A DNA stretch of 64,000 nucleotides. Origin: an uncultured Bacteroidia bacterium (GTDB lineage: Bacteria; Bacteroidota; Bacteroidia; NS11-12g; UBA9320). The stretch covers positions 1-64,000 of the forward strand of contig CALSTB010000001.1 in NCBI GenBank assembly GCA_943789165.1. The letters are read 5' to 3'. This document shows, one piece after another, positions 1 through 64,000 of this stretch (positions are counted from its first letter, which is position 1; each line of letters starts with the position of its first letter). The translations under genes and the position numbers were made by a program. The notes under the pieces are model-generated. The model ran no database searches, had not been told where the DNA came from, and was given only the letters and a program-made list of their open reading frames with translations.

Positions 1-900
1 TTAATCAATGAAACGCTTCATCCCATTCTTTCAGAATTCATTTATAATTCTCGAAGAAAACCGCTTCCTTACACCAAGATAACAGGTCTTAAAAGCATCG
101 ATAAGGTGATAAAAATTGACCAATCTCCAATTGGTCGTTCACCACGCTCCAATCCTTCGACCTACGTTGGTTTTTTTACCGACATCAGGAATTTATATAG
201 CGAATTGCCTGAAGCAAAAATTCGTGGCTATAAACCAGGCCGTTTTTCATTTAACGTAAAAGGAGGTAGATGTGAAACATGCAAAGGTGGTGGAAGACGT
301 GTGATAGAAATGAACTTCTTACCTGACGTTGAAGTGGAATGCGAGACGTGTTTGGGTAAACGGTATAATCGAGACACCCTCGAAATCCGTTATCGCGGGA
401 AATCCATTAGTGACGTTCTTGACATGAGTGTTGATGAAGCCACTAAGTTTTTTGAAAATATACCGTCCATCTATCGTAAAATTAAGGCGTTAAGAGATGT
501 AGGTTTAGGCTACATCACACTTGGACAAAGCAGCACAACCATTTCTGGTGGAGAAGCGCAGCGAGTTAAGTTATCCAGTGAATTGAGCAAAATATCTACG
601 GGAAACACTTTTTATATCTTAGACGAACCTACAACTGGACTCCATTTTGAAGATATCAACGTGTTGTTGTCCGTTTTACAGAACCTTGTGGATTTGGGCA
701 ACACAGTTCTGGTGGTTGAACACAACATGGATGTTATCAAAGTAGCCGACCACATAATTGATCTTGGTCCAGAAGGCGGAAAAGGTGGTGGCGAAATCAT
801 TGATTTTGGTAGTCCAGAACAACTCATTAAACGAGGGAAAGGCCACACATCTACGTATTTGTCATTGGAATTTGACAGTCCAGTGGCTTCAAAAGCCTAA
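1..900 (+). CDS. uvrA: Excinuclease ABC subunit A, C-terminal part (5' end outside window)
   Basis: Frame is open from base 1; zinc-finger [10 protein letters not shown]...CETCLGKRY, signature [15 protein letters not shown], Walker [12 protein letters not shown]. Confidence 0.97.
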
Positions 901-981
901 TTACTAAAGGATTTACTTGCTTTTTTGAAGATTTAAAATCAATTTCGAAGCTAATTGAGTTTTATACATTTATAATAGAAT

Positions 982-1857
982 ATGAAAAAGATTTTTTTAC
1001 TTAGTGTCTTGGCCAGCATAGTGATGTTTGGCTGTAAAGATGAAGGGTCTACAACTACTCCAGGTACGTCAAACAATCCAACAATGGCGTCAATGGAAAA
1101 GTCGAACAGAAATGCTGTTCTTGAAGACTTCACCGGTGTTAGATGTGGTTACTGTCCTCAAGGGCATCAAATTGCAAATGACATTCTAATCAACAACCCT
1201 GAGCGTTTCGTGGTTATTGGTGTTAACGCTGGTAGTTATGCTGCTCCTGCTGCAGGATGGGCTAACTTCACCAACTCTTATGGACAAGATCTTGTTAATC
1301 AAAGTGGCGTGACTGGTTACCCAGCAGGTACTATGAACAGACAACCTTTCCCAGGAAAAGCACAAAACAAAGGTACTGGCTTAGCAATGAGCCGTGGTTA
1401 TTGGGCTGAAACTGCTGCTGCAGTTATGGCTGAGCCTTCTCCTGTAAACCTTGGTGGTAAAGCGGTTTTCAACAAAGCTGCCTCTACCATGACTGTAACA
1501 TACGAAGTATATTACACAGGTGATGAGTCTGCTAACGAAAACAGAGTAAACATCGCGTTGTTACAAAGCGGTATGGTTGCTAACCAAAGTGGTGGCGGTG
1601 CTAGCTACGTACACAAGCATGTTATGAGAGATTTCTTAACTGGTCCTTGGGGTCATGAAGTTCCTTCTGAAAACACTGCTGAAGGTAAGTGGTACACTGA
1701 AACTGTAACTTACGACGTTCCTACTGATTACAACGGAGCTGTTATCCCTCCAGGTGGTGGATCTGTTGTTCCTGAAGATTTAGACGTTGTTGTTTTCATC
1801 GCACGAGGTAAAACTGACATCATTACTGGTATTCACGTACCTGTAACGATTGAGTAA
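982..1857 (+). CDS. Lipoprotein with thioredoxin-like CGYC motif, Omp28-related family
   Basis: Lipobox VMFGC; AVLEDFTGVRCGYCPQGHQIA motif typical of Omp28-related Bacteroidetes proteins. Confidence 0.7.
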   Translation: MKKIFLLSVLASIVMFGCKDEGSTTTPGTSNNPTMASMEKSNRNAVLEDFTGVRCGYCPQGHQIANDILINNPERFVVIGVNAGSYAAPAAGWANFTNSYGQDLVNQSGVTGYPAGTMNRQPFPGKAQNKGTGLAMSRGYWAETAAAVMAEPSPVNLGGKAVFNKAASTMTVTYEVYYTGDESANENRVNIALLQSGMVANQSGGGASYVHKHVMRDFLTGPWGHEVPSENTAEGKWYTETVTYDVPTDYNGAVIPPGGGSVVPEDLDVVVFIARGKTDIITGIHVPVTIE

Positions 1858-1880
1858 GATTATATAATTACATAAAAGAA

Positions 1881-1906
1881 AGGCTCCGAAATCGGAGCCT
1901 TTTTTT
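1881..1906 (+). terminator. Rho-independent terminator
   Basis: AGGCTCCGA-AA-TCGGAGCCT stem followed by a T tract. Confidence 0.9.
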
Positions 1907-1944
1907 ATGCCTAAAAGTTCTATTCTATCTAATACCTTTGTCTC

Positions 1945-2628
1945 GTGCAAGTATCCTCTGACGGCAGACTTATTTTAGTTCCGACTCCAATCGGCAACTT
2001 AGACGACATCACGTATCGAGCTATTGAATCTCTAAAACAATGTGACCTCATTTTTGCAGAAGATACCCGTCAGACAAAAAAGTTGCTCAATCATTTCGAA
2101 ATTAATACGTCGATTGAATCCTTCCATCAAAACAACGAACATGCAAAGCTGCCTTATGCAATGCGGTTATTGGGAGAGAACAAACACATATGTTATTGTT
2201 CCGATGCCGGCACTCCTGGCATTTCGGATCCAGGGTACTTATTGGTTCGTGAAGCCATTTCGAAAGGATTCGAAGTTGAATGCTTACCAGGAGCAACAGC
2301 AGTAATTCCAGCGGTAGTGGTATCAGGTTTGCCGTGTGATCGATTTTTGTTCGAAGGTTTTTTACCACATAAAAAAGGGCGTCAAAAGAGATTGCTACAT
2401 TTGGTAGATGAAGAACGAACCATGGTTTTTTATGAAAGTCCGCATCGCATCGTCAAAATGCTTGACCAATTAGAAGAAGTTTTCGGTGGTGATAGAGCGA
2501 TTTCAGTTTCTCGAGAAATATCAAAGCTTCATGAAACGCATTATAGAGGAACAATCAATGACGTTCAAAAATCAATATTAGAACAACCAATTAAAGGCGA
2601 GTTTGTTGTTTGTGTAGCAGGAAAATGA
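1945..2628 (+). CDS. rsmI: 16S rRNA (cytidine(1402)-2'-O)-methyltransferase
   Basis: LVPTPIGNLDDITYRAIESLK, CYCSDAGTPGISDPGYLLV, LPGATAVIPAVVVSGLP. Confidence 0.95.
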   Translation: MQVSSDGRLILVPTPIGNLDDITYRAIESLKQCDLIFAEDTRQTKKLLNHFEINTSIESFHQNNEHAKLPYAMRLLGENKHICYCSDAGTPGISDPGYLLVREAISKGFEVECLPGATAVIPAVVVSGLPCDRFLFEGFLPHKKGRQKRLLHLVDEERTMVFYESPHRIVKMLDQLEEVFGGDRAISVSREISKLHETHYRGTINDVQKSILEQPIKGEFVVCVAGK

Positions 2629-4217
2629 AAAGAAGGTTAATCTATTTAGGTCTAGCATTGTTAGGCGGCGTACTACCATCGTTGGCATGGCCTCCTCACA
2701 CCTTACCCTTCTTGTTGTTTATCGCCTTTATTCCCTTCTTCTATTTAGAATCTTTGTTTGATCAAGAAAAGTCGAACAAGTGGTTTGGGGTGTATACCTA
2801 CATAGGTTTGTTTACATTCAACATACTTACCACTTGGTGGGTATGGAATGCCTCGCTCGGAGGAGCGGTCTTTATGCTCATTGCGAATTCCTTGCTGATG
2901 CTTTTACCGTTTGTGTTGTACCGAAAAGCGAAGCGTCAAATCGGACAAGGTCGAGCATTACTCTTTTTCGTAGTCGCTTGGTTGTCGTTTGAATACTTAC
3001 ATTTCCGTTGGGGCGTAGCCTATCCATGGCTAACACTCGGTAACGGCTTTGCCACATCACCCAATCTAGTACAATGGTACGAATACACTGGCGCACTTGG
3101 CGGTAGTTTATGGATTTTAACGGTCAACGTTTTCATCTTCAATTCATTCACCAAATTTCGAAAGTTAACCACGTTTGCCATCGTAGCTTTATTGGTGGCG
3201 CCTGTATTATGGTCGATGTATCTGAAGAATCAGCAAGGACCATATGCAACCAAGATCGGCGCATCACCAAATGTGCTGGTCATTCAACCAAACATCGACC
3301 CGTATGAAAAATTTGCCGCTGGAACCAAAGGCGCACAAATTGACAAATTTGTTGAATTGTGTGAAGACGGAATAACAGATGATACAAAGCTTATCATCCT
3401 TCCAGAAACCGCGTTGGTGGGTAACATGAATGAATCGTTCATTAACCAAGACTTTGGGGTAAGAAAGCTAAAATCCTTTTTGGCCAAACATCCTGGCGTT
3501 GGTATGTTAGTTGGCGCATCTACGCACCGTTTCTATGAAGATGATGAACCTCTGCCACCATATCCACGTTACTTTGAACCAGAGGCAAAGTATTATGATT
3601 CATACAATACAGCCTTACAAATTGACCCAAGTGGTACAACCACAACTTATCACAAGTCGAAATTAGTACCAGGGGTTGAAAGCCTCCCCTTCCCTATTGT
3701 CTTTAGAAAATTTGACAATATTCTTGACCTTAATTTAGGTGGCGTTTCTGGTAATTTAGGTAGGGATAGACAAGCAAAGTCGTTTCATTTCACCTTGCGT
3801 AACAACGAGCAATTGTCGATTGCACCATTAATCTGTTACGAATCTGTTTTTGGTGAATATGTGGGCGAATTCGTAAAACAAGATGCCGATATGCTTGCAG
3901 TCATCACGAATGACGGTTGGTGGGGAAACACTCCAGGACACAAGCAGCACATGCACTATGCCCGTTTACGAGCAATTGAATATCGCCGTTATGTGGTCAG
4001 AAGTGCCAACACCGGCATCAGTTGTTTGATTGACGATAATGGTGCGATACTGAATCAACTGGGCTATTGGAAAGAGGGTTTTTTAAATGTGTACATACCC
4101 AAGCTAAAATTTAAAACGTTTTATGCCGCCACCGGCGATTATATTGGAAAGCTTGGTGTTTTTATTTTTCTATTTTTAGGTCTTAGCATACTGGTCAAAT
4201 GGATTCGTCTACGCTAA
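2625..4217 (+). CDS. lnt: Apolipoprotein N-acyltransferase
   Basis: N-terminal TM segments plus nitrilase domain (PNIDPYEKF, LPETAL, YHKSKLVPGVESLPF, LICYESVFGEY, ITNDGWWGNTPGHKQH). Confidence 0.95.
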   Translation: MKRRLIYLGLALLGGVLPSLAWPPHTLPFLLFIAFIPFFYLESLFDQEKSNKWFGVYTYIGLFTFNILTTWWVWNASLGGAVFMLIANSLLMLLPFVLYRKAKRQIGQGRALLFFVVAWLSFEYLHFRWGVAYPWLTLGNGFATSPNLVQWYEYTGALGGSLWILTVNVFIFNSFTKFRKLTTFAIVALLVAPVLWSMYLKNQQGPYATKIGASPNVLVIQPNIDPYEKFAAGTKGAQIDKFVELCEDGITDDTKLIILPETALVGNMNESFINQDFGVRKLKSFLAKHPGVGMLVGASTHRFYEDDEPLPPYPRYFEPEAKYYDSYNTALQIDPSGTTTTYHKSKLVPGVESLPFPIVFRKFDNILDLNLGGVSGNLGRDRQAKSFHFTLRNNEQLSIAPLICYESVFGEYVGEFVKQDADMLAVITNDGWWGNTPGHKQHMHYARLRAIEYRRYVVRSANTGISCLIDDNGAILNQLGYWKEGFLNVYIPKLKFKTFYAATGDYIGKLGVFIFLFLGLSILVKWIRLR

Positions 4218-4879
4218 CAGTTCAGTCGCTAGGTCTGGTAGATTACCAGGAAGCTTGGGATTTACAAAAAAAGCAAGTTGCCAAAAGGCATCTAGACACG
4301 GTTGAGGATGTGTTGTTTCTTTGTCAACACAACCACGTATACACGTTTGGCAAAAGCGCCAACCAAGACAACTTGTTGATTAATGATGGATTCTTAGACT
4401 CAATTGGAGCACAAAAATTCGAAATTGAACGCGGCGGTGACATTACGTATCATGGTCCAGGTCAACTGGTGGGTTATCCGATAATTAATCTTCACGAACT
4501 TGGTATTGGTGTTAAAAGATATGTCGACCTGTTAGAAGAAAGTTTGATACAAACGCTGGAAGCCTACAATATTTTCACCGAGCGAATCGAAGGACTTACT
4601 GGCATCTGGTTAAAAGAAGGTCCGCCACGTAAAATTGCCGCCATAGGTATCAAAGTGAGTCGGGGTGTAACCATGCACGGATTTGCCTTAAACGTCAATA
4701 CCAATCTCACCTATTTTAATCACATTGTTCCCTGTGGTATTCAAGACAAGTCGGTTACGTCAATGGAACAAGAACTTGGGTCTGCAGTTGATATGGATGA
4801 AGTGCAAGAAGAATATGAGGCGGTTTTTAGACAGTTGTTCTACGACAAATTGGACTTAACAACTGACGTAATAAATTGA
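4199..4879 (+). CDS. lipB: Lipoyl(octanoyl) transferase
   Basis: RGGDITYHGPGQLVGYPI, KIAAIGIKVSRGVTMHGFALNVN, IPCGI-like VPCGIQDKSVTS. Confidence 0.96.
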   Translation: MDSSTLTVQSLGLVDYQEAWDLQKKQVAKRHLDTVEDVLFLCQHNHVYTFGKSANQDNLLINDGFLDSIGAQKFEIERGGDITYHGPGQLVGYPIINLHELGIGVKRYVDLLEESLIQTLEAYNIFTERIEGLTGIWLKEGPPRKIAAIGIKVSRGVTMHGFALNVNTNLTYFNHIVPCGIQDKSVTSMEQELGSAVDMDEVQEEYEAVFRQLFYDKLDLTTDVIN

Positions 4880-5088
4880 GCTTATTTCTATGACGCTTGG
4901 GTTAACTTGTACAGCCGGTTGCCAAACAATATATAGCCAATTCCAGAGTCTAATTTTACGAATTTGACATGACTGTTATTAGTCTTTTTAAGCGTGTATA
5001 ACGTAAGGCTTGATTTAGGCTGTTTGAGCACGTTCAAATACGCTTTCATTTCAGACGTTAAGGCATATGGATTTTCTTCGAGATAGTA

Positions 5089-5925
5089 TTATTTCCAAAA
5101 ATATCGGCTGTCTGGTAGATTAACAGAGGATCTGATTTCTACAAAGTCTTTGTTTCCATTAATCGAAATCGAATCCATTTCAATTATTATCTCTATTTCA
5201 TCCCGATACTCTGGCAAGCCTTTTCGTCGTCGGATGTGACTTGACTCGTCTTGTTTATCCCATACCTTTATACCGCTGCGTCCTTCCCACCTCCCCACAA
5301 TACCTTTGAGGCTTGCTTCCTCATTTTGGCATTGACAATAGGTAAACCCCGACACTGAATCAAGGTTAGCCGATGTTGGTTTAAACTCAAATACCTCATT
5401 AAATATACCCGTTAAATCGCGTATTCTATGACCGTATGGATGTTCTAAGTGATGCCAAAAAACTCGATTGCTATCTAAAAGAATGTGGTTAGGCCGCTTA
5501 TTTAGACCAAACCACAGAATCAATTCTTGCGTCTTTAAATCGTTGTAGAAATCAGTGGCTTCCTCTTGTGTGTGAAAGGTATATAAGTCATAAGAAATGA
5601 TGCCATTTGTTTTGTACGTATCGGTTTTTATGGATATCCTGACTTTCGTAAAGTTTTCCTCTGCGCTGGTGTCAATGGTTGTATTGTGGTTCGAAATGTC
5701 ATAACCAGCCTCATGAATAAAATACTGAATAATACTGTCCCCAAACGCTTCAATTCTAGTAGCCGGAAATTGGTCGTATACAACAGCTGGACTCAGTGTC
5801 TCGTCGCTTTCCGCTATAATAGTTTCTGATGGCGAGTTTGCTTCTTTACGTGATGTTTCGCAGCCTATGATAGTAACCGCAAGCAAACTCAATAGAAGTT
5901 TTATGGTATCAATCATGGATGACAC
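5089..5925 (-). CDS. Hypothetical lipoprotein; frame continues past an in-frame TAA to 4888
   Basis: Signal peptide and lipobox (LLAVTIIGC); no recognised family. Confidence 0.55.
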   Translation of the reverse strand: MSSMIDTIKLLLSLLAVTIIGCETSRKEANSPSETIIAESDETLSPAVVYDQFPATRIEAFGDSIIQYFIHEAGYDISNHNTTIDTSAEENFTKVRISIKTDTYKTNGIISYDLYTFHTQEEATDFYNDLKTQELILWFGLNKRPNHILLDSNRVFWHHLEHPYGHRIRDLTGIFNEVFEFKPTSANLDSVSGFTYCQCQNEEASLKGIVGRWEGRSGIKVWDKQDESSHIRRRKGLPEYRDEIEIIIEMDSISINGNKDFVEIRSSVNLPDSRYFWK

Positions 5926-5950
5926 ATGGTTTGTTTCTTAGCGTTTCGCG

Positions 5951-6938
5951 TTAGCTTAAATTCACAATCTCGGCAATAAATTGAGCTGCGGCAGTTCGGG
6001 GTGACATCTTGTTGTCCTCTACTTCTTTCCGGACTTGGTTCATCTTCTGTTGCATTTCTGGATTCTGTTTCACATATCTCAAAAAACCATTTTCAATGTG
6101 CTCAGTCAACCAATCAGCTGCCTGCGTTTTTCTGTTTGCTTCAAAAGCGCCAATTTCTTTCTGACTAGTAACGAAGCTTAGAATTTCTTCGTACACCTTT
6201 CCCAAATGTAGCCCAGATATTGAATCAATCTTTTCTACTGGGACTGTCCATTGATCACGGCCACTTTGCAGCAAATGAAGTGCGTTTTTATAATGCATCT
6301 TGGCTTCTTGTGCTAGACTCGGGTTTACATCCGATTTGTTTATGGCTATCATGTCGGCCATTTCAACAATGCCTCGTTTAATTCCTTGAAGCTCATCTCC
6401 AGCTCCTGGAAGTAGTAACAGCAGAAAGAAATCGACCATATTGTGGACCAACGTTTCACTTTGCCCGACGCCAACTGTTTCTACCAAAATAATGTCGAAA
6501 CCAGCAGCCTCACACAGCAAGATACTTTCCCGTGTTTCTGCGGCCACACCACCCAAGGTGTCACCTGTTGGAGAAGGTCGTACAAAGGCTTGATCAGACA
6601 CAGATAGTCGGTTCATCCTCGTTTTATCTCCTAAAATACTGCCTCGTGTTTTTTGACTGCTTGGAATCAATGGCGAGTACGGCTACTTTCTTCTGATAGG
6701 TTTCAATTAGGTGTTGACCAAAGGCATCAATGAAGGTGCTTTTCCCAACACCAGGAACTCCGGTCACAGCAATACGGATTGAATTTCCTGTTTTTTCTAA
6801 ACACTTATCCAATATCTCATTGGCAATGGCTTGATGTGAAGGCAAGGTGCTTTCAAGCAAAGTGATTGCTTTTGCAAGAGATTGGGTATTTCCTGAAATA
6901 ATGGAATGATAAAGCGTATTAGAATCTAAACTCTCCAT
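5951..6938 (-). CDS. meaB: MeaB/ArgK-type methylmalonyl-CoA mutase-associated GTPase, interrupted by a +1 frameshift near 6665
   Basis: [20 protein letters not shown] ... VAVLAID then, in another frame, [17 protein letters not shown] ... [14 protein letters not shown] ... AINKSD. Confidence 0.9.
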
Positions 6939-8291
6939 TTATATGAGCATTCTTCCGATCATAAAATACATAAACAACCCAAGTAAGTCATTACTGGTGG
7001 TTATAAACGGACCTGTCGCTAATGCAGGATCAATTTTAAATCTATCTAAAATCAACGGGACAACTGTTCCTACAACTGCTGCCAACAGAATCACTGCAAA
7101 GAGTGCGATACTGACTGTTGTCATGATGCTATTTGTTTTGCCTGAAACCAAGCCGTACCCCATTAATAAAGCTGAACACACCAAACCATTGATGAGTGCC
7201 ACCATGAGTTCTTTACCAAGCTTACTAAGCACCGAACTACTGTCGATTGTGTTGTTGGCTAAGCCCTGAACAATGATCGATGAAGACTGTACACCAATGT
7301 TACCAGCCATCGCCATGATCAACGGCATGAATAAAGCCAATTGAACGTTTTCTTGTAGCTCGCCATCGAATTGACCGATAACTATTGAACTTAATACTCC
7401 GCCGAAAAGACCTATAATTAACCAAGGCAATCTAGCTTTTGATAGTACCCAAACTTTGTCTTTTACTTCAACACTTTGGCTAATACCAGACAACATTTGA
7501 TAATCCTTGTCTGCTTCTTCTTTGATTAAATCGAGAACGTCATCAATCGTAACACGACCCAACAATCGGTTTAAGGAATCGACGATGGGTAAGGCAATCA
7601 AGTCATACTTCTGCATCGTGGTTGCCACATCTTCTCCGTCTGTAGTTACCGTTGCATATTTAATATTGCTATCAAATATTTCTGAAATTGGCGTTGAAGC
7701 TTTTGCTAAGATGATTCGCTTCAGCGACACCCAACCGAGAAGAATATCACTATCGTCCACCACATACACCGTGTAAACCCTAGTCACCTCCTCAGCTTGT
7801 TTACGGATCTCTTCAGTACACTGTCCTACAGTCCAATTGATGTTGACCTTAATCAACTCACCTTCCATCAAACCACCCGCCGTATCATCCGGATACCTAA
7901 GAAGTCTGGTCAGGTATAATGAGTCTTCTTTATTTGGAATATGCGAGATGATCTCTGACGCGACCGTTGTGTCTAAAACGCTCAATACGTCCACCGCGTC
8001 ATCACTATTCATGTTTTGAATAAAGTTGAGCGCTATTTCTTCTCTGCTAAAACCTTCAAAGAACTTAACCCGAACTTCTGGTTCTAGTTCCGCGAGTACT
8101 TCAATTTTTTTATCGGAATCGAGTAACGAGGTTACGTAAACGGCTTGTTCTAGGTTTAAAGAATCAAAAATTTCAGCAATATCCGCAGGAAAAAGTCTTT
8201 CCAGGACTGGAATTAATTCGTCTTCCTTTTGCAAGTCGAGCTGAATGATAAATTCCTCTAAAAACTCCTTACTTAGGTCAAACGCTTCCAT
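6939..8291 (-). CDS. mgtE: Magnesium transporter MgtE
   Basis: MgtE N domain, CBS pair, and C-terminal TM region (ALFMPLIMAMAGNIGVQSSSIIVQGLA). Confidence 0.95.
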   Translation of the reverse strand: MEAFDLSKEFLEEFIIQLDLQKEDELIPVLERLFPADIAEIFDSLNLEQAVYVTSLLDSDKKIEVLAELEPEVRVKFFEGFSREEIALNFIQNMNSDDAVDVLSVLDTTVASEIISHIPNKEDSLYLTRLLRYPDDTAGGLMEGELIKVNINWTVGQCTEEIRKQAEEVTRVYTVYVVDDSDILLGWVSLKRIILAKASTPISEIFDSNIKYATVTTDGEDVATTMQKYDLIALPIVDSLNRLLGRVTIDDVLDLIKEEADKDYQMLSGISQSVEVKDKVWVLSKARLPWLIIGLFGGVLSSIVIGQFDGELQENVQLALFMPLIMAMAGNIGVQSSSIIVQGLANNTIDSSSVLSKLGKELMVALINGLVCSALLMGYGLVSGKTNSIMTTVSIALFAVILLAAVVGTVVPLILDRFKIDPALATGPFITTSNDLLGLFMYFMIGRMLI

Positions 8292-9068
8292 TAATCGATT
8301 TTATTCTTTTCTATCCAAGCGGTCAATTCTTTAAAATCTTCCACCGATAAATTCTCTGCACGCAATTTAAACATTTGATTAGTGACAAGTAAGTCCTTCG
8401 GTATGTTAAATTTCTTCAAAGCATTTGCCACCGTCTTTCGACGTTGCTGAAACGCTGTTTTGACCACATCAAAGAACATGGGCACATTCCAGTCAATTTC
8501 CTGTTCAATTCGTTGGCCGGAAATAACTGCTGATTGCACCTTGGGTTGAGGAATAAAAACCGTTGGTGGAATTTCAAATTCTAAATCAATGGTATAAAAT
8601 GCCTGTATCAAGACTGATAGGATTCCATATGTTTTGTTGTTTGGACTAGCAGCTATTCGCTTGGCCACTTCCAATTGGAACATGCCTGCAAAGGCAGGTA
8701 TACTTGGACGATAATCCAATATCTTAAATAAGATTTGAGACGAAATGTTATACGGAAAATTGCCAATCACACCAAATTGCTCTGAAAAAAAGGTGGTTAA
8801 ATCCGTCCGCAAGAAATCTGATTCAAGCACCTCCAAAGTTGGCATTTCCTTGCCCAAATAGGCCACTGAATCTCTATCCAACTCAACCGCTTTTAACTGA
8901 ATGTCTTTGGCGATTAAATACTTCGTTAATACAACCCATTCCTGGGCCAATTTCCAACCAATTTTCAACCTCAAATTTGTCCACCAAATTCGCTGTGCGT
9001 TGTGCCACTGATTCATCTTTCAAAAAGTGCTGGCCTAAAAATTTCTTTGCTCGTACTTGCTTAGCCAT
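8291..9068 (-). CDS. rsmA: 16S rRNA dimethyladenosine transferase, interrupted by a +1 frameshift near 8933
   Basis: RAKKFLGQHFLKDE, WLEIGPGMG | VLTKYLI, GVIGNFPYNISSQILFK, FIPQPKVQSAV. Confidence 0.93.
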
Positions 9069-10111
9069 TTATTTTTTGATCAATTATCTGTTTTAAAGCT
9101 TGTGGATCTGAAAATCCAAGTGTGATGGGTTGTATCCAAAATGTTACGTCAGGTTTTAAATCTAACACGAAGGTCTTCAACTTTACCCAATCCTTTTCTG
9201 TGGTGATGATATTGTTATCAAGTCTGTCTGCGTCATAAATCATCTGTTTCACCTCCGTAATGGTGTACGTGCGGTGATCTTCAAATCCATTCATGACTGC
9301 ATTTGGATAAAGCTGTCTAATGCCTTGTTGAAATTGGATGTTATCAGCCAATCCACTTACGACCATTGGACGTTCAATGACACGTTCTTTTCCAAAAGCG
9401 ATGTGCAAATCAGAATAATAGGTTTTGCTCAAAAACGTAGGCAAGCCTTTGTCACCCATACTACTTTCAAGATCCGGGGCTTTGGTATAAATCAGCAGAT
9501 CCGCTCTTTTTATGTTGTGCCGAAACTCTCTCAATCGGCCCATCGGAAGTACAAAATCTGTGTGGAAGGGTTTTTGAAAAAGTGCTGAGCACAATGGACA
9601 CACTTGGTTTGACATATTGATGCTGTAAGGCATCGTCCAAAATGATTAGGTCAATTTTGGGATTGATGACAAGCATTTCAGGAATTCCAAGCACCCTATT
9701 TTCACAAACAGTCACAGTTATTTCGGGATACTGAATTTTAATTTCCAGAGGCTCATCACCGACATTTTTCGCAAGTGAAGTCGGTTCAACTTCTAAAAAA
9801 CCCTTAGTGATTCTGCCATAGCCACGACTTAACACACCAATGGTATGTGTTGCACCATATTGTTGAATGAGGTATTTAACCATTGGCGTTTTACCCGTCC
9901 CACCTACCGACAGGTTGCCAACACTGATTACGGGTACATCAAACGAAACGGATTTTAAGATTCCTAAACGAAACAACGCATTGCGCACTTCCATTACCAA
10001 GCCATAAACCACCGATAGCGGCCACAATATCCATCTTACCCATTTCAAGTGAGGCAAATTTAAGCCATTAGGCCTTAAATAATTTGGGCTCAATAATCGC
10101 CCAGTTCCCAT
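9061..10111 (-). CDS. lpxK: Tetraacyldisaccharide 4'-kinase, interrupted by a +1 frameshift near 9570
   Basis: VPVISVGNLSVGGTGKTPMV, GVLSRGYGR, IILDDALQHQYV, then KPFHTDFVLPMGRLREF in another frame, TTEKDWVKL. Confidence 0.93.
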
Positions 10112-10156
10112 AATTTATGTTGTTTTGTTGTACCAGTATAAAAGCTGAGTTCAGAC

Positions 10157-11257
10157 ATGAAATTGCATCAAATTACCTCCATTCTTTCAGAATTGGCGCC
10201 GCCAAGCATACAAGAATCCTACGATAACGCTGGATTAATTACCGGAAATAATGAAATGGATGTAACTGGCATTCTAGTTTCGTTGGACGCGACTGAAGCC
10301 ATAATTGATGAAGCGATTGCAAGAAAATGTAACATGGTTGTGGCACACCATCCCATTGTTTTTAAAGGATTAAAGCAAATCAATGGTAAAAATTATGTTG
10401 AGCGGACAATTATTAAAGCCATTAAAAACGACATCGCGATTTATGCGATTCATACCAATTTAGACAACGTTTTAGAAAATGGAGTCAACCAAAAAATTGC
10501 CCAAAAACTTGGTTTAACGAACACGCAGATACTGGCCAAGAAAAGTGAAACGGTTTTAAAACTCGCGGTGTACGTTCCTCGTGAACACATGGAATCTGTT
10601 CGTGATGCCATCTTTAACGCTGGAGGTGGGCACATCGGTGACTGCGACCAATGTGGTTTTGTAAGTGAAGGGACGGGTAGTTTTAGAGGCGGAGAAAATG
10701 CCAACCCATTTGTTGGAAACAAAGGAGAATTGCATTTAGAACCTGAAACAAAAATTGAAGTTGTGGTTCCTGCGCATCTCCAAGACAAAGTCGTAAACGC
10801 GATGTTAAAAGCTCATCCTTACGAGGAAGTTGCCTTCGATTTGCATCTACTTCAAAACAAATCTTTGCATGTTGGTGCCGGACTTATCGGGTCACTGTCT
10901 AAACCTTTAACACCAGATGCGTTTTTAAAAATGGTGAAGTTAAATATGCAAACTGCCGTTATAAGATACACCAATACAAACCGCAACACAATCAGTCGTG
11001 TAGCCGTTTGTGGAGGGTCGGGGAGTTTTTTAATCAAGAATGCTAAGGCCGCAGGAGCCGATGCGTATATCACTGGAGATATAAAATACCACGAGTTTTT
11101 TGACGGTGAAAATGAACTGATGATTTGCGATATAGGCCACTTTGAAAGTGAGCAATTTACTATCGAATTATTACGTGATTTTTTATCGGAAAAAATACCT
11201 AATTTTGCAGTCCTTTTCACGGAAACAGATACAAACCCGGTAAATTATTTTTACTAA
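10157..11257 (+). CDS. Nif3-like dinuclear metal center hexameric protein (YbgI/Nif3 family)
   Basis: ESYDNAGLITG, VVAHHPIVFKGLK, AIHTNLDN, CGGSGSFLI, YITGDIKYHEFFD, IGHFESEQ. Confidence 0.93.
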   Translation: MKLHQITSILSELAPPSIQESYDNAGLITGNNEMDVTGILVSLDATEAIIDEAIARKCNMVVAHHPIVFKGLKQINGKNYVERTIIKAIKNDIAIYAIHTNLDNVLENGVNQKIAQKLGLTNTQILAKKSETVLKLAVYVPREHMESVRDAIFNAGGGHIGDCDQCGFVSEGTGSFRGGENANPFVGNKGELHLEPETKIEVVVPAHLQDKVVNAMLKAHPYEEVAFDLHLLQNKSLHVGAGLIGSLSKPLTPDAFLKMVKLNMQTAVIRYTNTNRNTISRVAVCGGSGSFLIKNAKAAGADAYITGDIKYHEFFDGENELMICDIGHFESEQFTIELLRDFLSEKIPNFAVLFTETDTNPVNYFY

Positions 11258-11260
11258 TTT

Positions 11261-12040
11261 ATGGCAACAATAGAAGAAAAACTTCAAGGTCTTTGGAACC
11301 TCCAAACCATCGATAAAAGATTAGATCGTTTACAGGCAGTTCGTGGTGAATTACCAATGGAAGTAGCTGATTTAGAAGATGAGCTAGCTGGATTACAGAC
11401 TCGATTAGACAAATTCGAACAAGAAATCGCTGACTTTGAGTCAAACATTGTTGCGAACAAAGAGAAAATCAGTCAAGCTCAGCAACTAAGCAAAAGGTAC
11501 AACGAACAATTGAACAAGGTTAAAAACAACCGTGAGTTCGATGCACTTAATAAAGAAATTGAGATTCAGGGCTTAGAAGTATTGGCCGCTGAAAAGAAAA
11601 TCGGTGAATTGCAGAACAGCATTCAGCTGAAGAAAGAGTTGATTGAAGAAGTAAAGCAAGATCTTGATGGTCGTAATATCGATTTAGAAAACAAGAAAAA
11701 AGAACTTGAAGAAATCACTGCTGAAACCGAAAAGGAAGAAGGCAAGATTGGTAAAGACAGAGAGAAGGCAATGAAAGCTGCCGACGAGAAGTTGTTAAAA
11801 GCATACGAAAGAATTCGTAAGAGTGTGTTTAACGGACTTGGCGTTGCTCCTGTACTTCGTGGTTCTTGTGGTGGTTGCTTTGCAAAAATTCCACCTCAAT
11901 TGCAGTCAGATATTCGTCAACGTAAGAAAATCGTTATTTGCGAACACTGTGGACGTATCAATGTGGATGCGGAAATGGCAGGCATCGTTGAGGAAGTGGT
12001 TGAAGAAAAACCAAAATCTAGACGTCGAAAAAAAGCCTAA
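11261..12040 (+). CDS. Coiled-coil C4-type zinc ribbon protein (DUF164-like)
   Basis: Long coiled coil, then CGGCFAKIPPQLQSDIRQRKKIVICEHCGRI. Confidence 0.85.
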   Translation: MATIEEKLQGLWNLQTIDKRLDRLQAVRGELPMEVADLEDELAGLQTRLDKFEQEIADFESNIVANKEKISQAQQLSKRYNEQLNKVKNNREFDALNKEIEIQGLEVLAAEKKIGELQNSIQLKKELIEEVKQDLDGRNIDLENKKKELEEITAETEKEEGKIGKDREKAMKAADEKLLKAYERIRKSVFNGLGVAPVLRGSCGGCFAKIPPQLQSDIRQRKKIVICEHCGRINVDAEMAGIVEEVVEEKPKSRRRKKA

Positions 12041-12103
12041 TACGGTCTTTTTCATTTACGTTTCATTAGGCTAAGGTCATAGACAATGAATAACTTTGTC
12101 TAA

Positions 12104-13603
12104 ATGCTACAGGCCATTCGCTTTGCTTTTATTGTAAGCCTTGTTTTTTTAAGTTCGTTTCGAACAGACGCCGCAGTGCGTATTGACTTTAATGAAACGT
12201 GTTTGGCGGCACAGCAATCCATTTACCAACTCAAACTTGGTGAAGCCCTTGTTCTTCTAAAATCGGCCCACACCAAAGATCCCGAAAACGTTGCTGTTGA
12301 TTACCTCATGGTTGTGAAAAGCATGTTGAGCTATGTCACCAATGAAACCTCTAACGCCTACGTTCGTTTTGATTCCGTAAAAAACGCCGCAATTAACCGC
12401 ATTTCCTCAGGAGAAAAGGCCGAGGGCTATCGCGACTTCCTTTTGGAAGAAATCTATTTCTACTCATCAGTCGTAAACGGCAAACGAGGCAACACATTGG
12501 CTGCCGCCCTGGATGTCCGTAAAAGCTACAATCTTGGCATGGGAGTGATTGAGAACCATCCTCAATTTTATCCAGCCAAAAAGACCATAGGATTACTCCA
12601 TTCTGGCTTTGGTAGTCTTCCAAACAATTATCAAAAATTGGTTCAGTTCTTTGGCTATGGCTCTAGTATGGACAACGGCATTAAGATGTTACAAGATTTC
12701 ATCAATGTCAAAAAGGGCCGACCTGAATGGACGCTCATGCAAAAGGAAGCGCAGTTTTATGTTGCGTCGATTCACTTACATTTAAAGAATGACAAAACCA
12801 CCGCCTGGAATTTGGCGGATTCTTTGACGAAGGATTATGCTTCCAACCCATTAAGTGGATTTGCCCGTGTGCATTTTGCAGACAAATGCAGACGGAATGA
12901 TGAAATAATCAAAGTCGTTCAAAAAATTCCTACCGCCAAACCGTACGGTAGCATTCCCTTTCTGCAGTTTATGTTGGGCAAGGCAAAACTGAATCGCCTG
13001 GATAATGACGCTGACGAATCCCTGCTTCAATACCTAAACGATTACGACGGTATGAACTATGTCAAGAGTTGTTATCAAAAATTAAGTTGGGACGCCTTAA
13101 TTAAAGGTGATGAAAAATCGTATAACAAATATTTGGCGCTGATAAAGACAAAAGGAAACACCAATCTTGAAGAAGATGATCAGGCCTTTAAGTATGCGCA
13201 AAGTGGTATCAAACCAAACGTTACGTTGCTAAAGACTAGGTTGCTTTTTGATGGAGGCTATTACAACAAAGCACTTGAAATCATTAGGCCACAGCAAGCT
13301 GCCAATTTCAACACCGTATTGCTAAAGACGGAATATTTCTATCGTAAAGGAAGGGTATACGACGCATTAAACAACAGTAAGTTGGCTGAGGCGTTCTATC
13401 TGGAAGCTATGCGGGAAGGGGAATTCCTACCGCAATACTATGCCTCATATGCTGCGTTGTATCTCGCTGAGTTGCATGAAAAGTTAGGGAATGATTCCAA
13501 AGCCAAGTTGTATTTCTACAAAGCCATGTCTTTCAGTGCCAATAAAGAATACAAAAAAAGCATTGAGCATCGTGCAAAAAATGGTTTAGATCGAATTGAC
13601 TAG
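12104..13603 (+). CDS. Secreted TPR-like hypothetical protein
   Basis: Signal peptide; helical repeats near the C-terminus (AEAFYLEAMREGEFLPQYYASYAALYLAELHEKLGNDSKAKLYFYKAM). Confidence 0.6.
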   Translation: MLQAIRFAFIVSLVFLSSFRTDAAVRIDFNETCLAAQQSIYQLKLGEALVLLKSAHTKDPENVAVDYLMVVKSMLSYVTNETSNAYVRFDSVKNAAINRISSGEKAEGYRDFLLEEIYFYSSVVNGKRGNTLAAALDVRKSYNLGMGVIENHPQFYPAKKTIGLLHSGFGSLPNNYQKLVQFFGYGSSMDNGIKMLQDFINVKKGRPEWTLMQKEAQFYVASIHLHLKNDKTTAWNLADSLTKDYASNPLSGFARVHFADKCRRNDEIIKVVQKIPTAKPYGSIPFLQFMLGKAKLNRLDNDADESLLQYLNDYDGMNYVKSCYQKLSWDALIKGDEKSYNKYLALIKTKGNTNLEEDDQAFKYAQSGIKPNVTLLKTRLLFDGGYYNKALEIIRPQQAANFNTVLLKTEYFYRKGRVYDALNNSKLAEAFYLEAMREGEFLPQYYASYAALYLAELHEKLGNDSKAKLYFYKAMSFSANKEYKKSIEHRAKNGLDRID

Positions 13604-13633
13604 AAATCGGTAATCTCTTTTATTTTTGAAGCC

Positions 13634-14191
13634 TTGAAATTACTCCTCTATTTCACCGTATTGCTCACATTTGTTGGGTGTTCGTCCTCAAACAATACTA
13701 CAACGAATGACGTCGAGTTTGTTGATGTACACGCCTTTTTTACAGCTGAAGTTGATCGCTTGACAACGGAACGAATAGGCGTTTTTAAACGAACTAGAAT
13801 GGGTACAGAAACGCAAGCGGATTCGAACGCTACACCAAATTGGGCCGACGAGTTATATGCCTTCTTAGATTTGAGCATAAAACCTGCAGTATGGAAAACT
13901 GACTTTGCCCAAGTGACGTCTGATGAACATGAAGAACCAAATGAAACCGCCGACGTTTATGTTTCAACAAACCCAAACCAAAAGATTAAAACCTTTAAGT
14001 TGAAACTTGATACGGAAGGCCACGTCCAGCGGTTTTCTGCTGAACTCATTGAAAAAGGAAAAATCGCAACAACCGTTACTGGTTTGAGTTATACCAAAAA
14101 CGTTGGATATACCATAACTATTGAAAGAGACACTAAAATCATGGGCAACGAATCATATCAAATCGTTGGTCAGTTGTATAAAACAGAATAA
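13634..14191 (+). CDS. Hypothetical lipoprotein (TTG start)
   Basis: LLTFVGCSSSN lipobox. Confidence 0.6.
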   Translation: MKLLLYFTVLLTFVGCSSSNNTTTNDVEFVDVHAFFTAEVDRLTTERIGVFKRTRMGTETQADSNATPNWADELYAFLDLSIKPAVWKTDFAQVTSDEHEEPNETADVYVSTNPNQKIKTFKLKLDTEGHVQRFSAELIEKGKIATTVTGLSYTKNVGYTITIERDTKIMGNESYQIVGQLYKTE

Positions 14192-14208
14192 ATTTATCGC
14201 TTCAAATT

Positions 14209-15090
14209 ATGACTAAAGCATACGTATTTCCAGGACAAGGCGCGCAATTTTCAGGCATGGGTAAAGAACTATATGATTCTAATCCGGATGCAAAAGCCTT
14301 GTTTAACCAAGCAAATGACATTTTAGGATTTCCTATTACTGACGTGATGTTCAGTGGTTCGGATGACGATTTAAAAGAAACCAAAATCACTCAACCCGCT
14401 GTATTCTTACACTCGGTTATTTTGGCCAAAACCATGGATGATTTTACTCCTGGCATGGTTGCCGGACATTCATTGGGAGAAATATCTGCTTTGGTTGCGG
14501 CGAATGTCTTGAGCTTTGAAGATGGTTTAAAACTCGTTAGCATTAGAGCACTTGCTATGCAAAAAGCCTGTGAGCAAAATCCATCTACAATGGCCGCCAT
14601 TCTTGGTTTAGAAGACGCTGATGTAGAAGCAGTGTGTAACGGTATTTCTGATGAAGTAGTGGTCGCCGCAAACTATAACTGTCCAGGACAATTGGTAATC
14701 TCTGGAAGTAATGAAGGCATACGAATTGCGTGTGAGCAATTGTTAGAAAAAGGCGCTAAACGCGCTTTGCCATTACCTGTAGGGGGTGCATTTCATTCTC
14801 CTTTAATGGAACCAGCGAGAGCTGAATTGGCTGCTGCTATAACCAATGCTACGTTCAATACACCATCATGTCCGGTGTACCAAAACGTATCAACCGTTGG
14901 TGAAACAGATCCACAAACGATTAAGGACAACCTTATTGCTCAACTTACTGCCCCTGTAAAATGGACACAGAGCGTTCAGAACATGGTGGCTGATGGCGCT
15001 TCAGAATTTATTGAAGTCGGCCCGGGTCGCGCACTTCAAGGTATGATTAAGAAAGTTGATCCTGCGTTGGAGGTGAGTGGGGTTTCTTAA
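14209..15090 (+). CDS. fabD: Malonyl-CoA:ACP transacylase
   Basis: YVFPGQGAQFSGMGKEL, AGHSLGEISALVAA, GGAFHSPLMEPA, EVGPGRALQGMIKK. Confidence 0.97.
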   Translation: MTKAYVFPGQGAQFSGMGKELYDSNPDAKALFNQANDILGFPITDVMFSGSDDDLKETKITQPAVFLHSVILAKTMDDFTPGMVAGHSLGEISALVAANVLSFEDGLKLVSIRALAMQKACEQNPSTMAAILGLEDADVEAVCNGISDEVVVAANYNCPGQLVISGSNEGIRIACEQLLEKGAKRALPLPVGGAFHSPLMEPARAELAAAITNATFNTPSCPVYQNVSTVGETDPQTIKDNLIAQLTAPVKWTQSVQNMVADGASEFIEVGPGRALQGMIKKVDPALEVSGVS

Positions 15091-15315
15091 TTCTTAATTT
15101 TGAATTCTTAATGTTTAATTGGAGGTTTTAGATTCTGAGTTCCGCAATTAGCCTACACGTCATTCAGAGGGGTTGACGTCAGGAAAGCCCTCGCTGTCTG
15201 CTAATTCATGCTCACCGTCATTCAGAGCATCCGAGGTCACGAGGATGTGAAGAATCTCCGCATGGAGGTTTATTCGAACAATTACGACAACGCAGTACTA
15301 TGTTGCTATAAATTA

Positions 15316-15639
15316 ATGCAACTCATGTTTACAGCCAAAGGTGGCTTTACCTACATCATTTCAAATCAGTTTGGATCCGTACTGTACATTGGCGTTACAA
15401 GTGACATCAAGCACCGTTTATGGCAGCACAGAACCAAGTTTTATCCAGCCAGCTTTTCAGCGAAATACAATCTATCAAAGTTGGTTTTTTATAAGTTCTT
15501 TGGTGATATAACCGAAGCCATAGACTACGAAAAATACTTAAAGGGTAAAAGTAGGAAGTTCAAAGAGAATGTGATTTCGGAGCTTAACCCACAATGGCAT
15601 GACCTCACAAATGAAATAGACAACTTGGATCTGTTGTGA
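15316..15639 (+). CDS. GIY-YIG domain nuclease-like protein
   Basis: GGFTYIISNQFGSVLYIGVTSDIKHRLWQHR ... LSKLVFYKFFGDITEAIDYEKYLKGKSRKFKENVI; the ORF-track start at 15208 lies within repeat sequence, so ATG 15316 or 15325 is preferred. Confidence 0.88.
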   Translation: MQLMFTAKGGFTYIISNQFGSVLYIGVTSDIKHRLWQHRTKFYPASFSAKYNLSKLVFYKFFGDITEAIDYEKYLKGKSRKFKENVISELNPQWHDLTNEIDNLDLL

Positions 15640-15886
15640 GATTCTTCGCTGCGCTCTGAATGACGCGTAGCATAGTTAATGCCCGACTTGAGTATTGCCT
15701 AGTTCATAAAACCGACGACTATCAACAGTACAAGTCCTGCTCAAATAGATTCTTCGCTACGCTCTGAATGACGCGTAGCATAGTTAATGCCTGACCTGAG
15801 TATTGCCTAGTTCATAAAACTTACAACTAACAACAGTTCAAGTACTGTACAAATAGATTCTTCGCTGCGCTCTGAATGACGCGTAG
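15640..15886. repeat. 108-bp tandem repeat, two full copies plus a partial third
   Basis: GATTCTTCGCT(G/A)CGCTCTGAATGACGCGTAG starts at 15640, 15748 and 15856. Confidence 0.95.
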
Positions 15887-15910
15887 CCAAATAGTTGCCC
15901 ACAAGTAAAT

Positions 15911-18169
<2,259 letters not shown>

Positions 18170-18246
18170 CTATTGCGGTTGATTATTGGAAGAAATCCCC
18201 AGATTAATTGATGTTTTCGATTGGGATTAGTTTCAAAGACAATCGA

Positions 18247-18531
18247 CTACTCTTCCTCCTTTAAAAGAAACAGAACTTCATCTTTTTTCTTCATCAGGTA
18301 TTGTTCACGAGCAAACTTCTCGAGCATCTCTTCATCCGTGCTTAATTGCTTTTTTTGTTCTTTCAGTTTGACGATTTCCTTTTCGTAAAATTCCTTTTCG
18401 ACTTCTAAATCACTGATCTGCTTGCCGAGTTTATACTGATACACAAAGTTGTTTTGGTCAAAGAACATGAGCCAAACTGCCAACACTACGAAGACAATGA
18501 AATACCGATTTTTATATAACGGACGCGACAT
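18247..18531 (-). CDS. Septum formation initiator (FtsB/DivIC-like)
   Basis: Small protein with one N-terminal TM, coiled coil and EKFAREQYLMKKKDEVLFLL. Confidence 0.88.
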   Translation of the reverse strand: MSRPLYKNRYFIVFVVLAVWLMFFDQNNFVYQYKLGKQISDLEVEKEFYEKEIVKLKEQKKQLSTDEEMLEKFAREQYLMKKKDEVLFLLKEEE

Positions 18532-18598
18532 AAAACAAAGCTACACTCTAAACAGGACATCCTGTTACCAAGAAATAAACAGTGAACTAAAAACTGTA

Positions 18599-20128
18599 CT
18601 AACTAGCTAAAATGCTTGCATTGGCTGACTTCATGCGTTGCACAACAGTCTCTTTCCCAAGCAATTCAAGCATATCAAAAATGGGAGGTCCACCACCCAT
18701 TCCGCTCACCGATAGTCTGAGAGGCTGCATTATCGAACCAGGTGACACTTCCTTTTCTTCTGCAAAAGCGCTAAACCTTGCTTGAATAGCATCTGCATCA
18801 AAAGAGGCTAATCCATCAAACACGTCTGCTAACTCTGCAATTATATTGGGCGTATCGCCCTTCCATTTCTTGTTGACCACTTTTTCGTCATACGAAGTTG
18901 GTGTTGTAAAGAAGTACTCTGACACCTCTAAAATCTCAGGAGCAAAATTCACTTTCTCTTTCACCATGGACACCACTTTAACGAGATATTCATCGGTTGT
19001 TTCCCAGCCTTTTTCGTCAATCATTGGACGAATCAACTCAGCCAATTCGGCATCGTCCATAGCTTGCAAATACCGGTTGTTAAACCATTTGGCTTTATCT
19101 GCGTCAAACTTGGCGCCACTCTTTGACACTTTTTCTATTGAAAATGCTTGAACAAGCTCTTCAAGGGTAAACAACTCTTGATTATCGGATGGATGCCATC
19201 CCAATAAGGCTAACATGTTAATTACCGCGCTTGGCAAGTAACCGCTTTCTCTATAACCAGCGCTTACCTCACCAGTCTTAGGGTCGGTCCACTGCAAAGG
19301 GAAAACTGGAAATCCAAGACGATCTCCATCCCGCTTACTTAACTTTCCTTTACCATCTGGTTTTAGCAATAATGATAAATGTGCAAGTTTTGGCATTGTG
19401 TCTTCCCACCCCAAATACCTATACAAAAGCACGTGTAATGGTGCTGAAGGCAACCACTCTTCTCCCCGAATAACGTGGGTGATTTCCATCAAGTGGTCAT
19501 CCACAATATTGGCTAAATGATAGGTAGGTAAACCGTCTTGTTTTAACAAGACTTTATCATCCATTTGGTTTGTGTGCACTACCACCCAACCACGCACTTC
19601 ATCTTGGAAACGCACTTCTTCATTTCGAGGTAGTTTAATCCGAATTACATATGGGTCGCCATTCTCCAAACGTTTGTTAACTTCATCCTGACTCAAACTC
19701 AATGAGTTTTTCATGTTCATACGTGAAGTCGCATCGTATTTAGCCGACATTTTAGCCGCCTCTAACTTTGCTCGCATTTCTTCCAACTCTTCAGAAGTAT
19801 CAAATGCATAATACGCATGACCTGATGCGATTAACTGATCCGCATATTGTCGATATATCGACATACGTTCACTTTGTTTGTAAGGCCCGTAGTTACCACC
19901 TTGGCGAACACCTTCGTCCAGCTTTAATCCTAACCATTCCAACGATTCGTTGATATAGTCCTCGGCTCCTGGCACAAAGCGTTTTTGGTCGGTATCCTCA
20001 ATTCGCAGGATGAAATCTCCACCATGCTTTTTGGCAAATAAATAATTGTACAAGGCAGTACGAACACCACCAATGTGTAAAGGTCCAGTCGGACTAGGCG
20101 CAAAACGAACGCGAACTTTTCTATCCAT
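18599..20128 (-). CDS. gltX: Glutamate--tRNA ligase
   Basis: VRVRFAPSPTGPLHIGGVRTALYNYLFAKK, LRIEDTDQKR, KLSKRDGD; start trimmed to MDRKVRVRF. Confidence 0.97.
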   Translation of the reverse strand: MDRKVRVRFAPSPTGPLHIGGVRTALYNYLFAKKHGGDFILRIEDTDQKRFVPGAEDYINESLEWLGLKLDEGVRQGGNYGPYKQSERMSIYRQYADQLIASGHAYYAFDTSEELEEMRAKLEAAKMSAKYDATSRMNMKNSLSLSQDEVNKRLENGDPYVIRIKLPRNEEVRFQDEVRGWVVVHTNQMDDKVLLKQDGLPTYHLANIVDDHLMEITHVIRGEEWLPSAPLHVLLYRYLGWEDTMPKLAHLSLLLKPDGKGKLSKRDGDRLGFPVFPLQWTDPKTGEVSAGYRESGYLPSAVINMLALLGWHPSDNQELFTLEELVQAFSIEKVSKSGAKFDADKAKWFNNRYLQAMDDAELAELIRPMIDEKGWETTDEYLVKVVSMVKEKVNFAPEILEVSEYFFTTPTSYDEKVVNKKWKGDTPNIIAELADVFDGLASFDADAIQARFSAFAEEKEVSPGSIMQPLRLSVSGMGGGPPIFDMLELLGKETVVQRMKSANASILAS

Positions 20129-20219
20129 GAGTAAAACGCCGCAAAAATAAGTCTTTGACTTGGTCAGGGAAAGCACCACAATTCGATAATTTCCATACTT
20201 TTGTATTGCGCAAAGCACT

Positions 20220-21488
20220 ATGGAATCTTCCTTTTTAGTCATCGTACTCACCCTTCTCTTATCGGCTTTCTTTTCAGGGCTAGAAATCGCGTTTTTATCT
20301 GCGAACAAATTGCGGATAGAATTGAAGAGTGTTCAAGGTGTCAGATGGGCCATCATTTGTGCGAAGTATATCAAAACCCCATCTCGCTTCATCAGTACAA
20401 TCCTAGTTGGTAACAACATTGCAATTGTCATTTATGGTTTGGCAATGGAAGCTTTGTTAAACAAAAGCCTTTCCGATGTTTTTGGATTGCACTTAGAAGG
20501 CTTTGCTCAAATGCTTTTAATTACCTTCATCTCTACATTGGTCGTTTTGGTATTGGCTGAGTTTATCCCAAAAGTTCTTTTCCGCATTAACCCAACTGGC
20601 ATACTCAGTGTCCTGATTTACCCTTTTCAATTTTTCGCACGCATCCTTTCTCCCATCGTCCGGTTTACACTGTGGATGGCAAAAAAGATCTTGCACTTGG
20701 CGTTAAAAAAGGAGTTTACGGAGGAAAGTCCGACGTTTAGCCGATTAGACTTAGACCATTACATCACTGAAAGTCAGAAACACAAACACGAAGACGATCG
20801 GGACGTAGACACAGACATTCTTAAAAATGCATTGGATTTTGGCAGTGTTCAAATTCGAGAATGTATGATTCCTCGAACTGCCTTGGTTGCGATTGACTTA
20901 AATAGTTCAGTAGATGAATTGCTCAACGTGTTCATGGAGAGCGGCCATAGTAAGATATTGGTGTATCGTGAAACCATCGACAACATCATAGGTTACGTTC
21001 ACCACATTGATTTATTCAAAGAACCGAAAACAATTAGTTCCATTCTTATTCCCATCTTAATTACCAACGAGTCGAAGTTGGCGAATGAAATGTTAAATGA
21101 TTTCACCATAAACCGTAAAAGTATCGCGGTGGTGGTAGATGAATTTGGTGGCACTTCTGGCATTGTCACTACTGAGGACATCATTGAAGAAATCTTTGGG
21201 GAAATTGAAGACGAGCATGATGACCAAACCGACATCATTGATAAAAAGATTTCCGACTTAGAATATGAACTTTCATCCAAATTGGAAGTCGATTTCTTAA
21301 ATGAAAAATACAACCTTCAAATACCGGAAGGTGATTACGAAACCCTTGCTGGTTTTATCATTTCTGAACATCAAAGCATTCCGAACGAAGGCGACACCAT
21401 TGACCTTGGTCGATTTGTCTTTACCATTCTCCATTCTGAAGACCACCGAATTGAAACGGTTAGGTTGAAGATTGATACGGGGGAGTAG
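20220..21488 (+). CDS. Hemolysin-family CNNM/CBS/CorC-HlyC domain membrane protein
   Basis: N-terminal TM domain, CBS pair, IAVVVDEFGGTSGIVTTEDIIEEIFGEIEDE, C-terminal CorC_HlyC domain. Confidence 0.92.
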   Translation: MESSFLVIVLTLLLSAFFSGLEIAFLSANKLRIELKSVQGVRWAIICAKYIKTPSRFISTILVGNNIAIVIYGLAMEALLNKSLSDVFGLHLEGFAQMLLITFISTLVVLVLAEFIPKVLFRINPTGILSVLIYPFQFFARILSPIVRFTLWMAKKILHLALKKEFTEESPTFSRLDLDHYITESQKHKHEDDRDVDTDILKNALDFGSVQIRECMIPRTALVAIDLNSSVDELLNVFMESGHSKILVYRETIDNIIGYVHHIDLFKEPKTISSILIPILITNESKLANEMLNDFTINRKSIAVVVDEFGGTSGIVTTEDIIEEIFGEIEDEHDDQTDIIDKKISDLEYELSSKLEVDFLNEKYNLQIPEGDYETLAGFIISEHQSIPNEGDTIDLGRFVFTILHSEDHRIETVRLKIDTGE

Positions 21489-21631
21489 AGTGCTATTTTC
21501 CCAGAAGTCTAAACTAGACTAACAACTCAAAGTACAGCACATTGTTGCAGCCCTTCAACATTTTTCATTTTACATTTCTTTCAAATCCCGTAACTTTGGC
21601 TAACCATGAAAACCAAGTTGCCAACCAAACC

Positions 21632-24523
21632 ATGATTTTCAAATTATCTAAATCTCTACGAAATTCAATTCTGTCCATCGTACTCCTTTGTATTATCTAT
21701 ACAACAGGAAATTCGCAGACCATTCAGTTGGTAAAGGATATTTGGACTGAACCATCTTCCGAGAAAGCATTAAACCCAAAAAACCTCACCAAGCTGGGTG
21801 ACATCATATATTTTACAGCTTATGGAAATGAACTTTGGCAAACAGACCTGACTTACGAAGGAACACACCCGGTCGACCTCGGTGATGGTAAGACTATTGA
21901 ACATGCCAGCGCCTTATTTGTGTTCAAAGACAAACTCTATTTTAGTCTAGATGGTTATTTTTATATTACAGATGGTACGCTAGATGGGACGCGTCCAATT
22001 CTCGACTCGAGCGATGCACCACTATACTATCCATCTTTATATTACGAAGCCGACGACTTGCTATACTTTCATGGTAATTCTACAGACGGTATTCGTAAAC
22101 TTTTCCGAACAGATGGGACGTCAAGTGGTACGTTCTCTTTAGCGCCAAGTAGTCACTATATTGAAGATAGATATAAACCTGTTCATATTAACAATCAGTT
22201 TTACTTCTCCCAAACCGACCCTAAGGACTCTTTTGGTTTTGTCCTATGGGCCACTGATGGAACAGTCGAGAACACACGCGTCATTACAAATTCAATCAGC
22301 ATGTTTGGAGTTAATAGAAACCCAAGTAATCTTGTCAACTTCAAGGACGAACTCTATTACATATGTGAAGGTGACAGCAGTAATTATGAATTATGGAAAA
22401 CAAATGGGCAGCAAGATGAAACCAAAAGAATTAAAATATTTAAACCAAATAGGTACTACGGTAAAGTTACTGGTCTAATTGTTTTCAATGATTTACTGTA
22501 TTTCAATGGATCTGACTCGAATTCCAGCAATGATGTCTGGAGGAGTGATGGAACCACGACTGGCACATTACCTATTTCCAAAACATCTGACATATATGGT
22601 CCAGAGTTTAAAGGAGTCTTAAATAACAAATTGTTCTTTACAGTTTTTGGGTCAGGACGGAGTAACATGTTTTATATTGATGGTTTGTCTGGGGAAATTG
22701 AATTCTTTTTAAAAATAGATCAACGGCCGAAGTACGAAGAAGACTTTTTTTATATTTGGAATGGGGATGCGTATTTTCCAGTGCTTGATGATGCGTATAA
22801 CGCACATCTTTGGACGAGTGATGGAACACCAGAAGGAACTGTATTGCTTTCAGACATACCATCAATACGTGGGAACAATCCTCGTGAATTAGTCGGAACA
22901 TCTACCGATCTCGCTTTTGTCGTTGAAAGTGTGTTATTTGGCCCTTCATTATGGAAAACGAAAGGGTCGAGAAATGACACCTCACCAGTTTATTTCGATT
23001 CCTGTTGCACAGGATCATCGTACCCGGAGGACCTTACAAAACATGATCAAAGCCTCGTATTTATTGCTCGAGACTATAAATCGGGTGTTCAATTGTGGAC
23101 ACTTGAGGGCAAAAAAGATCCAGTCAAAATAACCTTTGATGCAAACGACGACTATTCCCCCTTGACCAGTTATACTCAAATTTTGGGTTCTACGGGTACT
23201 CGCTTATTTTACATAGCAACTGATACTAGTAACGAAAGAAGGCTGTGGTTAAAAGAATCCATCAGTACCCAGCCAATTAGAATAATACCTCATGGCCAAT
23301 CTGGTTATGTTGATTTAAAATCCTTTGGCGTGAGTAACGGAATATTCTTTTACTCTGCAAATGATTTAACGGGTAGAAACAACTTACAAGTCGTTTCCTC
23401 TGCGAGTTCTATTCCTAAAAGTATTGAGATTCAGAAACACCTAAATACCCGCATTCGGATAGAAAACATAACTGCCTATAACGGTGGAATCTTATTCACA
23501 TTAAATGATTTTACTGGCAATCAAGAATTGTGGTTCTCAGACGGCACATCGGCAGGTACTAAATATTTAAAAAATTTATGTCTTAGCCCTTGTTATGTTG
23601 GACAAGTTAATTTCACCTTTCTTCATGGTCTTGCATATTTTGTTGGCTACAATCTTAACGGGGTGGAATTGTGGGTAACAGATGGCACTTTGAGCGGAAC
23701 AAAGATTGCTGTTGACATTAACAAAGGTTTGAATAGTTCACAATTATCGCAATTAGCGAAATACAAGAATCAACTCGTTTTTATCGCGACTGACGGAAGT
23801 AGTGGACCTTCATTTTATTCTTCTAACGGGACACCAGATGGAACAAAAAGACATTTCAGTTTAATGGAAATTGACCCCAAAATTGTTTCGATTAACTTAC
23901 TAAGTGCCACGGCTGACTACCTCTATTTTAGCTCTTCTGACCAAGGCGGGGCTGCCAAACTCTGGCAAACAAACATGTCTGTAGAAACCACTATGATGAT
24001 TAGAGATCTACAAGGTCAAAATGGATCATCTTTGATTTCCGATTACTCAGCCTATAACAACCAGTTTTACTTTAGTTCAGAACACATTGGATACGGCACG
24101 GAACTATTTGTATCTGACAAAGCCAATGGTACGAGGCTTGTTGAAGATTTATACGAAGGTGAACGGGGCAGTTTCCCTAGAAATTTTTTGCAAATGCACG
24201 ACAAACTATACTTTACAGCGACTGATGATCAAATAGGTACCGAGTTGTTCTATATATCCAGTGAGTCTAAACCCCAAGTAGATAATAACCAGATTACAGT
24301 TTTCCCTAATCCGACAAATGACCGTATCAATGTCGTATGGAAGACAAATTCAAACGTTTATAGCTCGCCAACCAAGGTGGATATTTTTGACGTACTGGGC
24401 CACAAAGTGTACACTAATATATCTAATGAACAAATACCGGAAATTGAAGTTCTGGACTTAACCAACGGACTTTACATCCTCAGAGTAAACAATTCCTTGA
24501 CCGCCAAATTTGTAAAATTCTGA
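21632..24523 (+). CDS. Secreted ELWxxDGT-repeat protein with T9SS type A C-terminal sorting domain
   Basis: Repeated (E)LWxxDGTxxGT motifs; C-terminal ITVFPNPTNDRINV...GLYILRVNNSLTAKFVKF. Confidence 0.93.
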   Translation: MIFKLSKSLRNSILSIVLLCIIYTTGNSQTIQLVKDIWTEPSSEKALNPKNLTKLGDIIYFTAYGNELWQTDLTYEGTHPVDLGDGKTIEHASALFVFKDKLYFSLDGYFYITDGTLDGTRPILDSSDAPLYYPSLYYEADDLLYFHGNSTDGIRKLFRTDGTSSGTFSLAPSSHYIEDRYKPVHINNQFYFSQTDPKDSFGFVLWATDGTVENTRVITNSISMFGVNRNPSNLVNFKDELYYICEGDSSNYELWKTNGQQDETKRIKIFKPNRYYGKVTGLIVFNDLLYFNGSDSNSSNDVWRSDGTTTGTLPISKTSDIYGPEFKGVLNNKLFFTVFGSGRSNMFYIDGLSGEIEFFLKIDQRPKYEEDFFYIWNGDAYFPVLDDAYNAHLWTSDGTPEGTVLLSDIPSIRGNNPRELVGTSTDLAFVVESVLFGPSLWKTKGSRNDTSPVYFDSCCTGSSYPEDLTKHDQSLVFIARDYKSGVQLWTLEGKKDPVKITFDANDDYSPLTSYTQILGSTGTRLFYIATDTSNERRLWLKESISTQPIRIIPHGQSGYVDLKSFGVSNGIFFYSANDLTGRNNLQVVSSASSIPKSIEIQKHLNTRIRIENITAYNGGILFTLNDFTGNQELWFSDGTSAGTKYLKNLCLSPCYVGQVNFTFLHGLAYFVGYNLNGVELWVTDGTLSGTKIAVDINKGLNSSQLSQLAKYKNQLVFIATDGSSGPSFYSSNGTPDGTKRHFSLMEIDPKIVSINLLSATADYLYFSSSDQGGAAKLWQTNMSVETTMMIRDLQGQNGSSLISDYSAYNNQFYFSSEHIGYGTELFVSDKANGTRLVEDLYEGERGSFPRNFLQMHDKLYFTATDDQIGTELFYISSESKPQVDNNQITVFPNPTNDRINVVWKTNSNVYSSPTKVDIFDVLGHKVYTNISNEQIPEIEVLDLTNGLYILRVNNSLTAKFVKF

Positions 24524-24724
24524 TTGACTTATTGTAATAATACAACAACAGACTTGTTTCGTACAAATGATGAATTGAGCGGATAGTTTGTAAAACTATG
24601 AGGCAGCAGGTCTAGAAGAAATTTTCTTGATTTTATAGGAATCTTCAATCCTTGAGCCTCATCAAAATGGATGACCACAATAGCGCCCCCCGTCTACATT
24701 CAAAATTTTACATTTTACATTTCC

Positions 24725-25303
24725 TTAAGAATTCCCTTCCAAAGCCTTCATCATAATCTGATCGACTGCTTCAAAAAGGTCTTCTGGCTTTTTGGTTTTC
24801 CAATTCCATGTGGTCTCATCCTCTTCTTCTATCCGAATATAGGTTTCAATGCCCACGGATTCCATTTCGTCAATTATATGATCTCTGAAATGTAAAAATG
24901 CAACGTACCCTCCAGGTGTATCTTCCCACCACTCTTGGTAGTACGCGTCATCGCTTGGATGAAAATTCAAAACGTTTTCTCCTAAAATGATGAACTTTTC
25001 GATGCCTAAGTCAATCATTTCATCTATGACTTCCCGCTTTAATATGGCTATGTCATTGTGAATGGTATCGTTCCACTCACCGATCATTTCAATGATGGCG
25101 TATTTTGTATCATAATCCACAAACAGGACCTTTAACAACAAGGTCTCGCTGCCAAAAAAATCCCATTGTGGGTGCACCAAATAATTGTAGATCTTATTGG
25201 TGAATTCAAACTGACTGTGTTGGGTTTTATAAAACGGACTATTAGGGTCCGTATTGGCCTTATACACATGTCGCCATAAATAATGTGGCTCAATCTGATG
25301 CAT
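24725..25303 (-). CDS. Conserved hypothetical protein (192 aa)
   Basis: Intact ORF overlapping the upstream glycosyltransferase by 14 bp; no family recognised. Confidence 0.7.
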   Translation of the reverse strand: MHQIEPHYLWRHVYKANTDPNSPFYKTQHSQFEFTNKIYNYLVHPQWDFFGSETLLLKVLFVDYDTKYAIIEMIGEWNDTIHNDIAILKREVIDEMIDLGIEKFIILGENVLNFHPSDDAYYQEWWEDTPGGYVAFLHFRDHIIDEMESVGIETYIRIEEEDETTWNWKTKKPEDLFEAVDQIMMKALEGNS

Positions 25304-26222
25304 GTGGAATATTCGAATCTTTTATAATATACAACGGACGGTTCTTAATGTTTTCATTCATCCGACTGACATATTCACCAATGATGCCAATACCAATCAA
25401 TTGAATGCCGCCAATGAAGATAATCGTAATCATCTGTGACGCCCATCCTGCCTGGTATGTATCGGAATACATCTTAGAATACAAGGTGTACAGAATTAAG
25501 ATAAAGCCGATAAAAGAAAAAACAAATCCTGAGATCGTGGCAATCTTTAATGGCCAATTGCTAAACGACGTGATGCCATCTAACGCAAACCGAATCATCT
25601 GTGTATAGCTATATCCTGTTGTTCCACTCATCCGCTCGTCGCGCTTAAATGAAACGTAGGTCTGATTGAAGCCAATCCATGAAATTTGTCCGCGTAAAAA
25701 CTTATGGCGCTCTGGCATGTTGATCAATTGGTCCACGACTTTGCGGTCCATAATCCTAAAATCACCGGTATCCAACGGAATATCGAAACTGGTAATCTTG
25801 TTCAATACACGGTAAAACATTTTAGCCGTCGCTTTTTTCATCACCGACTCACCTTTGCGACTTTCGCGTTTGGCATAGACTACTTCATAACCTTCGATGC
25901 TTTTGAGGTATAATTTCTCGATGATTTCTGGTGGATCTTGTCCATCCGCATCAATCATCACTACTTTTTCGCCAGTGGTAAAATCTAAACCAGCGCTTAC
26001 GGCCACTTGATGTCCGAAGTTGCGGCTAAAGTTGATGTATTTAACGTCTGTGTGCTCCGTTGCCAGGGCTTCAATGATCGCCTGACTGTTGTCAGTGCTT
26101 CCGTCATTGACATATACAAACTCGCGGTCGACGTTTAACTTATCGAACACGGCAGACATTCGGCCGTACATCGGTCGAATGTTGTTTTCTTCATTATAAA
26201 TGGGAATAACGACGGAAATCAT
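25290..26222 (-). CDS. Family 2 glycosyltransferase (GtrB/DPM1-like) with C-terminal TM helices
   Basis: ISVVIPIYNEENNIRPMY, FVYVNDGSTDNS, VVMIDADGQDPPE, FRIMDRKV; two C-terminal TMs. Confidence 0.95.
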   Translation of the reverse strand: MISVVIPIYNEENNIRPMYGRMSAVFDKLNVDREFVYVNDGSTDNSQAIIEALATEHTDVKYINFSRNFGHQVAVSAGLDFTTGEKVVMIDADGQDPPEIIEKLYLKSIEGYEVVYAKRESRKGESVMKKATAKMFYRVLNKITSFDIPLDTGDFRIMDRKVVDQLINMPERHKFLRGQISWIGFNQTYVSFKRDERMSGTTGYSYTQMIRFALDGITSFSNWPLKIATISGFVFSFIGFILILYTLYSKMYSDTYQAGWASQMITIIFIGGIQLIGIGIIGEYVSRMNENIKNRPLYIIKDSNIPHASD

Positions 26223-26380
26223 GGTTCAAATAAACGACTTTTAAACAGAAATTGATGTAACTAATCCAGAGGATGCCCGTATTATCTAGACAACCTCATT
26301 CTTATCTACTGTCACTCATGTAAGCTTCGTTTCATACGTCACAAAAAACCGATTAACCGTCTATTCTTACTCTTTTTATG

Positions 26381-26405
26381 TGCCCATAATTGTTAAATTT
26401 GGGCA
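26381..26405 (+). promoter_or_regulatory. Putative promoter/operator: TAAATTTG (26394-26401) inside a 25-bp dyad
   Basis: TGCCCATAATTGTTAAATTTGGGCA; 9 of 12 positions pair as Watson-Crick plus one G-T; 22 bp upstream of ATG 26428. Confidence 0.45.
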
Positions 26406-26427
26406 TCTTAACCAAAAAATAAAATAT

Positions 26428-27801
26428 ATGTCAGACTCCTTTGATTTATTGGACCAGCTGGGTGACCAAAAGAAAGTTGAAACCCTTAAAGCCAAATTAG
26501 AAAAAAAAACAGGCACGGATATCTCATCCAAGCTTGACCAAATAGAAGCAGATATTGAAATAGCAGTTGGTGAAAACCGTTCTGCAGAAGATATTGTTGA
26601 TGGCATCATCAACGCCAATTTTAACACCTTAAATGGTGATGTAGAAGCAACTGAACAAGACTTACAAGAGTTGATGTTGCACTTACGTTCGATGCTAGAC
26701 AGCTGTGGAGGCGAGTTCTCGAAGCTTCAAGAACTGAATGCCAGTGAGCAAAAGCTTGTAGAAAATGCGACAAAAGCACGAGAAGACGCTGAGTTCGAAG
26801 CAAAAACTGCAGAGAACATGTCGAATGCATGGAACATCCTATTCGGGTACAAAAACAGCAAGGTCCGCAAAACAAAAGCGGAACTTATGAATAAGATTGC
26901 TGGCTTAAAAGCTGCGGAAGAGGAAGCCCAACGTCGTTACCGAGAACGTTTGAAGAACGCAGACATTGGCGAAAGCTTAAACCGAATCATCAGCCAAGTG
27001 CAAGGCATGGTTGGTATTGTCGAAAACATGATCATCGACGTAGACACGCAAATCGTTTCGCTTAAAAACCGAAAGGAATTGGCGTTTGAAACCAAAGAAA
27101 AAGCGGCGTCTATTATGGAAGACCGCAAAGCAGATTTGGAAACAACGGAGAACCAATTGAAGCAAGCGGAGATTGAATTAACCGAATTGCCTAATAACAG
27201 TCCTGAATATACTGCCCAAGAAAAGAAAGTCGCAGACCTGAAAGAACAGCGTGCTGACTTAAAAGGCAAGTTCAATATAGCATTAGGTATCTTCCAATCG
27301 AAAGAGCGATTTGTAGACCAAATTGTCATTCACTTAGAAGCGCAAACCACTACCAAGAATAACTTAAAACAGTTAATCGGACAGTTAAAAAGTGACACGG
27401 AAGAAAGAGTCGCTACCTACGAATCTGGATTGCAGTTGATTCAATCGGCTACCGCACAAGAAGCCGCATCTATGTATGAAGAAGCTGGGGTTAAGACCGA
27501 TCAAAAAATTACTGAGATTGCTGCCAAGGTGTTGGTTGGTTCTGAGAAAGACAGAATTGAACGTGTTAAGAAACATCCTAAGCGTATGACGGAATTACAT
27601 CAAGTATTGGTGGCTATGGCAGAAGCAACTGCCAAATACAAAGAAGAAGATGCCAAAATAATGGAACAACACAGCAAGAAGTTCGGTATTGATGTATCTG
27701 AAACGTTCTCCTTCAAACATGAAGGAAGTGACGACGCACCTACCAATGATGACGCTCCTAAAAAGGACAACAAAGGATCTGTTAATGACTTAATGGATTA
27801 A
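26428..27801 (+). CDS. Long coiled-coil protein, first gene of the six-gene operon
   Basis: About 457 aa, almost entirely charged helical heptad-like sequence; acidic low-complexity C-terminus (HEGSDDAPTNDDAPKKDNKGSVNDLMD). Confidence 0.8.
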   Translation: MSDSFDLLDQLGDQKKVETLKAKLEKKTGTDISSKLDQIEADIEIAVGENRSAEDIVDGIINANFNTLNGDVEATEQDLQELMLHLRSMLDSCGGEFSKLQELNASEQKLVENATKAREDAEFEAKTAENMSNAWNILFGYKNSKVRKTKAELMNKIAGLKAAEEEAQRRYRERLKNADIGESLNRIISQVQGMVGIVENMIIDVDTQIVSLKNRKELAFETKEKAASIMEDRKADLETTENQLKQAEIELTELPNNSPEYTAQEKKVADLKEQRADLKGKFNIALGIFQSKERFVDQIVIHLEAQTTTKNNLKQLIGQLKSDTEERVATYESGLQLIQSATAQEAASMYEEAGVKTDQKITEIAAKVLVGSEKDRIERVKKHPKRMTELHQVLVAMAEATAKYKEEDAKIMEQHSKKFGIDVSETFSFKHEGSDDAPTNDDAPKKDNKGSVNDLMD

Positions 27802-27806
27802 CATAT

Positions 27807-28910
27807 TTGGTGAAGACAATAGACATTAACAATCATTTTACGGAACTGGATCGAAGTATCCTGGAGGGCGAAAACGCCTATTCAGATTATTTCAATTACA
27901 TTAAAAACTGCCTCGAAACCCTGCTCAATTCATTTGATGAATTGTCAACCCAGAGTTCATTAGAGGTAAAAGTGCTAAAACTGTTCTCTCAAAAGTTTTT
28001 AAATAACATTGAAGCTTTGAGGCTCAAATATGCCTACGACACAACCAATTCTATGTTGGTGGATTTGACGGAAAGTGGATTCCCGAATTTCATGGAGTTC
28101 AAAAAGTTAAATGATGACATTGCTAAAAAAGACAGTGAACTTGCCAAGTTACCGCCAAAAGATTCTTTGAAGCAATCCATCCTCGACCACCTAATTCGGA
28201 AAAAGACGGACCCCGTAAAACTCCTCAACCAACTAAGTAAGTCGAGTTATTACATCCGGTTACAATGGAGTAATTTATTTACTGAATTCACGCCTGGCAA
28301 TCTCGAGTTGTTGAATCAGCATACAGACGAGCACAAGACGAGAACATACTTTTATTCTTGGGCGTCGTACGACAGTGTAACGAACAAACCATTCATTTAT
28401 ACCATGGTGTTCGACAATCCATTAATCGCTAAGGAACCAGCTTCAGATGTCAACAAAAACCCTGAGTTTGTCGAAACGATTAAACGGTTAACACATAATT
28501 CGTCACCGTTAAAAGTAATCGCTTCCGACATCGATAATGCCTACGAAAACATTATGCCGAAGGTGTTAAAACGAATAGAAATTGGACCCATCTTCGGGAA
28601 GTATAGCCGCGACAAACACGATTATACCATCTTGTTACGGAAACACTTTTCTGAGGACCAGTATATCATGCCTTATAAAACAGAAGTGGTTTTTTCGACT
28701 GGAGAGAAACGGACAAAATCGTTTTTATCGAAAGGTGAATTACGACAGATATTTCACGTGGATGAGTCCAATAAAGAGTGTATGGACAGAATGATTTCTG
28801 ACATGCATTCGTATATGATAACGTCACATGATGTCCTTCAATACTTAAACGACACAGACCCTGAAATGTTAAAAGGACTGGCGGCACCTGTGTACGTGTA
28901 TGATGAGTGA
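27807..28910 (+). CDS. Conserved hypothetical protein, second gene of the operon
   Basis: Intact 367-aa ORF (TTG 27807 or GTG 27810 start) 5 bp after the preceding stop; no family recognised. Confidence 0.75.
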   Translation: MVKTIDINNHFTELDRSILEGENAYSDYFNYIKNCLETLLNSFDELSTQSSLEVKVLKLFSQKFLNNIEALRLKYAYDTTNSMLVDLTESGFPNFMEFKKLNDDIAKKDSELAKLPPKDSLKQSILDHLIRKKTDPVKLLNQLSKSSYYIRLQWSNLFTEFTPGNLELLNQHTDEHKTRTYFYSWASYDSVTNKPFIYTMVFDNPLIAKEPASDVNKNPEFVETIKRLTHNSSPLKVIASDIDNAYENIMPKVLKRIEIGPIFGKYSRDKHDYTILLRKHFSEDQYIMPYKTEVVFSTGEKRTKSFLSKGELRQIFHVDESNKECMDRMISDMHSYMITSHDVLQYLNDTDPEMLKGLAAPVYVYDE

Positions 28911-29000
28911 TTGTAGGATTGAATAACTGAATTATTGAATTATAGAATTATTGAATAAGCATTGTCGCAATAAAACATTGTCGAACTATCGCATACAAAC

Positions 29001-30965
29001 ATGGAGAAACAAGAATCATCTTTATTGAAAATAAAAGAAGACGACTTAGTCCAGTACAAGGACGAGGTAACCAATTACTTAAAACAAGTAGGTTGGAAGC
29101 CAGATAATAAGTCCAATTCAACCAATGGCATCAACCTGAACTTTTTGACCAACGTCAACAAAGCCCTTGATCTCACACAAGAAGATGAAGCATCTGTATT
29201 AAAAGCGGCTATTAAAATCAGTAACGACCGTGTGATTTTGAGCAGTGCCAGCAGCCAGATATTAAATGCTGTCCGCACCGGTTTTTGCATTGGCAAGTAT
29301 GTGGCGAGTCAGTATTCAGAGGCTTGTGGCTTAGGTTTGCTCCAACAAAAGAACCAAAACGGTTCACTACACCAATCTGAGTTACCAGAATTTCACGATA
29401 AAAGTCAAACCCAAAGTGCAGTACTGCTTTTTTCAGCTGCTTCTTATATTCAGTATGCTTTACAAGATTATCTGGCTGATGAAGTATCCTCGATTCAAAT
29501 AGATTTTGGCGGTATTCCCGAAGTGAGTTTGACCAGACCAAGCAAGGCAATCCAGTGCAGTATTTACTATTATGCAGCGTATTTGGAACGGTCAGGAATC
29601 GTTACCACCGACCTACATTTTGTCAAACTTACCTTGTTGTATTTCGAACGCTTAATGGAGGAGATTGTCCTGCGTAAAAATGCATTGAAGTATGCCCAAA
29701 CGTTTGATCAAAATCACTACAAACTTGAAAACAGTGAGTTCGTGCTTCAAGGTTTTGAAACACAATCATCTGTTCGCGTCAAAGGCATGCAGTTCAATCC
29801 AACCCGGATGGAAGCCATTGTGGCCAACAAACAAGCCAAGCACTTGTTTAAACGGTATGCCGAGCGATTGCTGTGTTACGATTTTGATGCCAAGAAAAAT
29901 CCGATTAACGAACTAGGTGGACTGCCTTCAATTACCATGGCTGATGGAAAACCAGGTACTGGTAAGAGCATGCTCATCGCAGCAACGGCAACTTTGATTC
30001 AAGAACGCTGCGACCAATTGGGTTATCCGTTTTTGTTTTGGCCTTTGCCAGAGACCATTGTTTCTACTTTCCAGGGTGGAACCGCAGAGCGGGCCATGGA
30101 ATGGTTTAAACCGATGCAAGACCCAAACAAGATTGTGTTTGCGCCAATTGACGATGCCGAGAACAACTTAGAAGAAAGAACGAGACAAGGGGTTTCAGCC
30201 GGAGTACGTGAATTTATTGGTGTCTTTTTAAGAAATACAGAAGGTGCTTATGCAGTGAATTTGGGTAACCGATTAATTAGTTTGTTCACGAATATCCCGG
30301 ACCAAATCGACAAAGCGGTTTTGTCGCGGATACAAATGCGGATATCTATGGAAGGTGCTTCGAGCAAGTACGATTTTATCGACCAAGATTATTTGTGGTG
30401 GAAGAAATATACCGAGTTGGATAAAAAGTTTGTCGATAACGACGACCCGAAAAACTACAAATACATGGAAGCCCAACAAGCTGCCAAGTCTATCAACGAA
30501 TTGGTAAGTACACAATATAGCTTCCAAATTCCTGAAGTGGAAGAACTGTTTCACAACACAAAGAAAACGTTAGATACAGATGCCCATGAATTCTTTGGTC
30601 TGTTCTACAACCAAGTCTTGGAGAAATATCCTTTCTTCTCATCAAGAGATTTACGGAATATTCAAAAGGCGGTGGATGCGAGATTGATTGACTTTGACTT
30701 ACCAGAAGTGTGGTGGGACAATACCGATGACTTTTTCACCCAAGCCTACGACAAAAAATTAGACATATTGAAAGACCTCATGAAGCAAAATATGAAAGGC
30801 GTTTCCTTTGGTGACGTCCGTTTGTATGAAGCACTGAATTACATTGAGAACTCAATACGCATCAATCAAACAGGTGTGAATCGAGAGATTAAAGAGCACG
30901 CCAAGCGATTGTATATCCAACAACAAGCAAACAAATCATTACTGAGCGGAGACATCAATGATTAA
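29001..30965 (+). CDS. AAA+ ATPase, third gene of the operon
   Basis: Walker A ADGKPGTGKS, pore-loop-like STFQGGTAERAMEWF, Walker-B-like KIVFAPIDDAE, sensor/arginine-finger-like LFTNIPDQIDKAVLSRIQMRI. Confidence 0.9.
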   Translation: MEKQESSLLKIKEDDLVQYKDEVTNYLKQVGWKPDNKSNSTNGINLNFLTNVNKALDLTQEDEASVLKAAIKISNDRVILSSASSQILNAVRTGFCIGKYVASQYSEACGLGLLQQKNQNGSLHQSELPEFHDKSQTQSAVLLFSAASYIQYALQDYLADEVSSIQIDFGGIPEVSLTRPSKAIQCSIYYYAAYLERSGIVTTDLHFVKLTLLYFERLMEEIVLRKNALKYAQTFDQNHYKLENSEFVLQGFETQSSVRVKGMQFNPTRMEAIVANKQAKHLFKRYAERLLCYDFDAKKNPINELGGLPSITMADGKPGTGKSMLIAATATLIQERCDQLGYPFLFWPLPETIVSTFQGGTAERAMEWFKPMQDPNKIVFAPIDDAENNLEERTRQGVSAGVREFIGVFLRNTEGAYAVNLGNRLISLFTNIPDQIDKAVLSRIQMRISMEGASSKYDFIDQDYLWWKKYTELDKKFVDNDDPKNYKYMEAQQAAKSINELVSTQYSFQIPEVEELFHNTKKTLDTDAHEFFGLFYNQVLEKYPFFSSRDLRNIQKAVDARLIDFDLPEVWWDNTDDFFTQAYDKKLDILKDLMKQNMKGVSFGDVRLYEALNYIENSIRINQTGVNREIKEHAKRLYIQQQANKSLLSGDIND

Positions 30966-32229
30966 ACTGATTGAAAGCGAATTATTCGGTCACAACTTAA
31001 TTGAGGTGAACAATGCCGCTATGGTTAAACGGTACAACGAGTGTTTAAACGACATTGGATTGGCACCAACCAATTTGAAAAAGTTCCATGTGGATGGTTG
31101 GGGTTGGAGTCCGGAGATTGCCGACGAACAAGGCGACCGACATTATTTATCACATGGCTTAGCCAACCCGTATGGCATTATCATCTCTCCAAAACAAGCG
31201 AATAGTCCGGTGTACATGCCGTTTCACAGCTTCGACCGTGAAATACATCAAAACATATTTAGTCAGTACAATGCGCAAATAAATGATATCACCACCAAAT
31301 CCGGCTTATGGTTTGAGTTAGATCAGGAAATATCTGCCTACCGTTCACCACAAGATTTGTTGATGGTGGACTACATGAAGGTCAACTTTTATTCTGTAGA
31401 CCGCCTAATGGTTGCGGCCAAGGATCAGCGTGCGTTGATTCGTGAGTTCTACGACAAGCCTCAGGCGTGGTCGAACGACAAACTGAGGAACGACATTATC
31501 GAATCATGTAAAAAATACGGTGATTTACGGTACATGAAGTTCGACATTCCGACGCATCCTTTTAACAACATCGATACGTTTTATACTGCTGCTTTTAAAG
31601 GCCTATATGTCTTTAAGCGTCTGAAAAACGACAAGCCGTTGCTGGTATATGCAGGTGCCCAAACCGAAGTTTCTGGAGAGACCAAACATGGACACGTGGA
31701 GTACAACTTACATGATCCTAGTCTTGTAAGTTTCTTGTACAACGCCGAATTGGTATCAAGCGATTATTCAATCTATCAATCAAATCCAGGCTTGGTTGAG
31801 GTAATGAAAGAACATGTTCTATTGACCGCTATTTCAGGATTGGATGAAAAGGTGGAATACACGTTGATGAATAAAAATCAGAAAAAAGGGTTAATCAACC
31901 GTTTGGTTCAGGACGGATTATTGCCAGATATTTATTTCGATTTTGAGCGTTTCCATTCTCAAATGAAGGACAGCGCCAAACTGAGTGGATCAGACATTTC
32001 TGAATCACTAAGACCATATTTGCTTCATCCAAGCATTGGCCTTGAAAGTCATGACAAAACTGTTTTATGGCAATTATTATCAAACTACAATACGGCAAAC
32101 CCAGTGTTGATGTATCTTTTTGATAAGTCGAGGTTTTACACCGAATACCAAACTTGGAGCGAGGAATTGCAAACTTGGGTCATTGCCAAACTCATGGAAC
32201 ACAAACACATTTACAATCAATTAATCTAA
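30958..32229 (+). CDS. Conserved hypothetical protein, fourth gene of the operon
   Basis: 423-aa ORF overlapping the ATPase by 8 bp (ATGATTAA junction); no TM and no recognised motif. Confidence 0.78.
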   Translation: MIKLIESELFGHNLIEVNNAAMVKRYNECLNDIGLAPTNLKKFHVDGWGWSPEIADEQGDRHYLSHGLANPYGIIISPKQANSPVYMPFHSFDREIHQNIFSQYNAQINDITTKSGLWFELDQEISAYRSPQDLLMVDYMKVNFYSVDRLMVAAKDQRALIREFYDKPQAWSNDKLRNDIIESCKKYGDLRYMKFDIPTHPFNNIDTFYTAAFKGLYVFKRLKNDKPLLVYAGAQTEVSGETKHGHVEYNLHDPSLVSFLYNAELVSSDYSIYQSNPGLVEVMKEHVLLTAISGLDEKVEYTLMNKNQKKGLINRLVQDGLLPDIYFDFERFHSQMKDSAKLSGSDISESLRPYLLHPSIGLESHDKTVLWQLLSNYNTANPVLMYLFDKSRFYTEYQTWSEELQTWVIAKLMEHKHIYNQLI

Positions 32230-32234
32230 TCGTT

Positions 32235-32744
32235 ATGGATACGTTACTGTCATTAATCATCGGTTTAGTTTTAGGCGTTGTCTTCGTCATTTGGGACCAC
32301 AAAAAGGGTCAAAAATGGTATAAACGCTGGTTTGATTTAACACATAAAGAGCGGTTGCCAGAAGGAACGGATGTCACCTTTATTCGCAATCAACCTTTTT
32401 CTAAGCGACTGGTACCAGCTGTTCTCATCACTGGGATATTTATGTATGCCACTTGGTGGTTAGGAAGCTTGAACCCGTTGGTTACTATGCTCCATGGTGT
32501 TATCGCCTTGGCGGCAGTGTTGGTTGGTTTTTACACCGGACCGTTTATCGCCAAAAAACTGCCAAAAGGTTTGGCAAAAGCGAATGAAACTTTAAAGAAA
32601 ATAGACGCATTAGAAGCAGATTTATCAGCCAAAGAAGTGCCGACCAAAACGATTGAACCTGAAAAGAAAGAAGCACCCGCAAAAAAAGAAAATAAAAAAG
32701 ACGACGATTGGCGTAAAGGCGTACAAGACTTTTTAGACAAATAA
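32235..32744 (+). CDS. Small membrane protein with charged C-terminal tail, fifth gene of the operon
   Basis: MDTLLSLIIGLVLGVVFVIW then further hydrophobic helices and a K/E-rich tail; start trimmed from 32154. Confidence 0.75.
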   Translation: MDTLLSLIIGLVLGVVFVIWDHKKGQKWYKRWFDLTHKERLPEGTDVTFIRNQPFSKRLVPAVLITGIFMYATWWLGSLNPLVTMLHGVIALAAVLVGFYTGPFIAKKLPKGLAKANETLKKIDALEADLSAKEVPTKTIEPEKKEAPAKKENKKDDDWRKGVQDFLDK

Positions 32745-32747
32745 GCC

Positions 32748-34337
32748 ATGGAAGAAGTTCGCAACAATTCTGGCAATCGGATTTACTGGACGGTATATAA
32801 CATCCGCACCCGTTTAGGGAAGTATCTAAAAGCCAAAATGAAGAAAAGTCCAATAACGACTGTGCTCATTTTCCTTTTAGCCTTAGCCTTACTTTTTATC
32901 ACTCGTGCGGGTATTCAACCGGGAGTTTTGGCCATCCGCAAATACGCATTGTTGGTACTTATTGGTTTGCTTATTGCGTTTTGGTACTTCAAAGGTTGGA
33001 GCAAACGCAGCAACAAAGGCAATGTGTTTTCATCGATTGTTTTGATCGTTTTTGTGGCGTTTTCATATTTGGCCGGACCAAGCATATACAAATATTTGAG
33101 TCTGTATTACCACTATACGAGTATCAACAAAGTGGCGCTGACTTCACTTCCTGAAACGGGTTATGAACGCATACAACCGATTAACTCCGTTCACACGTTA
33201 ATCAATCAAGAGGCGCTTTCGGAAACCGACGATGCAACTCCACCTACCTTCGTTCGTGGCAAGGACAACCAATATTATTATAGTTGTGCCATCGGTCCAT
33301 CAAAGGAATATAAGCTTCAGCAGTTGCAGGAAAACATGTACGAAATCATCCATGTTCCTTCAAACCTTCCAGCGCCTGTGTTCTCTTCAAAATATAGAAA
33401 GCAAGTCAATTTTGATATTGGAGAATTGCTTTTGTTTAGCAAAAAGACAAAGACGGCAGTAACCAAGCGATTTAGGTTTTGGCAATATTTGAACTGCGAA
33501 ACGGCTGCACCTATTTATCTGCAAGACAAAAACGACCATTGGGTTCAGGTAATTCCCATCATAAAGTGGAAAGGATTTTTATTCCCTCGACCTGTTTTTG
33601 GTGGTGTGTTTGTGATTCATGAACATTCGGAAAGCGACACGTATGTCAATCGTGTCTTATTGGGTCGCGGTGACTACGTTGCACCTGATAGCATTTCAAC
33701 ATTCGAATACCTCAGCGGACAGCATTTAATTCCAAAGCGAGTGGCCAAGTTTACGGCTGAAAGTTTTCGTTTCACCAATGGCTTCTTCGCTCCAATGCCG
33801 TTTTACCATCAAGGCGATATTCGAATCCCAGAGCTTCCAAATGAAGCCAACCCACAACCGTTTGTGACGTATTTCAATGTCAACAACGACGCTAAGTTGT
33901 ACAGCTTTTTCGGATTGGAGCCTTATGACGATTCCAAAAAAGGTCTGAGTTTAAGCTTACTTATTCCAGGTGATAACGACAACAAAGTGTATTACATCGA
34001 CCATCGTACTTCGAAAGATCCGTTCATTGGTAGCAGCGCTATTTCAGCAAAAATCATTGAGAGCAAGAAGAACTACGACTGGAGTAAAAACTACCCAGCC
34101 GAGAGTCGTCCATTTGTTAGAAATGTAAACGGGAAACCGCGGTTTATGTGGTTAAGCACCATCGTTACCAAAGCTGGTGACGCCGGTGAATCTATCGGTG
34201 GAAGCATCCCAGAACTAACCTTAACCGATGCCACACACGGCAAGGTGACTTGGATAGGTCAAGACTCATTGATTAATAACGACAGCTGGATTCGTCAAGC
34301 GGAGGCACAGATGCGGGATTATTGGGGAAGTGAGTAG
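32748..34337 (+). CDS. Membrane-anchored protein with large soluble domain, sixth gene of the operon
   Basis: 529 aa, about three N-terminal hydrophobic segments then about 400 aa soluble region; 3 bp after the preceding stop. Confidence 0.78.
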   Translation: MEEVRNNSGNRIYWTVYNIRTRLGKYLKAKMKKSPITTVLIFLLALALLFITRAGIQPGVLAIRKYALLVLIGLLIAFWYFKGWSKRSNKGNVFSSIVLIVFVAFSYLAGPSIYKYLSLYYHYTSINKVALTSLPETGYERIQPINSVHTLINQEALSETDDATPPTFVRGKDNQYYYSCAIGPSKEYKLQQLQENMYEIIHVPSNLPAPVFSSKYRKQVNFDIGELLLFSKKTKTAVTKRFRFWQYLNCETAAPIYLQDKNDHWVQVIPIIKWKGFLFPRPVFGGVFVIHEHSESDTYVNRVLLGRGDYVAPDSISTFEYLSGQHLIPKRVAKFTAESFRFTNGFFAPMPFYHQGDIRIPELPNEANPQPFVTYFNVNNDAKLYSFFGLEPYDDSKKGLSLSLLIPGDNDNKVYYIDHRTSKDPFIGSSAISAKIIESKKNYDWSKNYPAESRPFVRNVNGKPRFMWLSTIVTKAGDAGESIGGSIPELTLTDATHGKVTWIGQDSLINNDSWIRQAEAQMRDYWGSE

Positions 34338-34393
34338 GTTAGGGAACGGAGGAATGAAAGCATTAACACAAGTTAACAAAGCTAATATTCACC

Positions 34394-35755
34394 TCACCGT
34401 TTCTTGTTTTTCTTTTTCATATTGAGGACTTTATCCCCTCTTCGGATTGGTTTCTTATACTTCTGTTTGAGCTGCGTTTTGTAACTCTTTCTTCCAGCAT
34501 TTTCCTTGCTGTTTTTCGCCGATTTTGCGTGAAACGATTTACCGGTTTGGGTTACCGCAATTTTATCGGACTGCTCCTGCTGCTCAATAGGTTTGTCCTT
34601 TTCCTCTGGTATGAGACGATCGCTTATTGATACGTCATCAGGAATTGCCTTGACAGGAATGTCATACTTCATCAGGCTTTCAATGGCCTCCTTTGCTACT
34701 ACTTCCTTTTCGGTGTACAGCAATATAGAGTGACCTTCGTTTCCAGCCCTTCCCGTTCTTCCTATTCGATGGATATAGTTTTCAGGATAATTCGGTGTGT
34801 CAAAACTTATCACCGTACTAATCTTGTTCATGTCAATTCCACGCGCAATCACGTCTGTGGCAATCAATATCCTACTCTGACCCGTTTCAAATTTGTCAAT
34901 GGATTTAACACGGTGGTTTTGTTCTTTCCGAGAGTGAATGACAGATATTTCGTTATTAAAGTCTAATTCCTCAGCGAGCTTGTCTGCGGATTCTTTTGTC
35001 GGGACAAAAATCAAAACCTTATTATAGGCCTCTTTATCCATTAATAAATGGTTTAAAACATTGACCTTGGTGTAAAAATTCGGAACTGCATAACACACCT
35101 GATTAATCGTATCAAGTGGTGTCCCACTCACTGACACTGTTTCACGAACAGGAGTCACTAAAAAGTCGTCCATCAACTCTTCAACGTACGTCGTCATCGT
35201 TGCTGAAAACAGGATGTTTTGTCGTTTTGGTGGAAGGTATTCGAAAATGTTTTTTAGCTGGGTTTTGTATCCGAAATCAAGCATGATATCCACCTCGTCA
35301 ATCACCAATTTTTTGATGGAAGTCAATCGCAAAACACCTGAGAGAGTCAAATCATACAGTCTTCTTGGTGTGCCAACAATGATATCAAGTCCTTCGGCGA
35401 TGGTTGCTTTTTGACCCTTTATGTTATTCGTTCCGCCATACACACCTGCGATACGGATGTTGATGTAAGGCGTTAATTTTTCAATTTGTTCAACAATCTG
35501 AATCACCAGTTCCCTGGTGGGCGCAAGAATCAAAACCCGTGGTTGTGGTTGTTCCGAGTATGTCAAGTATTGTAGGATTGGCAGGAGGTACGCAATTGTT
35601 TTTCCTGTACCCGTTTGCGCAATGCCCACAAAATCATTGCCACTCATGATGGTCGAAAAGGACGCCTGCTGAATAGGCGTTGGTGTTTCAAAACCTAAGT
35701 CTGAAATCGCGTTTTGTAACTGCTTTTTGATTTTGAAATCTTCGAACGTTTCCAT
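34394..35755 (-). CDS. DEAD-box RNA helicase
   Basis: Q motif PTPIQQASFSTIMSG, AQTGTGKT, PTRELVIQ, VIDEVDIML (DEVD), SATM, HRIGRTGRAG; basic C-terminal tail. Confidence 0.95.
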   Translation of the reverse strand: METFEDFKIKKQLQNAISDLGFETPTPIQQASFSTIMSGNDFVGIAQTGTGKTIAYLLPILQYLTYSEQPQPRVLILAPTRELVIQIVEQIEKLTPYINIRIAGVYGGTNNIKGQKATIAEGLDIIVGTPRRLYDLTLSGVLRLTSIKKLVIDEVDIMLDFGYKTQLKNIFEYLPPKRQNILFSATMTTYVEELMDDFLVTPVRETVSVSGTPLDTINQVCYAVPNFYTKVNVLNHLLMDKEAYNKVLIFVPTKESADKLAEELDFNNEISVIHSRKEQNHRVKSIDKFETGQSRILIATDVIARGIDMNKISTVISFDTPNYPENYIHRIGRTGRAGNEGHSILLYTEKEVVAKEAIESLMKYDIPVKAIPDDVSISDRLIPEEKDKPIEQQEQSDKIAVTQTGKSFHAKSAKNSKENAGRKSYKTQLKQKYKKPIRRGDKVLNMKKKNKKR

Positions 35756-35768
35756 TGGTTCAAAGTAA

Positions 35769-36125
35769 TCAAGAATTATGGTCTAAGGCTACATATGTTT
35801 TGTATTCTATCCAAACAACGATTCCAACTAGAACCAATTCGGGTATAAAATACAACCAACCAAACGTGGTAAGGTGGTTGGCATGCTTGATGAGATAGCC
35901 AATCGACAACACAGTATACAACACATTGCAGATGATTAGCAATCGTAAATAAGGCTTCCAATTCGACTTAATCAGTCGGTTGCAAGCGGTAGAGTATATG
36001 AACAAACAAAACGCAATGCCCGACAAAACATAAAGCGCTTTGCGTGGCATGCCGAAAAATGATTCAAAAGGCACCAACACGCCATATAATAGAATCATCG
36101 ATAACCAAGCTCCAAGCGCATCCAT
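35769..36125 (-). CDS. Small integral membrane protein
   Basis: 118 aa with about four hydrophobic segments. Confidence 0.6.
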   Translation of the reverse strand: MDALGAWLSMILLYGVLVPFESFFGMPRKALYVLSGIAFCLFIYSTACNRLIKSNWKPYLRLLIICNVLYTVLSIGYLIKHANHLTTFGWLYFIPELVLVGIVVWIEYKTYVALDHNS

Positions 36126-36221
36126 GACAAAAAACCCGTTTTGGGTTATTGATTAATTTAGGTAGGAAACCATTTGTATCGTTATGCATCACTTCTCTTC
36201 ATTTTGATTTCTTTCCTCTAA

Positions 36222-37052
36222 TTATCGTAGCTCCACGTTTTGATTTAAATCGGCTTCAAACACAGTCACAGCCTTCCCTTTAATTTCTACTCGATCATGT
36301 ATCAACTTCACCAACAAATCACCTGTTCGTTGTGAAATTTGTTTCGACTTCATTTCCAACTTATTCAACTTCGAAGCCCAAAGAGGTGTTAAGGCACAAT
36401 GCGCTGAACCCGTTACAGGGTCCTCGTCTATACCCAAATCCGTAACAAAACACCTAACTACAAAATCCTCATCGCCAGAGTTGCTTTTGGCAGTTACTAT
36501 TAAATGACCAATTCCGTAGCCGCTTAGTTTTGAAAATTGAGGTTTGGCATTGACTACAGATTCTACGCTTTCAGCAATAGCTATTTTCCAATTATAGCTA
36601 CTTTGGTACATTTCAACTGGCTGAAAACCCACAGCGCTTTCAAATTCTGGTACAATCTCAATTTTCTCAATTGGGAAGGCTGGTAGATTCATGGCGATAA
36701 AATCTCCTTCTTTCTTGACGGTTAAAGTCGCCACGTTGGCCTCAAAAACAATCTCTTGATCTGTTGCAACCAGTCCAAGTTCAAACAAAATATGAGCACT
36801 CGCTAAAGTCGGGTGACCTGCTACCGGTATCTCGGCTTTTGGTGTAAAATATCGAATTCTAAAAGTATCTACCTGCGGCACAACAAACGCCGTTTCCGAC
36901 AGATTCATTTCCATTGCAAGGTTTTGCATAAATGAAGCTGATGGCATTTGATCTAAAATCAATACGGCCGCAGGATTTCCTTTAAAAGCCTTATCGGTAA
37001 ATGCGTCGACCTGATATATCTTCCTATTCAATGATGTGTTTTTTGTATTCAT
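36222..37052 (-). CDS. PhzF-family isomerase-like protein
   Basis: YQVDAFTDKAFKGNPAAVLIL, MNLSETAFV, RYFTPKAEIPVAGHPTLASAH, DPVTGSAHCAL. Confidence 0.95.
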   Translation of the reverse strand: MNTKNTSLNRKIYQVDAFTDKAFKGNPAAVLILDQMPSASFMQNLAMEMNLSETAFVVPQVDTFRIRYFTPKAEIPVAGHPTLASAHILFELGLVATDQEIVFEANVATLTVKKEGDFIAMNLPAFPIEKIEIVPEFESAVGFQPVEMYQSSYNWKIAIAESVESVVNAKPQFSKLSGYGIGHLIVTAKSNSGDEDFVVRCFVTDLGIDEDPVTGSAHCALTPLWASKLNKLEMKSKQISQRTGDLLVKLIHDRVEIKGKAVTVFEADLNQNVELR

Positions 37053-37057
37053 GTGGA

Positions 37058-38080
37058 TTAGTTCAAACCCTTGAAATATTGTTTTACCTCGGCTATATGG
37101 TTGTCCTTCGTTTCCCGACTCAACCAACTTGCTTCAAATGCATTCACAGCCAATTGTTCCAATTGATCTTTGGTCAGTTGCAACGCCCGTGCTGTTTCAT
37201 AGTAATTCTCATTCATATACCCGCCAAAATAAGCTGGGTCGTCAGAATGAATGGTCGCCAATAGTCCTTTGTCTAACATGGTTACAACAGGGTGGTCTTC
37301 CATCTTTTGTATGACTTTCAGCGCCACATTACTAAGTGGACATAAGGTCAAAGCCATTTTTTCATGAACCAACCTTTCCACCAAGGCATTGTCATTCAGG
37401 CATCGATTCCCATGGTCGATTCTGACTACTTTTAATAAGTCAAGTGCTTCCCAAATATACTCAGATGGCCCTTCCTCGCCAGCATGGGCAACCAACTTGT
37501 ACCCGTGTTGAGCACTCGCTTTAAATACATTGGCAAACTTGCTCGGTGGATTTCCCAACTCTGAAGAATCCAGCCCCACCCCATCAACCCAATCTTTAAA
37601 AGGCAAAGAAGATTCTAATGTTTTAAACGCTGATTCCTCCGACAAATGCCTTAAATACGACATGATGAGTTTGAATGATATGTTTAATTCTTGTTGTCCT
37701 TTTTCAAGTGCCTTATAAATACCATTGATCACGACTTCAAACGGAACGCCTCGATCCGTGTGAGTTTGTGGGTCAAAAAAGACTTCGACATGGACAACGT
37801 TTTGGCTGTGCACTTTGGTGAGATAGGCCCAAGTCAGATCGAAAAAATCTTGTTCGTGAATCAAGACTTGTGCACCGATATAGTAAATGTCTAAAAACTC
37901 TTGCAGGTTGTTAAACTTGTATGCCTTCTTCAAGGATTCGACGGAATCGTAGTCCAAGGCAATGTTGTTTCGCTTTGCGATTTCGAACATGAGTTCCGGT
38001 TCAAAACTGCCCTCAATATGGAGATGTAATTCTGCTTTGGGTATTCCTTGAATTAGTTGTACTAGTTCGTGTGATTCCAT
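37058..38080 (-). CDS. add: Adenosine deaminase
   Basis: PKAELHLHIEGS, VEVFFDPQTH, HAGEEGPSEYIWEAL, RIDHGNRC, TLCPLSN, IHSDDPAYF. Confidence 0.95.
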   Translation of the reverse strand: MESHELVQLIQGIPKAELHLHIEGSFEPELMFEIAKRNNIALDYDSVESLKKAYKFNNLQEFLDIYYIGAQVLIHEQDFFDLTWAYLTKVHSQNVVHVEVFFDPQTHTDRGVPFEVVINGIYKALEKGQQELNISFKLIMSYLRHLSEESAFKTLESSLPFKDWVDGVGLDSSELGNPPSKFANVFKASAQHGYKLVAHAGEEGPSEYIWEALDLLKVVRIDHGNRCLNDNALVERLVHEKMALTLCPLSNVALKVIQKMEDHPVVTMLDKGLLATIHSDDPAYFGGYMNENYYETARALQLTKDQLEQLAVNAFEASWLSRETKDNHIAEVKQYFKGLN

Positions 38081-38221
38081 TGATATTGCCTTCTTTTTGT
38101 TACAGATGAAGTTGGTCGTTAAAGGTAACAAATTACTTCTTTTCTGAAATTCTTATTGCGGATTCCACTCGCTCCTGACCGACTTTCTTTGTCTTGACCG
38201 TTTCACTAGATTTGCCACCGC

Positions 38222-39190
38222 ATGAATCCCGGATTCAAAAAATACCTATTAGATACAACCAAATCATCGGATTGTGAGGAGGTGGATGTCATCCAATCCT
38301 TATGGAGTGGGTATGGCAACATTGTGCGATATGCGTTGATTGATTCATCCCTCAAAACAGTGGTCGTAAAGCACATTGCTCTCAATAAGTCGAATGACCA
38401 TCCGCGCGGTTGGAATACATCATTTGCCCACCAACGAAAGATTACCTCCTACGAGGTTGAAACCTATTGGTATCGTCATTGGAATCAAAAATGTCATTTG
38501 CATTGCCGTGTCCCCGAATTTCTCGGTGCTTATTCCGAGGGTAAAGACCAATGGATTGTGTTGGAGGATTTGGACGTGCACTTTCCTTTCCGCAAGCATC
38601 ATTTGCGTCTTGATGAGGTGAAGCTTTGTCTGAAATGGCTGGCTCACTTTCATGCAAGATTTATGCATCAAAAACCTGAAGGACTCTGGGATGTGGGCAC
38701 GTATTGGCATTTAGGTACACGACCTGATGAGTATGAAAAGATTGAACATCAAAAACTCAAAACAAAAGCACAGGCGATCGATGCGGCCTTACATAATTGC
38801 ACGTACCAAACCATCGTTCACGGTGATGCTAAACTTGCCAACTTTTGTTTTTCGAAAGACGGCAAATCAGTCGCAGCGGTGGACTTTCAATACGTCGGTG
38901 GTGGTTGTGGCATGAAAGACGTCGCGTACTTTTTAGGTAGTTGCTTGACTGGCGATGAATGCGAAATACATGAGGCCGTCTTGTTGGAATATTATTTTAC
39001 TGAACTTCAATCAGCCCTCCAAAAGCTTTCTTTAGAGATTGATTTTACTGCCCTAAAAGATGAATGGACATGGCTCTATCCTATTGCTTGTACAGATTTT
39101 ACCCGATTCTTATTGGGATGGATGCCTTCGCATCAAAAAATTAACCGGTATAATTTGAATTTGATGAAAAAGGTGTTGGCAGAACTGTAG
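38222..39190 (+). CDS. Phosphotransferase, ecdysteroid-kinase/aminoglycoside-phosphotransferase-like
   Basis: QTIVHGDAKLANFCF and VAAVDFQYVGGGCGMKDVAYFLG kinase-like motifs. Confidence 0.75.
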   Translation: MNPGFKKYLLDTTKSSDCEEVDVIQSLWSGYGNIVRYALIDSSLKTVVVKHIALNKSNDHPRGWNTSFAHQRKITSYEVETYWYRHWNQKCHLHCRVPEFLGAYSEGKDQWIVLEDLDVHFPFRKHHLRLDEVKLCLKWLAHFHARFMHQKPEGLWDVGTYWHLGTRPDEYEKIEHQKLKTKAQAIDAALHNCTYQTIVHGDAKLANFCFSKDGKSVAAVDFQYVGGGCGMKDVAYFLGSCLTGDECEIHEAVLLEYYFTELQSALQKLSLEIDFTALKDEWTWLYPIACTDFTRFLLGWMPSHQKINRYNLNLMKKVLAEL

Positions 39191-39212
39191 TCATGCGCCG
39201 ACAATACCACGA

Positions 39213-39716
39213 TTACTGGACAACGAAGGTCTTTTTATAGATCTCCTGATTCTTATAGAAATATTGTAATACCCATTTACCCTTCACAATTTCATAGTCC
39301 TCTTCAAAGGTATAATACATCCATTGTTTCGTGTTTGTTACAATACCGTCTTCTCGTGTAACGCTACCGACTTGTTCTCCGCCAGGTGCTCCAATTTTAC
39401 TAGGAAAGGTCCATCGTCGGGTTACTGGAAAATACGCATTGATGTTCGACAGCAATACAAAATTGACCCCGAATACGCGACCAATTTCACCAGTAATCGT
39501 ATCTGTCTTTTCGGTGATACTCATTTTCGAGTGACTTACCGTGTTACCTGAAGGAGATTTGTCATCATCGTCTTCTGTAACGGACGTCCCACCAACACTG
39601 ATGACTCCATACGATAGTTCCTTAAAGGCTATAGAAATGTCCTTCGACTTAGACATGGTACAACCTGATAAAAACACCATGGTTACGCACGCCGCTATTC
39701 CGATTATTTTCTTCAT
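39213..39716 (-). CDS. Hypothetical lipoprotein
   Basis: VFLSGCTMSK lipobox. Confidence 0.6.
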   Translation of the reverse strand: MKKIIGIAACVTMVFLSGCTMSKSKDISIAFKELSYGVISVGGTSVTEDDDDKSPSGNTVSHSKMSITEKTDTITGEIGRVFGVNFVLLSNINAYFPVTRRWTFPSKIGAPGGEQVGSVTREDGIVTNTKQWMYYTFEEDYEIVKGKWVLQYFYKNQEIYKKTFVVQ

Positions 39717-39749
39717 TGGTTTAAAGCTAATTTCAATATTAACGAATAC

Positions 39750-40439
39750 TTAATAATACGTCAACTCCCTCGTTTCAACAACCTCTTCATTTTCGCGAGT
39801 AATGTATTTTCTTCGAACCCAATGACCTTGCTCATTAAATTCATAGTCATACAATTTTCTAGTCAGCTTCGTTTCTAATCCACCTTGCGTCCATATGCTT
39901 TCCACGACAACACCACGCTCATAAATCAACTGTACCTGATCACTCGTATCTCCATTCGCATTCAATGTGGATTCAATGGTTAGGTCACACCCTGAATATG
40001 TATAAGCCACTTGAGATCCATCATGTAAATTTATCACACTGGGTCTACCATCTTCGTAATGACTCAATACCTTAAAAGTATCTGTTACATAGGGTGCAGC
40101 CGCATGAATGGAATCGTATTTCTCATCTGATAGAAAAAACACCTCTGGCATGTCTTTATGCCTATTTATTATGTGTGTCAATCTTCCATTATCATAGTGT
40201 TTAAGCACTGTCGTCATTTCCATAGTATTATTGATTTTTATGGGTCTTCCATATGTGTCATAATCAATCTGTACAAACGTCTTCCTCATCTCCAGTTCTT
40301 TTGCGGATGTATCGGATTCAATCATGACAAATATTCTCGCGGATTTAATCCCTTTATCAGGAAAACATAAGGTGTTGGTTATTTCTGACTTGCATCCAAC
40401 AAGACTAACAAACGCAAGGCATATATGTGAGAAATTCAT
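39750..40439 (-). CDS. Hypothetical lipoprotein with RHS/YD-like sequence
   Basis: LVGCKSE lipobox; YDTYGRPIKINNTMEMTTVLKHYDNGRLTHI. Confidence 0.55.
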   Translation of the reverse strand: MNFSHICLAFVSLVGCKSEITNTLCFPDKGIKSARIFVMIESDTSAKELEMRKTFVQIDYDTYGRPIKINNTMEMTTVLKHYDNGRLTHIINRHKDMPEVFFLSDEKYDSIHAAAPYVTDTFKVLSHYEDGRPSVINLHDGSQVAYTYSGCDLTIESTLNANGDTSDQVQLIYERGVVVESIWTQGGLETKLTRKLYDYEFNEQGHWVRRKYITRENEEVVETRELTYY

Positions 40440-40445
40440 TGTTTG

Positions 40446-41051
40446 CTATTTTGGTGCTTCGTTCTTCATGATGTGTTTTTCAATCACATATATCTTAATT
40501 ACAGGGTCAAAAGTATCCAATACCTGACACTCAGTAGCATCCAAGGATTGCAGCAGAGCTTCCATATACCCATTTTGTTTGTATGTTTTAAAGTTTTGGT
40601 AATGACTTGTAAATCTTTGATCCATCCACAACAAAAGACTTTGCTTCCAGTTATTCGGCTTGCTAAATCCGCAAATAATGGTGGTTTTAGCCGTGGTGAC
40701 TTGCTTTTTCAATAATGCAGTGGCTTCTTCCGAATCAACAACATGGTAAAGCAAACTAGCAATGGCATAATCCGACTTTGGTAATACCACTTCACCACAT
40801 AGGTCTGCTTCGAGAAACTGGAGATTGTCAATGTTTTCCTTTTGTTGCCGGACTGTTGCAAAGTCAATCAGTGTTTTTGACTTATCTATTCCAACACCGC
40901 GTTCAATCTTATCTGCCAATTTGAATAATAAATCCCCACTACCACAACCCAAGTCTACGACCATTGAATTGGGTTTTATCAGGTCAACTACTTGCTGTCG
41001 CATTGGTTGTAGATACCTGTCGGTTGTAAGTGATTTGACTGCTCCTTTCAT
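40446..41051 (-). CDS. Class I SAM-dependent methyltransferase
   Basis: MVVDLGCGSGDLLFKLAD motif I, VGIDKSKTLIDFA. Confidence 0.85.
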   Translation of the reverse strand: MKGAVKSLTTDRYLQPMRQQVVDLIKPNSMVVDLGCGSGDLLFKLADKIERGVGIDKSKTLIDFATVRQQKENIDNLQFLEADLCGEVVLPKSDYAIASLLYHVVDSEEATALLKKQVTTAKTTIICGFSKPNNWKQSLLLWMDQRFTSHYQNFKTYKQNGYMEALLQSLDATECQVLDTFDPVIKIYVIEKHIMKNEAPK

Positions 41052-41113
41052 TGGGTTTGATTAAGAGCGAATTTGTTCTCCAGAATTATCATGCGTTGCC
41101 ACACTGTGTTCAA

Positions 41114-43336
41114 TTACTTGTTGGTCTGTGCTAGCAGCTTTTTTATGTTCTCAACAAATTGAATCATTTGAATATAATCTTTCACCTGCGCGAGTGCCAA
41201 GTTTTTGCTTAAAATGAGGATGGATTCTCCGTTGCTTTCAAGGTGATGAATGCCGCTGATCTCAATAAGTACACGCAGTCTTTCAGTTAAAAAGGACTCT
41301 ACTTCACCAATGTCATCAACTTTTACGATGTAGTCTTCAATCGCATCTTCATACACGACATAATCGATGTCTTTATGCTGCGCGATGTGCAACACCTTGT
41401 CCAAGAAATCTTTCTTTTCAATCGTGAATTTTGGTATTTTAAATGGCAGTTTCAACAAACCCAAGGTCGTTCGATATTCATCTGGAAAAATATCCGCACC
41501 TTCTTCAAATCGCACATCTAATAAGCGCATATGCATGTCCTTATCGTTATCTGAAATACAATTCTTCTGAATTTCTATCGGTCTTGTTTTGAAGAAATAA
41601 AACGACTGTAGGTATTCCAAATCTTCGGTTGGTTCTACCTCAAAGTTCCAACCATAATTTTCCGCCATTTCTTTAAGTAAGTTTTGACGTCTATTCAATG
41701 GCTGTAAGATATTGGTCTTGATCTTGGTGGCTAATTTGTGGTTTGTAGACGAGATATGCTGTTCAATTCCTTTGATTTTAATTTTACCTCCAGCATTGTT
41801 GTGACTTTTCTTAAAGTCATAAATGTCTTCTAAGACCGTAGTTCCCACCAATCTTGTTTCCGATAAATCAATGACGGCTGTGGAACCTTCTGGAATTTGA
41901 GAAAGCAATTTTTTAATATTCAAAATGCTCAAGAAATTAGCAATACCTCTTATCTTTAAGAGATAGGTGCCGTCTGGATTTAACACCAGAATAGACCCAG
42001 AATCATAAATCATCTTGAAAAACCGCGGAATCGATAATCTCGATAAAACCCAATGACTCACAAGGGCTAACATCAATCCGCCTAGCAGTCCAATAAGCAA
42101 GTTGGTGTACAGCGTTAACACCATGGTCCCAGTAAAAAAGATGAGCTGTTCAACCCCGTGGTTATATACTTGTTTAAAGACAGAAGGAGACGCAAGTTTA
42201 AAGCCCGTATACACCAGTAAAATGGCAAAAGCGCACAAGGGCACTAGTTGCATAACGGGGCTTAACAGGACGATAAACAAGAGCAATATCAAACCTTGGT
42301 ACATATTAGACCATTTGGTCTTAGCTCCGTTGTGCACGTTGACGGTACTTCGAATTATGACAGAAATAATAGGCAATCCACCTAACATACCGGCTGCCAT
42401 GGTGCTTAAACCAATGCCAGTTAAGTCTTTGTTTAAATCTGTCTTACGCTTATAAGGGTCTATTTTGTCGATGGCTTTGGCAATAGCCAAAGACTCTATA
42501 CTCGTAATAATCAAAATAGAAACTACAGTCGTCCAAAACTCGATGGTATGAATCTTACCAAAATTAGGATGCATGATAGAATCCATGATATTGTCAGGAA
42601 TATCGAGCAACAAATGCGGTCCGACTTCATATGCTTTTCCAAAGAAAGACATGACGTGGTCTTCATGAAAGTTAAACACATAAGCCAGCGGAATCGAGAG
42701 GGCAATCACCCACATCGGTGTAGGCAACAGGTGAAAAAAGTGGTAGCTGATTTTATTGTGGAACAGCAATAACAACAATCCAAGCAAAGACACAATGACA
42801 ACAAAAGGGTTGGCTTGTGGTAACATGACCATGGCATCGATTAGGTTTTGGACAATATTAGGACTGTCGGAATGAGTGCCGAGGGCAAAATGTATTTGTT
42901 TGGCAAAAATGATGATACCAATCGCCGCAAGAAGTCCGTGAATAACAGAAGATTGGAAAATATCAGCGAGTCGTCCGAGTTTAAGCAAACCCAACACTAC
43001 TTGAATAGCGCCTGAGACAACGATAGCGGCAAGTACATAATTAAATGCCTGACCAGTACCATCATCCATATTGATGATTCCAAGCAAAATAACAGCGATA
43101 ACGCCTTTAGCCGGACCATTTACGGATATATGTCCACCGCGATACAGCGTTGTCACCACGCCACCAACCACAGCCGAAATGATACCTGCCATCGCAGGCG
43201 CACCTGCGGCAAGGGCAATTCCTAACGACAATGGTAAAGCAATGAGAGCAACACTAACTGCTGCAATTAAATCACTTTGCCAATTTTCAATTAGGCCTTT
43301 AAATCCTGATTTTGGTGTAACTTTTGTTTTCTTCAC
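41114..43336 (-). CDS. SulP-family anion permease
   Basis: N-terminal ALPLSLGIALAAGAPAMAGIISAVVGG, multiple TMs, STAS-like ESTRLVGTTVLEDIYDF-type region. Confidence 0.92.
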   Translation of the reverse strand: MKKTKVTPKSGFKGLIENWQSDLIAAVSVALIALPLSLGIALAAGAPAMAGIISAVVGGVVTTLYRGGHISVNGPAKGVIAVILLGIINMDDGTGQAFNYVLAAIVVSGAIQVVLGLLKLGRLADIFQSSVIHGLLAAIGIIIFAKQIHFALGTHSDSPNIVQNLIDAMVMLPQANPFVVIVSLLGLLLLLFHNKISYHFFHLLPTPMWVIALSIPLAYVFNFHEDHVMSFFGKAYEVGPHLLLDIPDNIMDSIMHPNFGKIHTIEFWTTVVSILIITSIESLAIAKAIDKIDPYKRKTDLNKDLTGIGLSTMAAGMLGGLPIISVIIRSTVNVHNGAKTKWSNMYQGLILLLFIVLLSPVMQLVPLCAFAILLVYTGFKLASPSVFKQVYNHGVEQLIFFTGTMVLTLYTNLLIGLLGGLMLALVSHWVLSRLSIPRFFKMIYDSGSILVLNPDGTYLLKIRGIANFLSILNIKKLLSQIPEGSTAVIDLSETRLVGTTVLEDIYDFKKSHNNAGGKIKIKGIEQHISSTNHKLATKIKTNILQPLNRRQNLLKEMAENYGWNFEVEPTEDLEYLQSFYFFKTRPIEIQKNCISDNDKDMHMRLLDVRFEEGADIFPDEYRTTLGLLKLPFKIPKFTIEKKDFLDKVLHIAQHKDIDYVVYEDAIEDYIVKVDDIGEVESFLTERLRVLIEISGIHHLESNGESILILSKNLALAQVKDYIQMIQFVENIKKLLAQTNK

Positions 43337-43767
43337 GCACTAAATCGTTGTTTTATCAACGAGCTGAGTAAAATAGTAAATATTCTGAATATTTAACGAA
43401 TGTGGCTAGAAGTTGGATGATAAAAAACAGATCACGTCTGTATCTGATTGGCTAAATTATAATTAGGGTACGCGTCCTGGTTACGCTTTCTTCAATGTAA
43501 AAACGGCTCTTGAGTAACGGTGGCTTCAAAACGTGATACTATCAAATGATACTATCAATTATACAATCTTTAAGGAAACGAGTAATGACCAAAAGTGTTT
43601 TGTGGCTTGGGGTTTCCACAATACTTGAAGCATGATTCAACCTTCTTATCCGACTCTTCTAAGATTCATTACTTGTGAGTAAACTGTCCCAGCCCTCTCC
43701 TATCCGGGCTGCAAAGTTTGCGTTTAATCAAGAATTCGTTCAGTAACCAGTTGTAGCAGTATGTGTT

Positions 43768-44232
43768 CTATTGAATAATCTTCGGACCTGATGTCACCGT
43801 TAAACCATGCAACTTATTGTCGGTTAAAGTCACAAGGAAATAACTAGAGGTCTTAGGTTCTTCTTCGTTGATAAAAGGGAATCTGAATTGTTTTAAGTTG
43901 GTTTCCTTAAAAACGGTTTTATGATATTCCATAGAAACGGATATCAAAGAATCAGGAGGGAAACTACCTCGATCCATCGCGGCTTTCCAGGCAGTCATGA
44001 CCTGCTGCCATTGCTCTGTTGTGGCATCTTTCACGGCGTCATCTATAAACAAAACCTTTAAGCTATCTGCATTTCCTTCATGTATAAAACTTAACGCCTT
44101 TTTTGCTAAAATCAGGTCTGTACTATCTTGTTCCATCTGTATCGGCAATCCTGAAGACGTGTTGCTGACTTCACAACTGTTGAAACTGATTAAAGTACAA
44201 AGACAAATAAGTGAGGTAAAGAAGTGTTTCAT
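43768..44232 (-). CDS. Hypothetical lipoprotein (DUF3887-like size and layout)
   Basis: LISFNSCEVS lipobox; AKKALSFIHEGNADSLKVLF. Confidence 0.55.
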   Translation of the reverse strand: MKHFFTSLICLCTLISFNSCEVSNTSSGLPIQMEQDSTDLILAKKALSFIHEGNADSLKVLFIDDAVKDATTEQWQQVMTAWKAAMDRGSFPPDSLISVSMEYHKTVFKETNLKQFRFPFINEEEPKTSSYFLVTLTDNKLHGLTVTSGPKIIQ

Positions 44233-44257
44233 GGTTAATGAATTTTAAAGTTTTGGG

Positions 44258-44911
44258 CTAAAAACTAACAAATGTGATCAAGTTTAACTGGCTTCTGGAG
44301 GTATTACTCGAAGCTTGGTTCATAAATCCTACTTCGGATCTTACAAGGTCCGAAAATTTATATCCTATACCCCCATACAATCTATTGCGGTCAAAATAGT
44401 TTTCCTCTGGATTGATAAAAATCTCGTTGTACGCAGAAAGGTACCAAGTCTTGTTCTCCATTTTTTTGTTGTTCAATGCCACGTTACACGACATAAAATA
44501 CCGCAAACGAAGCTTCAAATCATCTTCAACCATGCGTTGTTCAAAACGGTATCGGTGTTGTAACGACAACCTACCAAAAGTCTGCTTTGTTATAAACTGC
44601 TGATACACACGGTGCTCATTGAAGTTTCTCTTTTCATCCGTTCCAGCGATATAGGGTTCGCTATAAATAAAGCCATAACCCAACAACAAGTTGTTGTTGT
44701 TCTCTGTGAGGTTGTATCCGACACCTGTACGCAACAGTAGTTGTTCTATATCACCCGCGAAATTGAAATTACGGTACTGTACTTCGTGATGCCAATTAAC
44801 ACGATCGTTTATTTTCTTGTTTCCAAAATAGATAAACCAATTTCCAACGTCGCTTTTTTGAGCAAACAGAGATAACGGCATTAGCATCAATACGATTAAC
44901 AATTTCTTCAT
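44258..44911 (-). CDS. DUF2490-type outer-membrane-like protein
   Basis: Signal peptide; NWFIYFGNKKINDRVNWHHEVQYRNFNF and repeated RYRFEQR-type beta strands. Confidence 0.75.
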   Translation of the reverse strand: MKKLLIVLMLMPLSLFAQKSDVGNWFIYFGNKKINDRVNWHHEVQYRNFNFAGDIEQLLLRTGVGYNLTENNNNLLLGYGFIYSEPYIAGTDEKRNFNEHRVYQQFITKQTFGRLSLQHRYRFEQRMVEDDLKLRLRYFMSCNVALNNKKMENKTWYLSAYNEIFINPEENYFDRNRLYGGIGYKFSDLVRSEVGFMNQASSNTSRSQLNLITFVSF

Positions 44912-45128
44912 TCTTTGACTTCTTTCTTTATTTCTTTTAGTGTTGACAGATTATTTAGTGCCAAACCAGCACTTTATTCTTCCGGCGGTAAAGGTACAAA
45001 TTCGTGATTTACTCACTCGAATATTGAGAACAAACTGATGACCCATTAGTCATGTTTGGTTGACTTACGGTCTAACTATTTTAAGTGCACCTGGTTCGTA
45101 ATTCATTTGTGATATTCGACTCCATGTT

Positions 45129-45596
45129 TTATTCCAATGTATATATGTATTCTACAATTTCTTTCTTTCGTGCATTGGCAAATCCCTTTTCCTTTCCAAT
45201 GGATTTGAATCCACATTTTTCAAGGACTCTTTGGGACCCATAATTGTCGAATGCCACCCGGGCAAACAGCGGTCTTTTTGCCGAATATTCTAGGAAGCTT
45301 TTCAAACCGGCAGTTGCATACCCCTTTCCCCAATGTTGTTGATCTATCCAATATGAAACGTTTGTCTCCTCGCCTAAATCAAAATGTATTACACTACCAA
45401 CCACTTGGTTTTGGACTCGAATTGTTTGCATACAAATCGTTGTATTTTCAACAATCTTACTCCATTTTGCCATGTAGGCTGCCTTGTCATTTGGATTCTC
45501 AGCTGTAAAAGCTGCCATCCAAATACCTTCTTTGTTGGTTTGAAATTTGAATAAGCTTGCCAAATCTTTTATAGTTGTCTTCTTTAGTTCAATCAT
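45129..45596 (-). CDS. GNAT-family N-acetyltransferase
   Basis: YWIDQQHWGKGYATAGLKSFLEY ... RVLEKCGFKSIG; start trimmed to MIELKKTTIK. Confidence 0.9.
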   Translation of the reverse strand: MIELKKTTIKDLASLFKFQTNKEGIWMAAFTAENPNDKAAYMAKWSKIVENTTICMQTIRVQNQVVGSVIHFDLGEETNVSYWIDQQHWGKGYATAGLKSFLEYSAKRPLFARVAFDNYGSQRVLEKCGFKSIGKEKGFANARKKEIVEYIYTLE

Positions 45597-45670
45597 TTTG
45601 TCCTTTTTACTAGTTCGCACACTTACCAACTGGCGTGGGAGGCTGTTGGTATCTCCGCAAGAACGCGTCA

Positions 45671-46360
45671 TTAAATATACGTATTTGAAGCAGTCGCATT
45701 TTTGAGAATTATTAAATTATTAAAATCAGAATTGTCAATTACTATATCGGCAAACTTTTCAGGCTCATTTTCTTTCAAATACCTTCTGGAAGACTCGTGA
45801 TACCGTTTATTGTACTTTTCCCTTGTTAATTCAACACCACCCAGTGCGTTTTTATCTCTTTCAACTCCCCTTTTCATAGCAATTTCGAAACTTGTTTTCA
45901 GGTATATTTTTAAGTCCCAATGATTTCTATAAATGGGTTTGAACAAATAAGCTCCATCAGTTATCAAAACGGTATTCTCTTGCAGTTCTATTGGTTCTAA
46001 CTCTACATATTCATCTGTTTCTAAATCGTGAGTAGCACTTGTATAACTCGGCAATTCAGCTTGAGATGATTGTAAGACTTTTTCAACAAAACCTTTTTCG
46101 TTATATGAGTCTTCATAATATCCTTCCGCAGAATCACGCCCTTGACGATATCGCACTTCTTTGTTGAAATGAAATCCATCGATTGATACGTGTATAGCCT
46201 TTATGTTTTCTGAATTTAGATATTCAGTCAATTTTTTTGCCATTTCAGTTTTTCCAGTTCCTTCAATCCCGTTTATTGCTATTCTGACTGGTTTTCTTTT
46301 GTTTTCTTGAATCAACAAAATGTTGCCCTTTATAAGTTCAAATGTTTCTTGTTCAGTCAT
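45671..46360 (-). CDS. Uridine-kinase-like P-loop NTPase
   Basis: IAINGIEGTGKTEMAKKL; HVSIDGFHFNKEVRYRQG; GAYLFKPIYRNHWDLKIYL. Confidence 0.85.
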   Translation of the reverse strand: MTEQETFELIKGNILLIQENKRKPVRIAINGIEGTGKTEMAKKLTEYLNSENIKAIHVSIDGFHFNKEVRYRQGRDSAEGYYEDSYNEKGFVEKVLQSSQAELPSYTSATHDLETDEYVELEPIELQENTVLITDGAYLFKPIYRNHWDLKIYLKTSFEIAMKRGVERDKNALGGVELTREKYNKRYHESSRRYLKENEPEKFADIVIDNSDFNNLIILKNATASNTYI

Positions 46361-46512
46361 GATTTACTTTGCTGTCACCGGTATATTTAGTTCGTGATTT
46401 ATTCAAAAGCTAAATTACAACATGGGCACTTGTTTACCAATTAGCGGATATTTTGAGTGCCGAGGTAAGCATAGGTATAGCCGATGTTATGCTCCAGCAT
46501 TTTTATTTAAGT

Positions 46513-46986
46513 TTAGAATCCAGCATGCTGAGATAATTTTGCTATGTCAAAGATTAATCTTTCAAATGATTGATCGCTCCAATATCGAGGGTGCATAAAC
46601 CCATGTAAAACGCTATTCCTATTATCTCCTTCGTCACTTCTTGTTGATGAAGAAAAATATTCTTCAATCTCTTTCAAAAGCTTCACATAATTTGGATTCT
46701 TGTCTTTATTCTCATCTTTTGCCAGTTTAATTAGGCCAAGGCCGACTTTTCTTTTCTTTGGTTGACCATTTTCATCTAATAATTCTATCCCATATTCACT
46801 TGTAGTTGATCGTATCAGTTCTTCCAAGTAACTATATGCAAATGGGGTCAGAACAGAATATGAATTAGGGAACGACTCATAAATTTCTTTTGCAACTTGC
46901 CAATCTGGAACCCAATTCCAAAAGTGTGCGTATTGCATAATCTCTTCGAAAGCTTGAAAGACTTTGTTATTTTGTTTCTCACTCAA
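46513..46986 (-). CDS. Hypothetical protein
   Basis: Intact 157-aa ORF; no recognised family. Confidence 0.6.
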   Translation of the reverse strand: MSEKQNNKVFQAFEEIMQYAHFWNWVPDWQVAKEIYESFPNSYSVLTPFAYSYLEELIRSTTSEYGIELLDENGQPKKRKVGLGLIKLAKDENKDKNPNYVKLLKEIEEYFSSSTRSDEGDNRNSVLHGFMHPRYWSDQSFERLIFDIAKLSQHAGF

Positions 46987-47160
46987 AATTATACTAAGGT
47001 TTATTTTTAAAGTTTGACTTCACTCTGGGTATCTAAAAGGAAGCGTTGGTTATTTTAATTTTTGGAGCATAACTTCTTTATATACGAATATAAACTTCCT
47101 ATAAATAACGCCTAAGGGTTTTGGATATGCGAATGTTCCGTTGTCTTATAATCATTTATG

Positions 47161-47347
47161 ACGGCGTCCGCCGGCTGGCGGAGTGACACATGGATTTTCC
47201 CGAAAATCCAGACATAAAAAAAGACCCAACCGTAGTTGAGCCTTTTTCGTGGTGTGGGGCGTCCGCCGGCTGGCGGAGTACGACACATGGATTTTCACTG
47301 AAAATCCAGACATAAAAAAAGACCCAACCTAAGTTGAGCCTTTTTTG
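47161..47347. repeat. Two tandem degenerate copies of the tRNA-Phe 3' half plus terminator
   Basis: TCCGCCGGCTGGCGGA at 47167 and 47262, each followed by ACACATGGATTTTC...GAAAATCCAGACATAAAAAAAGACCCAACC...GTTGAGCCTTTTT.GTGGTGTGGGGC. Confidence 0.92.
47314..47346 (-). terminator. Probable terminator downstream of tRNA-Phe
   Basis: Reverse strand GGCTCAAC-TTAG-GTTGGGTC hairpin (with G-U pairs) followed by a T tract. Confidence 0.65.
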
Positions 47348-47420
47348 TGGTGTGGGGCGGGTTTGAACCGCCGACACATGGATTTTCAGTCCATTGCTCT
47401 ACCAACTGAGCTACCGCACC
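47348..47420 (-). tRNA. tRNA-Phe (anticodon GAA)
   Basis: Cloverleaf from reverse complement GGTGCGG TA GCTC AGTTGGTA GAGC A ATGGA CTGAAAA TCCAT GTGTC GGCGG TTCAAAC CCGCC CCACACC A; one acceptor-stem mismatch (C5-A68); CCA not encoded. Confidence 0.95.
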
Positions 47421-47575
47421 AAATCCCTCTTTTTCAAGAGGACTGCAAAAGTATTATTTATTTCATTTTTACAAACGCATATTTTCAAATTTTTTATTCA
47501 TCCAAATTGAACACTTGGGTAAAACTATTGCCCCAACAATGCAGTGGTATAATTGGCATTAACTATTTTCGCTTT

Positions 47576-48877
47576 ATGCAAATAGCTCAGCAAATTGTAT
47601 TTGTTATAGCGCTCGCAGTCGCTACCTATTTTTTCTATAAAAACGTTTCCAAAATACGCAGAAACATTTTACTCGGGAGAGATGAAGACCGAACAGATCA
47701 ACCGAAAAAACGTTGGTCCATCATGTTCAAAGTCGCCTTTGGGCAAACTAAAATGGTGGCACGACCTATCCCCGCCATCCTCCACTTCTTTGTGTACATA
47801 GGCTTTATCCTCATCAATATTGAAGTCCTAGAAATCATCCTTGATGGTGTTCTTGGTACACACAGACTATTTGCCTTCTTAGGTCCTGTCTATAACGTGG
47901 CCATTGGCTTCTTTGAAATACTCGCTGTACTGGTTTTGGTAGGCTGCATCCTCTTCCTAACCCGACGATTTGTCAACAAAATACCGCGTTTCCACAAACC
48001 CGAAATGAAAGGCTGGCCGACTAAAGACGCTACCATCATCCTCATCACAGAAATAGTACTCATGGCTGCCATTTTAAAAATGAATGCCGCCGATCAAATA
48101 CTTCAAGCCCGAGGTGTCGAGCATTATACAGAAGCGGGAAGCTTCCCGGTCAGTCAGTTGCTCGTTCCATTTTTTGAATCATTCTCCAGCGAAGCCCTCA
48201 TCGTTTTCGAACGCATCGCTTGGTGGTTCCACATCATTGGCATCCTCATATTTCTAAACTTTTTACCGTATTCGAAACACTTTCATATCATTTTGGCTTT
48301 CCCAAATACCTTCTACTCGAAGCTCAAACCTATGGGACAAGTCGACAACATCGGTGCGATTACCAATGAAGTGAAAATGATGATGGGCGACCCATCCGCC
48401 GACCCAAATGCCCCACCTCCAGAGAGTTTTGGTGCCAAAGACATCACAGACTTAAGTTGGAAAAACATCATGGACGCATACACGTGCACAGAATGCGGTC
48501 GTTGTACGTCGGTATGCCCAGCCAACCAAACTGGCAAGCTCTTATCCCCTCGAAAAATAATGATGGACACCCGAGACAGAGCGGAAGAAATAGGCAAACG
48601 CATGGATTCAGGAATCACTGAACCTGACGACAAAAATTTGTTGAGCTACATTTCCCCTGAAGAATTATGGGCCTGTAACAGCTGTAACGCTTGCGCAGAA
48701 GCCTGCCCAATAAACATCGACCCGTTAAACGTAATTGGTCAGTTGAGACAATACCTCGTTATGGAAAAAGCTGAGGCACCAAACGAACTCAACATGATGT
48801 TTACCAATATTGAAAACAACGGTGCTCCGTGGCAGTTTCCAGCCACCGATCGCGATAAATGGACGACAGAGATATGA
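47576..48877 (+). CDS. Membrane-bound 4Fe-4S dicluster protein (heterodisulfide-reductase/NarI-like subunit)
   Basis: N-terminal TMs, CTECGRCTSVCP and CNSCNACAEACPINIDP; start trimmed to MQIAQQIVF so that it does not overlap the tRNA. Confidence 0.92.
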   Translation: MQIAQQIVFVIALAVATYFFYKNVSKIRRNILLGRDEDRTDQPKKRWSIMFKVAFGQTKMVARPIPAILHFFVYIGFILINIEVLEIILDGVLGTHRLFAFLGPVYNVAIGFFEILAVLVLVGCILFLTRRFVNKIPRFHKPEMKGWPTKDATIILITEIVLMAAILKMNAADQILQARGVEHYTEAGSFPVSQLLVPFFESFSSEALIVFERIAWWFHIIGILIFLNFLPYSKHFHIILAFPNTFYSKLKPMGQVDNIGAITNEVKMMMGDPSADPNAPPPESFGAKDITDLSWKNIMDAYTCTECGRCTSVCPANQTGKLLSPRKIMMDTRDRAEEIGKRMDSGITEPDDKNLLSYISPEELWACNSCNACAEACPINIDPLNVIGQLRQYLVMEKAEAPNELNMMFTNIENNGAPWQFPATDRDKWTTEI

Positions 48878-49296
48878 GTAAAAAATTAAAGGATGTAACG
48901 GTTGATGGCGAGAAGATTAGTCCAGTACTTGACGACAAAGTAAAAAACTATCTGATTGACATTGATGGCACCATCACGGAAGACGTTCCAAATGAAGATC
49001 CAGAAAGAATGGCGGTCGTGGACCCATTTCCAGACGCCTTAGACGTATGTAACCACTGGTACGAAGAAGGCCACATAATCACCTTCTTTACTTCCCGAAC
49101 GGAAGAAACCCGAGAGGTCACCGAAACTTGGCTCAAAAAACACGGTTTTAAATATCACGCACTTCTGATGGGCAAACCTCGTGGTGGCAACTACCATTGG
49201 ATTGACAATCATCCAGTGCGCTCAACAAGATACACGGGCAACTTCACCAAAGGTTTTAAAAAGGTGATGATTTACGTAAATGAGTTTGAAGATTAA
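48874..49296 (+). CDS. HAD-like phosphatase-family protein
   Basis: YLIDIDGTITED, FFTSRTEE, WIDNHP; ATGA overlap with upstream Fe-S gene. Confidence 0.8.
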   Translation: MSKKLKDVTVDGEKISPVLDDKVKNYLIDIDGTITEDVPNEDPERMAVVDPFPDALDVCNHWYEEGHIITFFTSRTEETREVTETWLKKHGFKYHALLMGKPRGGNYHWIDNHPVRSTRYTGNFTKGFKKVMIYVNEFED

Positions 49297-49301
49297 ATAA
49301 C

Positions 49302-50093
49302 ATGGCAGAAAAGATACACGTACCAACGGTAGCAGAACTGAATGCGAAAGGCATTACTCCTGACGTACTTTTTTGGGTAGGCTGCGCTGGAAGTTTTGAC
49401 GAACGTGCTCAAAAAATCACCAAAGCCATGGCCAAAATTTTGGCTCATTTGGAAATCAATTTTGCCATCCTCGGCAAAGAAGAATCTTGCACAGGGGATC
49501 CAGCAAAACGTTCGGGCAATGAGTTTTTATTTCAAATGCAGGCCATGAACAACATTTCCATTATGAATGGGTATGGCATCACCAAAATACTCACTACGTG
49601 CCCGCATTGCTTTAACACGCTTAAAAATGAATACCCTGATCTTGGCGGAAACTACGACGTCATGCATCATACAACGTTCATACAAGACCTTATTAACCAA
49701 GGCAAATTGACTTTTGGTAAAGGGGATTATAAAGGAAAGAAAATCACGTATCATGACAGTTGTTACATCGGTCGTGCCAATGGCATTTACGATGCGCCGC
49801 GTGAAATACTTCAAAAACTCGACGCAGAACTTGTTGAACTAAAACGTTGTCGTACAAATGGTTTCTGTTGCGGTGCCGGTGGCGCTCAAATCTTTAAGGA
49901 AGCTGAAAAAGGCACGAAAGAAGTCAATGTTGAAAGAGCCGAAGAAGCTTTAGAAACGAAGGCGACTATCGTTGCTTCTAACTGTCCGTTTTGCATGACG
50001 ATGTTAAGCGATGGCGTTAAACATTTCAATAAAGAAGGGGAAGTACAAGTGCTAGATTTAGCTGAATTAGTGGCGAACGCCAACGATTTATAG
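49302..50093 (+). CDS. (Fe-S)-binding CCG-domain protein (HdrB/GlpC-like)
   Basis: VLFWVGCAGSFDERAQK ... TTCPHCFNTLKNEYP ... YHDSCYIGRANGIYDAPREIL ... RTNGFCCGAGGAQIF ... ASNCPFCMTML. Confidence 0.93.
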   Translation: MAEKIHVPTVAELNAKGITPDVLFWVGCAGSFDERAQKITKAMAKILAHLEINFAILGKEESCTGDPAKRSGNEFLFQMQAMNNISIMNGYGITKILTTCPHCFNTLKNEYPDLGGNYDVMHHTTFIQDLINQGKLTFGKGDYKGKKITYHDSCYIGRANGIYDAPREILQKLDAELVELKRCRTNGFCCGAGGAQIFKEAEKGTKEVNVERAEEALETKATIVASNCPFCMTMLSDGVKHFNKEGEVQVLDLAELVANANDL

Positions 50094-50095
50094 TC

Positions 50096-50575
50096 ATGAA
50101 TAATTGGAATCAACTAGCAGACGACGCACGAGTTTGGCTATACGGTGCCAACCGAGCTTTAACGGAGTCAGAGGAGTCGCAAATCTTACTCATGTTAGAT
50201 CGTTTCTGCGACGAATGGGCCGCGCATGGTGCAAAGCTCAATTGTGGGTTTCAAATCTTACACCACCAAATAATTGTGTTGGGCGTAGATGAAGCAAGTG
50301 CAGCAGCATCTGGTTGCAGCATAGATTCATCAGTAAAGGTGTTTAGAGACATTGACGCACAATTTCAACTTGATTTATTCAATCGCTTGAGGTCGTATCA
50401 CATTATAGGAAATACCATATCTGCTATAGATTCAACTCACGTTAAGGCAAAAGTGGATACCGAACAAGTGAAAGCGGATTCGGGTTTTATTGACATGTTA
50501 ATCGCAACAAAAGGCGAGGTCAACAATGCGCTGATTAAGCCTATGTCTCAGACTTGGTTGTCGAAATATTTGTAA
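50096..50575 (+). CDS. Conserved hypothetical protein following the Fe-S operon
   Basis: 159 aa; DRFCDEWAAHGAKLNCGFQILHHQIIVLGVDEASAAASGCSIDSSV. Confidence 0.75.
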   Translation: MNNWNQLADDARVWLYGANRALTESEESQILLMLDRFCDEWAAHGAKLNCGFQILHHQIIVLGVDEASAAASGCSIDSSVKVFRDIDAQFQLDLFNRLRSYHIIGNTISAIDSTHVKAKVDTEQVKADSGFIDMLIATKGEVNNALIKPMSQTWLSKYL

Positions 50576-50579
50576 AACG

Positions 50580-51377
50580 TTACCCCGGCAAAATCATCAA
50601 CGGTATTTGAATTTGTCCCGTTAATTTTTTGGTTGTACTTCTACTAAATAAGTAGTCTAAACGTGTATTATGTCTGTGACAAACCACCAATAAATCTAGG
50701 TGATTCTCCTTTAAATATTTAGTGATACCTTCTTCTGGTGTTTTGGCATTCACGGTGTCTACATGAATCTGCATTCCGTTTAACCCAAGGCTTTTACTTG
50801 CCTTTTCGTCTTCAGTAAGCAAGACATGCAAGATGGACAGCCGCACATTGTGTTTGTTTTTGAAATTCTCTAAAATCTTTTCCAATTCTTGCACATGAGG
50901 TATTTCCTGCTTGGCCGTGGCAATACACACTTTTGGCTCGTCTCCTATTACGTATCCCATCGGAATGGCCAGTAACGGTGCGAAGCCAAGTCGTACAATA
51001 TGCTCAGTGTTCGACCCTAAGACTTTACTAGACAAATCATTCGCACCTCGCGTACCCATCACAATTAAATGTGCATTTTTCGCTGTACAAAATCCAGGTA
51101 GGATGTCTTGCAAGTATCCCAGTTTCGCAAAGGTTTCAACCCGCCCACGACCTTCGAATTTTTCATCTAAACGTTTCTTTTCCGCTTTCAAATCACGTTC
51201 CGCATCTTTTAGCATCAAATCCGTAATGTTAATCATCATACCGGGCGTTGATCTTGGAGGAACAACGCTATGTATCAAAATGAGTCGAAATCCATCTGAG
51301 TCAAACATATCATATACAAAGTCAGCAGCCTGCTGCGCATTGTCTGAAAAATCCGTTGGCAACAAGATGTTCATCAT
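50580..51377 (-). CDS. Universal stress protein family, tandem UspA-like
   Basis: ILLPTDFSDNAQQAADFVYDM, HLIVMGTRGANDLSSKVLGSNTEHIVR. Confidence 0.9.
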   Translation of the reverse strand: MMNILLPTDFSDNAQQAADFVYDMFDSDGFRLILIHSVVPPRSTPGMMINITDLMLKDAERDLKAEKKRLDEKFEGRGRVETFAKLGYLQDILPGFCTAKNAHLIVMGTRGANDLSSKVLGSNTEHIVRLGFAPLLAIPMGYVIGDEPKVCIATAKQEIPHVQELEKILENFKNKHNVRLSILHVLLTEDEKASKSLGLNGMQIHVDTVNAKTPEEGITKYLKENHLDLLVVCHRHNTRLDYLFSRSTTKKLTGQIQIPLMILPG

Positions 51378-51739
51378 GATGCGGTAGAATTATGGGAGAG
51401 TTGCATTTGGTGTTCTAGGCTGTATCCATCTGTTTGGACCGTTTCGATCCAGATGTTCCTCATTTTACGAAATACTTGTACGTGTAATCCAGCTTGTTTT
51501 TCAAAAGCCTCTTCAACTTCTGCCACCGTCATTTCTTTGTGTATCTCAATAACTACGGGAAGACTAACAGAAACAAGATTCTCAATGGCTTCTGTCCCAA
51601 ACACCCTCATTTTAGCATCTGACGATTCACCATCATCATGCGATTTTTTAAACAACTCTATTTTTAATCCCTCATACTTATCAGCAAACTGATGCTTCAG
51701 GTCTAATACTGTTTGTCCTTCTTCGATTCTTAAATTCAT
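51374..51739 (-). CDS. Hypothetical protein between two Usp genes
   Basis: 121-aa ORF overlapping the downstream usp start by 4 bp. Confidence 0.6.
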   Translation of the reverse strand: MNLRIEEGQTVLDLKHQFADKYEGLKIELFKKSHDDGESSDAKMRVFGTEAIENLVSVSLPVVIEIHKEMTVAEVEEAFEKQAGLHVQVFRKMRNIWIETVQTDGYSLEHQMQLSHNSTAS

Positions 51740-51811
51740 TGTGCTTTATTTATGTCCGTTGCAAAAATTGATTTCTATCTCTCCCGATTTCCTGTGTTTT
51801 ATGTTCACTTA

Positions 51812-52681
51812 TTAAAATATCAATACCGGCATTTTACTTGTAATGGCCAGTTGTTTTGAAACGCTTTTGTGGAATAGATTATTGATAAAACTTCGTTTGT
51901 GCCTTTTTAATGCAATGAGTTGTAAATCATTCTCCCACACATACTCGTTCAATTCTGCTGCAATATCTTCACCAGCAATGGTATCCACGTTTGCTGTCGG
52001 TTCAAAATGTCGTACAACGGCAAGCATTTCATCAGCGTTTATTTTTTTATTCGACACATGGATAATGCTTAAATCAGATGAAAAAGGTTTGACGACTTCT
52101 TGAAAATCCAAAATCGCATTGTCCGACTCCATACTAAAATCTGTTGCGTATCCGACCTTGGTCCAGCCAATATACACCGAGCCTTCTGGCACAATAATCA
52201 TTGGGATTTCACAGCGTTGCATGACGTCACTTGATGTGGTCCCAATCCATTTGTCAAAGGCATTGGTAGCTCCTTTTGTCCCCATCACAACCAAGTATAT
52301 GGTCGATTCAGCCTGAATTTCACGAATCATATCCACCACCAAACCAAAGGTTTGCCAAATACGGATGTTACCGCCAATCGACGATTTAATGCGACTCGCT
52401 AGATCATCTAGCTTTTTAGAGTTTTCTAATTGTTGCTGATCCATTAAATCCTTCACAGTTGAAGGTGGCGCATGGACGTCTAAAACAGGCACATGTTGTG
52501 CGTGCGCCAGAATCACTTCGGCATCGAGATCACGGGCAATTCGGGCTGCATAATTTGCTGCATTCTCAGATATATCAGAAAAGTCAACAGGACATACGAT
52601 GGTCTTCATATAGCTGGGGATTTTAAGTTTAATTATACAAAGTAGTCTGAAACTGTGAAACAGCCTACTGACCATCATCAA
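51812..52681 (-). CDS. Universal stress protein family
   Basis: TIVCPVDFSDISENAANYAARIARDL, IYLVVMGTKGATNAFDKWIGTTSSDVMQRCEIPMIIVPEG; start is probably MKTIVCPVDFS. Confidence 0.9.
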   Translation of the reverse strand: MMMVSRLFHSFRLLCIIKLKIPSYMKTIVCPVDFSDISENAANYAARIARDLDAEVILAHAQHVPVLDVHAPPSTVKDLMDQQQLENSKKLDDLASRIKSSIGGNIRIWQTFGLVVDMIREIQAESTIYLVVMGTKGATNAFDKWIGTTSSDVMQRCEIPMIIVPEGSVYIGWTKVGYATDFSMESDNAILDFQEVVKPFSSDLSIIHVSNKKINADEMLAVVRHFEPTANVDTIAGEDIAAELNEYVWENDLQLIALKRHKRSFINNLFHKSVSKQLAITSKMPVLIF

Positions 52682-52777
52682 TTACCACTGTGATATATTA
52701 CAGTGAAATAAATTTCATTCTTACCCAACCCTTTTGATTTATGCCACGTCATAGGGTCATAAATCACTTTTATATCT

Positions 52778-54262
52778 ATGAACAAACTCACCTTCCTGCT
52801 TGTATTAGTTTTTTTCACAACACTATCTTTTGGTCAAAACAAAGAATCTATCCTTTTCGACTCTGATAGTTACCGGTTAACGCCTTTTCAGACCGAGAAA
52901 ATAAACGTGCTATTAAATCAACGGGAGGGTGATGGTTGTTCGGTTGCTATTTCAGGTCATACCGATTCTGACGCTGACGATGACTACAACTTACAACTTT
53001 CACAAAACCGAGTGAAGGCTGTTAAAGCCTTTATAACAACACACTTTAGCGAAGTAGACATAGAAGATGAGGCCTATTATGGTGAACATAAACCCATCGC
53101 TGACAACAACAATGATCAAAGCAAAGCATTCAACCGTAGAGTTGAAATAACACTTCATTGCAACAACGGTGAAACCGAAGGCAATGTATGGCCAATACTA
53201 AACCAAATTCAACCAAAACCCACAGACTTACATTTTGACGGAGCCAAAGGAGGTGTGTTCGACTTAAAAAACGGCGCGCACATCTCAATAGCTCCAAAGA
53301 CTTTCCCTGATGGGCAAATAAACCTTAAAGTATCAGAGTGCGTAACCATAGGCGATGCGTTCGCCTATGGCCTCACTACGCAATCTAATCGAACGGGTGA
53401 CGGCTTGCAATCATCTGGCATGTACCGCGTCGAAGCCTTTCAGAATGGCGCATTAATCCCCAATTTAAAGTACAACGAAATCGTTATTTACGTTCCTGTA
53501 GATCAGGAAGACTACCAAACTTTTGACGCCACCGATGAAGGAAAATATACCGAATGGAATGCCAGACCGAAATCAGAAGACAAGTTTATTAAGCCATATC
53601 AAAGCTTGTGTGAACTAACCTCGTGCACTATCGAAACTGCAGCCAAAGGCATGTCGAGGTTTGTGAATTGCAAGTTCTTCTGGTGTAAAATAAAGAGTTT
53701 CTTTTCAAGAAGTTATAAAAAAGACCGCGACGCTTATGTGTTGTCAACCCTCAAACGCAATCCAAATTTTGACGCGATGTACAACGTATATAAAACGGGT
53801 TTGGACAAAGAGTTTAAGAATGAAACCGGCTTTGCCAAATTTGTGGCCAATAACAGTTATGATGACATCCTTGCGAAAATGAATGAGCTTTTTCCAAGAT
53901 TCACAAACGATGTATTTTATGCCATGCAAATTCCCTCGTATTCATGGGTAAATTGTGATCGATTTACCAACTATTCGAACTTAACGACGGTAACCATTCC
54001 CGAAAAAGTGACTGAGGGCAAAGACATTCGGTTGTATTTTAAGAAGTTGAATTGTGTGATGCGACCAAATGGACAATCGCTGAACAAATCTGCTAAATTC
54101 AATCGCATCCCAGTGGGTAAGATTGCGACCTTAGTGATATTAAAATCCGTTAACGACGTGTTGATGATGAGCAGTGAAGACTTTAAAGTGGGCGACAAGC
54201 CAAAGATTCATTTTAAGCCAGTTCACAGTGCAGACTTAAAAGGCGTGTTTGACGAGAACTAA
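52778..54262 (+). CDS. Secreted protein with N-terminal OmpA-like domain
   Basis: ISGHTDSDADDDYNLQLSQNRVKAVKAFI ... NRRVEITLHC. Confidence 0.85.
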   Translation: MNKLTFLLVLVFFTTLSFGQNKESILFDSDSYRLTPFQTEKINVLLNQREGDGCSVAISGHTDSDADDDYNLQLSQNRVKAVKAFITTHFSEVDIEDEAYYGEHKPIADNNNDQSKAFNRRVEITLHCNNGETEGNVWPILNQIQPKPTDLHFDGAKGGVFDLKNGAHISIAPKTFPDGQINLKVSECVTIGDAFAYGLTTQSNRTGDGLQSSGMYRVEAFQNGALIPNLKYNEIVIYVPVDQEDYQTFDATDEGKYTEWNARPKSEDKFIKPYQSLCELTSCTIETAAKGMSRFVNCKFFWCKIKSFFSRSYKKDRDAYVLSTLKRNPNFDAMYNVYKTGLDKEFKNETGFAKFVANNSYDDILAKMNELFPRFTNDVFYAMQIPSYSWVNCDRFTNYSNLTTVTIPEKVTEGKDIRLYFKKLNCVMRPNGQSLNKSAKFNRIPVGKIATLVILKSVNDVLMMSSEDFKVGDKPKIHFKPVHSADLKGVFDEN

Positions 54263-55002
54263 GGAAGTTTCAATAACCGTCCTGTACTCTTTTGGGTATG
54301 CACTTCTTTATGGTCAGTTGGTTCTACCACGTAGTATAAGTTTCCCTTATTGTAAATGCCCGCGTATATCAGCTTGGTAGCGTTTATATAACAATCTAAT
54401 GGCGTATGGATGTCGATTAAAGCCTCTTCAGCAACAAGGTCTCTCCCGTCAAAGTTTGTAATCTCTTCAATCGATCCCTTTATTTTTTTAGCCGAACCGT
54501 GTAAAATGGTTGCACCTGAGTTGATAGACTCTACGTACACTTCTCCTGTTGCCTTTAGCGTCAACTCAATATCCTCCAATGCAGAATGATAGATGTTCAA
54601 ATTGTTCAACGACAATGTATCACCTGATGTGACATTCGTTGCACCAAATAGCGACAATTCAGTCAGGTCATGAATAAATATTTCTATGGTAATAATGCGG
54701 TCGTACGACCGAACAAAGTTGCACTTGTTGCAGTTCTCAATCGTGAGCAATGTTCCGTCTACTTCTGCCTGAACACCTTCCAAAATATTTTCACCCCCAG
54801 TTAAGAGCATGCGTTCACCTTGGCTGGTATCTTGAGAAATAATCAGTTTAAACTTATCGCCAATAGATATTTTATCAAAAGACTTTAAAGGTCTTTCAAT
54901 CGTGACGTCTTTACCGGTTGAACTGATACAATCATCCCATTGCTCTTTTTTACATCCTGTAAAAAGCAACATGACAACCGATATGGCAGTTAGGATTCTC
55001 AT
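54259..55002 (-). CDS. GIN/DUF2807-like auto-transporter adhesin head domain lipoprotein
   Basis: LFTGCKKEQ lipobox; SFDKISIGDKFKLIISQDTS, repeated beta-helix-like strands. Confidence 0.75.
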   Translation of the reverse strand: MRILTAISVVMLLFTGCKKEQWDDCISSTGKDVTIERPLKSFDKISIGDKFKLIISQDTSQGERMLLTGGENILEGVQAEVDGTLLTIENCNKCNFVRSYDRIITIEIFIHDLTELSLFGATNVTSGDTLSLNNLNIYHSALEDIELTLKATGEVYVESINSGATILHGSAKKIKGSIEEITNFDGRDLVAEEALIDIHTPLDCYINATKLIYAGIYNKGNLYYVVEPTDHKEVHTQKSTGRLLKLP

Positions 55003-56105
55003 AGTCGGTAACCCACCCCCCAGGTAAAATGATCGGCAATGCCGAAGTGTGTTTTTAACGCTGCTAACACATACCCATGCTGGTTAAAATGATAGTTGAA
55101 ACCAATTCTTTGATACATAATAAATTTGTTAGTACTCGGTTTATAGGGATAAAAGCCCACGTCTGTGATGAAATACACCCGACTAATTAACAATTGATGT
55201 CCTACGTAAATACCTAACTCGGTCATTTCTGGAGGCGTTAGTCCCGTAAGTGGGTCGTCGGGATAATCAATAAAATGGTGTGTTTTGTCCAGATAGATAT
55301 CAAATCCAAACCGCCAGCTTCGTTTGATGTTGATGTTTTGTAACCGCGTAACACCTGCATTCAAAATATGAAAGCCTGTCGTTTTGGTTAAACTCCTTTC
55401 TTTGAATCCATAAGCCGCATAGAATTGCCATTTCACTGGATTCAATGTGTCCTTTATGGGATTGCGATGTGGCTTTTGTTCAATCAGGTAGTTGGCTCCA
55501 AAATAAAGCGATGGCATATTGACGCCAAGATTTGGAACACGGTAACTCCCATTGCTGAAATGTGTCAAACCCAAGCCCACTTGCAAATGCCAGGGATTGT
55601 TGGGCCTTCTTGTTTCCCAGGTTGCAAATCCTTGCATCACGCCATTTAAGTGACTGCCGATTGCTTGATTTCTTCTGTTTGTGTAGATGTCAAACTTTTT
55701 TGTGATGTAGGCGAGTCCGGTGCTAAATCGAATCCGAATTTCACTTTGTTTAAGCGACTTTAGTGACGTTTCAAAACCAGGCATGGCGGCAAAGGCATTG
55801 CCGGTTAAATCTGGATTACCCAAATTCATATAAAGCAAACCCATATAAATTTCGGGTTTTGAATAATGCTTCGCCCAAGGCTGAACAGATTGTTGTTTAG
55901 AAATCTGCAATTCAAAACCATGGGTGTGCGCTTCTAGGTTTTTAGAATCTTCGCGATGTGCTACCAAAAAGCCAGGATAATAATTAAATCCAACGGCCAC
56001 CTTTGGACGATCTTGAGCTGAGGCCTTTAGACCAAAACTCCAGACAAAAAGTATAAGTAACCCGAATCTCAAAATTCCATCAAAACAAACCATAATTTCG
56101 GTCAC
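54999..56105 (-). CDS. Acyloxyacyl hydrolase / PagL-like outer membrane protein
   Basis: GLGLTHFSNGSYRVPNLGVNMPSLYFGANYLI (HxSNG motif). Confidence 0.78.
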   Translation of the reverse strand: MTEIMVCFDGILRFGLLILFVWSFGLKASAQDRPKVAVGFNYYPGFLVAHREDSKNLEAHTHGFELQISKQQSVQPWAKHYSKPEIYMGLLYMNLGNPDLTGNAFAAMPGFETSLKSLKQSEIRIRFSTGLAYITKKFDIYTNRRNQAIGSHLNGVMQGFATWETRRPNNPWHLQVGLGLTHFSNGSYRVPNLGVNMPSLYFGANYLIEQKPHRNPIKDTLNPVKWQFYAAYGFKERSLTKTTGFHILNAGVTRLQNINIKRSWRFGFDIYLDKTHHFIDYPDDPLTGLTPPEMTELGIYVGHQLLISRVYFITDVGFYPYKPSTNKFIMYQRIGFNYHFNQHGYVLAALKTHFGIADHFTWGVGYRL

Positions 56106-56328
56106 CTACAACCAGTAATTGGTAAATTTACTGCTCAATCTGACACGTTTTTTATCCATTTTGAAAAATAATTAAAAATAATTTTAAGTGTCGCTGGATG
56201 TAGCTAGTCAAAATTCACTCAATGTTTACAAGACTCTTCAGCTACACGCCAGTAATTACGTGGGTTTGGCTTGATTATTGTAGATGTTTAGGAGTAACAC
56301 ATTTAGCAAAAAAAGTAAAACATTAGTA

Positions 56329-56336
56329 TACCTTTG
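56329..56336 (+). promoter_or_regulatory. Bacteroidetes -7 promoter element upstream of rpoD
   Basis: TACCTTTG matches TAnnTTTG; 50 nt upstream of ATG 56387. Confidence 0.5.
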
Positions 56337-56386
56337 CAAGTTCTATTCAATAGACAGCATACACTAGTAGTTACCTTTAAAATTCT

Positions 56387-57250
56387 ATGAGACAACTTAA
56401 AATTAGTAAGCAGTTTACTAACCGCGAAAACAAATCATTAGACAAATACCTGAACGAAATTAGTAAGGTGAATATGATTGATGCACAGGAAGAAGTAATC
56501 CTGGCTCAGCGTATTCGTGAAGGCGATCAAGCCGCACTTGAAAAGTTGGTAAATGCCAACTTACGATTTGTGGTTTCAGTATCAAAGCAGTATCAAAACC
56601 AAGGATTAACCTTAGGAGATTTGATTAATGAGGGTAATCTAGGTTTGATTAAGGCAGCAAAAAGATTTGATGAAACACGTGGTTTCAAGTTCATTTCTTA
56701 TGCAGTTTGGTGGATTCGTCAAAGCATCCTTCAAGCATTAGCAGATCAATCAAGAATTGTTCGATTGCCATTAAACAAGGTTGGATCTATTGGACGTATC
56801 TCAGCTACTGCCGCTAAACTAGAGCAGTTGCATGAGCGCGAGCCTACTGCGGAAGAAATTGCAAAAGCATTAGACATTCCAGTTACCGAAGTAGAAAACG
56901 CTTTTAAAACATCTGGACGTCACTTGAGTATCGACGCACCATTAACCGAAGGTGAAGACAATACACTACTTGGTGTTTTGGATAACAACGATGAGCCTGA
57001 TCCAGACAATCCGTTGTTGAACGAATCTTTGCAAAAAGAAATCAACCGTGTTATCTCTACACTTTCAGAAAAAGAAAGAGATGTGTTGAAATATTACTAC
57101 GGACTAGATGGCGGACCAGCACACACCTTAGAAGACATTTCTGAGAAGGTTGGTTTGACAAGAGAACGTGTTCGTCAAATAAAAGAAAAAGCATTGCGCA
57201 GACTTCGAAAGTCGTCGAAAAGCAAAATCTTGAAATCCTATTTGGGATAG
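56387..57250 (+). CDS. rpoD: RNA polymerase primary sigma factor
   Basis: [77 protein letters not shown]. Confidence 0.97.
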
Positions 57251-57271
57251 AAGAGAAACGATAACTTATGT

Positions 57272-57303
57272 AAGGCTTCCATCATTCGATGGGAGCCTTT
57301 TTT
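57272..57303 (+). terminator. Rho-independent terminator after rpoD
   Basis: AAGGCTTCCATC-ATTC-GATGGGAGCCTT then a T tract. Confidence 0.88.
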
Positions 57304-57331
57304 ATTCCCGGCCATAACATATATTTGGTGC

Positions 57332-58417
57332 TTGAGTAATTACTTCAACCGCATTAAATCATTCTCAAAATCCTTGGCAAAGTTTCCATGGATTACTATT
57401 GGAGTATGTGTCATAAGTGTTTTACTTTTTATAGGTTTTCATGTAGACCCAGAGCTTGACATAACACAAAGGCATTATAACTGGGGCTCCACAGATGTTT
57501 ATCGGATTTGGGGCGGACATTATTGGGGGGTCATCTCTTGTAATTTTTTACATGTTTCTCTTGTACATCTGTTGCTGAATCTTAACGCAATGTTTTATCT
57601 AGGTAGTTTGCTAGAACAACATGTTAAACGTCCTGTTTACATCATACTCATACTTACCAGTTGCATTATTGTCAGTTCCGCGGAGCTCGTCATTTCAAAC
57701 CAATCGGGCATTGGACTGTCGGGCATTTTATACGCCGTCTTTGGCGTCATCCTATTCAATCAAAAAAAAGGCGTTTATCCAGAATACCTAAGTAAGAATA
57801 CTGTCCAATTACTAATTGGCTGGCTATTCCTCTGTGTGATTCTAACCAAATTCAAAGTCTTAAACATCGGCAATGCCGCTCACTTTTCTGGGTTCATATG
57901 GGGTTTGTTGATTGGATGGATTTTACATACCGCACATATCGGACGGTTCATAATCGGAGTTGGCATTTTGGGACTGTCGCTTATCCCCTTCTATGCAGCT
58001 CCATGGTCAGTAGAATGGTTAAGTGCCAAAGGCCTTCAACATCATGAAGTAAAAGACCTCTCGAATGCTAAGAATTGGTATAATAAAGCATTGAGTAAAG
58101 ATAGCACACATCAAATGTCGCGTACCAATTTGAACATCATATTACAATATGAAATGCTTCAAACGGTCGATTCATTAATCAAACTTAAAGACTTTGTTGG
58201 GGCAAAATATGAATTGCAAAAAGTGAAGGCAATAGACTCCACATCGGCCCAAGTAGTAGAATGGGAACAATACATAGAAGTACAACTCCTTTCCATTATG
58301 GCTTTTGATCTTCATTCTGCACGCCACTACTCAGAAGCATTAAAGAAATACGAAGCGATTTTAGCAATCGACTCCAATAATGATTGGGCGAAAAAAAATA
58401 TGAAGCTGTTACCCTAG
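57332..58417 (+). CDS. Rhomboid-family intramembrane serine protease with C-terminal TPR-like region (TTG start)
   Basis: GIGLSGILYAVFGV catalytic Ser motif, NAAHFSGFIWGLLIGW catalytic His. Confidence 0.9.
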   Translation: MSNYFNRIKSFSKSLAKFPWITIGVCVISVLLFIGFHVDPELDITQRHYNWGSTDVYRIWGGHYWGVISCNFLHVSLVHLLLNLNAMFYLGSLLEQHVKRPVYIILILTSCIIVSSAELVISNQSGIGLSGILYAVFGVILFNQKKGVYPEYLSKNTVQLLIGWLFLCVILTKFKVLNIGNAAHFSGFIWGLLIGWILHTAHIGRFIIGVGILGLSLIPFYAAPWSVEWLSAKGLQHHEVKDLSNAKNWYNKALSKDSTHQMSRTNLNIILQYEMLQTVDSLIKLKDFVGAKYELQKVKAIDSTSAQVVEWEQYIEVQLLSIMAFDLHSARHYSEALKKYEAILAIDSNNDWAKKNMKLLP

Positions 58418-58431
58418 GAAATCAAGATACA

Positions 58432-59472
58432 TCAATTGGATGATTTCTTTTGTAACAAAAAACCTAACCTACCTTGATAATACACCTCTTTGCTTGTAGC
58501 CAATGTTTTCCAATTGCGCCAATAAGTATTTGATCTACCACCAATGCCTAACGACAACGTGAGTGGGAAGTTTTTGAACAATTGTCGAGAAAACTCAACC
58601 CCGTAATTGATTTGTGCATTATTGATGGCTGGCGTTCTATAGGTTACTACAAGTCTTTCATTTGATCTTCTTCCTTCCACTTCGATCCGGCAATAGTCAT
58701 ATTCATTGGTGTAAAAATCATTGATATGACCGTAAGCAGGCAGACCTGAATTAATACTTTGGTAATCGTAATACGCTAGATAAATATTTGTTTTATTGTT
58801 AACGGCTGTCATCAAAATACTTCCAACGTTTATACTAAAATGGTTCCGTTTTGAGATGCTTTCGTGCAAAACCAGTTGCCAGTTAAGACCTAAACCAATA
58901 AAGGATTTCGGGTGAGCGACATATCCTAGTTTCGCCCTCGGTACGTAAAGAGTGGTATCAAACTGATCCTGACCATATCCTTTCGATAAGTGAATGACAT
59001 CCGTTTTACCAACTTCTTGAAAATATATCGTGTGGTCACCAAAAGGGGTATCATCAAGTGGATAATGGTCGTGATCGCCAAAAGCACGATCTACCACATT
59101 TAAGCTTATTCCATACCTAACACGCCAGTTCTTTTTCGATTGTAGTTTGACACCAAACGCGCTTCTTACATTGGTAAAACTGTAATCACTCCCACAACAA
59201 TATCCACTGTAGTCGCTAAAACTATACTCCACATTAAACGGACGAGTTGTGGTTAAAACATCCTTTTTTAATCCGGTGTTGTCGTATTGGTCAGTTAAAT
59301 ATTTCATGGCGTTTGTGGCTCCATGCATACCATCTTTCCAGTTCATTTTGGTTATACCACTCTGACCAATGGTAAACTCAACTGCGTCGATTTCAAAATG
59401 TTTGTCAAACCAAGATTGTCCAACAACTTGTTGGCAAACCAAGATACATATACTTAAAGCGAGGATGCGCAT
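58432..59472 (-). CDS. Hypothetical exported protein
   Basis: Signal peptide MRILALSICILVCQQVVGQ; beta-rich; ends ...GRLGFLLQKKSSN. Confidence 0.6.
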   Translation of the reverse strand: MRILALSICILVCQQVVGQSWFDKHFEIDAVEFTIGQSGITKMNWKDGMHGATNAMKYLTDQYDNTGLKKDVLTTTRPFNVEYSFSDYSGYCCGSDYSFTNVRSAFGVKLQSKKNWRVRYGISLNVVDRAFGDHDHYPLDDTPFGDHTIYFQEVGKTDVIHLSKGYGQDQFDTTLYVPRAKLGYVAHPKSFIGLGLNWQLVLHESISKRNHFSINVGSILMTAVNNKTNIYLAYYDYQSINSGLPAYGHINDFYTNEYDYCRIEVEGRRSNERLVVTYRTPAINNAQINYGVEFSRQLFKNFPLTLSLGIGGRSNTYWRNWKTLATSKEVYYQGRLGFLLQKKSSN

Positions 59473-59563
59473 TAATTCGGCTTTGTACACTTTCAAGAAT
59501 CAAGAATACCATTTTTAAATCATAACTAAGAATTACATTGATTCGCTTTCCTTATGTTTGAAT

Positions 59564-60142
59564 ATGAAATGTACCACTGTATTCTTTTTGCTAATGGCAT
59601 TTATAGCTTGCGAGCAACCAGCAAAGCAAACTGACGCGACTCAAACGGAAGAAAAAACAAACCAAAAACGCGACCTAGGTACCGTTGTTTATGTTGAGGA
59701 TGCTGGATATCCCATGTTCGCCATCGACATAAAGTCTGATACCACCGGAAAGACAACCGCATTTCTCTTAAATGTGGAGGACGTTGATATGGAACACAAC
59801 GACGTCTATCAGTTAAAAGATCAAAAAGTTGAAATTCACTTTACCGAGAAGAAAGACCCATTTGTCATGGATATCGTGCATGCGGATACTTCTATCCTAG
59901 GAAATTATGCTCCCGCCAATCACAATGGTTTTTCCTCAATAAGTGGCACGCTTTCAGGTGCTGAAGAACCGAGCCAAGGCGACCTCCCAGGTGATTTTTC
60001 AATTACAGCATCTGAAAACGAGAAAATGCAATTTGAATACTACATCGATGAACAGCTGTCATTAATTAATGGCCAAAAAGCCACAGTATACTATGAATTT
60101 AGAGCTGTGTACAGCATCAAGAAAATCAAGAAAGTAGATTAA
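59564..60142 (+). CDS. Hypothetical lipoprotein
   Basis: LLMAFIACEQPAKQ lipobox; start trimmed to ATG 59564. Confidence 0.65.
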   Translation: MKCTTVFFLLMAFIACEQPAKQTDATQTEEKTNQKRDLGTVVYVEDAGYPMFAIDIKSDTTGKTTAFLLNVEDVDMEHNDVYQLKDQKVEIHFTEKKDPFVMDIVHADTSILGNYAPANHNGFSSISGTLSGAEEPSQGDLPGDFSITASENEKMQFEYYIDEQLSLINGQKATVYYEFRAVYSIKKIKKVD

Positions 60143-60144
60143 AA

Positions 60145-61096
60145 ATGAAACGCCTCATCCTTGCATTTGCTTGTCTTTCTATTTTGGGTTGTCCTTTGGT
60201 CATTAAGGAGCCCGTCAAACATGCGCCCATCTCTCCCATCGAACTGGTCGTTTTAGGCAATTTACAAGATGCTGGATCGCCGCACATTGGTTGTACGAAA
60301 TCTTGCTGTGCCAAGTTGTTTAAGAAACCAGACACAAACCGCAAAGTGGTTTCCTTAGGAATCGTCGACTACTTCAACCAAACAACCTATTTATTTGAAG
60401 CAACTCCCGACATGACTTCTCAACTCAAAATTTTGAGCAAACAAGATACGGCATTGCCCGAATTACCGAATGGCATCTTCCTCACCCATGCCCATATCGG
60501 ACATTATGCAGGTTTGATGTACTTAGGAAAAGAAGCCATTAACGCGCATTGCACACCTGTGTATGCCATGCCGAGAATGCAAGACTTCCTAACAAGTCAT
60601 GGTCCGTGGAGTCAGTTAGTTATGCTGGACAATATCGATGTACTTCCAATTAAAGCGAATGAACCTATACTATTAAACGACAACCTAACTGTTACCCCCA
60701 TTCCAAGTTCCACATCGTGACGAGTTTTCTGAAACTGTTGGTTATACGATTAAAGGACGCGATAAGACTGCCCTGTTTATACCAGACATCGACAAATGGG
60801 AAAAGTGGGATTCTAGCATTTTTACTGCCATTGCAATGGTTGATTACGCGTTTGTTGACGCAACCTTTTATGACGGAGATGAAATACAATCTCGAGACAT
60901 CAGTGAGATTCCACATCCTTTTGTAATTGAAACGATGGAGTTGTTTAAAGACCTACCTGAAACAGAAAAAGCCAAAGTCCATTTTATTCATATGAACCAT
61001 ACCAATCCATTGCTAGATCCAAATTCTGCTCAAACCAAAGCAGTTCTAAAAGCGGGATTTAATATCGCCAGATTTGGCGATTCTATAAGATTGTGA
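60145..61096 (+). CDS. MBL-fold metallohydrolase lipoprotein (PqqB-like), interrupted by a +1 frameshift near 60705
   Basis: NGIFLTHAHIGHYAGLMYLGKEA, NLTVTPIP | VPHRDEFSETVGYTIKGRDKTALFIPDIDKWEKW, FIHMNHTNPLL. Confidence 0.88.
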
Positions 61097-63103
61097 TTAC
61101 CGAACGATCGACCCTGGTTCTATCCCTCCAACTGGTTCAACAAACACCAACTTGCCTTCTGTGTTTTCGGCCATCAACAACATGCCGTTCGACTCAACCC
61201 CACGCATTTTACGAGGAGCCAGGTTGGTGACAACTACTGCTTGCTTGCCTATTAAATCTTCTGGCTGAAAGTGTTCTGCAATTCCCGACAAAATGGTTCT
61301 TTTTTCAAGACCTATGTCTACCAATAATTGCAATAACTTGTCGGCCTTTGGTACCTTTTGAGCTTCTATGATAGTGCCAACTCTAAAATCTAATTTACTA
61401 AAATCATCGAAGGTAATAGTCGGTTTAATTGGCTCAATTGCTGGTGCAACTGCATTGTCTTTGGCTTGATTTTCCAATTTCTCTTTTTGTTTAAGTATGT
61501 CCTCGTCCTCAATTTTGTCAAACAACAAACTGGCCTTGTTCACTTGTTGTCCAGCCATCAATCCTGATTCCTTTAGGTTTAGCATTTCCTTAAGTTTCAC
61601 AGAGGTGTGAGGCAAAAACGCGCTACAGGTTTTGGAAAATAGTGCCAACAATTGTAGAGAAACATTCAATATTTCTCTCACTCTTTGTTCGCCGTTTTCT
61701 TCTTTAATGGCATGCCAAGGGGCCGTGTCTTGAAGGTATTTATTACCCAAACGTGCGATTGACATTAACTCAGACAAGGCATCTCTGAATTTAAATTGCT
61801 GTACCAAGTTGTAGATGTTCTCAACCGATTGGTTTGCGGTCGCAAGCATGTCGTAATCCGCTTGATTTTCATTTGAAGGCACAACGCCTTCAAAGTATTT
61901 ATGGGTTAAAACCATCACACGGTTGACCCAGTTTCCTAATATAGCAACCAATTCATTGTTTACCCGAGCTTGGTAATCCGCCCAACTAAAATCACTGTCT
62001 TTAGACTCAGGCATGATGCTGGTCAATACATATCTTAATTCGTCTTCTTTACCAGGAAAGTCTTCCAAATATTCGTGCAACCACACAGCGTGATTTCTTG
62101 AGGTCGATAGTTTTTGTCCTTCTAAATTAAGAAACTCATTTGCTGGCACATACGTCGGTAGATTGAAATCTCCGTGCGCTTTTAACATCGCCGGAAAAAT
62201 GATGGTATGGAAAACGATATTATCCTTTCCCAAGAAGTGGGTCAGTTCCGTTTCTTCATTCTGCCACCAATCTTTCCAATCTTCACGAATTTCTTTTGTC
62301 GCCGAGATATAACCAATGGGTGCATCGAACCACACATACATCACCTTGCCTTCAACACCATCAATGGGCACAGGAACTCCCCAATCCAAATCACGGGTCA
62401 TGGCTCGTGGTTTCAAACCGTCATTCAACCAACTCATGCATTGACCGTACACATGGGCTTTCCATACATCTTTTTTTGATGCAACCCAGTCGTTCAAAAA
62501 GTCTGTTTGTAAGGTATCTAAGGGTAAAAACCAATTCGTAGTTGCTTTCCGGATTGGTACATTTCCGGTCAGTGCTGATTTTGGGTTAATCAGTTCCGAA
62601 GGACTTAAGGTTCTTCCACAGCTTTCACATTGATCACCGTAAGCGCCATCCTTGCCACAGTTTGGACATTCCCCTGTTAAATATCTATCTGCTAAAAATT
62701 GATTGGATTCTTCGTCATAGAACTGCTCGGTCACTTCTTCAATAAAAACACCTTTATCATACAGTGTTTTAAAAAAATCCCTTGCCGTTTCATGGTGAAT
62801 CGGCTTGGTAGTACGTGAGAAATTATCAAAATCAATTCCCCATTTGTCCAAGCTCTCACTAATGATTTTGTAATTCACATCCACCACGTCCTGTGGCGTT
62901 ACACCTTGTTTTTTAGCTTTAAGTGTAATCGGTACACCATGCTCATCTGTCCCACAAACAAACAATACCTCTTTTCCAGCATTTCGTAAATGCCGAACAT
63001 AGATATCACTTGGCAAGAAACATCCTGCAATATGACCAATATGAAGTGGCCCATTGGCATATGGTAAAGCACAAGTGACTAGATGTTTCTTGATTGTTGA
63101 CAT
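61097..63103 (-). CDS. metG: Methionine--tRNA ligase
   Basis: [32 protein letters not shown], zinc cysteines [29 protein letters not shown]-terminal tRNA-binding domain. Confidence 0.97.
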
Positions 63104-63113
63104 GGCCGCAAAA

Positions 63114-64000
63114 TTAGCGGACTTTTCGTGTTTCTATAAAGTAAATGTCTGCCTTTTTATTCAGGCCCTTCCCCGACTTAGTTGTTTTAAAACCATAGAC
63201 CAACACACGACCGTCATCCAAGTATGTAAATTTAGCCTCCTTACGTATGACTGAATCTGGCTCGTTTGCCACAGCAGATTCTTTTGTTAGGCTGACAAAC
63301 GCTGCCGGTTTAATGTTGCCAAAGTACAAATGGTTGAGTGCTGCATAACCGATATACAGGGTATCACCAACCACCACAGATTTAAGTTTAAGGTCTTTTG
63401 TTTTGGCCAAATACTCCAATTCTATTGGAAGATAATAGTCGTGTTTCAACTGCCCATTCAAATCAAATCGAAGCACAGTCCCATGAGAGTATTCATAGCC
63501 TTTTAGAGTTTGAGGAGTGCCTGCAATCGTGTTTCCATTTCGGGTTACGCCATAATCGTTTGTATACGATTCCTCATAAAACTCGATGGCCAACAAGTAT
63601 GACTCACCCATTTGTTTCACTGGATGACAAATGGCTTGGGTTCTGATCTCTGTGCTCTTCTCATGCTTCTTTAAACGAGCCATTTTTCGCTTCATTTCTT
63701 CTTTTTCATAGCGGTCTAAATAATCGAAATAATGTGGCAACTCTGAGAAAGAATATAATGTCACCTCCATCATTGCGCCGTCTTCGATAATCGCCATGAA
63801 TGCTCCACTTGCCATTTTGGTTTGATAGGTAGCATAGGTTCCAGTCACTAGATATCTGTCTTCATCAATTTGACTTATTGATACGGAATGAATAGACTTA
63901 TCTGGCAGCTGCAAACTAAACCTGTGTAACAATTCACCGTCGTTCGTCCATATCAAGGCATGTACGTCATCCACTCGATTACTGCTTTCTCGCCAGATGT
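63114..64000 (-). CDS. Hypothetical protein with possible beta-propeller-like repeats (5' end probably outside window)
   Basis: Frame stays open from GTG 63974 to the window edge ([17 protein letters not shown]...). Confidence 0.55.

Follow-up and report, generated by a model that had tools for sequence, protein, structure and literature searches.

The stretch of DNA considered here, referred to as the window, comprises the first 64,000 nucleotides of a contig from an uncultured Bacteroidia bacterium. The first-pass annotation, made from the letters alone, had placed in it a GIY-YIG nuclease gene bracketed by inverted copies of a dispersed repeat, and this arrangement is real: the protein matches the GIY-YIG family in Pfam (PF01541, E 6.9e-14), with two forward copies of the repeat upstream of its gene and three reverse copies downstream. 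The inverse copy that had been put at 15640 is indeed present, with the corrections that it starts at 15639 and that there are three inverted copies, not one. The features of the locus are as follows.

15158 to 15202, + strand: upstream CGTC repeat 1 (CGTCATTCAGAGGGGTTGACGTCAGGAAAGCCCT...), with a degenerate 3′ arm (sequence count)
15216 to 15257, + strand: upstream CGTC repeat 2, long form (sequence and genome-wide pattern)
15325 to 15639, + strand: GIY-YIG nuclease gene, 104 aa (Pfam, homologue alignments, structure model)
15639 to 15665, − strand: downstream inverted CGTC repeat 3, short form, 27 nt, with a 1-base overlap with the stop codon
15747 to 15773, − strand: downstream inverted CGTC repeat 4, in unit 2 of a 108-bp tandem array
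15855 to 15881, − strand: downstream inverted CGTC repeat 5, in the partial unit 3 of the same array
15639 to 15887, no strand: the 108-bp tandem array, 2.3 copies, bearing repeats 3–5

The motif CGTCATTCAGAG occurs five times in the 64-kb window, always at this locus (+ strand, 15158 and 15216; − strand, 15654, 15762 and 15870), against 0.25 copies expected by chance, and none of 100 shuffles reached five. Its downstream inverse, AGATTCTTCGCTGCGCTCTGAATGACG, starts at 15639, the last base of the stop codon, and again at 15747 and 15855. All five window copies start with CGTC, the unpaired 5′ foot of a hairpin, and in the upstream repeats this CGTC points outward. Repeat 2 reads CGTC-ATTC-AGA-GCATCC-GAGGTCACGA-GGATGT-GAA-GAAT-CT. 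Chance or artefact as the source of these repeats is ruled out by the shuffles together with the genome-wide counts given below, and a known RNA family is ruled out by the lack of any Rfam match in window positions 15000–16000. Another tandem repeat, with a 98-bp unit and the palindromic core GTCCGCCGGCTGGCGGA, lies at 47163–47359 and is unrelated in sequence to the CGTC repeats.

An open reading frame of 143 aa can be read from the ATG at 15208 and passes through the upstream repeat; because homologues begin at the ATG at 15325, the latter is the true start, giving 104 aa, and the longer frame is over-extended. Residues Y10, Y21, G23, R31 and E69, which include the catalytic Tyr, Arg and Glu, are invariant in alignments of the clade to which this protein belongs. 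The structure model, built from 18 sequences (pLDDT 92, pTM 0.84), has as its nearest folds the UPF0213 protein 1zg2 and then Slx1, and the only sequence relatives in the PDB are 1zg2 and 1ywl. Slx1 and Slx1-like enzymes are nucleases that resolve branched DNA, and the GIY-YIG superfamily hydrolyses DNA without a covalent intermediate. A 2006 survey of this superfamily groups small prokaryotic proteins with Slx1, gives neither genomic context nor role for the bacterial Slx1-like/UPF0213 proteins, and poses the question whether additional members “may function as molecular parasites” (PMC1564403).

Anatomy and dispersal of the CGTC hairpins

The description of the repeat as dispersed is borne out across the genome: allowing up to one mismatch, the 12-mer GTCATTCAGAGC is found at 46 places in the 3.13-Mb genome, against 3 for the reversed control, and the structured pattern GTCATTCNGA-N1-31-GAAGAATC at 42 places, against 0 for its control. 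The general form of the repeat is CGTC-[AT..stem]-loop-[..AT]-CT. Copies from this genome and its congeners follow GTC-ATTC-AGA-[variable stem]-GA(C/G)GNNA(G/C)GA-like loop-[stem]-GAA-GAAT-C(T), with the short form GTCATTCAGAGCGNAGCGAAGAATCT; the long form found here has a stem of 4 bp plus 5–6 bp around an AGA/GAA internal loop, and a CT(C) tail. Other Bacteroidota keep the same outline with other stems, namely GTC-ATGCTGAACTTGTTTCAGCAT-C, GTC-ACCCTGAACTTGTTTCAGGGT-C and CGTC-ATTGCGAG..GAAGCAAT-CT, while a stem of 8–9 bp, a loop of 4–5 nt and a CCA-like tail are present at proteobacterial loci (e.g., CGTCATCCTCGGGCTTGACCCGAGGATCCA) and nearly so in a type with a CTGAA–TTCAG stem. A link between these repeats and the ultra-stable DNA loops of the GNA and GNNA kind is conceivable.

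By standard DNA folding energies, neither the window region nor single elements differ from their shuffles, so minimum-free-energy folding was dropped as evidence, and for this reason the claim that the repeats are hairpins rests on compensatory changes. Between copies of the genus, paired stem changes convert G-C to A-T, C-G to G-C and T-A to A-T, and 71 of 75 stem cells are Watson–Crick in the 15 distinct elements of the CTGAA–TTCAG type. A genome-wide pattern in which the partner positions were left free returned all four Watson–Crick types; among its distinct sequences, 16 of 21 are Watson–Crick at the free N–N pair and 21 of 21 at the Y–R pair. The matches of this pattern were tallied by eye, so only distinct sequences are relied on.

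GTC-tagged perfect stems of at least 7 bp number 98 in 61.5 kb of gene flank and 54 in 508 kb of control sequence, i.e., densities of 1.6/kb against a background of 0.11/kb. The first base of these stems is A (0.50) or T (0.47), and 91 of the 98 in the flanks are followed by CT or CC, a feature that was not part of the search. A conserved hairpin with an unpaired 5′ GTC and a 3′ CT or CC is thus shown; a role for these tags is inferred. Many copies in one genome, G144, are paired as CGTC> about 23 bp <GACG, with unlike arms, and such units are much like REPINs. GIY-YIG genes were also seen inside kilobase-long tandem arrays, with units of roughly 110–170 bp, at two loci (L274, and L275 at G255:C1:1479000-1493500).

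One nuclease clade and its repeats

The window's genome encodes two nucleases of the clade, the window gene and one at C10:21018, which are 55% identical and have repeats on both sides; no GTCATTC-type repeat was found near the four other PF01541 matches of this genome, which include an exonuclease fusion and UvrC. The UvrC-like match (L036, G000:C5:156172-156411) contains a stop and short frames, so this uvrC is either broken or mis-assembled.

According to a profile search, 167 of 297 Bacteroidota genomes contain members of the clade, up to 12 per genome. A set of 121 clade genes was picked by profile score, without regard to genomic context. Of these, 72 (60%) have a GTC-tagged hairpin no more than 250 bp away on each side, compared with 1 of 175 neighboring ORFs at least 0.9 kb away, none of 121 shuffled flanks, and 5 of 25 genes from other GIY-YIG subfamilies. 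It is a limitation that the labels for repeat type and the criteria for hairpins were fixed only after some loci had been viewed. A tag-blind test is free of it: when the two flanks of a gene are aligned locally with each other, 99 of the 121 clade genes show a repeat scoring at least 15, against 0.3% (inverted) and 2.5% (direct) of control windows from the same loci. About 20–40% of clade genes have no detectable hairpin on both sides. The same association appears from the side of the repeats, in that 33 genomes carry at least five CTGAA–TTCAG repeats and 32 of them have a clade gene (Fisher p = 8e-8, uncorrected for phylogeny); in some genomes, e.g., G001 and G002, repeats occur without a detected clade gene.

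The first-pass annotation had proposed to test whether paralogous GIY-YIG genes are repeatedly flanked, and flanking is seen for both clade members here and for roughly 60–80% of the 121 elsewhere, against about 1% of neighboring genes. It had also named as refuting the absence of any association between repeats and GIY-YIG genes in this and related genomes; an association was found when this was examined, and the idea survived. The association is confined to one subfamily and does not extend to UvrC, to the exonuclease–GIY-YIG protein or to two further small GIY-YIG genes in the window's genome. No universal rule of repeat orientation is supported either: the nearest upstream hairpins are 49 forward and 36 reverse, the nearest downstream ones 39 and 41, and at some loci, such as L117, L131 and L146, the tags point inward.

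Other small genes from 50 of the clade-bearing genomes provide further controls. Hairpins with GTC tags on both sides were found at none of 30 genes for four-helix TIGR02436 proteins in these genomes and at none of 22 DUF559 nuclease genes, which rules out that any small gene in a repeat island would show the pattern. The same search addresses the explanation that another enzyme, such as a Y1/RAYT transposase, mobilizes the repeats and that the GIY-YIG association is passive. Y1 genes do occur in 46 of the 50 genomes, this one included, and RAYT cuts at a CT next to hairpins (PMC8266576), a dinucleotide that follows the CGTC hairpins too. However, none of 27 Y1 genes has GTC-tagged hairpins in both flanks, and a 2013 survey found no Y1 genes associated with CGTC repeats either (PMC3733652); RAYT was therefore rejected as the mobilizer, and the explanation as a whole retains only a marginal chance of being correct.

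Several observations on neighboring gene families were made along the way. The DUF559 (Vsr-like) genes (L292-L320, and L290:963-1373) have flank repeats of their own in 14 of 22 cases, with the different palindromes CCCTCTCC..GGAGAGGG and TGTCCCTCC..GGAGGGACA, and possibly represent another nuclease–repeat pairing; one DUF559 gene of Sphingomonas parapaucimobilis lies between sufB and sufC. TIGR02436 four-helix-bundle genes (L239-L268), present in 10 copies in the window's genome, have flank repeats of the AGTATTTAGTATT or AGTCNTGAGTCGTGAG type in 13 of 30 cases. A sister GIY-YIG subfamily (L044 and other lower-scoring loci, L045, L049 and L060) also has flank repeats, e.g., GTACCCTGAGCGTAGTCGAAGGGTAC around L044, and members of another small GIY-YIG subfamily (L031, L057, L118) adjoin tRNA genes, the L057 frame crossing a tRNA-like stretch. 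Finally, the stretch from repeat to start codon of many Bacteroidota clade genes (L164, L171, L190, L194, L205 and others) contains TGTAAGGA...(T)CTTACTNA, an inverted GTAAG/CTTAC and a possible operator or attenuator.

The type of repeat follows the phylogeny of the nuclease. Gene pairs from different genera share a flanking repeat in 0.8% of cases at 40–45% protein identity, 12% at 50–60% and 30% above 60%, and in a Mantel test of identity against repeat sharing none of 2000 permutations reached the observed contrast. A tree of 123 proteins accommodates four repeat types with 12 changes, against a mean of 43.5 for shuffled labels, and 0 of 200 shuffles were as low. Paralogues within one genome mostly have unrelated repeats: different types accompany L171, L144 and L187 of G122, and likewise L164 and L143 of G134. 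One G122 gene belongs to the CTGAA–TTCAG clade and another to a GCGAG clade, and two alphaproteobacterial genes group beside Bacteroidota genes that share their CCGC-GNA-GGCGG type.

These results bear on the proposal that the gene is mobile by other means or has been domesticated, the repeats being bidirectional terminators or insulators, or the protein a host enzyme for trimming or containing repeat hairpins. Such roles are conceivable, given that the repeats abut the stop codon in the window, that Slx1-like nucleases resolve branched DNA, and that termination and mRNA stability are reported functions of REPs (PMC3733652). By itself, however, the proposal predicts neither that repeat type should track the nuclease clade across genera, nor outward tags at the element ends, nor a lack of such repeats next to other small mobile genes, and we regard it as improbable.

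The pairing of nuclease and repeat recurs in Alpha-, Beta- and Gammaproteobacteria and in Cyanobacteria, with named examples coming from a search of plasmid and chromid records in which each locus was read directly. A flanked clade gene on pNL2 of Novosphingobium aromaticivorans has a 31-bp perfect inverted CGTCGCCCCGTGCTTGACACGGGG..., and that of Neisseria gonorrhoeae has CGTCATTCCCGC..GCGGGAATCC on both sides. Further flanked clade genes belong to Sinorhizobium meliloti, Rhizobium CIAT894, Sphingobium, Azospirillum lipoferum, Aeromonas caviae and Planktothrix, while that of Photobacterium has a repeat downstream only. Several of these species had already been named as carriers of CGTC REPs (PMC3733652).

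Insertion sites and possible mobility

An autonomous transposable element should appear as a unit with defined ends at unrelated sites, and this expectation is met. Two loci from different Bacteroidota genomes (L091 and L092; 430 and 410 bp) are identical at 367 of 409 aligned bases, with a likeness that starts at ACGTC and stops at GACG and with unrelated outer flanks; two copies lying 1.1 kb apart in genome G145 are likewise alike from CGTC to GACG and not beyond. Target-site duplications or a recent de novo jump were not recognized in the few cases examined.

The gene of A. lipoferum 4B lies with its repeat pairs between sufB and sufC, where three relatives that are 95–97% identical at this locus have a spacer of 88–130 bp with neither gene nor repeats; repeats and gene therefore appear together. 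Similarly, in four congeners of the window's genome fabD adjoins icd and the nuclease gene is missing, the spacer containing no repeat in three of them and a lone degenerate repeat in the fourth (G002). The insertion sites at suf and fabD–icd are lineage-specific; the base-exact insertion point remains unresolved for this genus and for Azospirillum, the spacers being too diverged.

The main rival is homing, in which the nuclease cuts CGTC repeats and its gene is copied by break repair into pre-existing pairs, so that the repeats are targets that spread otherwise. It would account for the position of the gene between repeats, and it can point to gene-free pairs, CGTC>(about 23 bp)<GACG, in the same outward orientation, to the lone repeat in the G002 spacer, and to the existence of GIY-YIG homing endonucleases (PMC1564403). 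Against it are the three Azospirillum relatives with neither gene nor repeats and the three of four congeners that also lack a repeat at fabD–icd; moreover, it is unusual for homing to target hairpins present in many copies, and the protein lacks an additional DNA-binding domain. The suf and fabD–icd comparisons lean against homing without excluding it, and we hold it to be unlikely.

We consider it probable, with good though not full confidence, that the locus is instead a REPtron-like element, in which a single-domain GIY-YIG gene takes the place of RAYT between cognate CGTC hairpins, and the dispersed repeats are its non-autonomous offspring. These offspring would be found singly, paired as CGTC>..<GACG, or arrayed in tandem. 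The nuclease may recognize the hairpin as a folded single strand or a cruciform, probably during replication, which is inferred in the absence of binding data. It would then cut at the hairpin foot by the CGTC and CT tags with the hydrolytic chemistry of GIY-YIG enzymes, as a structure-specific, Slx1-like endonuclease, the activity itself being an inference as well, after which host repair or ligation is presumed to finish copying or excision. Joining must come from host functions, because GIY-YIG enzymes, unlike the HUH enzyme RAYT, make no covalent DNA intermediate. That the enzyme cuts or spreads the repeats is an inference, and no cleavage, binding or movement has been observed; the clade is nonetheless the best candidate so far for the spreader of the CGTC palindromic repeats.

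A broader generalization, to which we incline only slightly, is that these loci form a new class of bacterial transposable element, at about 0.4 kb one of the smallest autonomous kinds, whose CGTC hairpins are mobilized by a stand-alone GIY-YIG nuclease with no covalent intermediate, and whose diversified cognate pairs coexist within one genome and across several phyla. Such a class would explain the origin of the CGTC REPs, the Neisseria repeats of the form CGTCATTCCCGC..GCGGGAATCC included, and would take its place among several nuclease–repeat pairings (RAYT, GIY-YIG, DUF559). As dispersed repeats, CGTC palindromes are widespread among Alphaproteobacteria, in Neisseria and among Bacteroidota, and the clade offers a specific, testable candidate enzyme for them, with cognate and non-cognate enzyme–repeat pairs ready-made inside single genomes. 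If the reading is true, it gives a function to the very common annotation “GIY-YIG nuclease family protein”, it means that the same hairpin-repeat lifestyle was taken up independently by nucleases of two unrelated folds, HUH and GIY-YIG, and it suggests that transposition can proceed with no covalent protein–DNA intermediate.

Comparison with known systems

CGTC REPs and GIY-YIG proteins are each known; as to their pairing, no paper linking GIY-YIG with REP, CGTC or dRS3 was found in the open-access literature, subscription papers and preprints being outside the scope of the search. Di Nocera et al. described CGTC-tagged REPs in 2013 in species that include N. aromaticivorans, A. lipoferum, S. 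meliloti and Neisseria, and also in Bacteroidetes, found no associated enzyme, and stated that they “apparently lack a dedicated transposase” (PMC3733652). The repeats described here share with them the unpaired 5′ CGTC, in place of which TGTC is also admitted, a stem that is nearly always AT-first, a short tail, the occurrence of dimers and the intergenic location. They differ in having the GIY-YIG clade as their associated gene, in the far greater variety of stems and loops in the Bacteroidota set, and in the long form of the window's genome, where the stem is in two parts and the loop 10 nt long.

As to the protein, the single-domain Slx1-like/UPF0213 proteins (1zg2, 1ywl) have the same minimal fold, whereas the present clade has an invariant C-terminal Asn that Slx1-like members lack (PMC1564403). 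Homing endonucleases of the I-TevI type are likewise selfish GIY-YIG nucleases; unlike them, the clade has neither an intron nor an extra DNA-binding domain, and it is associated with multi-copy hairpin repeats and not with one allelic site. MITEs resemble the dispersed repeats in being short and non-autonomous with an autonomous relative, but no long terminal inverted repeats or target-site duplications were seen here, and the units are single tagged hairpins.

The comparison made in the first-pass annotation, with RAYT transposases and REP/BIME sequences, proved apt, and the nuclease clade tracks the repeat type. Both in RAYT (TnpAREP) with its GTAG REPs (REPtron, REPIN) and in the present system, inverted copies of a tagged hairpin enclose a small nuclease gene, offspring are dispersed, paired units point their tags outward, the repeat type is specific to the enzyme clade, and a CT stands beside the hairpin. 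For RAYT, cleavage at this CT and the role of GTAG are experimentally established (PMC8266576). The present system differs from it in its unrelated fold (GIY-YIG and not HUH/Y1) and in its tag (CGTC and not GTAG), and, with no covalent intermediate expected, it would require a different transposition chemistry.
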